Assembly (NCBI GenBank): GCA_903911225.1
Contig: CAIWCT010000228.1
Location: forward strand, 1 to 36,488
Length of the DNA stretch: 36,488 nt
Reading direction: 5' to 3'
From: an uncultured delta proteobacterium
Lineage (GTDB): Bacteria > Desulfobacterota > WTBG01 > CAIYCZ01 > CAIRTM01
A program made the position numbers and the translations under genes. Positions 1 to 36,488 of this stretch are shown here, piece after piece. Position 1 is the stretch's first letter. Each line of letters begins with the position of its first letter. The notes under the pieces were generated by a model that saw only the letters and a program-made list of their open reading frames with translations, did not search any database and was not told where the DNA came from.

Positions 1-85
1 AACAGATGAAGTAGTCATAAAATATATCGAGCAACAAGGGTTAGAACCACAGGATGACAATTTCAAAACAGATGATGATCTTTAG
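1..85 (+). CDS. C-terminal end of probable IS200/IS605-family transposase (TnpA), partial
   Basis: An open frame enters from the left edge (codons start at base 2) and ends at TAG 83-85, giving a 27-residue tail that begins TDEVVIKYIEQQG and ends in acidic DDDL. Y1 transposases of the IS200/IS605 family commonly end in a helix of the type E-x-I-x-x-YI-x-x-Q, which this matches. The stop is followed within 25 bases by a perfect hairpin, the layout expected at the right end of such elements. The catalytic HUH motif and Tyr would lie outside the window, so the call rests on the tail and the hairpin only. It could be the end of another protein. Confidence 0.5.
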   Translation, partial: TDEVVIKYIEQQGLEPQDDNFKTDDDL

Positions 86-108
86 TCGGCTTGCAGCCGA
101 ATTCAAAG

Positions 109-128
109 CTACCGCCTTCAGGCGGTAG
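109..128 (+). repeat. Perfect hairpin CTACCGCC-TTCA-GGCGGTAG
   Basis: This is an 8-bp perfect inverted repeat with a 4-base loop, 23 bases after the transposase stop. It has no T-run, which argues against an ordinary terminator, and it fits the structured right end recognised by Y1 transposases. A REP-type palindrome is the alternative. Confidence 0.75.
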
Positions 129-154
129 TAGTTTACTTTTCAAACATTCAGCCG

Positions 155-3100
155 ATGCAGATGGATATCAACTGGACGCGCGGCAACGGTACGGCCTGTG
201 CTGTCTTTTTGAAACAAACTGATACCGGCATGCCGTTGCCTAGCGATGGCGGCACATATCTTGGAAATTCCATTTTTAATTCGGCAAATGATGCCGGCGC
301 CGGCTGGCAGTGCGTTTACAGCGGCGCTGGCTCGGGTCCGGGTTCATCCGCCAACAGCGTTAGAGTGACCAATCTGCAGGCAGGTAAAATTTACCGAGCC
401 ATGGTCTGCGAGTATATCTCGACAGGGGCAGGAACCGAAGTATACAACAGATTTTCCGGCCCCAATAATCCGACCAACAGCGGCGTGCCGGGTATCGGCT
501 GGACGCCGATGGCGAGCCCCGTAACAACCTTCACACTACACAGCGTCTGGGGCAGCGCTCCCAACAATGTTTTTGCCGTGGGAGATGGCGGCACCATACT
601 GCACTACGACGGCTTAGTCTGGACCATCCAGTCAAGCGGTACAGCAGAAGCCTTATGGAGTGTATGGGGCACCGGGCCAGGCAATGTTTATGCTGCAGGA
701 CTGAACAGGACCTTGCTGCACTACGACGGTATATCTTGGACGCCAGTAGCGGGGCTTCCCGGGGGGGTAACAGCCTCAACAGGCCTTATCAGTGTTTGGG
801 GAAATTCGCCAAATGATATTTTTGTAGTCGGCGAATCTGAAACGATTCTGCATTATGACGGCTCATCATGGACAAAGCAGTCAACAGGGGCTACTTTTGA
901 AAGCCTTTTCAGTGTCTGGGGCAGCGGCACCAGCGATGTCTATGCTGTCGGTACAAACCGCAAAACGGTGCATTATAACGGCATATCTTGGTCTGTGGAC
1001 GCGACCGTACCCGCATCATCTTCCGCACTTGAAGGAATATGGGGCACTTCAGGCACCGATATTTTTGTCGTAGGTAATGTCGGCTCGGCGACAACGATAT
1101 TGCATTTCAACGGAGCATCCTGGACCGAGTCTGATACTACAGCGATTGGCTACATCAACCTTCAGGGAATCTGGGGTGTTTCGGCCAATAATATCTATGC
1201 CGTTGGTACGGGTGGCAATATACTTAATTTTGACGGCTCAGCCTGGCAGAAAACGAACAGTGGTTCAGCGGCAAACTTGTATGGCATTTGGGGGACAGCC
1301 GCCGATAATGTTTTTGCCGTTGGCACCAATGGCACTATTCTGCGCTTCGGCCCAACGGTGCAGTCTACGACCACCACCACGATTATTCCAACGACGACAA
1401 CGACGGTGTTCAGCACCATACCGACGACTACAACAACTATTTTCAGCACCTCTACATCCACGTTCCTGCCAACGTCAACTACCACCATGATATCGACAAC
1501 GACGTCTATACCTATTCCGGGCTGGAATGTTATGGCGCAGGGAATGACTTTTCAAACTCTGTGGAGTGTCTGGGGCAGTTCTGGCAGTAATGTATTTGCC
1601 GTGGGCGACGGCGGCACGATACTGCATTACAACGGCACCGGTTGGGCGCCAAGTACCTTCGGCTCTACAGCGCTTCTTGCTGTTGCGGGTGCGGGCGAAA
1701 ATGATGTTCATGCCGTGGGCGCCGGCGGCACGATACTGCATTATAACGGCTCCTCATGGATTACAGAACCAAGCTACACAGGATATGATCTCAAGGGCAT
1801 CTGGGTTGAACCGGCAATAGATTCTTTTGTAGTTGGTTCAGGCGGCACCATATTGCATGACAACGGAACGGGCTGGACCGCCATGAGCAGCGCCATAGCT
1901 ACTCCTCTCAATGCCGTCTGGGGTAGTTTGTCAACTGATGTTTTTGCCGTGGGTGCGGGCGGCGTCATACTGCATTACGACGGTACATCATGGATCCCCA
2001 TGACAAGCGGCACGGGCAATGAGCTGAACGGCGTCTGGGGCAGCGGGCCTTCGGATGTTTTTGCCGTTGGCTTTATGGGCTCCATACTGCATTACGACGG
2101 CTCCGTATGGTCGGCCATGATAAATCCTTTACCGTCAATGCCCCTTTACAGTGTCTGGGGCAGCTCAGACAGCGATGTGTATGCCGTCGGTGCAGCCAGA
2201 ACGATACTGCACTATAACGGCACAGTCTGGGATACTATCACAACAGGATCATTTGAGAATTTGTGGGGCGTCTGGGGCAGTGCCTCCAAAGACGTTTTTG
2301 CCGTTGGTTATATGGGCTTAATACTTCATTTTAATGGCGGAACCACGGGACTCCACGCAGCCGTCCCCGACACGGGGCAGATTAAGTGCTACGATAATAC
2401 AACTGAAATCGCCTGCCCATTGTCTGGGCAGCCGTACTACGGGCAGGATGCGCAGTACACCATTAATACGCCGAAGTACACCAAGCTTTCTGACAATGGC
2501 ACTGCCCTGCCCGACAATGCTTCTTTCTGGGCTGCTGTGCATGATGATGTGACCGGGCTTATTTGGGAAGAGAAGCATAATATGGGTGGTGGAACAAATT
2601 ATGCCGACCCCAACAATGCCGACAACGTTTATACCTGGTTCGACAACAACTCAGCTACCAACGGCGGCAATCCGGGCATATCCGGGGCCGGCACCGACAC
2701 GATGGATTTCATCAGAGACCTGAATGCGGCAAATTACGGCGGCTTTAACGATTGGCGCCTGCCGACTGCTGCCGAACTTTTCAGCATGACAAATCTTAAC
2801 ACGTATGGCCCGGCCATTGATCCAGCATATTTCCCTAATACGGTAACTTCTTTCTACTGGTCTTCCAGCACCTGCGCACAGTCTTCCAGCCTCGCCTGGA
2901 ATTTGGTTGCCTACTACGGTTACGTGAACAGCCTCAACAAGACCTACAGCTACTATGCCCGGGCAGTGCGCGGCGGACAACTTTTACCATTGCGTGATTA
3001 TGTCATCAGTATAGACGGCACAGTTTCTGATTTGAGCACGGGGCTCATGTGGCAACGGGATACGGCGCCGGGCTTATATAGCTGGCAGCAGGCCCTTGCC

Positions 3101-6100
3101 TACTGTGACAACCTGACGCTTGGCGGCTTTACCGACTGGCGCCTGCCTACACCCAAAGAAATGGTGAGCATCGTCGATTACAGCAAAATATCCTCCCCAG
3201 CTATAGACGCGACGGTTTTTCTCAATACTCAGACAGCTTTTCCTTACTGGTCGTCCACTACCTTTGCATACTTTGTCTCCGATGCATGGATTGTGAACTT
3301 TACCGATGGTGCCCCGGACTTCGGCGGGAAGATCGACAGCAAAAATGTCCGGGCTGTGCGTTCCGGACAGTCTGGTACATTGGGCGCTGTGAACATTTCC
3401 TCATTCACTGCAGCTCCGCTCAGCGGGCCTGCAACGCTGCCGGTCACGTTTAACTGTATTGCATCGACAGACCTTGCAGGCAGCAGCGTTGCACAGTACC
3501 GGTGGGATTTCAACGGCGACAATGTCATCGATGAAGTAACCGCTGTCAACTCTACCTCATATAATTACACCACACCCGGGAGTTACAATGCCAGGGTTAT
3601 TGTCGTGAGCAATAAGGGCGAGTTCGCCGGCAGCCAGAGGGTGACAATAAATGTGTTCGGCGCCACCTCGACAACAACTTCAATCTTCAGCACGACAACC
3701 AGTATTTTCTCGACCTCTACAACCACCATCCCGTCGACACCGGCATGGACGCCCATGCCCAGCGGCACAACGATGTTTCTTAATGCCGTTTGGGGCAGTT
3801 CCGGCACTGATGCTTTTGTCGTAGGAGATAATGGCACCATTTTGCATTACAACGGCAGTTCATGGGCTTCCATGTTGAAAGTTACGACAAAACTTTTGAA
3901 TGGTGTCTGGGGCTCCGGCGGCAGCGATGTGTTTGCCGTAGGCAATAACGGCATCATAGCGCACTATAACGGCTCGACATGGACCGTCATGTCAAGCAGC
4001 ACCGGCGAACCCTTGAATGCCGTGTGGGGGAGCTCGTCAACTGATGTTTTTGCCGTGGGCGGCATGGGCGCTATTGCGCATTATAACGGCACATTGTGGT
4101 CAAACATGACAAGCGGCGTCACGACAGCGCCGTTAAACGGCGTTTGGGGGTTTTCCGGCACTGATGTATTTGCCGTGGGCGGGACGGGTATCATACTGCA
4201 CTATAACGGCACATCATGGTCGCCCATGACAAGTGGCTCATCGGAAGTTCTCTATGATGTCTGGGGCAGCTCGGGCACGGATGTCTATGTGGCCGCGAGC
4301 AATGGCAAAATTCTGCATTACAACGGCTCGACTTGGAGCACCATGACAACCCCAACGTCGGAATATCTCCTGAGCATATGGGGCAGCGGCTCTAACGATA
4401 TCTTTGCCGTGGGTAATGCGGGAGTCATTGTGCATTATGATGGCTCTAACTGGCAGATCTTGAACAGCGGCACCATAGACAGCCTTCATGGTGTTTGGGG
4501 TAACCCCGGTGTTGGTGTTCTTGCTGTTGGCGCAAACGGCACAATCCGGCGGCTTGAGCCTCCTTCAGCGCCTGCGTGGCAGCCCATGGCAAGCAGCACC
4601 ACTGACTGGTTGTTTGATGTCTGGGGCCCGTCGCCAAACGATATTTTTGCTGTCGGTGGCGTCAACCCCTTGCCCACCAGCGGCGGCACTATTCTGCATT
4701 ACAACGGCATCACCTGGTCGCCCATGACAAGCGGCACGATGAATTGGCTGCGCAGCGTGTGGGGCAGCTCCGGCACCGATGTGTATGCAACTGGTGATGC
4801 GGGCACGCTGCTGCATTATAATGGCATAGCATGGAGCACGATCAGTACGGGCACGACAGAAGCCCTGAGCGGTATTTGGGGTTTTTCCGATGCCGATATA
4901 TTTGTTGTCGGTGGATTGGGCACCATACTCCATTATAATGGCACGTCATGGAAGACGATGGACAGCACTACGACCAATAATCTTTTCGGAGTGTGGGGTA
5001 TATCGAACAACGATGTGTATGCCGTGGGGACCGGCGGCACCATACTGCGCTACAATGGTTTGATCTGGTCAGCCATGACAAGCGGCACGGCCACCTATCT
5101 GAATACCGTCTGGGGCATGTCATCCATTGATGTTCTTGCCGCCGGGGCAGCATCAACAATAGTCCAGTATGACGGCATTGGCATTACCTGGTCAACCTCG
5201 GGGCAGGGCACGATGCCCACCTTTGATGTTAACGATATCTGGAGCGCGCCAGGCTCAGATGTTATTCTCGTGGGAAATGGCGGCAACATTGGCCATGATA
5301 ACGGCACGGGCTGGAAGCCCATGCCCAGTGGTACAACCGATGACCTGAGCGGCCTTTGGGGGTTTGCTCCAAATGACATGTATGCCGTCGGACGCAATGG
5401 CACCATACTGCATTACACCAATAGCGTCGTGACCACCACCACATCCGTATTTGCAACGACATCCATCTTGAGCACAACAACGACCACGATGCCGACAACC
5501 TCTACGAGTTCTGTTGTGATTACAACAACTATCCCGGCCACAACGACGTCGGCCATTGTTACCACCACCATTCCGACCGGCACGACGTCGGTAATCATCA
5601 CAACCACGACCACCACAGCCCCGCTGCAGTTTTACGCTGATTTCACTGCTACGCCAGTGCTCGGGCCTGCGCCGCTTGACGTGCAGTTTACCGATGCCTC
5701 CAGCCCGAACGCCTCGGGTCATACATGGGATTTTGGTGACGGCACGGGCGGCACGGGAAAAACTCCGAAGCATGTTTACCAGATAACAGGTGACTATACT
5801 GTTAATCTCTCCGTCACAGGGCCTGACGGTGCGCCGTTGAAAAAGACAAAGATAGCTTATATCAAGGTGATTGATACCGCGCCGGTGGCTGATTTTACAG
5901 CATCTGTCACCGAGGGGGCTGCACCGCTTTCCGTTCTATTTACCGATACCTCAACGGGTATTATTACGGCCCGGGAATGGAGCTTTGGTGATGGCGAAAC
6001 AAGCGATCAGGCCAGCATACGGCATACCTTTGCCGCCGCCGGGTCGTATACCGTGAGCCTGAAAGTTGCGGGCCCTGACGGAATATCCACAAAAATCCGA

Positions 6101-7687
6101 GAGGCATTTATTACGGTCAGTCCCGGCTTTCGCACATCGGCTGTTTCAGGCCGGGTTACGGGGAATGCTCAGGCTGGCATCGATATCAATCTCTCGGGTG
6201 CAAATTTGAGCCTGACCACTCAAACCGGCAGTGACGGGACATATGATTTTGCAGGCATTTTGAACGGCCAGTACCGTGTAACACCCATACTGCCGGGATA
6301 TGTATTTGATCCGACATGCACACAGCTGCGGGTTTTTGGACGTGATCTGACCGGCATTGATTTTAGAGCGATTCCTTCCGGCCCGAACATTGAGCAGGTA
6401 TATATAACTCCCGACAGCACATCGGCCGATGGGATGGCACAGTTCAGCCTGTTTGCCAGGGTGACACATCCAGACGGACCTGGCGCTATTGCCTCGGTGA
6501 CAGCCGATCTTACAGCAATCGGTGGTCTGGCTGATGCTGCGCTTCGCGACGACGGTACGGCAGGAGATGCTGCGGCAGGAGATGGCCTGTACACGCTTGT
6601 GGCGACTGTGTCTGCAAATACGGATCCGGGGCTCAAGCCTCTCGGGGTTACGGCACGCGATATGGGCGGTGCTGCCCGGACTGCATTTGCCGGGCTTTCT
6701 GTGTTTAAACAGTTTACCGATACGGTTGCCCCCGATGAAACAAAGGGCTTCAAGATCAACAATGGACTGGCTGGCCAGACACTGGTGTTCACGCTGAACT
6801 TGAACGGCGGCGGGGGAGGCGGCGGCAGCCCGTCTTTGCATGGCCGAACAGAGACAAGCGCCTGTACGCCCACGGTGGTGGTCCTGTCGCCCGGTGAAAA
6901 GACTTCCACCGGCCAGACCGGTTCTCAAAACGGCAGTTCAGGGCAAATAACGATTGAGGTTCCCAATGCCGAAGCAGGCCAGTGGACCTGTCAGGTCAGC
7001 AATAATGCATGCGCCACAACAGTCAGTTTCGGTCTTGAATCAACCATAGCCGGGATGGGCATTGTGTCTGGAATGGTGGTTGATACCCGCACGGGCACTG
7101 GCATCGGCGGTGTCAATCTGCTGACCACGGGAGGCATCAGCTCTCAGACCGATGAAGGAGTGTATGTCATGCTGCATCCCTCGGGGATGTTCAGCATGAG
7201 CTGTTCGGCTGAAGGATTTTTACCCGCAACACGGCAACTTACGGTTAATGCCGGCGGGTCAACTGAACTCTATGTGGCTCTCGATAACGGAACCTTAACC
7301 GGAAGCTGCTTTCTGACAAAATCGCTTGGCGAAAACAGCGCGCAACTGCAGACGCTGCGGCATTTTCGTGATTCAGTGCTTGGCGCGACAGCACAGGGCA
7401 AGCGGTATGCAGGGCTTTATTACCGCCATTCGCCCGAGATACTGGCTATGATGCAGAAAGACAGGCAACTGGCTGAAGACATCTACCGATGCGCAAGCAG
7501 CCTGATGCCGCTGGTTGAGCAGATGATGCAGGGCAGGGAGCCCATGCCCGACGTTCAGCAGCGCAGCCTGTTTGCGGCTTGCCTTGAGAAAATACGGAGT
7601 CACGCAAAACCGCAGCTAAAGGCTGAAACAGAGCGCGTGCTGAAGTTGCTTGAAAAGAACCAGCCTTTTAACAGCATTCTGCGCTGA
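155..7687 (+). CDS. Giant repeat surface/secreted protein: four 7-repeat propeller blocks, Lcl, PKD, CFI-box-like C-terminus; 5'-truncated
   Basis: 2510 residues from the first in-frame ATG; the frame is open back to 86. Approximate domain order: FN3-like remnant (1-110); propeller block 1 (115-401); Thr-rich linker (405-455); block 2 (456-729); two Lcl/DUF1566 domains with DWRLPT and YWSS motifs (737-943, 948-1071); PKD-like (1079-1168); Thr/Ser linker; block 3 (1197-1467); block 4 (1474-1757); long Thr linker (1759-1825); two PKD domains with WDFGDG/WSFGDG cores (1827-1989); carboxypeptidase-regulatory-like (1997-2076); Gly-rich region (about 2225-2232); a second regulatory-like fold (2302-2382); CFI-box-like C-terminal domain beginning CFLTKSLGE (2383-2510). 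Each propeller block has seven repeats. There is no signal peptide, and the N-terminus starts mid-domain right after the mobile-element end, so the original start was probably lost or lies upstream of the element. Likely role is surface adhesion or sensing; the substrate is unknown. Confidence 0.88.
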   Translation: MQMDINWTRGNGTACAVFLKQTDTGMPLPSDGGTYLGNSIFNSANDAGAGWQCVYSGAGSGPGSSANSVRVTNLQAGKIYRAMVCEYISTGAGTEVYNRFSGPNNPTNSGVPGIGWTPMASPVTTFTLHSVWGSAPNNVFAVGDGGTILHYDGLVWTIQSSGTAEALWSVWGTGPGNVYAAGLNRTLLHYDGISWTPVAGLPGGVTASTGLISVWGNSPNDIFVVGESETILHYDGSSWTKQSTGATFESLFSVWGSGTSDVYAVGTNRKTVHYNGISWSVDATVPASSSALEGIWGTSGTDIFVVGNVGSATTILHFNGASWTESDTTAIGYINLQGIWGVSANNIYAVGTGGNILNFDGSAWQKTNSGSAANLYGIWGTAADNVFAVGTNGTILRFGPTVQSTTTTTIIPTTTTTVFSTIPTTTTTIFSTSTSTFLPTSTTTMISTTTSIPIPGWNVMAQGMTFQTLWSVWGSSGSNVFAVGDGGTILHYNGTGWAPSTFGSTALLAVAGAGENDVHAVGAGGTILHYNGSSWITEPSYTGYDLKGIWVEPAIDSFVVGSGGTILHDNGTGWTAMSSAIATPLNAVWGSLSTDVFAVGAGGVILHYDGTSWIPMTSGTGNELNGVWGSGPSDVFAVGFMGSILHYDGSVWSAMINPLPSMPLYSVWGSSDSDVYAVGAARTILHYNGTVWDTITTGSFENLWGVWGSASKDVFAVGYMGLILHFNGGTTGLHAAVPDTGQIKCYDNTTEIACPLSGQPYYGQDAQYTINTPKYTKLSDNGTALPDNASFWAAVHDDVTGLIWEEKHNMGGGTNYADPNNADNVYTWFDNNSATNGGNPGISGAGTDTMDFIRDLNAANYGGFNDWRLPTAAELFSMTNLNTYGPAIDPAYFPNTVTSFYWSSSTCAQSSSLAWNLVAYYGYVNSLNKTYSYYARAVRGGQLLPLRDYVISIDGTVSDLSTGLMWQRDTAPGLYSWQQALAYCDNLTLGGFTDWRLPTPKEMVSIVDYSKISSPAIDATVFLNTQTAFPYWSSTTFAYFVSDAWIVNFTDGAPDFGGKIDSKNVRAVRSGQSGTLGAVNISSFTAAPLSGPATLPVTFNCIASTDLAGSSVAQYRWDFNGDNVIDEVTAVNSTSYNYTTPGSYNARVIVVSNKGEFAGSQRVTINVFGATSTTTSIFSTTTSIFSTSTTTIPSTPAWTPMPSGTTMFLNAVWGSSGTDAFVVGDNGTILHYNGSSWASMLKVTTKLLNGVWGSGGSDVFAVGNNGIIAHYNGSTWTVMSSSTGEPLNAVWGSSSTDVFAVGGMGAIAHYNGTLWSNMTSGVTTAPLNGVWGFSGTDVFAVGGTGIILHYNGTSWSPMTSGSSEVLYDVWGSSGTDVYVAASNGKILHYNGSTWSTMTTPTSEYLLSIWGSGSNDIFAVGNAGVIVHYDGSNWQILNSGTIDSLHGVWGNPGVGVLAVGANGTIRRLEPPSAPAWQPMASSTTDWLFDVWGPSPNDIFAVGGVNPLPTSGGTILHYNGITWSPMTSGTMNWLRSVWGSSGTDVYATGDAGTLLHYNGIAWSTISTGTTEALSGIWGFSDADIFVVGGLGTILHYNGTSWKTMDSTTTNNLFGVWGISNNDVYAVGTGGTILRYNGLIWSAMTSGTATYLNTVWGMSSIDVLAAGAASTIVQYDGIGITWSTSGQGTMPTFDVNDIWSAPGSDVILVGNGGNIGHDNGTGWKPMPSGTTDDLSGLWGFAPNDMYAVGRNGTILHYTNSVVTTTTSVFATTSILSTTTTTMPTTSTSSVVITTTIPATTTSAIVTTTIPTGTTSVIITTTTTTAPLQFYADFTATPVLGPAPLDVQFTDASSPNASGHTWDFGDGTGGTGKTPKHVYQITGDYTVNLSVTGPDGAPLKKTKIAYIKVIDTAPVADFTASVTEGAAPLSVLFTDTSTGIITAREWSFGDGETSDQASIRHTFAAAGSYTVSLKVAGPDGISTKIREAFITVSPGFRTSAVSGRVTGNAQAGIDINLSGANLSLTTQTGSDGTYDFAGILNGQYRVTPILPGYVFDPTCTQLRVFGRDLTGIDFRAIPSGPNIEQVYITPDSTSADGMAQFSLFARVTHPDGPGAIASVTADLTAIGGLADAALRDDGTAGDAAAGDGLYTLVATVSANTDPGLKPLGVTARDMGGAARTAFAGLSVFKQFTDTVAPDETKGFKINNGLAGQTLVFTLNLNGGGGGGGSPSLHGRTETSACTPTVVVLSPGEKTSTGQTGSQNGSSGQITIEVPNAEAGQWTCQVSNNACATTVSFGLESTIAGMGIVSGMVVDTRTGTGIGGVNLLTTGGISSQTDEGVYVMLHPSGMFSMSCSAEGFLPATRQLTVNAGGSTELYVALDNGTLTGSCFLTKSLGENSAQLQTLRHFRDSVLGATAQGKRYAGLYYRHSPEILAMMQKDRQLAEDIYRCASSLMPLVEQMMQGREPMPDVQQRSLFAACLEKIRSHAKPQLKAETERVLKLLEKNQPFNSILR
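539..5425 (+). repeat. 28 tandem ~40-residue propeller-type repeats in four groups of seven
   Basis: The repeat core is VWGSSGTDVFAVGDGGTILH followed by YNGxSW. Groups lie at about 539-1356, 1560-2340, 3780-4555 and 4615-5425. The last unit of each group lacks the closing SW, as expected at the end of a closed ring. Stretches are also conserved at DNA level (for example ACTGCATTACAACGGC and CCCATGACAAGCGGCAC recur), so recombination between units and assembly collapse are both possible. Confidence 0.85.
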
Positions 7688-7709
7688 CAGGTTTTTTACA
7701 TTTTAGGAT

Positions 7710-8372
7710 TTAAGCCGTTGGAGAGTCGTCACGCATTCCATGTGTGGCCTGCCATGCTCTCTCAAGTACGGGTTTTATTATCCTCGTGATTTCCCTGTAG
7801 GCATCGGGCATAAAGTGAAGCCCGTCGCTGATATAGAGTTCGCGGCGGGGCTGGCCCTGAGGATTGAAAAAAACAGGATTTATGTCGATGAATCCGACCT
7901 TGTGTGCAGTGCGGCAACAGGTGTGAACGAGACGGTTTGTCTTGTCAATTTCGTTTGATTTTTCAAGCTTTTGCGGCGCTTTATTAATGGAAATAAATAA
8001 CACATTTGTTTCAGGCAGTACGTCATGAACTCGTTGGCAAAATTTGCTGAAACGTAGAGCAATATCTTCTGCCCGGCTGCCGAATTCAAGATCATTGCTG
8101 CCGCAGTAGCAGGCGATAATAGCCGGTTTGCAGGGCAGGACGATGCTGTCCATGTAATGCAGCAATTCCCAGGTGCGGGCACCGCCGAAGGCCCTGTTTA
8201 CGACAGGCAGCGGGTTCATGTCCTGCGCAAGTGTTGTCCAGAACCGGAATATACTGCTGCCGGTAAAGACAATAGCTCCCTGAGGGGGCGGAGTTTTTTT
8301 GTCCTGCTTCAGCAGTTCCTTTATTTCTTTTTGAAACCATATTTCCTGTTCAGGGCTTGGTTTCTGCTCCAT
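7710..8372 (-). CDS. SGNH/GDSL-family hydrolase
   Basis: 220 residues. The SGNH blocks are visible: a block I variant FTGSS (nucleophile Ser, about residue 37-38), a Gly-containing block II in AFGGA, block III CGSND with the oxyanion Asn, and block V DGLHF supplying the catalytic Asp-His pair near residue 190. This family hydrolyses esters (lipases, acyl-esterases, carbohydrate O-deacetylases). The short length and the GSSIF opening resemble the platelet-activating-factor acetylhydrolase-like branch. No signal peptide or membrane segment is seen, so it is probably cytosolic. It converges on the giant gene with only 22 bases between the stops and no clear terminator. Substrate is unknown. Confidence 0.88.
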   Translation of the reverse strand: MEQKPSPEQEIWFQKEIKELLKQDKKTPPPQGAIVFTGSSIFRFWTTLAQDMNPLPVVNRAFGGARTWELLHYMDSIVLPCKPAIIACYCGSNDLEFGSRAEDIALRFSKFCQRVHDVLPETNVLFISINKAPQKLEKSNEIDKTNRLVHTCCRTAHKVGFIDINPVFFNPQGQPRRELYISDGLHFMPDAYREITRIIKPVLERAWQATHGMRDDSPTA

Positions 8373-8407
8373 ATCAAAAGCGCTCCACGGAAGTTAAATT
8401 GCAACTG

Positions 8408-8428
8408 CTCAGTGCTCAGTATTCAGTG
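8408..8428. repeat. Degenerate 7-bp repeats (CTCAGTG CTCAGTA TTCAGTG)
   Basis: Three adjacent heptamers lie in the spacer upstream of the SGNH hydrolase; TGAACCCT follows at 8473-8480. The same 7-base period and the TGAACCCT word recur in two other spacers of this window (about 21.75 and 25.35 kb). Confidence 0.6.
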
Positions 8429-8482
8429 AATCCAGATCCTCCAACCATCGATACGCTTTCATAGCTCTTTACTGAACCCTCG

Positions 8483-8514
8483 CTGCCTGAGTAGTTTGTT
8501 GAAATACTAGGCAG
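8483..8514. repeat. Hairpin CTGCCTgAGTA...TACTAGGCAG
   Basis: A 10-bp stem with one bulged G and an 11-base loop lies in the 244-base spacer between the SGNH hydrolase start and the 69-residue gene. There is no T-run on either strand. It might end transcription from the upstream minus-strand genes or be a relic repeat. Nothing else in this spacer looks coding. Confidence 0.45.
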
Positions 8515-8616
8515 TACAATGAAATATAATTTGCCCTTGCTCTGCAGTCGGGCTTTTATGACTGATTTATGATAATGCAATGGGCAGGCAAACATGGATT
8601 TAGGGCAGGCAGAAGA

Positions 8617-8826
8617 TCACTTTTTCTCCGGCTGGCTGGTGTTTTTGCCGGCCTGTTTGTTCAGGGGAATATCCAGCGATGAAAGCCCCAGCTTCCACTG
8701 GTTGCTTTTTTGACCGGACCCCTGCCATGATGCATTTTTCCAGTATTTTTTCAGTCGCCGGTAAATATATACCGTATCAACGACAAGAAAAATAATAAGA
8801 AGAACAAAGGCTGCAATTTTCCACAT
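8617..8826 (-). CDS. Small single-span membrane protein, unknown
   Basis: 69 residues. A hydrophobic segment at about residues 3-24 (WKIAAFVLLIIFLVVDTVYI) is followed by a basic stretch (RRLKKYWK), predicting an N-out/C-in membrane anchor and a short polar cytoplasmic tail rich in Gln, Ser and Lys. The start is ATG 8826 without a strong ribosome-binding site. The next upstream gene on the same strand is the 60-residue gene, 88 bases away, separated by a GC-rich hairpin. No family recognised. It is supported by the membrane segment and by its position in an otherwise empty stretch; it could be spurious. Confidence 0.5.
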   Translation of the reverse strand: MWKIAAFVLLIIFLVVDTVYIYRRLKKYWKNASWQGSGQKSNQWKLGLSSLDIPLNKQAGKNTSQPEKK

Positions 8827-8846
8827 AATGCATCCGGCTTCTTTTT

Positions 8847-8869
8847 ACCGCCGGGGCGCCTCCCCCGGT
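8847..8869 (-). terminator. GC-rich hairpin between two small genes (weak terminator candidate)
   Basis: CCGGGG/CCCCGG form a 6-bp GC stem with a 6-base loop just downstream of the 60-residue minus-strand gene. There is no U-run after it on the minus strand (CGGTAAAAAG follows), so intrinsic termination is doubtful. Confidence 0.25.
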
Positions 8870-8914
8870 GCGAATTATGGAAATTATGAAACATAGCGTG
8901 TATGGGCAGGAGGC

Positions 8915-9097
8915 CTAGCGAATGCCCCGTTTTCGAAGTTCCTGCTCCTTAATACCGGCCTCATAACCTCTTTGCCGAGCCCTTTTTTCTTCGTCAGAGC
9001 GGAACATGTTTATTACGTCTAGAAAAAGTTCGCTTTGCTCTTTTCCTGCCAGGCCTATCTGAAACCCTTTTTTGTACTCTTCGTCAATGCTGTTCAT
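8915..9097 (-). CDS. Small charged protein with two Gly-containing helical motifs, unknown
   Basis: 60 residues, no membrane segment. A strong ribosome-binding site (AAGGAGAGAGC directly before ATG 9097) supports real translation. Two similar motifs, KKGFQIGLAGKEQ near the N-terminus and RQRGYEAGIKEQ near the C-terminus, suggest a duplicated G-x-x-x-G helical unit, and the tail is basic. No family recognised. It lies upstream of the 69-residue membrane protein on the same strand and may be co-transcribed with it. Confidence 0.6.
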   Translation of the reverse strand: MNSIDEEYKKGFQIGLAGKEQSELFLDVINMFRSDEEKRARQRGYEAGIKEQELRKRGIR

Positions 9098-9384
9098 GCT
9101 CTCTCCTTACTTGTAAATTTTTTAGAGTGAGTTTATAAAAAGCACATGGGAGTGAATTTCATCATCGATTTCTGACTTTTTTACATTCGTAAATGATTTT
9201 TTCAATATAACAGTGCAGATGCATGTTAAGCAGGCTGTTGCCGAACAACCTATACATAGTATGTATCTATGGTAATAAAAAAATCAATATATAATTTTGA
9301 AGCATACGCGCAATCGCCTGAAGCTGAACATTGTGACGGTCATTTTAATAAATAGTTCCGAAAATACCAAGGGGCCATTTTCAC
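9098..9384. other. Gene-free AT-rich spacer between divergent small gene and tatA
   Basis: No open frame with a plausible ribosome-binding site and no RNA gene is recognisable here. The region presumably holds the divergent promoter of the minus-strand 60-residue gene; only the tatA promoter at its right edge can be read clearly. Confidence 0.5.
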
Positions 9385-9413
9385 TTGCCTTTTGAGCCCT
9401 GCCGGTATATATT
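9385..9413 (+). promoter_or_regulatory. Sigma-70-type promoter for tatA
   Basis: -35 TTGCCT (9385-9390), 17-base spacer, -10 TATATT (9408-9413), 27 bases before the tatA start. The same -35 hexamer and spacing occur before kdsB. Confidence 0.65.
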
Positions 9414-9440
9414 TAAAAAAAATACACAACAGGAGCACAT

Positions 9441-9626
9441 ATGTTTGGACTTGGATTTCAGGAACTGGTCATAATACTTATAATTGTGGTCATTGTTTTT
9501 GGCGCCGGCAAGTTGCCCGATTTAGGCAAGGGCCTCGGCCAGGGCATCAAGAATTTCAAGAAAGCTGTGAGTGGCCAGGATGACGATGACGGTGCTGCAA
9601 AAAAAGAAATAAACGATAAGAAATAA
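9441..9626 (+). CDS. tatA: Sec-independent protein translocase subunit TatA/TatE
   Basis: 61 residues with the family pattern: a short N-terminal transmembrane helix (about 6-20, [19 protein letters not shown]), the FG hinge, an amphipathic helix ([19 protein letters not shown]) and an acidic/basic tail. TatA oligomerises in the inner membrane to form the pore through which folded, twin-arginine-signal proteins are exported. Ribosome-binding site AGGAG sits 5 bases before ATG 9441. It is monocistronic here, with its own promoter and terminator; tatB and tatC are not in the window. Confidence 0.95.
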
Positions 9627-9663
9627 GACTATCTGGTTTTGCAAAAATAGACTGTAATCAAAA

Positions 9664-9699
9664 AACGCCGCGCAGATTTTTCTGCATGGCGTTTTTTTT
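9664..9699 (+). terminator. Bidirectional intrinsic terminator between tatA and argJ
   Basis: AACGCCGCGCAGA / TCTGCATGGCGTT form a 13-base stem (two mismatches) with a 4-base loop and run into eight Ts on the plus strand; on the minus strand the complement also ends in a T-run, so it can serve the converging argJ transcript. Confidence 0.85.
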
Positions 9700-9767
9700 A
9701 TTGCCTGTTTTTGATTTGCCCCTATCAAGGCGAAGTCAATCCAACTGCTATGGCGGCGGCTGTTTAT

Positions 9768-10967
9768 TTATGTCGTATAGTCAGCATTGATTTTTACATA
9801 CTCGTAGCTGAGATCGCAGGTGGTAACTTCGCAGCATTTTTTTCCTGCTTTCAGATCAATGGTAATTTCAATGTATTCCTTTGCCATAATTGTTTTAAGC
9901 CGCGCGATGTTTTTTTGGACTCCCTGTCCATCCTGAACGCTTTGCACCCCATTGAAGAAGATAGCTACTTTTGCCATGTCAAACTGAGCGCCCGATCTGC
10001 CCAGGGCCGCCATTATGCGGCCCCAGTTGTAGTCCTGGCCGAAGAAGGCCGTTTTTACCAGCGGCGAATTGGCAACCGTCATGGCAGCCTGCTTGGCCTG
10101 TGCAGCGGTTTTTGCATTTTTAATGTTTATCAGCAGCAGCTTGGTGGCGCCCTCGCCATCCTTTACAATGAGGCGTGCAAGCCGTTTCATGACTTCAAAA
10201 AGAAGTTTAGAGAATGCTACATAACTATCTGATTTTACTGATTTTATTTTTTGTCCAGATTTGCCGCTTGCAAGCACCAGTACCGTATCGTTGGTGCTCA
10301 TGTCGCCGTCAACTGATATGCGGTTAAAGGTAAGCTCAACATTTTCTCGTACCAGTGCAGCCAGCAGTTTCCGGTCAATAGCGGCATCGGTCACGATATA
10401 GGCAAGCATGGTTGCCATGTCGGGCATGATCATGCCAGCGCCCTTGGCAACTCCGCATACCTTGATCGGCTGGCCGTCGACCATATCTTGAAGGGCGACG
10501 ATTTTCGGGAAGGTGTCGGTTGTCATGATGGCTTCGGTAAAATTGGAAATACCGCCGGGCGTTGCATGCTGAACAAGTGCAGGCAGGGCTGCCACAATTT
10601 TATCCACCGGCAGGGGCACCCCGATGACACCGGTTGACGACGGCACTACAAGACCAGGCCGGATGCCCAGTGTGCGAGCAAGGGCAGAGCTTGCCGCTTC
10701 GCCGTCCCTGACCCCCTGTGCCCCGGTGCATGCATTGGCATTGCCGCTGTTGACCAGCACGGCCTGTGCCATGCCCGATTTAAGGCGTTTCTGACCGATG
10801 AGCACAGGAGCTGCCTTGACGATGTTTTTCGTGAATGCGGCAGCGGCCGTGCATGGTTCGTCGGCAAGAATGAGGCCGATATCCTTTTTGCCGTTCTTTT
10901 TAAGCCCGCCGGCAACGCCTGCAAACCTGAATCCGGGAATGCCTTTTTTGTACGGGAATGTTTTCAT
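9768..10967 (-). CDS. argJ: Arginine biosynthesis bifunctional protein ArgJ (ornithine acetyltransferase / N-acetylglutamate synthase)
   Basis: 399 residues from ATG 10967; the track begins 9 bases earlier at a TTG, which is less likely. ArgJ transfers the acetyl group of N-acetylornithine to glutamate (and may also use acetyl-CoA), running the cyclic arginine pathway. Visible hallmarks are the N-terminal GIPGFRFAGVAGGLK, oxyanion-region STGVIG, and the self-cleavage site in GAGMIMPDMATML, where processing between Ala and Thr makes alpha and beta chains with Thr as nucleophile. It follows secA on the same strand with about 100 bases between, so it may be the last gene of a trpF-secA-argJ transcript. 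Length is normal for the family. Confidence 0.96.
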   Translation of the reverse strand: MKTFPYKKGIPGFRFAGVAGGLKKNGKKDIGLILADEPCTAAAAFTKNIVKAAPVLIGQKRLKSGMAQAVLVNSGNANACTGAQGVRDGEAASSALARTLGIRPGLVVPSSTGVIGVPLPVDKIVAALPALVQHATPGGISNFTEAIMTTDTFPKIVALQDMVDGQPIKVCGVAKGAGMIMPDMATMLAYIVTDAAIDRKLLAALVRENVELTFNRISVDGDMSTNDTVLVLASGKSGQKIKSVKSDSYVAFSKLLFEVMKRLARLIVKDGEGATKLLLINIKNAKTAAQAKQAAMTVANSPLVKTAFFGQDYNWGRIMAALGRSGAQFDMAKVAIFFNGVQSVQDGQGVQKNIARLKTIMAKEYIEITIDLKAGKKCCEVTTCDLSYEYVKINADYTT

Positions 10968-11069
10968 GAGTAGCAAATCCGAAATGTAAGCTTTTTATGG
11001 TAAAGGGCGGACTTGGCTTTGCCTGCCCGCCTGCCTGCTCTTGGTTAATCAGCTGCCCGGCCGGCTTTG

Positions 11070-14003
<2,934 letters not shown>

Positions 14004-14050
14004 GCTTCTGCTCCTTCAGTAGTAACCGCAGCGTATCTGCGGACTGTATT

Positions 14051-14713
14051 TTATGTTGTCGAGAGAACTTCAGTGACAAGCCGCTCAATTTTTCCGGCAT
14101 GTTTCACGCCCGGAGTTATTTCCACACCGCTGCTGACATCAATCCCTGCGGGATGTACAAGCGTAATTGCCTGCGCAGCATTTTCAGGGGTAATGCCGCC
14201 GGCAAGAAATACCGGCAGCGGACTTGCCTCAACAATACGTGCGGCCAGATTCCAATCGCAGGTTTTACCGGTACCGCCTTTCAGGCCATCAATCATCGTA
14301 TCAAGAATAATGACATCGATTCCTGCCCGTTGAAGCGCAGCCAGACGGTTTGTCTGCTCAGCGACTGAAAAATCCTGATTCGCCAGCCCGGGTATTCTGA
14401 CGGGGAGCCAGAGGCTGCAAGCAGTTTGCCTTTTGAGCAGTGCAATGTCGTCAGGTGGCAGATCACCGATGAGCTGCAGGCCGAATGGGCGCACCTGTAA
14501 GGCGATGTCCACAATTTCCGGGGCTGTTTTGTCAAGCAGTAGAATTACCGGCAGACCAGACAGCCTCGTAATGTCTGCTGCAGCAGCACGGCTGATACAG
14601 CGTGGTGAGTAAACTATTTCGCATACAAGCCCTGTGAAATCGGCGCCGCAGCGTTCAGCCAGAACAGCATCGCCGGTGCTTGTGATACCGCATATTTTAA
14701 TCTTGGGCTGCAT
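14051..14713 (-). CDS. trpF: Phosphoribosylanthranilate isomerase
   Basis: About 220 residues (ATG 14713; the track uses a GTG nine bases upstream). TrpF isomerises N-(5-phosphoribosyl)anthranilate to the CdRP intermediate in tryptophan synthesis. The (beta/alpha)8 signatures are present: KICGIT with the catalytic Cys, IILD with the catalytic Asp, a phosphate-binding GGTGKTCDW, LAGGITPEN and DVSSGVEITPGVKH. Two usual motifs are altered: the G-F-V-F...SPR strand reads GLVCEIVYSPR, and the common LQLHG reads LQLIG. The gene stands alone, away from other trp genes, 47 bases upstream of secA on the same strand. The key residues suggest an active enzyme. Confidence 0.88.
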   Translation of the reverse strand: MQPKIKICGITSTGDAVLAERCGADFTGLVCEIVYSPRCISRAAAADITRLSGLPVILLLDKTAPEIVDIALQVRPFGLQLIGDLPPDDIALLKRQTACSLWLPVRIPGLANQDFSVAEQTNRLAALQRAGIDVIILDTMIDGLKGGTGKTCDWNLAARIVEASPLPVFLAGGITPENAAQAITLVHPAGIDVSSGVEITPGVKHAGKIERLVTEVLSTT

Positions 14714-14786
14714 GCGTTGCACAGGGGAAATAATATCTTTTAGTATAGGATGCCGGCATTTGACGTGTCAACATCAAAGATAGCGC

Positions 14787-14825
14787 AACGCCCCGGGATG
14801 TCTTTGAAAATCACCACGGGGCGTT
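14787..14825. repeat. Inverted repeat AACGCCCCG ... CGGGGCGTT
   Basis: A perfect 9-bp stem with a 21-base loop in the spacer between the response-regulator stop and the trpF start. Neither side has a proper T-run (only TTT on the plus side), so it is a weak terminator candidate for the minus-strand response regulator. Confidence 0.45.
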
Positions 14826-14858
14826 TATGTGCGATTACCTGTTTGGCGACTAGGGGTT

Positions 14859-15233
14859 TTACATAAACTTTGCCACATTGGCAAGCAGTGTTTTTTCGTC
14901 AAATGGTTTGATCATGTACTCATCGGCACCCTGTTTGATACCCCAGAATTTGTCGCTTTGCTGGCTTTTACTCGAAATAATGATTATTTTTATGTCCTGC
15001 GTGTCAGGAGAATTTTTAAGCTGGCGGCAGACTTGAAAGCCGTTTTTTTTCGGCATGATGACGTCCAGCAGCATTACCCGGGGATGCTGACTGCAGGCTT
15101 TTTCGATTGCGTCATCTCCATCGACTGCCGTGATAACCTTATAGCCTTTGGCCTTGAGCGGGGCGGATATAAGCTGGAGCTCCGTAGGGCTGTCGTCCAC
15201 GACCAGTATTATGTCTTCTGTTTGTGTTGGCAT
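14859..15233 (-). CDS. Single-domain response regulator, PilH/CheY-like
   Basis: 124 residues, a lone receiver domain. The acidic pocket is in VVDDS (about residue 12), the phospho-acceptor Asp in LLDVIMP, the conserved Ser in IIISSK, and the Lys in IKPFD. The stretch SDKFWGIKQGADEYMIKP matches the PilH/PilG type of type IV pilus and twitching control more than chemotactic CheY. With no output domain it must act by protein contact. It lies 6 bases after the lipoprotein gene and is divergent from the TPR-MglA block, so it is a candidate input to that module. No histidine kinase is in the window. Confidence 0.9.
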   Translation of the reverse strand: MPTQTEDIILVVDDSPTELQLISAPLKAKGYKVITAVDGDDAIEKACSQHPRVMLLDVIMPKKNGFQVCRQLKNSPDTQDIKIIIISSKSQQSDKFWGIKQGADEYMIKPFDEKTLLANVAKFM

Positions 15234-15239
15234 GGGCGC

Positions 15240-15824
15240 TTACATTTTTTTATTCAGAAAAGCCGTGACATCCTGAAGCACTTTATCAAGGGCCTGGGGT
15301 AAATCATCGGCTCGCGCCATATGGCAGATTTTTGCCACTATACGTTTTGATTCGGCTTCGGCAATAATAATCTCCAGCTCAATTGATGGCCTATCCTCAT
15401 ATGATGGAGAAAATCGTTTAATGAAGCCGGGCTTAACCTGCATGCCAGTTATGGCGGCAGTGACGACAAGAGATTTACCTCTTTCAGCGGTTTTTTTCCG
15501 GGCAGCCAGAGCATCTGTCAGTGATATTTCGATTTGTTTTTGTGCGTGGGGATACTCAATTTTGCTGAAGTTTAAAACCGGCTGCAGGCTCACGGCGCCA
15601 TAATCATCAAGTCTGAAAGCCGAGTCTATCCATGCCCATGAAACGGTATCATCCTCTTTCATCCCGGCATAGTCCTGTATCAGTCGCTGCACGGTTTGAT
15701 TGTCTGAGGCGCGTTCTTTAAATGTATCAGCCTGTGAGACCTTTTTCCCCTGGGGGCCACTTCTGCAGGAGATCAAGCATAGACACAGGATGATAGAAAT
15801 AATACAAAAATCTTTTGTTTTCAT
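15240..15824 (-). CDS. Putative lipoprotein, unknown function
   Basis: 194 residues. A type II signal peptide is clear: basic start MKTKD, hydrophobic core IISIILCLCLIS, and lipobox LISC with the lipidated Cys near residue 20. The mature part has a mixed alpha/beta pattern with no catalytic motif recognised; a short strand-rich middle (ISLTDALAARKK, LVVTAAITGM) and the SIELEIIIAEAESKRIVAKI segment loosely recall small outer-membrane-associated lipoproteins of the DUF3313 or GNA1162/CsgG-like kind, but this is not a firm assignment. Its stop is 6 bases before the response-regulator start, so the two are surely co-transcribed. Confidence 0.75.
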   Translation of the reverse strand: MKTKDFCIISIILCLCLISCRSGPQGKKVSQADTFKERASDNQTVQRLIQDYAGMKEDDTVSWAWIDSAFRLDDYGAVSLQPVLNFSKIEYPHAQKQIEISLTDALAARKKTAERGKSLVVTAAITGMQVKPGFIKRFSPSYEDRPSIELEIIIAEAESKRIVAKICHMARADDLPQALDKVLQDVTAFLNKKM

Positions 15825-16048
15825 TGCACCTGTTGCTTAAAATGTATTAGCATTAAACTTCGAAATTATGTATGACTTGTAAGAATAAAAAAAAGTTGTT
15901 AAATCATAACGGAAAAATATGGTAAGGTCAATATGTAATCTGATAAATAAATCTTGAAACAGCGCATTGCAATAATTGTTGCATTGTTTTTGACCAGAGC
16001 ATGTGGCTTGCGTGAGTGGTATTGCACGTGTTTGGGTTTTTTATTTTG
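15825..16048. other. AT-rich divergent regulatory spacer
   Basis: About 340 bases separate the lipoprotein start from the TPR gene start. Nothing here looks coding (the 72-codon minus-strand frame lacks a ribosome-binding site and is low-complexity). It holds a near-perfect palindrome and a candidate plus-strand promoter, listed separately. Confidence 0.5.
15968..15983. promoter_or_regulatory. Palindrome TGCAATAATTGTTGCA, possible operator
   Basis: This is a 16-base near-perfect dyad (7 of 8 half-site pairs match) in the divergent spacer, about 65 bases upstream of the candidate plus-strand -35 element. Its size and symmetry suit a dimeric regulator; no regulator is identified. Confidence 0.35.
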
Positions 16049-16078
16049 TTGGTGCAAAAAATAAAATTTTATTATAAA
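16049..16078 (+). promoter_or_regulatory. Candidate sigma-70-type promoter for the TPR-MglA operon
   Basis: -35 TTGGTG (16049-16054), 18-base spacer, -10 TATAAA (16073-16078), about 90 bases before the first gene. The region is very AT-rich, so chance matches are easy. Confidence 0.4.
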
Positions 16079-16167
16079 ATTTACTCGTATCAAGTATTGA
16101 ATACCGAAGATCGGCATTCAGATAAGTAACAGGTGCGAAAAAGCATATACCGCCAGACTTACAAGCG

Positions 16168-17220
16168 ATGGCTATGATTCAGTTATTTAAGCGACAGACT
16201 GTACAGGATAAATTCAAGGATTCACTGGATAAACTGCAGAAATTACTGGCGCAGAATTCTGGCGATCCGCGCATACGTGTTAAAATTGCGGAATTGTATC
16301 TGGAATACGGCAGGAAAGACGAAGCAATCGCCGAATATCTTATTGCTGCAAAGGCATATCAGGACAAGCGTCTTTTTCAGATTGCGGTTGCTATTTATAA
16401 TCATGCCATTGCTATTGACTCTGATCAGGTCGATATTTATACGGAGCTTGCTAATCTTCACTTGAGAAACGGCTTTATTGGAGATGGCGTTGCTGTGCTT
16501 GAAAAACTTGCCAATCATTTCTGCGATAAAAACCTGAACTATGAGGCTGTTCAGGTTCTGCATAAAATTCATGAAATAGATCCGAACAATGAATTCTTTA
16601 AAATGAAGATTGCAAAATTTTACCAGGATAAGGATTGGCAGCTTTTTGAACAGAAGGACATCGCTACTGTCGAATCACGAATCAGTGCTCCCCGGGGTGA
16701 TTTTGACCTTGAATACGCACTTGCAAGTGATGCTGATGTGCAGGTAACCATTCCCCCGGAGGGCGCTGCGGATGCAGATGAGGGGGCAGGCACTACACCA
16801 GATGATGTATTCAGCCAGTTGAAGGGCATGATTGCCAATACCGATGATATGAACAGCCCCCAGTTTCATTTTAATTTCGGGCTTGCCTATATACGGTGCA
16901 ATGAATTTGATGAAGCAATAACCGAGTTTATGGCAGCGCTGGGTGGAATTGACAATAAGGCAGAATGCTATATAAAACTTTCTGAGTGCCATATGGCTCT
17001 CGGGCGTTTTGATAGTGCAATTGACGTCATCGGCAAGGCTTTAAAGCTTTTGAAGCTTACTGAAAACGACAGACTCAGTCTGCTGTATCAGTCAGGACTT
17101 GTATTTAAGGAAAAGGGGGACATCCAAAAGGCTTTGAAGGTTTTTCAGAAGGTGTACGACGCCGACCGCAGTTTCAGATCGGTGGACAGTGAAATCAAAA
17201 ATCTTTTATTAAAAACGTGA
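16168..17220 (+). CDS. Cytoplasmic tetratricopeptide-repeat scaffold protein
   Basis: 350 residues with no signal peptide or membrane span. TPR-type helix pairs fill residues 8-155 (for example VKIAELYLEYGRKDEAIAEY, AVAIYNHAIAIDS) and 215-345 (FNFGLAYIRCNEFDEAITEF, GLVFKEKGDIQKALKVF), joined by an acidic low-complexity linker near 190-215. TPR proteins bind partner peptides. The gene starts a four-gene unit and its stop is 9 bases before the MglA-like GTPase, so it is a plausible direct partner or effector of that GTPase. Start ATG 16168 lacks a strong ribosome-binding site; a second ATG two codons later is equally possible. Confidence 0.85.
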   Translation: MAMIQLFKRQTVQDKFKDSLDKLQKLLAQNSGDPRIRVKIAELYLEYGRKDEAIAEYLIAAKAYQDKRLFQIAVAIYNHAIAIDSDQVDIYTELANLHLRNGFIGDGVAVLEKLANHFCDKNLNYEAVQVLHKIHEIDPNNEFFKMKIAKFYQDKDWQLFEQKDIATVESRISAPRGDFDLEYALASDADVQVTIPPEGAADADEGAGTTPDDVFSQLKGMIANTDDMNSPQFHFNFGLAYIRCNEFDEAITEFMAALGGIDNKAECYIKLSECHMALGRFDSAIDVIGKALKLLKLTENDRLSLLYQSGLVFKEKGDIQKALKVFQKVYDADRSFRSVDSEIKNLLLKT

Positions 17221-17229
17221 GGTTGAGCC

Positions 17230-18696
17230 ATGGCCGTCTTTAATGCAGCAAAACGCGAGATTGATTTAAAAATCGTTTATTATGGTCCGGCGATGTGCGG
17301 CAAGACAACCAATGTGCAGAGCATTCATAAAATGCTGGCGCCACAGCAGCGCGGCGAACTGATGTCGCTTGCAACCAAGGACGACAGGACGCTTTTTTTC
17401 GATTTCCTGCCGATAGAGCTTGGCGATGTGCGGGGTTTTAAAACGCGTTTTCATATCTATACGGTGCCGGGGCAGGTGTATTATGGCCTGACACGGCGCG
17501 CCGTGCTCACGGGCGCCGACGGGGTTGTGTTTGTTGTTGATTCCCAGACCAATAAGCTGCAGGACAATATAGAAAGTCTTAAGGACCTGGCTGAAAACCT
17601 GAAATTTTACAAAAAGGATCTTACCTCCTTTCCTTTTGTTTTTCAATACAACAAGCGTGATCTTCCCCATGTGGCGCCCGTCGATGAGTTGGATTCCATG
17701 CTTAATCAGCTTAATGTGCCTTCTTTTGAATCAAGCGCCGTTACGGGTATGGGCGTTGTTGAAACGCTCACCGCCATATGTAAACTGGTTCTCAAGCAGA
17801 TGGACAGCGGCACGGCAAAGAAAAAACCTCTTCAGCCGCAGGCATCTATGCCACCTGCTGCAAAGGCCGCCGCACCTTCAGCCCGTTCTTTTGTTGCGCC
17901 CGATGATACGGGACTTCGAATTTTTACGGAAGAGCCAATCGCACCCCCTCCTGCCAGTACGCCGGAACCATTGCAGCCTCAGCCGACTCCATCGGCGCCG
18001 GTTGCAATGCCTGAACAAAAGCCGTCACTGCGGTTGCGCCCAACTGAAACTGCGCCGCTGTCGTTTGATCATGCGCCCCCTCCAGCAGTTCCGCCAGTCG
18101 AAAGCAAATTTGAGCCGAAGTTTGACGGTATGAATCCGCAATCACCACCGCCATTTGATGCTGGATCATCTGACATGAGCGCCGATATCGGGCTTTCTTT
18201 TGATGATGAATCATCTGATATGAGCGCGGATGCAGGGCTTGCTTTTGATGATGACAAAGAGGTTGTTCTTGACGAGACGGCTGAGCAGGAACCTGAACTT
18301 TCCTTTGATGATGATTCCTCAGGCCTTGATATCGAAGAGCCTGCCTTTGACATGGATGAAACCGGATTATCCTTTGATGATGATTATGCTGCCGGATCGG
18401 CTGAAAAAACCGCAGCGGATGCAGCCATGCAGCCAGCTTTCATTGAAGATGACTCTTCAACCTATACACTGGAAAATCCGTCCCTGGAGTTTGAAGAGCC
18501 ACAGGGCGCTGAGGATTTTTCTACAGCGCCTGCCCAACAGGCTCCATCGGTTCCGGACATTTCCATCGTTGCATGCGGATCACCACAGAAAATATCCGAT
18601 ACTTCAATTCGTCTTCCGATTACGCTCAAGCTGAATAAAGATAATACTGAATGTTCGATTTCGATTACTATCAGTCTTGATAATATGCTACTTTAG
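17230..18696 (+). CDS. MglA-family Ras-like GTPase with long acidic C-terminal extension
   Basis: 488 residues. Residues 1-195 are an MglA-type GTPase: P-loop GPAMCGKTT, the atypical switch II TVPGQVYYG in place of DxxG, and base-recognition NKRD. MglA sets front-rear polarity for gliding and type IV pili, cycled by MglB-type GAPs. Typical MglA is about 195 residues; this one has a Pro/Ala-rich tract, then acidic repeats of the form LSFDDxSSDMSAD (about 321-388), then a distinct ~50-residue C-terminal domain with predicted beta strands (SIRLPITLKL...SISITISLDNMLL). The repeats look like a docking tail, perhaps for the adjacent TPR or receiver proteins. No mglB is seen nearby. Confidence 0.9.
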   Translation: MAVFNAAKREIDLKIVYYGPAMCGKTTNVQSIHKMLAPQQRGELMSLATKDDRTLFFDFLPIELGDVRGFKTRFHIYTVPGQVYYGLTRRAVLTGADGVVFVVDSQTNKLQDNIESLKDLAENLKFYKKDLTSFPFVFQYNKRDLPHVAPVDELDSMLNQLNVPSFESSAVTGMGVVETLTAICKLVLKQMDSGTAKKKPLQPQASMPPAAKAAAPSARSFVAPDDTGLRIFTEEPIAPPPASTPEPLQPQPTPSAPVAMPEQKPSLRLRPTETAPLSFDHAPPPAVPPVESKFEPKFDGMNPQSPPPFDAGSSDMSADIGLSFDDESSDMSADAGLAFDDDKEVVLDETAEQEPELSFDDDSSGLDIEEPAFDMDETGLSFDDDYAAGSAEKTAADAAMQPAFIEDDSSTYTLENPSLEFEEPQGAEDFSTAPAQQAPSVPDISIVACGSPQKISDTSIRLPITLKLNKDNTECSISITISLDNMLL

Positions 18697-18724
18697 ATAA
18701 ATCCCGGCTTGACGAGGCAGCTCT

Positions 18725-20632
18725 ATGTCATATACAGACGTGCGCAACCTGATTCCTGCCGGCTTTTTACGGCTGGCTGTCGCTGCTCTGATGGTTGTTC
18801 TGTTTTGTTCAGAGGCTCATGCGGGCATCTATGATACCGGTATTGCTCTTCCCCGGTCAGTTAATGCAAAAGAGCTTGAAACTTTTCTTGAAACGGTGCA
18901 TCAGAAAGCCCTGGATCATGGCATCAGGAATTTTGTGCCGTATTCTTTAATGCTGGCCAAACAAGCCCCTGATGCAATTGAACGGGGTGAGTATGACGCG
19001 GCGCACGTGCTTGCTAAGTATGCATGTACATTATCCCCCGATTTGTCCTTTGTTGAGAACGCACAAGCCATAACGCAATGGCGCGGCAATCGTGCCGGAC
19101 TTCTTGCGGTTGCTCAAAACAGTGCTGCAGCATTCATGAAATCTCTATCGCCTTTAAATATTGAGGATTTCAGTATGGCGGTATTTGAAAATGCCGCTGT
19201 TCTTGCCGGGAGCATTCTGCTGACATTTTGCGCCATCGCACTGCTTCTGCTTTCCACACATCTTGCACTTTTCTATCACGATTTGCGGCACGCTTTTTCT
19301 GATTCCATGCCCGATATTTCAGTGTGGGCAATGGTGGGCATTATTCTTGTTCTGCCCCTTGCCTGCAGGCTTTCCATAGTATGGTTGTGCGCATGGTTTA
19401 TCGTTCTTCTGTTTAACTATACAACTATGCGTGAGCGTCAGGTTATAAAAGGGTTTTTCGTGTTGTTGGCCATTGCTATTCCACTGCTGGCCGGCGCCAT
19501 GGGCTTTGGAAAATTCATGGCTCAGAATGAAACAATAAGGCTTTTGTGGAAGGCTAATTACGGTTATTGTGATGTGCGCGATACTGATATGCTGGAAAAA
19601 CAGCTCGACCGGCTGCCCAACGATAACGATGTTTTGTTGAGTCTCGGGCTGCTCTATAAAAAGGAAGGCAGCTTCGGCAGCTCCCAAAAATATTATGAAA
19701 AGTTGCTGAGCGCAAATCCATCAAACTACCAGGCAGCGATTAATTTGGGCAATGTTTATTTTGCACAGCATAATTGGGATGACGCGGTGAAATACTATAC
19801 GCAGGCCACAGCCATCGCCCCTTCTAGAGCTGCAGCAGCCTACTTCAATCTGTCCAGGGTCTATCAGTCTAAATTTATGTTTGGCGAATCTGAGCAGGCT
19901 CTTAATAATGCTAAGAGGCTTGATCTTGCCCACGTCAGTGCATATCTCAAAGATGTATCCGATCATTACAATCGTATGACAATAGATGAAACCGTCGCGG
20001 TTTCAAGCTTGTGGTTGCGCGGGTTCAATCTTTTCATGGATATGCCTGCCTATACGCGTGAAGTCTGGCATTGTACGGTTGGGGGCATTGCCTTTCCCTA
20101 TGGGCCTCTCGGATTTATAATTCTGGCAATGGCTGCCCTGTTTATTGCCGACAGAGATAAGATGCGCATAGCGGTGCGTTGTAAACTGTGCGGCAAGGCC
20201 ATGTGCAGGCGCTGTCAGCGCTCTGCCGCTGCCGATCTTGTCTGTGCGCAGTGTCGCAGCCTGCTGCGCAGGCAGAGTATGATTGGGTATGGCGTCAGGG
20301 AAGACAAAATGAACCGGATTAAGAGCTATATCACGAGGAAAAGAATTACTGCTGCAGTGCTGGGATATGCACTTCCCGGTGCAGGACATTTTTTAGCAGG
20401 CCAGACGATTGTGGGCACAGCGGTCATGCTTGTTTTTTTTATGCTAGTGCTCAAGGCAGCCATGCCGCTTCTTTTTGAAGGTCCCTGGTCGTTTTTGCTT
20501 GGTTTTCGGTTTGCCGCATGTGCAGTTTATGGTGCTTTGCTGCTGCTGTACTGGTGTAGCATGGCTTTATGTGTAGGCAAAATACAGAACAGATCAACTG
20601 AAGAGAATTTGCTTTTAAAAATTGTTGCCTAG
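18725..20632 (+). CDS. Membrane TPR protein with zinc-ribbon (CxxC) domain
   Basis: 635 residues. N-terminal signal or anchor (about 12-34, ending AHA), membrane spans around 157-182, 195-232, 240-262 and 453-476, a TPR block (285-405: VLLSLGLLYKKEGSFGSSQKY, AAINLGNVYFAQHNWDDAVKYY), a cysteine cluster CKLCGKAMCRRC...CAQC (about 485-515) that should bind zinc, then several C-terminal hydrophobic segments (about 540-635). It is in the same operon, 28 bases after the GTPase. I infer an inner-membrane scaffold linking TPR interactions to the GTPase. No enzyme motif seen and no named family recognised. Confidence 0.82.
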   Translation: MSYTDVRNLIPAGFLRLAVAALMVVLFCSEAHAGIYDTGIALPRSVNAKELETFLETVHQKALDHGIRNFVPYSLMLAKQAPDAIERGEYDAAHVLAKYACTLSPDLSFVENAQAITQWRGNRAGLLAVAQNSAAAFMKSLSPLNIEDFSMAVFENAAVLAGSILLTFCAIALLLLSTHLALFYHDLRHAFSDSMPDISVWAMVGIILVLPLACRLSIVWLCAWFIVLLFNYTTMRERQVIKGFFVLLAIAIPLLAGAMGFGKFMAQNETIRLLWKANYGYCDVRDTDMLEKQLDRLPNDNDVLLSLGLLYKKEGSFGSSQKYYEKLLSANPSNYQAAINLGNVYFAQHNWDDAVKYYTQATAIAPSRAAAAYFNLSRVYQSKFMFGESEQALNNAKRLDLAHVSAYLKDVSDHYNRMTIDETVAVSSLWLRGFNLFMDMPAYTREVWHCTVGGIAFPYGPLGFIILAMAALFIADRDKMRIAVRCKLCGKAMCRRCQRSAAADLVCAQCRSLLRRQSMIGYGVREDKMNRIKSYITRKRITAAVLGYALPGAGHFLAGQTIVGTAVMLVFFMLVLKAAMPLLFEGPWSFLLGFRFAACAVYGALLLLYWCSMALCVGKIQNRSTEENLLLKIVA

Positions 20633-20641
20633 CAGGATATC

Positions 20642-21712
20642 ATGACATCACTTCAGGGCTCCATAAAAGATTTCGGTGTGGCTGATATTCTGCAGCTTTT
20701 ATCGCAGCAGCAGAAGTCGGGAATTCTGCTTGTTGAGAACGACAGACTGACGGCCGAGATTTATTTTTCAAACGGCACTCTTGTTGATGTTAAGACCCCT
20801 AAAGATACGGATCGACTGGGAGCAATTCTTGTTAAAAGTTCGCTTCTCACGGCCGAGCAGTTCAGACAGGCGTTGGAAAAGCAGAAAAATACGTTTGACC
20901 ATATTTGCAGTATTCTGTTTGCCCAGGGCATTCTCAGCAGGGAGAATTTCGAGCGTATAATCCTTACTTATACCTATGAAATTTTTTATGATATTCTGCA
21001 GTGGCACACGGGAACATACCGTTTTGTTGCGCAGACGGTGACACTGGAGTCAAGCCTCGTGCAGTTGCCGGGTCTGGAATCCATCCTGCTTGATGTGCTG
21101 CGCATGATTGACGAATGGCCGGATATCAAATCTGTTATAAATTCTTTTGATATGCTGTTCGAAAACAACTATGCGGCTCTGCCGGACCTTGATCCCGATG
21201 AGGAGCGCGTGTGCGCTCTGGTTGACGGTAAGCGCAGCGTACAGGACATTATCGATGCCAGTGTTCTGGGAAGTTTTTATGCCTGCAAGACCCTTGTGCT
21301 GCTGCTTGAGCGTGGCGCGATCAGGCTGTTGTCCAAACGGGCTGAAACGCAAGATGACAATAAAAATATATTTTCCCGGGCAGGCATCTCAATAGCCGCA
21401 TGTGGCTGTCTTGCTGGTGTTGTGGCACTGATAGTTTTTATGCCCGGCAGTTTTCTTGAGAGCACTGTTCCTGTATTTGGGCTGCAGAGCGGTGAGAACA
21501 CAGCGCTGCAGCAGGCTTTTGTTTGTGACGAAGCCATGAAGCTTGAAAAAGCATTGGAAATATATCGTCTTACAACTGGAAGCTATCCTGAAACCTTGAA
21601 AAATCTTTCCGACCAGCGGATTCTATCAGCCCAGGATATTGTACGTCTCCAAAAGTATGCTATTGCATACTCCAAAACAAAGGGTTCTTATGCTATAAAG
21701 ATAGGGCCGTAA
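20642..21712 (+). CDS. DUF4388 (PATAN-like) protein with transmembrane segment and pilin-like tail
   Basis: 356 residues. Residues 1-160 match DUF4388: LQGSIKDFGVADILQLLSQQQKSGILLV, then IYFSNGTLVDVKTP and a helical region with LGAILVKSSLLTAEQ. DUF4388 proteins are common in MglA-encoding delta-proteobacteria and act as adaptor or regulatory domains. A transmembrane helix lies at about 245-268, and the ~85 residues beyond contain YRLTTGSYPETLKNL, which resembles the C-terminal region of type II secretion or pilus pseudopilins. The start ATG 20642 is 9 bases after the preceding stop. It is the last gene of the four-gene unit, so topology is likely cytoplasmic DUF4388 and extracytoplasmic tail. 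Confidence 0.85.
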   Translation: MTSLQGSIKDFGVADILQLLSQQQKSGILLVENDRLTAEIYFSNGTLVDVKTPKDTDRLGAILVKSSLLTAEQFRQALEKQKNTFDHICSILFAQGILSRENFERIILTYTYEIFYDILQWHTGTYRFVAQTVTLESSLVQLPGLESILLDVLRMIDEWPDIKSVINSFDMLFENNYAALPDLDPDEERVCALVDGKRSVQDIIDASVLGSFYACKTLVLLLERGAIRLLSKRAETQDDNKNIFSRAGISIAACGCLAGVVALIVFMPGSFLESTVPVFGLQSGENTALQQAFVCDEAMKLEKALEIYRLTTGSYPETLKNLSDQRILSAQDIVRLQKYAIAYSKTKGSYAIKIGP

Positions 21713-21727
21713 ATAATCACCAAAGCA

Positions 21728-21761
21728 GGGTTCAGGGGGCGGAGGTCAAACCTATGAACCC
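21728..21761. terminator. Inverted repeat GGGTTCA ... TGAACCC between convergent genes (weak terminator)
   Basis: Outer arms GGGTTCA/TGAACCC enclose a small inner stem AGGT-CAA-ACCT. It sits between the converging DUF4388 and trxB genes, so a bidirectional terminator is plausible, but T-runs are poor. The arms also recur at about 25.3-25.4 kb, so it may be part of a dispersed repeat. Confidence 0.4.
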
Positions 21762-21792
21762 TGAATTTATCCCCTTCGTGAATCTTGAATCT
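21755..21792. repeat. Degenerate 7-bp repeats (TGAACCC TGAATTT ... TGAATCT TGAATCT)
   Basis: Two adjacent heptamer pairs end at the trxB stop. They have the same period and the TGAACCC word found in the spacers at 8.4 and 25.35 kb. Confidence 0.6.
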
Positions 21793-22710
21793 TTAGATGA
21801 CCTTTAAAAAACGTTCCGCATCAAGGGCTGCCATGCAACCCATGCCGGCTGCTGTGATGGCCTGTTTGTATACCGGGTCAGCTACATCACCTGCGGCAAA
21901 AATGCCGGGGATATTGGTTGTAGATCCCTTGCGCACAGCAATGAATCCCTGCGCGTCAAGCTCAATCTGATTTTGCAAATACGATGTATTGGGTACATGG
22001 CCCAAGGCAAGAAAGATGCCATCACAGGGATGGGCTGTCACCTGTTTTGTTTTGACATTGCGGAGCATGGCGCCGGTGACCGTGTTGCGATCTATGTCCA
22101 TGATATCTTCAATGACGCAATCCCAGATAAATTTTATGTTTGGCGTTGATAGCGCCTTTTGCTGCATGGCCAGTGATGCCCTGAGCTCGGCTCTTCGATG
22201 AACTACGGTAACCGTTGCTGCAAGAGTGCTTAAAAAAATTGCTTCTTCCAATGCCGTGTCACCGCCCCCCACAACCAGAATATCCTTTTTTCTGAAAAAA
22301 AATCCATCACAGGTAGCGCACACCGAAAGCCCGCGTCCCATGAGCTTTTTTTCAACATCCAGGCCGAGCATTCTGGGGGATGCTCCTGTGGCGACAATAG
22401 CGCAGCGGGTTTCAATGTTTTGTGCGTCTGTGACGATCTTAAAAGGGCGGTTCTGGAAATCGACACTGGTAACAAGCCCGGCTGTAAACGCAACATTAAA
22501 GTTTTCGGCCTGTTTGCGCATATCAGCCATGAGCTTTGGGCCATCTATTCCGTCAGGATAGCCGGGCCAGTTTTCAATGACTGTTGTAGTTGTCAGTTGC
22601 CCGCCCGGCTCCAGCCCCTCGATGACCAGCGGAGCTAGGCCGGCCCTTGCAGCGTAGATTGCTGCTGTTAAACCAGCAGGGCCGGATCCTATTATAGTCA
22701 GTTGCTGCAT
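21793..22710 (-). CDS. trxB: Thioredoxin reductase (NADPH)
   Basis: 305 residues from ATG 22710, chosen because GGAGG (22719-22723) sits 8 bases upstream of it; the track start 15 bases earlier would overlap that ribosome-binding site. TrxB passes electrons from NADPH through FAD to thioredoxin. Seen: FAD-binding GSGPAGLTAAIYAARAG, GGQLTTT, redox-active CATC, NADPH-binding VGGGDTALEEA, and the C-terminal FAD motif FAAGDVADPVYKQAITAAGMG. Domain order and length are standard. It is monocistronic, converging on the DUF4388 gene. Confidence 0.96.
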   Translation of the reverse strand: MQQLTIIGSGPAGLTAAIYAARAGLAPLVIEGLEPGGQLTTTTVIENWPGYPDGIDGPKLMADMRKQAENFNVAFTAGLVTSVDFQNRPFKIVTDAQNIETRCAIVATGASPRMLGLDVEKKLMGRGLSVCATCDGFFFRKKDILVVGGGDTALEEAIFLSTLAATVTVVHRRAELRASLAMQQKALSTPNIKFIWDCVIEDIMDIDRNTVTGAMLRNVKTKQVTAHPCDGIFLALGHVPNTSYLQNQIELDAQGFIAVRKGSTTNIPGIFAAGDVADPVYKQAITAAGMGCMAALDAERFLKVI

Positions 22711-22718
22711 ATACGAAG

Positions 22719-22723
22719 CCTCC
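22719..22723 (-). promoter_or_regulatory. Ribosome-binding site GGAGG fixing the trxB start
   Basis: GGAGG lies 8 bases before ATG 22710 on the minus strand. It overlaps the upstream in-frame ATG at 22725, so that ATG is unlikely to be the initiator. Confidence 0.75.
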
Positions 22724-22842
22724 ATTTCGGTGTTTGAATGTATCGGTCAATGCGTTTTGTCTGAAAATCGGAAAACACCATATCATGAGTTAAAGCGCAA
22801 TACACTGCTAATTTTTACTTATTACAAGGGCCTGCCCGGGCA

Positions 22843-23481
22843 TCAACGTGGCTGGTTTATTGATGTATGAGGTTGAAGATAGCCGCTGTCCAGCAGCGCC
22901 TGTTCAAGCTCAACCACAGAGGAGAATACAATGCCCTGCATGTTTAGCTGTCGCGCTGCGGCTACATTATCGGCAATGTCATCTATATATAGGCACATTG
23001 CCGGAAGGGCGTCTGTTTTTTTAAGGGCTTTTTTGTATATGCCAAAGTCGGGTTTGCAGCAGTGGCACTCATAGGAAAGGATACATGCATCAAAAGCTTC
23101 AAGTACCTTGAAATGTTGTCTGCACCAGTTGAAATGCCAGGGGTTGGTATTGGACAGGCAGAGAAGCCTGTATTGCTGTTTCAAGCGGTTAATAAGCGAT
23201 TCTATGCCTGGTGTGAGGGTGAAAATATCCGACCACAGGCATGCAAAAAGACCAATATCAATTTTCAGGCTAAGCGCTGAACATACAGCATTAAAAAAAG
23301 CTTCAGGCGTCAGGGCTCCGCTGTCGAAACGTTTTTCGAGACCTGCATGAAATATTTTTCTATAAATTTCATCAGGACTCAGGTCGCAATGCAGTGAGGC
23401 ATTACGGCAAAAAACCATGTGGTCAAAGTCGACGATGACTTTGCCAAGATCGAAAATGATGGTGTGCGCCACACTGTTCAT
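22843..23481 (-). CDS. HAD-family phosphatase, YihX-like
   Basis: 212 residues of the HAD superfamily: motif I FDLGKVIVDFD (nucleophile Asp near residue 11, with the Asp+2 replaced by Gly as in the YihX branch), motif II LSNTN, motif III Lys in CKPDFGIYKKAL, motif IV YIDDIADN. E. coli YihX is a glucose-1-phosphate phosphatase; the same DLG opening, cap length and LSNTN motif make it the closest relative I know. The substrate here is not established. It is cytosolic, single gene, upstream of trxB on the same strand with a 132-base gap. Confidence 0.85.
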   Translation of the reverse strand: MNSVAHTIIFDLGKVIVDFDHMVFCRNASLHCDLSPDEIYRKIFHAGLEKRFDSGALTPEAFFNAVCSALSLKIDIGLFACLWSDIFTLTPGIESLINRLKQQYRLLCLSNTNPWHFNWCRQHFKVLEAFDACILSYECHCCKPDFGIYKKALKKTDALPAMCLYIDDIADNVAAARQLNMQGIVFSSVVELEQALLDSGYLQPHTSINQPR

Positions 23482-23616
23482 TTAATTGTCCGTTATAAAG
23501 CGTATTTTTTATATCGGAAATAGCTGAAAATATCTACAGAGAACAAAAAAAAAGTATAAAAGGAGAAAAAGGATTTGTACATCGGAAATTAAATGGGAAG
23601 GGGGTGGGAGTAAAAT

Positions 23617-23693
23617 TGGTGGCGGTGCAGGGACTTGAACCCCGGACACTGCGGATATGAGCCGCATGCTCTAACCAGCTGAGCTACACCGCC
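23617..23693 (-). tRNA. tRNA-Met (CAU), CCA encoded
   Basis: The minus strand folds as a 77-base tRNA: acceptor GGCGGTG/CACCGCC, D-arm GCTCAGCTGGTTAGAGC, anticodon stem TGCGG/CCGCA with loop CTCATAT (anticodon CAT at 23657-23659), T-arm with GGTTCAAGTCC, discriminator A and an encoded CCA. The anticodon-stem sequence suits elongator Met; tRNA-Ile(CAU), which would need lysidine, is the alternative. The first acceptor pair is G-C, so it is not the initiator type. Confidence 0.95.
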
Positions 23694-23880
23694 ACTTAGA
23701 CTTAATTTTTACATGCTATCATGTTGGGATTTTGAAATCAAGTTCAAAAGTTTTTAAGCTTCAAAGTAGGGTTTTCCGGTCTGAAATTTTAAAAATCTTT
23801 ACAAAAAAAGCAACATAGTATATTAAATTTTTTAACTTTACAGCCCATCATGTGCTCTCCAGGAAAGGCAAAATTCAAGT

Positions 23881-25281
23881 ATGCCAAAACGACTTTTTCG
23901 ACGAAAATTTTTACAACAGATAATTGAAGATTTAGATATCCAGGGGCACATGCTTCATCGGTCACTCAATGCCTTTGACTTGACCGTGCTCGGGGTGGGC
24001 GCCATCGTTGGTGTGGGTATTTTTGTGCTTACCGGAACAGCAGCAGCAAAATATGCGGGCCCCGGGATTATGCTCTCGCTTGTAATCTCGGGCTGCGCGT
24101 GTCTTTTTACAGCTCTGTGCTACGCGGAGTTTGCATCGCTTATGCCGGTTGCAGGCAGCGCTTATAATTATGCGTACGCCACTCTTGGTGAGATGATCGC
24201 ATGGATTATCGGCTGGGATCTCATACTTGAATATATTGTAGCCTGCATAGCTATCTCCATCGGCTGGTCAGGCTATTTTGTTAATATTATGGGAAGCATA
24301 GGCATACACATACCCCCATGGTGCGCAAGCGCTCCGGGCACGACGCCTGAAGCGATAATAAATCTGCCCGCTATACTTGTGGTACTTTCCCTGACAGCGC
24401 TGCTTATACTGGGCATCAAGGAGAGCGTGCGCTTTACGAGCCTTTTGGTTTTTATCAAGTTGATCACGGTACTGGTTTTTGTATCGGTGGGCATGTTTAA
24501 TGTTAAGAGCGCAAACTGGACACCGTTTCTTCCATATGGGTTTAAAGGAGTCATGACGGGTGCGGCCATCATCTTTTTTGCTTATATAGGTTTTGACGCC
24601 ATATCAACAGCAGCCGAGGAGACAAAAAATCCGCAGCGCAATATGCCTATAGGCATCCTTCTATCGCTTTTAATCTGTACGGTGCTCTATATCCTTGTGT
24701 CGGCTGTTCTCACCGGCATGGTTTCCTACAAGGAATTAAATCACCCAGCGCCGGTTGCCCATGCATTGAATCTGGTTGGATATACATGGGGCTCGGCGCT
24801 GGTATCGGTTGGCGCACTTGCCGGCATTACAAGCGTGCTTCTTGTCATGCTTATGGGGCAGCCCCGCATTTTTTTTTCCATGTCGCGCGATGGACTCCTC
24901 TGGCCCTGGATTGCCAAGGTGCATCCCCGGTTCCACACGCCCTACGTAGCCCAGATTCTGACCGGAACGGTAGTTGCGCTGTTTGCCGGTTTTCTTGATA
25001 TCGGCACAGCAGCAGAGCTTTGCAATATCGGGACTTTGTTTGCCTTCTGTATTGTATGCGGCGGTATCGTTGTGCTCAGGCAGACTCATCCGGAAATGAA
25101 ACGAAGTTTTCGCTGCCCGCTTGTGCCGCTGATTCCGCTTCTTGGCATCTGTTTTTGTGCAAGCCTCATGCTTTCTTTGCCGCAGCTTACCTGGATACGG
25201 TTTGCCGTATGGCTCATTGCAGGCCTTACCATCTATTTTTTCTATGGCATTCGTCATAGCCGCATGGCCAGTAAGAGGTGA
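23881..25281 (+). CDS. APC-superfamily amino acid permease (cationic amino acid transporter type)
   Basis: 466 residues with about 12 hydrophobic helices. The APC signature in helix 1, GVGAIVGVGIFVLTG, marks the unwound substrate-binding segment; helix 6 carries FFAYIGFDAISTAAEETKNP, typical of the YfnA/CAT branch. It is an inner-membrane H+-coupled amino acid importer; the substrate cannot be told from sequence. Ribosome-binding site AGGAAAGG lies 12 bases before ATG 23881, somewhat far. It is flanked by a tRNA gene and a TerC-like gene and appears monocistronic. Confidence 0.92.
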   Translation: MPKRLFRRKFLQQIIEDLDIQGHMLHRSLNAFDLTVLGVGAIVGVGIFVLTGTAAAKYAGPGIMLSLVISGCACLFTALCYAEFASLMPVAGSAYNYAYATLGEMIAWIIGWDLILEYIVACIAISIGWSGYFVNIMGSIGIHIPPWCASAPGTTPEAIINLPAILVVLSLTALLILGIKESVRFTSLLVFIKLITVLVFVSVGMFNVKSANWTPFLPYGFKGVMTGAAIIFFAYIGFDAISTAAEETKNPQRNMPIGILLSLLICTVLYILVSAVLTGMVSYKELNHPAPVAHALNLVGYTWGSALVSVGALAGITSVLLVMLMGQPRIFFSMSRDGLLWPWIAKVHPRFHTPYVAQILTGTVVALFAGFLDIGTAAELCNIGTLFAFCIVCGGIVVLRQTHPEMKRSFRCPLVPLIPLLGICFCASLMLSLPQLTWIRFAVWLIAGLTIYFFYGIRHSRMASKR

Positions 25282-25308
25282 AGTTATTCAGGGAGCCAGG
25301 GTTCAGAT

Positions 25309-25419
25309 GTTAGGGAGGCATTTGAGCTACACTTCCTCTTTGTTAATCGTTGGTTGTTGATCCTTGACTGTAAAAGAAAAACTATGAACGATAAACGATG
25401 CACAATTTTGAACCCTTAA
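25309..25419. repeat. Heptad-repeat spacer bounded by GGGTTCA ... TGAACCC
   Basis: Inside the arms are TTAATCG TTGGTTG TTGATCC TTGACTG (25343-25370) and TGAACGA TAAACGA TGCACAA TTTTGAA CCCTTAA (25385-25419), all in 7-base register. CAGGGTTCAG and TGAACCCT are shared with the spacer at about 21.73 kb. Confidence 0.6.
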
Positions 25420-25487
25420 CCCGGGCTGCACTATATACAGCATAGAGTCCGTACAAACAGGCTTTTTTTAACGGGGATATATTATTT

Positions 25488-26405
25488 ATGTCGTTTTTTA
25501 ATCCGCTGCTGACCATCGCAGGGCTGTGCCTGTTTGAGACCATCTGCAGCATTGATAATGCCATTATTAATGCCGAAGTGCTCGGCACCATGCAGGAGCG
25601 CTCCCGGCGATGGTTTCTTTTCTGGGGTTTGCTGTTTGCGGTTTTTTTTATTCGCGGAGTGCTGCCATGGGTTATCGTATGGGCTGTTGTGCCGGGATTT
25701 GGCCCTGTCGAGGCCCTGACTGCAACATTTTCCAATGATCCTTCCGTGGTAAAAGCCGTTGAGAGTTCAGCCCCGGTTCTGCTTATCGGCGGCGGCACAT
25801 TTTTAGTGCTGCTTTTTTTTCATTGGCTTTTAGTAGAGCCAAAAAACTACGGTCTTCGTTTTGAGCCTTTTTTCAGCAGGTATGATCTCTGGTTTAATGC
25901 AGGCGCTGCACTTGTTCTTGTTGTGCTGGTGTGGCTTGCCCTGCAGAAGAGCTCCATGATGGCCTTCAGCGCTGTGCTTGGCTCCTGCGTATTTTTTATT
26001 ACCAGCGGATTCAAGCAGAATGCTGAAGACCAGGAAAGGCGGCTCATGAAAAAGGGCCTGTCTGATTTCAGCAAGATAGTGTATCTTGAAATTATTGACG
26101 CCACATTCTCCATTGATGGGGTTTTGGGCGCTTTCGCTTTTACCTTGTCTGTTCCCCTCATACTTCTCGGCAATGGGCTGGGCGCTTTTATTGTGCGCCA
26201 GCTCACTGTCGGCAATATTGACAGAATCAAAAAGTATCGTTTTTTGAAAAACGGCGCCATGTACTCTATTTTTGGCCTTGGGCTTATTATGATTGTTGAC
26301 AGCTTCTGTGTTTATGTTCCCCAATGGGTTACCCCTGCTAGTACCTTTATAATCGTCGGGTATTTTTTTGTAAAATCTATAGTTTACAATACACGGGAAA
26401 CATGA
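25488..26405 (+). CDS. DUF475 / TerC-like integral membrane protein
   Basis: 305 residues with about seven to nine hydrophobic segments. The two acidic motifs typical of TerC/DUF475 proteins are present: ETICSIDNAIINAEV near residue 20 and EIIDATFSIDGVLGAF near residue 205, each placing Asp residues within membrane helices. TerC-like proteins are linked to metal-ion (manganese or calcium) handling and to tellurite resistance clusters; the function of DUF475 itself is not settled. The gene is isolated between the permease and the kds operon, with a poor ribosome-binding site (ACGGGGAT). Confidence 0.85.
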   Translation: MSFFNPLLTIAGLCLFETICSIDNAIINAEVLGTMQERSRRWFLFWGLLFAVFFIRGVLPWVIVWAVVPGFGPVEALTATFSNDPSVVKAVESSAPVLLIGGGTFLVLLFFHWLLVEPKNYGLRFEPFFSRYDLWFNAGAALVLVVLVWLALQKSSMMAFSAVLGSCVFFITSGFKQNAEDQERRLMKKGLSDFSKIVYLEIIDATFSIDGVLGAFAFTLSVPLILLGNGLGAFIVRQLTVGNIDRIKKYRFLKNGAMYSIFGLGLIMIVDSFCVYVPQWVTPASTFIIVGYFFVKSIVYNTRET

Positions 26406-26494
26406 AAGCACTTCTTTCTCAATGATGGCTGGCTGCACATACAACGGGGCTTTGTTTCTGTTGGATGGGCGCATATTTTAGATGCCTTTTGTGC

Positions 26495-26523
26495 TTGCCT
26501 AACAGGGTGCTTTACACTATACT
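26495..26523 (+). promoter_or_regulatory. Sigma-70-type promoter for the kds-lpt-rpoN operon
   Basis: -35 TTGCCT (26495-26500), 17-base spacer, -10 TATACT (26518-26523), about 48 bases before the kdsB ATG. It is the only clear promoter seen ahead of the long plus-strand gene run. Confidence 0.65.
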
Positions 26524-26571
26524 GAACAAATTTAATTACGATATTTTTATTGATTTTCTATATAGATAGCC

Positions 26572-27312
26572 ATGCAAATTACAGCTGTCATACCGGCCAG
26601 ATACGGCTCTACGCGGTTTCCCGGAAAACCGCTTGCCAGTATTTGCGGCAAAACCATGATTCAGAGGGTGTATGAAAATGCCCGGCAATGCAGTCTGGTT
26701 GGTCGCGTGGTGGTGGCAACCGACAGTGATGAGATAGCCCGAGCGGTGCAACAATTCGGCGGTGAAGTATGTATGACTTCGAACATGCATGAAACCGGCA
26801 CCGACCGCATCGCAGAGGCCGCGCAAAAACTTGATGCCGATCTCATTGTTAATGTTCAGGGTGATGAACCGCTGTTGCAGCCGCAGGCTATTGAGCTGGC
26901 TGTGAAGCCATTGTTGATAAACCAGCAGATTTCAATGGGGACTTTGAAAGCTCCTATTAAATCCGAGCAGGATATAGAAAATCCCAATATTGTAAAAGTC
27001 GTGACGGATACCCGCGGGCGCGCACTTTATTTTTCGCGTTCAGCCATACCGTTTGTACGAAGCCGGCAGACAGACCTTATAATGTATCGCCATATTGGAC
27101 TCTACGTGTATCGCAGGGACTTTCTTCTTCAATTGACCGGGTTGCCGCAATCAATGCTTGAAAAAGCTGAAAGTCTTGAACAGCTGCGGGCTCTTGAATA
27201 TGGCTTTTGCATTCATGTTGCCGAAACCGACTATGAACCCATCAGTGTTGATGTGCCGGAGGATATCGTAAAGGTAGAGCATGCTTTGCGCCAGCAGGGC
27301 AGGGCTTTGTGA
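26572..27312 (+). CDS. kdsB: 3-deoxy-manno-octulosonate cytidylyltransferase
   Basis: 246 residues. KdsB activates Kdo with CTP to CMP-Kdo for lipid A-core assembly in the cytosol. Nucleotide-binding opening AVIPARYGSTRFPGKPL, then VVVATDSDEIA, HETGTDRIAEAA and NVQGDEPLL, all in family order; length is normal. There is no good ribosome-binding site before ATG 26572 although a strong promoter lies just upstream. It is the first gene of a Kdo/Lpt operon; pyrG, which often follows kdsB in related genomes, is absent here and kdsA comes directly after, 37 bases on. Confidence 0.96.
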   Translation: MQITAVIPARYGSTRFPGKPLASICGKTMIQRVYENARQCSLVGRVVVATDSDEIARAVQQFGGEVCMTSNMHETGTDRIAEAAQKLDADLIVNVQGDEPLLQPQAIELAVKPLLINQQISMGTLKAPIKSEQDIENPNIVKVVTDTRGRALYFSRSAIPFVRSRQTDLIMYRHIGLYVYRRDFLLQLTGLPQSMLEKAESLEQLRALEYGFCIHVAETDYEPISVDVPEDIVKVEHALRQQGRAL

Positions 27313-27349
27313 CAGGCAGAATTGATATATCTGGTTTTAGGGGCGTGCA

Positions 27350-28174
27350 ATGACGACAAAGGAAGTTCAGGCAGGCACTGTAAGTATGGGCGGGGGGCAA
27401 CCCCTTGTTCTCATCGCCGGTCCTTGCGTCATTGAAGGTGAGCGGGAGACATTTGCAGCGGCTGGAAAACTCAAGGAAATTGCACACGCAGCCGGCATAC
27501 CCTTTATTTTTAAAGCTTCCTATGATAAAGCCAACCGCACGTCGCTTAGGTCCTATCGCGGCCCCGGCCTGAAGGCCGGCTTGGAAATTCTTAAGGGTAT
27601 CAAAGATGAATTCAGCCTCCCGATTCTTTCCGATGTTCATCGGTTTGAGCAAATCGGGCCAGCCGCTGAGGTTCTTGATGTGCTGCAAATTCCGGCATTT
27701 TTATGCCGTCAGACAGACTTTATTATTGAGGTTGCCAGCGCGGGAAAAACAGTCAATATTAAAAAGGGGCAGTTTTTGTCGCCCCATGATATGATGCCCG
27801 TGCTTGACAAGGCGCTGTCAAGCGGCAACCACAACATTATTGTAACTGAGCGGGGGGCAAGCTTCGGCTATAATAATCTCGTGGTTGACATGCGTGGTCT
27901 GGTTATTATGCGAAACATGGGTTATCCTGTGGTATTTGATGCAACCCATAGTGTACAGCTGCCGGGTGGGCAGGGGACTGCCTCCGGCGGGGACCGGCAG
28001 TTTGTTGCGCCATTGTCCCGCGCAGCTGTTGCAGCTGGCATAGATGCGCTGTTTCTGGAGGTGCATGAACATCCTGATGCAGCCTTGTGCGACGGACCAA
28101 ACTCCGTGCCGATTGCTGATCTGCCGGAACTGCTCAGGCAAATTTTGAATATTGATAAAGCATGCAAGGGGTAA
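27350..28174 (+). CDS. kdsA: 2-dehydro-3-deoxyphosphooctonate aldolase (Kdo-8-phosphate synthase)
   Basis: 274 residues. KdsA condenses phosphoenolpyruvate with arabinose-5-phosphate to Kdo-8-phosphate. Seen: IAGPCVIEGE, FKASYDKANRTS, YRGPGL, SDVH, CRQTDF, DATHSVQLPGG and FLEVHEHPDAALCDGP. The Cys in AGPCVIE is the residue that distinguishes metal-dependent synthases; the metal-independent E. coli type has Asn there. So this is inferred to be the metal-dependent class. Ribosome-binding site AGGGGC precedes ATG 27350, and the stop is 3 bases before kdsD. Confidence 0.96.
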   Translation: MTTKEVQAGTVSMGGGQPLVLIAGPCVIEGERETFAAAGKLKEIAHAAGIPFIFKASYDKANRTSLRSYRGPGLKAGLEILKGIKDEFSLPILSDVHRFEQIGPAAEVLDVLQIPAFLCRQTDFIIEVASAGKTVNIKKGQFLSPHDMMPVLDKALSSGNHNIIVTERGASFGYNNLVVDMRGLVIMRNMGYPVVFDATHSVQLPGGQGTASGGDRQFVAPLSRAAVAAGIDALFLEVHEHPDAALCDGPNSVPIADLPELLRQILNIDKACKG

Positions 28175-28177
28175 ACG

Positions 28178-29140
28178 GTGCTGGATCGGGCAAGGAAAGT
28201 ATTCGCAATAGAAGCCGAGTCGATACTGAAACTGCAGGACAGACTTGATGAAAATTTCATCAAAGCGGTTAATATGCTGCTTGTCTGCACTGGTAAGGTG
28301 ATTGTAATCGGTATAGGAAAATCAGGCATCATCGGTCGTAAAATCGCCTCTACGTTTGCCTGTTCCGGAACACCGGCCTTTTTTTTACATCCTGCCGAGG
28401 GTATTCATGGAGATATCGGCATGATGTCGCCAGACGATGTGGTGCTTGCCATATCCAATAGCGGTGAGACTGATGAAGTGCTTAAGGTGCTGCCCATGGT
28501 TAAACGCATGGGGCTTCCCCTTATCGTGCTTACGGGCAACAGCGAATCAATGCTGGCCCGAAACGGCGACGTAGTGCTTGATATCGGGGTGAAAGAAGAA
28601 GCCTGTATTCTGAACCTCGTGCCCACTGCTTCAACAGCAGCAACTATGGCCATGGGTGATGCTCTTGCCATTTCAGTGCTTGAGCGTCGGGGATTCAATG
28701 AAGAAGATTTCGCCATGCTGCATCCCGGCGGGGCGCTTGGTAAGAAGCTGTTGTTGCGCGTGGAAGATCTCATGCATGTCAGTGATGCCGTGCCCATGGT
28801 GTCTCAAGAGGATTCAATGAAAGTTGTGCTTATTGAGATGACATCCAAACGCATGGGGATAACCGGAGTGTGCGATAGCTGTGAGAATTTTGTTGGCGTT
28901 ATAACAGACGGTGATTTGCGTCGGGCTCTTGAAAAACGCTGTGATATACTTTCGGAAAAAGCCCGGGATGTGATGACCCTGTCTCCTAAAACCGTTACAA
29001 AGAACGCCCTTGCCGCTGCTGCGCTTCGGTTAATGGAGCGGCATGCCATCACATCTCTTTTTGTGCTGTCTGAGGCGGAGCCAAAAAAGGTTGAAGGCCT
29101 TATACATCTTCATGATATACTGAAAGCAGGTATTGTCTGA
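28178..29140 (+). CDS. kdsD: Arabinose-5-phosphate isomerase (KpsF/GutQ family)
   Basis: 320 residues from GTG 28178, with AAGGGGT upstream. It interconverts ribulose-5-phosphate and arabinose-5-phosphate, supplying KdsA. An N-terminal SIS sugar-isomerase domain (about 30-185: IGIGKSGIIGRKIAS, SNSGETDEVL, VPTASTAATMAMGDALA, HPGGALGK) is followed by two CBS domains (about 200-318: VEDLMHVSDAVP, ARDVMTLSPKTV), which usually sense nucleotides or metabolites. Length and architecture are standard. Its place between kdsA and kdsC supports the Kdo role over a gut-operon role. Confidence 0.95.
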   Translation: MLDRARKVFAIEAESILKLQDRLDENFIKAVNMLLVCTGKVIVIGIGKSGIIGRKIASTFACSGTPAFFLHPAEGIHGDIGMMSPDDVVLAISNSGETDEVLKVLPMVKRMGLPLIVLTGNSESMLARNGDVVLDIGVKEEACILNLVPTASTAATMAMGDALAISVLERRGFNEEDFAMLHPGGALGKKLLLRVEDLMHVSDAVPMVSQEDSMKVVLIEMTSKRMGITGVCDSCENFVGVITDGDLRRALEKRCDILSEKARDVMTLSPKTVTKNALAAAALRLMERHAITSLFVLSEAEPKKVEGLIHLHDILKAGIV

Positions 29141-29159
29141 ACCCGTTGGCTGTTAACTG

Positions 29160-29678
29160 ATGGATATTACGCAAAAGGCACAGCTCGTAAAATTGCTTAT
29201 TCTTGATGTCGATGGAGTTATGACCGACGGCAAGGTCGTCTATACCGACAGCGGCGAAGAGTTGAAATTTTTTGACAGCCGTGACGGACACGGCATCAAG
29301 ATGCTTATGCGCACAGGCATAGAGGTTGCAATCATAACCGGGCGGATTTCAAAGGCTGTGGAGCACAGGGCCGCAAATCTGGGAATTGCCATGGTGTATC
29401 AAAAGGCGTTGAATAAAATTGAGGCCTATGAGGAAATTGCTGCTTTGAAAAGCCTTGCCGATACGGAGATCTGTGCCATTGGAGATGATTTGCCCGATAT
29501 ACCTCTTTTGCGCCGGGCAGGGCTTGCGGTAGCCGTACCGGGTGCTGTAGATGAGGTTCGGTTGTCGGCCCATTATACGACACGTCATGCCGGTGGAGAT
29601 GGCGCTGTACGGGAAGTATGTGATCTGATTATGAAGGCGCAGGGCTCGTGGCAAGCCGTTATATCGCGCTATTACTGA
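29160..29678 (+). CDS. kdsC: 3-deoxy-manno-octulosonate-8-phosphatase
   Basis: 172 residues, a capless (tetrameric) HAD phosphatase that removes phosphate from Kdo-8-phosphate. Motif I is LLILDVDGVMTDG with nucleophile and acid Asp; next come SGEELKFFDSRDGHGIKML, motif II in IITGRIS, the Lys in YQKALNKIEAYEE, and motif IV IGDDLPDIPLL. Length is usual for KdsC. It completes the Kdo-making set kdsA-kdsD-kdsC upstream of the lpt genes. Confidence 0.95.
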   Translation: MDITQKAQLVKLLILDVDGVMTDGKVVYTDSGEELKFFDSRDGHGIKMLMRTGIEVAIITGRISKAVEHRAANLGIAMVYQKALNKIEAYEEIAALKSLADTEICAIGDDLPDIPLLRRAGLAVAVPGAVDEVRLSAHYTTRHAGGDGAVREVCDLIMKAQGSWQAVISRYY

Positions 29679-29733
29679 AGTCCAGCAACTTGTTGAAATG
29701 CATAAATGCTTTGTAATACTTTGTGAGACCTGA

Positions 29734-30303
29734 ATGAACACTATAAAAAAAATTCGTTTCATACTTTTATTTGTTGTCGCCGTAGCGGTTTCAGTCGTCG
29801 TCGGGATGGCGATCGGCACCAAGAAGCAGCAGATTGTCATTAAAACCGATACTCCCCAAACAGTAAAGTCCGGTCCGAGTGTTGAGCTGAAAAATGTTGC
29901 ATACTCAACAACAAATAATGATAATTTTAAAGAGTGGGATTTAACCGCGGAATCCGCCCAGTACTTACAAGCCGAGAAGCGCGTTATTCTTGAAAATCTT
30001 TTAGTTAATGTTTACCGCCCCAATGGTAAGATATATATAATACGGGGCCAACATGGGGATTTAAATACGGAATCCCGGGACATAAAGATGCATGGCGCCA
30101 TATGGGGCGTCATGCCCGACAATACAACCATACAGACCGAAACCATCGATTATGAGCATGCTAAAAGACTTATAACAACGCAGGATAAGATTTTTATAAA
30201 GCGAAACGGGAAGTTTGCCTTGGAAGGAAAAGGCATGATAATAGATATGGCTAATGAAAAAATGACAATTTTAAGTAATGTAAAGGCGCTGGGGAGCAAA
30301 TGA
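29734..30303 (+). CDS. lptC: LPS export periplasmic-bridge protein LptC
   Basis: 189 residues. A single N-terminal membrane anchor (about residues 6-28) is followed by a periplasmic beta-jellyroll pattern (VELKNVAYSTTNND..., WDLTAESAQYLQ, NGKIYIIRGQHGDLNTESRDIKMHG). LptC anchors the periplasmic bridge to the LptBFG transporter. The family has low sequence conservation; the call rests on the fold pattern plus context between kdsC and lptA. Its stop overlaps the lptA start (ATGA), indicating translational coupling. Confidence 0.9.
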   Translation: MNTIKKIRFILLFVVAVAVSVVVGMAIGTKKQQIVIKTDTPQTVKSGPSVELKNVAYSTTNNDNFKEWDLTAESAQYLQAEKRVILENLLVNVYRPNGKIYIIRGQHGDLNTESRDIKMHGAIWGVMPDNTTIQTETIDYEHAKRLITTQDKIFIKRNGKFALEGKGMIIDMANEKMTILSNVKALGSK

Positions 30304-31547
30304 AAAAAAATATCTTAATTGCTATTTTACTGGTTGTACAGCTTGTGCCCTTTGCGGCGCGAGCCGAGCAGGATATTGCGGTGAGTGCAGCTGTCCTGCC
30401 GTTTGAATCATTCAGCGGGGAGCAGAAAACATCGGTTGGGCGCGATGTTGCAGTCAGGCTCCTGCAGCAGCTTTCCTTAAATCCGCTTATTGTGACGCCG
30501 GATATACAGGACATGAAAGCAGTCTTTGCAAAGGAGGATTTTGCAACACCCAGCGAGGACAGGCTGAAGGATGTTGCAAAACAGCTGAATGTTAATTTTC
30601 TGCTGTTTGGAAGCGTCACAACAGTAAAGGATGCAGTCAGTATTGATACTCAGGTTTTTTATAATTTTCCGGGAGACAACTATTTCAAAACGTATGCCGA
30701 AGGGCCTGAGCTTGAAAAAGTGATAGAAGAGCTTACCCGCAAGATCGAGCAGGAGCTGCTTGATAAGGCATCTGTGATTCCTGCAGCACAGCGGCCTAAA
30801 GTGAAAACGAAAAAGAAATTCGTTTCGCCGGCAGGTGCCGCTGATGCAGCAGACTATGAAAAGACTGTTAACCGGGAAATTGCTGATGAGCAAGAGCTGG
30901 AGGATGCTGAAGTGAGACATGTTAAGGCTTCAGAATCTCAACAGCTCGAGGATATGGAAGACGTCAATGCTCCAAAGCAAGCAGTGTCTAAAAAGAATAG
31001 AAAATCCGTTGAGCAGACTGCAGGCATGGAGAAGTCCGCTGGTCAGTCATCGGCACTGAAGGATGGGAAGAAGCAGGATGACGGCGATAGAAAAACAGAT
31101 AGTCTGCCATTAAAACTTAATCAGCCGGTAAATATAAGCTCTGATGCCCTGGAGTACAGCAACAAGGACAATAGTGCAATTTTCCGGGGGAATGTGGTTG
31201 CACGGCAGGGCGATATGGTCATGTTTGCCGATCAGATGGAAGCAACATATGCCGGCAAGTCCGGGGAGAAGAATGAAAGAGGCGGAATCAAGGAATTGAC
31301 CGCTACCGGCAATGTAAAAATTATACAGGGAGAACGAATCGCCACAGGGCAAAAAATTGTTTTTTACGGCGATGAACAGAAAATCGTCGCAACAGGCAAT
31401 CCGCGCGTGTGGCAGGGCGACAATGTAATAGTTGGCAGTAAAATAACGGTCTATCTGAAGCAGGACCGGAGCGTTGTCGAGGGCACCAATCAGGACCGTG
31501 TGAGCGCAACCATTTATCCCAAGGAAAAAACAGGAAAAAAGAAGTAA
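30300..31547 (+). CDS. lptA: LPS-bridge protein LptA with extra N-terminal TolB/CsgG-like domain
   Basis: 415 residues, more than twice the usual ~180. A signal peptide (1-23, ending ARA) is followed by a domain (about 24-155) of the form VAVLPFESFSGEQ-type opening (VSAAVLPFESFSG), LLQQLSLNPLIVTP, FLLFGSVTTVKDAVSIDTQVF; this is the pattern of TolB N-terminal/CsgG/FlgO-like folds that assemble at the envelope. A long charged linker (160-265) leads to the OstA/LptA beta-jellyroll (268-400: NISSDALEYSNKDNSAIFRGNVVARQG, LTATGNVKIIQG). LptA forms the periplasmic bridge for LPS. The fusion is the oddity; a reading error is unlikely because the frame is continuous and coupled to lptC. Confidence 0.9.
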   Translation: MKKNILIAILLVVQLVPFAARAEQDIAVSAAVLPFESFSGEQKTSVGRDVAVRLLQQLSLNPLIVTPDIQDMKAVFAKEDFATPSEDRLKDVAKQLNVNFLLFGSVTTVKDAVSIDTQVFYNFPGDNYFKTYAEGPELEKVIEELTRKIEQELLDKASVIPAAQRPKVKTKKKFVSPAGAADAADYEKTVNREIADEQELEDAEVRHVKASESQQLEDMEDVNAPKQAVSKKNRKSVEQTAGMEKSAGQSSALKDGKKQDDGDRKTDSLPLKLNQPVNISSDALEYSNKDNSAIFRGNVVARQGDMVMFADQMEATYAGKSGEKNERGGIKELTATGNVKIIQGERIATGQKIVFYGDEQKIVATGNPRVWQGDNVIVGSKITVYLKQDRSVVEGTNQDRVSATIYPKEKTGKKK

Positions 31548-31621
31548 AAAATTCTATACTTATAATCAGTGCAATTGACTGGAAATGTTATTGCATGCAG
31601 ATTTTGACGTGAAAGGTATTG

Positions 31622-32344
31622 ATGAGTCAGCTCAGATCAGAAGGTCTTGTAAAAATATTCGGTAAAAAAAAGGTTGTAGACACTATCTCCATCGAGGTGA
31701 ACAGGGGAGAGGTCGTGGGGCTTCTTGGACCCAATGGAGCGGGTAAAACAACAACTTTTTATATGCTGGTAGGAATATATAAGCCTGATGCCGGCAGAGT
31801 TTACTTTAACGCAGACGATATAACAGACTCTCCGATGTATATGCGGGCGCGCAAGGGCATTACCTATCTGCCACAGGAAACGTCAATATTCCGCAAGCTC
31901 ACGGTTGAAGAAAACATTATGGCCGTGCTGGAAACGCTGCCGATAACGCGTGAGGAAATGCAGGAGCGTCTTGAGGAGAACTTGCGGGAGCTCAGCATAG
32001 CACATATTGCCAAGCGAAAAGCCTACCTGCTTTCCGGCGGCGAGAGACGGCGCGTTGAAATTACCCGGGCTCTGGTGACCTCGCCACAGTTTATTCTTTT
32101 CGATGAACCATTTACCGGCGTCGATCCGATAGCTGTTCAGGATATTCAAAATATTATTCTGCGCCTGAGCGCTAAAGGCATCGGTGTGCTTATATCCGAC
32201 CATAATGTGCGCGAAACTCTTAATATCTGTAAACGAGCCTATATTATATATGAAGGCCGCGTGCTGGAAGCTGGTGAGCCTGAGAAGATTGTTCAAAGCA
32301 GCAGCGCCCGTGCCATATATCTGGGCGAAAAATTCAGCATGTGA
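31622..32344 (+). CDS. lptB: LPS export ABC transporter ATP-binding protein LptB
   Basis: 240 residues from ATG 31622 (the track uses a TTG one codon earlier; AAAGGT lies 6 bases before the ATG). LptB powers extraction of LPS from the inner membrane with LptF/LptG, which are not in the window. Walker A GPNGAGKTT, Q-loop TYLPQET, signature LSGGERRRVE, Walker B ILFDEPF and switch His in ISDHNV are all intact. The stop is 12 bases before the rpoN ATG. Confidence 0.96.
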   Translation: MSQLRSEGLVKIFGKKKVVDTISIEVNRGEVVGLLGPNGAGKTTTFYMLVGIYKPDAGRVYFNADDITDSPMYMRARKGITYLPQETSIFRKLTVEENIMAVLETLPITREEMQERLEENLRELSIAHIAKRKAYLLSGGERRRVEITRALVTSPQFILFDEPFTGVDPIAVQDIQNIILRLSAKGIGVLISDHNVRETLNICKRAYIIYEGRVLEAGEPEKIVQSSSARAIYLGEKFSM

Positions 32345-32356
32345 TAGTTGTCCGGC

Positions 32357-33772
32357 ATGGAACTCAAGCAACAACTTAAACTTTCTCAACAGCTGGTCAT
32401 GACACCTCAGCTGCAGCAGGCCATTAAGCTTCTGCAGCTATCGCGCCTTGAGCTTTCCGATCTTATCGCCCAGGAGATCAATGAAAACCCCGTGCTTGAT
32501 GAAACGCTGTCTCAGGAGCCTGAGGCAAAAGATGACGGCGGCGACCGGATTGACGAGCCTGCTGCAAGGGAAGAAAGAAAGACTGAGCCAACTGAGGATT
32601 TTGACTGGCGTAATTATGTCGACCGTTCGACTGGCTCTTCAGGCAGCGGCTATTTTGATGGGGGGGAGCAAGAGGACTATACACCTGCAATTACCCGCAA
32701 GACATCTTTTGCTGAACATTTACTCTGGCAGCTGCACTTATGTGACTTCGATGATCAGGGTATGGAGATCGGAGAGTACATTATCGGCAACCTTGATAAG
32801 GACGGCTATTTGCTGCTGTCGCCAGATGAGGTTGCAGGCGATCTGGGCGTCGACCGGCAGTGTGTCGAGGATGTACGCCGCAGAATTATCCGATTTGATC
32901 CTGTGGGTGTGGCCTCATGTGACCTGGCGGAGTGTCTGGCTGCTCAAGCCGAGATGCTGCCCTGCAACAGCGTGCTTATAAAGCAGATACTGCTCAGCTG
33001 CATGAAGGAGCTCGAGCGCAAGAGGTATCAAATAATTGCGAGGGATTTAAAAGTACCGCTCAAGGATGTGCTGGAAGCCTGTGAAATTATTGCCAATATG
33101 GAGCCGCGTCCGGGGCGGGCATTTAACGACAATGAAACGCAGTATGTCACCCCCGATATTTATGTCTACAAGTCCGGTGATGAGTATGTCGTGATGCTCA
33201 ACGAGGATGGCCAGCCCAAGCTTCGTATTAATTCGTTTTACAAGGATATTCTTGCCGGCAATAAGGTCAGCTCTGATAAGACAAAGGAGTACATTCAGGA
33301 TAAACTGCGCTCTGCGGTTTGGCTTATAAAAAGTGTTTATCATCGACAGTCGACAATTGTCAATGTTATGAAGAGTATTATCAAGTTTCAGCGCGATTTT
33401 TTCGACCAGGGCTCGGGCCATTTAAAACCACTGGTGTTGCGGGATATTGCAGAGGATTTGAGTATGCACGAATCCAATGTCAGCCGCATCACGACCAATA
33501 AATATGTTTTGACGCCGCATGGCATTTTTGAGCTGAAATATTTTTTTAACAGCGGGCTTCCTTCCGACAATGGGGAATCGATAGCCTCTGAAAGCGTTAA
33601 GAACATGATTAAAGATCTCGTCCAGAATGAGGATGCCCGCAGGCCGAGCAGCGATCAGGAGATCGTAAAAATGCTCAAGGCCAGGGGCGTTAATATAGCG
33701 CGTCGGACGGTAACGAAGTATCGTGAGATGTTGGGGGTTCTTTCCTCGTCAAAGAGGAAAAAACATATTTAA
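32357..33772 (+). CDS. rpoN: RNA polymerase sigma-54 factor
   Basis: 471 residues from ATG 32357 (an in-frame TTG nine bases earlier is the track start). Domain order: region I Gln/Leu-rich activator-binding segment (MELKQQLKLSQQLVMTPQLQQAIKLL), acidic region II, core-binding region around residues 120-300, helix-turn-helix DNA-binding region (MHESNVSRITTNKYV) and the RpoN box ARRTVTKYRE near the C-terminus. Sigma-54 recognises -24/-12 promoters and needs an enhancer-binding ATPase. It sits directly behind lptB and ahead of hpf and ptsN, the classical arrangement. Confidence 0.96.
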   Translation: MELKQQLKLSQQLVMTPQLQQAIKLLQLSRLELSDLIAQEINENPVLDETLSQEPEAKDDGGDRIDEPAAREERKTEPTEDFDWRNYVDRSTGSSGSGYFDGGEQEDYTPAITRKTSFAEHLLWQLHLCDFDDQGMEIGEYIIGNLDKDGYLLLSPDEVAGDLGVDRQCVEDVRRRIIRFDPVGVASCDLAECLAAQAEMLPCNSVLIKQILLSCMKELERKRYQIIARDLKVPLKDVLEACEIIANMEPRPGRAFNDNETQYVTPDIYVYKSGDEYVVMLNEDGQPKLRINSFYKDILAGNKVSSDKTKEYIQDKLRSAVWLIKSVYHRQSTIVNVMKSIIKFQRDFFDQGSGHLKPLVLRDIAEDLSMHESNVSRITTNKYVLTPHGIFELKYFFNSGLPSDNGESIASESVKNMIKDLVQNEDARRPSSDQEIVKMLKARGVNIARRTVTKYREMLGVLSSSKRKKHI

Positions 33773-33782
33773 CAACCTGGAG

Positions 33783-33789
33783 AAAGGAG
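33783..33789 (+). promoter_or_regulatory. Ribosome-binding site AAAGGAG fixing the hpf start
   Basis: AAAGGAG lies 5 bases before ATG 33795. It shows that the track start 72 bases upstream, inside rpoN, is not the initiator. Confidence 0.8.
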
Positions 33790-33794
33790 TCATT

Positions 33795-34328
33795 ATGGAG
33801 CTGACAGTAACTTTTCGTCACCTTGAGCCCAGCGATGCGTTGAGGGAGTATGTCACGGATAGAATTGCACGGATTGAAAAGTATCTGGGCAATACGTCAG
33901 AAGTGCATATCATTCTTTCTCATGAAAAACGCGCGAACATCGCCGAGGTGATTGTGCACGCCAACCGTGCTACGATTACTGCTAAAGAACAGCATGAGGA
34001 CAATATGTATGCTTCAATTGATCTTGTGCTGGACAAAATAGAGCGGCAGGTTAAAAAGCATAAAGATAAAATTTCCAGCCATAAAGAACACACAAAGGCG
34101 ATGCATAATATTTACTCTGCCGAGCAACCCGCAGCATCCCGGGAGCAGAGCATTGTAAAAGCAGAAAGCGTTTCTATTAAGGCTATGAGTGTTGAAAGCG
34201 CTTTGGTACAGATAGGGCAGAACAACGAAGAGTTTTTTGTTTTTAAAAATATCGATACGGAAAATGTTAATGTTCTATACAGGCGTCGTGATGGTGATTT
34301 CGGGCTTATCGAGCCTGAAAATGCATGA
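33795..34328 (+). CDS. hpf: Ribosome hibernation-promoting factor, long form
   Basis: 177 residues. The N-terminal HPF/YfiA domain (1-110) carries the usual MELTVTFRHLEPSDALREYV opening, ISRIEKYL-like region and the basic Lys-rich C-end (KKHKDKISSHKEHTK). The C-terminal domain (about 135-177: ALVQIGQNNEEFFVFKNIDTENVNVLYRRRDGDFGLIEP) is the dimerisation part found in long HPFs, which link two ribosomes into 100S dimers in starvation. It follows rpoN and precedes ptsN, consistent with shared stress control. Confidence 0.94.
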   Translation: MELTVTFRHLEPSDALREYVTDRIARIEKYLGNTSEVHIILSHEKRANIAEVIVHANRATITAKEQHEDNMYASIDLVLDKIERQVKKHKDKISSHKEHTKAMHNIYSAEQPAASREQSIVKAESVSIKAMSVESALVQIGQNNEEFFVFKNIDTENVNVLYRRRDGDFGLIEPENA

Positions 34329-34360
34329 GAGTTCTATTGTGAATTGACAGGGGTTAATGT

Positions 34361-34828
34361 ATGAAAATAAGTGAACTTCTGAATGAAAAGCTGGTCATTG
34401 CCGATTTGAAGGCGGGGGCCAAGCAGCAGGCGCTTGAAGAAATGGTTGCATGTTTGGCAGCCGCCAGGCATGGCATAAATGCACAAGATTTATACACTGT
34501 GCTGATTGAGCGGGAAAAGCTCGGGAGCACCGGGATCGGAAACGGCATTGCAATCCCTCATGGCAAGCTTGAAGGCCTTGACTCTATCTGTCTCGTGTTT
34601 GCACGCAGTACTGCAGGCATTGAGTTTGATTCTCTTGACGGCAAGCCTGTACACCTTATTTTTATGCTTGTCGCGCCATCAAACTCAGCGGGTGTTCATC
34701 TTAAAGCCCTTGCGCGCCTTTCCCGGCTTTTAAAGGAGAAAAATTTTCGCGATGATCTAATCGGGGCGGCTGATGCTGGATCGCTGTATGGGATAATCGT
34801 TGCGGAAGATGAAAAAATTACTGCATGA
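34361..34828 (+). CDS. ptsN: PTS IIA-like nitrogen-regulatory protein PtsN (EIIA-Ntr)
   Basis: 155 residues. A soluble EIIA of the fructose/Ntr family with the phospho-accepting His in GIAIPHGK (about residue 67) and the downstream FMLVAPSNSAGVHLKALARLSRLL segment. It takes phosphate from HPr or NPr and regulates potassium and nitrogen metabolism and stress genes, not sugar transport. Ribosome-binding site AGGGG precedes ATG 34361. It stands next to rpoN, hpf and rapZ, the standard nitrogen-PTS neighbourhood. Confidence 0.94.
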   Translation: MKISELLNEKLVIADLKAGAKQQALEEMVACLAAARHGINAQDLYTVLIEREKLGSTGIGNGIAIPHGKLEGLDSICLVFARSTAGIEFDSLDGKPVHLIFMLVAPSNSAGVHLKALARLSRLLKEKNFRDDLIGAADAGSLYGIIVAEDEKITA

Positions 34829-34865
34829 TTATACAGTATTTTTCCAGTCAACAATGATATTCTGC

Positions 34866-34893
34866 CACCCCGCCATCTGCTTCTGGCGGGGTG
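34866..34893 (+). terminator. Strong hairpin between ptsN and rapZ (partial terminator or mRNA processing site)
   Basis: CACCCCGCCA / TGGCGGGGTG form a perfect 10-bp GC-rich stem with an 8-base loop. It is followed by CCTTCCTTCT rather than a T-run, and the rapZ ribosome-binding site lies 16 bases on, so attenuation, transcript stabilisation or cleavage are as likely as termination. Confidence 0.5.
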
Positions 34894-34912
34894 CCTTCCT
34901 TCTAAAAGGTCT

Positions 34913-35779
34913 ATGGCAAAAAAGATTGATATTATAATATTGAGTGGGCTTTCGGGCTCAGGGAAAAGCACGGCCTTGCATACGCTTGAAGACCTTGGTT
35001 TTTTTTGTGTAGATAATCTGCCGATTTTGCTTTTGCCCATGTTTATAGATTTATGCCAGAACTCAACTTTTGATATTTCCCGTGCTGCGCTTGTAATGGA
35101 TGTGCGCGAGCGCAATTTCTTGAAGGATTTCCAGCCCACATTTGAAAAGTTGCGCCAGGCCAATCACGCTCCCCTGCTTATTTATCTTGAGTGTGCCGAT
35201 ACCGTTCTCGTGCAGCGTTTCAGCGAGACGCGGCGGCAGCACCCCTTGAGCGAAAGCGGGATGGTGCTTGATGGAATCAGGCGCGAACGCGCATTGCTCA
35301 AAGAGATTAAATCTATGGCCGATAGCGTCATCGACACGTCTGAATGGAATGTTCATGAGCTGAAAAAGACCATTGAAAAGTATTTTAACGGTATATCAAA
35401 GCGCGATATGGCCGTAACATTTCTGTCGTTTGGTTTTAAATACGGCGTACCGCATGAGGCTGATATCGTGCTTGACGTGCGATTCATGCCCAATCCATAT
35501 TTCATCCCGGAACTTAAAAATAGCACAGGAAATGATGATCGTGTCGTGCAGTATGTTCTGCGCAGGCAGGAAACTCGCGAGTTTGTGGAGCGTCTTGAGG
35601 GTTTTTTGTCTTTTCAGCTGCCGCTGTTTGAGCGGGAAGGCAAGTCCTATCTCACTGTAGCCATCGGCTGTACGGGCGGCAAGCATCGCTCAGTAGTGGT
35701 TGCAAATACTTTGAAAGATTTTTTCTTAACGGATCGTCCCGGGGTTTCATCTCATCACCGGGATATTGATAAAGAGTAA
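34913..35779 (+). CDS. rapZ: RNase adapter / nucleotide-binding protein RapZ
   Basis: 288 residues. P-loop GLSGSGKST near the start, Walker-B-like region ALVMDVRE, and the conserved C-terminal RapZ domain with LSFGFKYGVPHEADIVLDVRFMPNPYF and AIGCTGGKHRSVVVA. In E. coli RapZ hands small RNA GlmZ to RNase E to tune glucosamine-6-phosphate synthase, tying to envelope precursor supply; outside enterobacteria the partner is unknown. Ribosome-binding site AAAAGGT precedes ATG 34913. The preceding hairpin is the only break in the run of genes. Confidence 0.95.
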   Translation: MAKKIDIIILSGLSGSGKSTALHTLEDLGFFCVDNLPILLLPMFIDLCQNSTFDISRAALVMDVRERNFLKDFQPTFEKLRQANHAPLLIYLECADTVLVQRFSETRRQHPLSESGMVLDGIRRERALLKEIKSMADSVIDTSEWNVHELKKTIEKYFNGISKRDMAVTFLSFGFKYGVPHEADIVLDVRFMPNPYFIPELKNSTGNDDRVVQYVLRRQETREFVERLEGFLSFQLPLFEREGKSYLTVAIGCTGGKHRSVVVANTLKDFFLTDRPGVSSHHRDIDKE

Positions 35780-35817
35780 AAAAACCGCTTCCCTCACAGC
35801 GGCAACCGAGTTGCTTG

Positions 35818-35834
35818 AAAGGAGTACGTGGAGA
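35818..35834 (+). promoter_or_regulatory. Ribosome-binding region AAAGGAG...GTGGAGA before the EIIA(Man) gene
   Basis: Two purine-rich matches lie 10 and 3 bases before ATG 35835. They support this start over the track start 69 bases upstream, inside the rapZ stop region. Confidence 0.6.
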
Positions 35835-36254
35835 ATGATTGGAATTGTACTTGTCGGACATTGCAGACTTGCCGATGAATTATACCGGATAGTAAAAAAT
35901 ATCGTTGGCGACATCGATAATATACGCCCTGTTAATTTTGAACCTGATGAATCCCCTGACGACTCCATGAAGAAAGTTGCAGCAGCAATCCAGCAGGTCA
36001 ACAAGGGAAAAGGCGTACTGGTGCTGACGGATATGTTTGGCGGCACACCCTCAAATCTCAGTCTGTCGTTTCTGGAAGAAGGCAAGGTCGAGGTGCTGAC
36101 CGGTGTCAATCTGCCAATGCTTATACGCCTGATTACGCTGCGAAGCAATGGCAGAGAGCTTTCAGATCTGGCACGTGAATTAAAGGCCTACGGCCAAAAA
36201 AATATTTGTATTGCAAGTGAATTGTTGCAGCAGCAAAAGCAGGCAGGCGATTAG
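35835..36254 (+). CDS. PTS mannose/fructose-family IIA protein (EIIA-Man type)
   Basis: 139 residues. The EIIA(Man) fold: N-terminal phospho-His in IVLVGHCRLADEL (about residue 9), a central VLVLTDMFGGTPSNLSLSF with the conserved DMFGGTP, and GVNLPMLIRL. Such single-domain EIIA(Man) proteins without a nearby permease are typical behind rapZ in delta-proteobacteria and serve regulation rather than sugar import; HPr and enzyme I often follow, but here the window ends. The stop TAG is 1 base before the next ATG. Confidence 0.93.
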   Translation: MIGIVLVGHCRLADELYRIVKNIVGDIDNIRPVNFEPDESPDDSMKKVAAAIQQVNKGKGVLVLTDMFGGTPSNLSLSFLEEGKVEVLTGVNLPMLIRLITLRSNGRELSDLARELKAYGQKNICIASELLQQQKQAGD

Positions 36255-36255
36255 C

Positions 36256-36488
36256 ATGTGCGGTGCCGATCTCGTCGCCATGGACAGCATTATGATCGCC
36301 CCCATGCAAGAGCAGCATCTTGATGCTGTTGCTGCAATTGAAGCGGACGTTTTTTTAGACCCGTGGTCGCGAACAATGTTTTTTCAGGACCTGCAGGCCG
36401 GCCATGGGCAGAGCTTTGCAGCTATAAAAGATGAAACGGTTGTCGGGTATGTGAATGCCTGGATCGTCTGTGATGAATGCACTATTAA
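36256..36488 (+). CDS. GNAT acetyltransferase, RimI-like (partial, runs off right edge)
   Basis: 77 residues seen from ATG 36256 (other in-frame ATGs follow at 36280, 36292). The pattern IAPMQEQHLDAVAAIEADVFLDPWSRTMFFQDLQ is the N-terminal signature of RimI-type ribosomal protein S18-alanine N-acetyltransferases (E-x-x-x-F-x-x-PWS), followed by the beta strand AAIKDETVVGYVNAWIV. The acetyl-CoA-binding motif lies beyond the edge. Its ATG is one base after the EIIA stop, so it is co-transcribed. Confidence 0.82.
   Translation, partial: MCGADLVAMDSIMIAPMQEQHLDAVAAIEADVFLDPWSRTMFFQDLQAGHGQSFAAIKDETVVGYVNAWIVCDECTI

Follow-up and report, generated by a model that had tools for sequence, protein, structure and literature searches.

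The window, i.e., the whole stretch of DNA that was analysed, is 36,488 nucleotides long and comes from an uncultured delta proteobacterium of the phylum Desulfobacterota (class WTBG01). It contains a locus with the gene order kdsD-kdsC-lptC-lptA-lptB-rpoN, in which lptA is encoded together with lptC and lptB. The three flanking ORFs were recognised as, presumably, kdsD, kdsC and rpoN, and these neighbours are kept in the class. The features of the locus are as follows:

28178-29140, + strand: kdsD (Kdo pathway), by recognition
29160-29678, + strand: kdsC (Kdo pathway), by recognition
29734-30303, + strand: lptC, 189 aa (PF06835, 2.6e-17; TIGR04409, 7.1e-24)
30300-31547, + strand: lptA fusion, 415 aa, with an ATG start that shares 4 bases with the end of lptC
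30300-30365, + strand: type I signal peptide, residues 1-22, MKKNILIAILLVVQLVPFAARA, cut before EQ at a site inferred from the AxA motif, read from the sequence
30375-30797, + strand: N-terminal domain of the TolB-N/LpoB/CsgG fold (N-domain), residues 26-166, predicted beta-beta-alpha-alpha-alpha-beta-beta-beta-alpha
30798-31112, + strand: charged linker, predicted to be disordered, residues 167-271
31113-31526, + strand: OstA/LptA jellyroll, residues 272-409 (Pfam, NCBIfam, Foldseek)
31619-32344, + strand: lptB, ABC ATPase, 241 aa (PF00005, 6.1e-37, and operon position)
32348-33772, + strand: rpoN, by recognition

The C-terminal part of the lptA product is an LptA. It matches PF03968 (LptD_N/OstA) in Pfam at residues 278-389 (9.6e-21) and the LptA equivalog TIGR03002 in NCBIfam at residues 272-408, where its 89.5 bits exceed the cut-off of 71.7. 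The full-length AlphaFold2 model was matched by Foldseek to E. coli LptA (2r1a_C) with an E-value of 2.3e-10 and a TMt of 0.82, in agreement with a jellyroll fold. The protein is like E. coli LptA (TIGR03002/PF03968; PDB 2r1a) in its OstA jellyroll, its position in the lpt operon, its leader, and in being the only LptA found in the genome. It is unlike an ordinary LptA in carrying a folded N-domain of about 140 residues and a linker of about 105. The linker (105 aa, 40% D/E/K/R) has a pLDDT below 50 in the model, and its length in relatives varies from 67 to 218 aa.

The leader was read from a hydrophobic N-terminus, where residues 5-18 form the most hydrophobic stretch of the 415-aa protein, followed by the AxA site. 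A second leader ahead of the jellyroll was looked for in the sequence, and none was found. Since the sole leader sits before the N-domain, the jellyroll can be exported solely as part of the fusion, and an internal start that yields a separate, exported short LptA is ruled out. It is nearly certain that the gene encodes one continuous LptA with an extra N-domain. The initial annotation had proposed an N-terminal domain and a charged linker of about 105 residues ahead of the OstA jellyroll; this architecture was borne out in a single ORF, with a domain of about 140 residues (26-166). The interval then given, 30300-31106, covers the signal peptide, N-domain and linker (residues 1-269), whereas the whole gene runs from 30300 to 31547.

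A search with PF03968 across the whole genome from which the window comes gave one match, i.e., no LptA besides the fusion was found. The same genome has its own LptE gene (G000:C369) as well as LptD, and each of the two was detected in 14 of the 17 available genomes of the class, which indicates that the Lpt machine is otherwise complete. Taken together with the operon context and the single PF03968 match, this suggests that the fusion is the working LptA of that machine, predicted to bind LPS and to bridge LptC to LptD.

Recurrence of the fusion in the class

The fusion is present in 16 of the 17 class genomes, i.e., that of the window and 15 others; in the remaining one (G016, 76% complete), no LptA match was found. 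In 15 of the genomes, the window's included, it is a single ORF with the same neighbours, as far as the contigs reach and the genes were detected. In the sixteenth (G010, L009:1498-2733), one in-frame TAG between the N-domain and the jellyroll breaks the gene, which may reflect an assembly error, a split gene or decay. The named counterparts are all metagenome-assembled and labelled Deltaproteobacteria, Thermodesulfobacteriota, Proteobacteria or uncultured bacterium. An artefact of gene joining or assembly, or a chance join, is ruled out, since the fusion recurs in 15 further class genomes with the same neighbours. One of these proteins (L015:1030-2592, G012) also carries a C-terminal Cds6_C NTF2-like domain at residues 413-516.

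Across the class, the N-domain alignment (A2) has a mean column identity of 52%, and a profile of the domain retrieves LptA in 16 of the 17 genomes at 1e-48 to 1e-60. In the tree, the N-domains of LptA group together in one clade (support 99/96), as expected from a single fusion in the ancestor of the class; the tree gives no choice between the BamA copy and the FG-GAP copy of the domain (see below) as its source. The dN/dS values between the window and a relative of the same genus, which are rough because synonymous sites are near saturation, were about 0.13 for the N-domain, 0.25 for the linker and 0.04 for the jellyroll. The N-domain is thus under purifying selection. This bears on the idea that the N-domain is a passenger cleaved off after export, so that an ordinary LptA does the work. 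The long, variable and unstructured linker would be a plausible protease site for such an event, but a conserved domain under purifying selection, behind the only leader of the protein, makes it very improbable.

Outside the class, no LptA-type match in 41 genomes extends to the N-domain; where these genomes do match the N-domain, it is on ORFs other than the LptA-type ones. A survey of 394 genomes of the phylum showed that, among the matches listed outside the class, LptA ORFs are mostly 150-290 residues long (open frame). The marked lengthening of LptA in the initial annotation is in line with this, as the window's protein has 415 aa. None of five longer LptA-type ORFs from outside the class matches the N-domain profile. 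Two of them (L144:2298-3386 of G182, 362 aa; L147:2202-3170 of G179, 322 aa) are LptAs whose N-terminal part is unassigned and whose operons showed no separate lptC. They are possible LptC-LptA fusions, in which an LptC part was not recognised by Pfam. The other three are a BamD-jellyroll protein, an LptA that proves short after placement of the start, and an ORF of 617 aa, probably LptD, whose jellyroll is close to the N-terminus. In the family f44 (e.g., G090, G119, G146), most near-complete genomes are without any PF03968 match; these organisms possibly lack LPS or have divergent LptA and LptD.

Fold of the N-terminal domain

The lone N-domain sequence of the window's LptA gave nothing usable against Pfam, NCBIfam or the PDB. 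When PDB sequences were searched with the N-domain profile, just de novo TIM barrels and a thioredoxin were returned, which were judged to be chance matches. An AlphaFold2 model of the domain, made from a 49-sequence alignment, had a pLDDT of 88.4 and a pTM of 0.82. The best Foldseek matches of this model were LpoB (7.2e-5), GNA1162, the TolB N-terminal domain, CT253 and PelC, with a weaker match to CsgG (2.7e-3). The probability was 1.00 for LpoB, TolB, GNA1162 and PelC, at a TMq of about 0.5-0.64 (TolB up to 0.64). The predicted structure thus supports a TolB-N/LpoB/CsgG/PelC fold. LptE, in contrast, showed a weak and partial structural likeness far below that of LpoB and TolB (E 0.016, TMq 0.36); an LptE-like identity is ruled out by this, by the lack of a PF04390 match, and by the separate LptE gene of the genome.

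Membership of a known family is a different matter. On 15 class members, Pfam matched FlgT_M in 10, LpoB in six (best 1.5e-5), FlgO in five and CsgG in three (best 4.2e-4), while TolB_N (PF04052) was matched in one of the 15 relatives at an E-value of 0.029. On the window's LptA, no Pfam match was found to TolB_N, CsgG (PF03783) or LpoB (PF13036). The domain therefore has a predicted fold like that of LpoB, the TolB N-terminal domain, GNA1162, PelC, CsgG and FlgO/FlgT (Foldseek E-values of 7e-5 to 1e-2), but the identity to these proteins is 10-16%, and the window's LptA lies outside the corresponding Pfam profiles. The TolB/CsgG-like assignment of the initial annotation consequently holds at the level of the fold, by Foldseek and by weak Pfam matches in relatives, and not as membership of the TolB_N or CsgG family. 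Scans of the single sequence came back empty; the similarity emerged from the predicted structure and from Pfam matches in relatives.

The fold raises two possible roles. One is that the N-domain acts as LpoB or TolB does and links the LPS bridge with peptidoglycan synthases or with the Tol-Pal machine, which would tie LPS export to wall growth or constriction. LpoB and the TolB N-terminal domain are the best structural matches, and LpoB gave the strongest Pfam match among class members. However, the likeness is one of fold, at the identities given above and with none of these Pfam families matched by the window's LptA, and the nearest relatives by profile are the copies on BamA and FG-GAP proteins, which renders such a role improbable. 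The other is self-assembly by analogy with PelC and CsgG, both among the fold matches, into an oligomeric collar that would set the spacing or the copy number of LptA bridges. This is a slim prospect, as the domains of LpoB and TolB share this fold and work as monomers.

Relatives of the domain on BamA and FG-GAP proteins

In the class, the N-domain profile also retrieves FG-GAP proteins and, in 16 of the 17 genomes, an ORF that either has the length of BamA or is truncated by its contig (about 2e-15 to 4e-22). POTRA repeats were found in all 20 BamA rows scanned, from 18 genomes, 14 of them of the class; the BamA of the window's genome is among these rows. The BamA of the window's genome, at the end of a 3 kb contig (L085), bears the N-domain, and the barrel half lies on L134. 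The former is downstream of what is presumably a lolD-type gene, and the latter is followed by genes that were recognised as, presumably, of the skp, lpxD and fabZ types.

Profile-profile comparison of the LptA and BamA N-domains gave 99.8% with an E-value of 2e-30 over 130 columns, and that of the LptA and FG-GAP N-domains gave an E-value of 2.7e-28 over about 130 columns, against less than 1% for six control profiles taken from the same operon (KdsC, LptC, LptB, KdsD, RpoN and the jellyroll). Judged by these profiles, the LptA N-domain is homologous over its whole length to those of BamA and the FG-GAP proteins. The positions P-F, G-S-x-T-K and S-x-D are common to the three contexts, whereas K130, E134 and G135 are conserved in the LptA copies alone.

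The BamA of the phylum (five POTRA repeats and an Omp85 domain) shares with LptA the homologous N-domain and its GSxTK...SxD motif. The two proteins differ in that POTRA1 follows closely in BamA, where LptA has a long linker, and in a K-x3-EG motif that is private to the copies on LptA. In the FG-GAP/VCBS-repeat proteins of the phylum, the homologous N-domain is followed by FG-GAP repeats instead of the jellyroll. The domain was found in 100 of the 118 phylum genomes sampled, for the most part on ORFs as long as a BamA or an FG-GAP protein. A stand-alone copy of 195 aa with a leader-like N-terminus adjoins a tilS-like gene in one class genome (L128:1675-2262, G016:C22).

A reverse arrangement was also found, in which BamD (YfiO TPR) is fused to an LptA-type OstA jellyroll. 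It occurs in the families f12, f13, f15, f25, f28, f29 and f58, where the f15 members and most f58 members were judged solely by full-length alignment to the G039 protein. The loci are L152:2275-3564, L135:4044-5660, L136:5217-7838, L137:5981-7288, L146:1382-2644 and L151:2925-4607. The genes lie outside the lpt operon, and the two genomes that were checked, G023 and G036, also have a normal short LptA. The protein at L136:5217-7838 (G036) carries a C-terminal Cds6_C NTF2-like domain.

A putative link between LPS export and outer-membrane protein assembly

The suggestion of the initial annotation that the fusion may tie the LptA bridge to another envelope complex appears to gain support from the presence of the N-domain on BamA in the same genomes. 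The reading tentatively preferred here, with somewhat less than even confidence, is that the N-domain serves as a tethered docking module, which would place the LPS bridge at a partner or site that is also used by BamA and so coordinate both machines. On its long flexible tether, the N-domain would dock either on BamA itself or on a periplasmic or outer-membrane partner that the BamA copy also recognises. The LPS bridge would then form where BAM assembles outer-membrane proteins, LptD among them, and the delivery of LPS and of protein would be coordinated as a result. LptD is itself a substrate of BAM (PMC10567701). The LptA-private residues K130, E134 and G135 could point to a partner that is different from that of the BamA copies.

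What speaks most against a reading specific to BAM are the FG-GAP copies. Since the N-domain is also found on these proteins, its use is not restricted to outer-membrane assembly, and it may serve the envelope more generally. In that case, it would be a periplasmic module of this phylum copied onto several exported proteins, which stabilises LptA or localises it, e.g., to the peptidoglycan or outer membrane, without being linked to BAM in particular, and its spread over FG-GAP proteins, BamA, LptA and a stand-alone ORF, in most of the phylum genomes sampled, is what would be expected of such a module. Nevertheless, FG-GAP proteins aside, the copies that were characterised belong to core parts of the two outer-membrane assembly machines, and the attachment to LptA is kept throughout the class under purifying selection. 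A generic module is considered rather unlikely.

The putative docking of LptA at a site shared with BamA is compatible with the BamD-jellyroll fusions, which are an independent hint of coordination between the LPS and BAM machines. A broader proposal would be that modules shared or exchanged between LPS transport and BAM in this phylum, namely the N-domain on LptA in one class and the jellyroll on BamD in other families, coordinate the two machines physically, such that LPS bridges form at the sites of outer-membrane protein assembly. This generalisation is less likely than not. The class-wide LptA fusion and the BamD-jellyroll fusions nevertheless give a concrete physical hypothesis, which can be tested with purified domains. 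The LptA fusion also shows that LptA, usually seen as a minimal bridge, can bear an accessory module.

LptA and TolB-N/LpoB-like domains are themselves known already. No description of the N-domain on LptA or BamA, of LptA/BamD fusions, or of links to FlgO/TolB domains was found in the open-access literature searched, which does not by itself prove novelty; a term search of a survey of the Omp85 superfamily (PMC4104836) showed neither FlgO nor CsgG. Elsewhere in the window, positions 155-7687 encode a protein of 2510 aa that contains two Lcl_C domains as well as PKD repeats and is probably a large surface or secreted protein.
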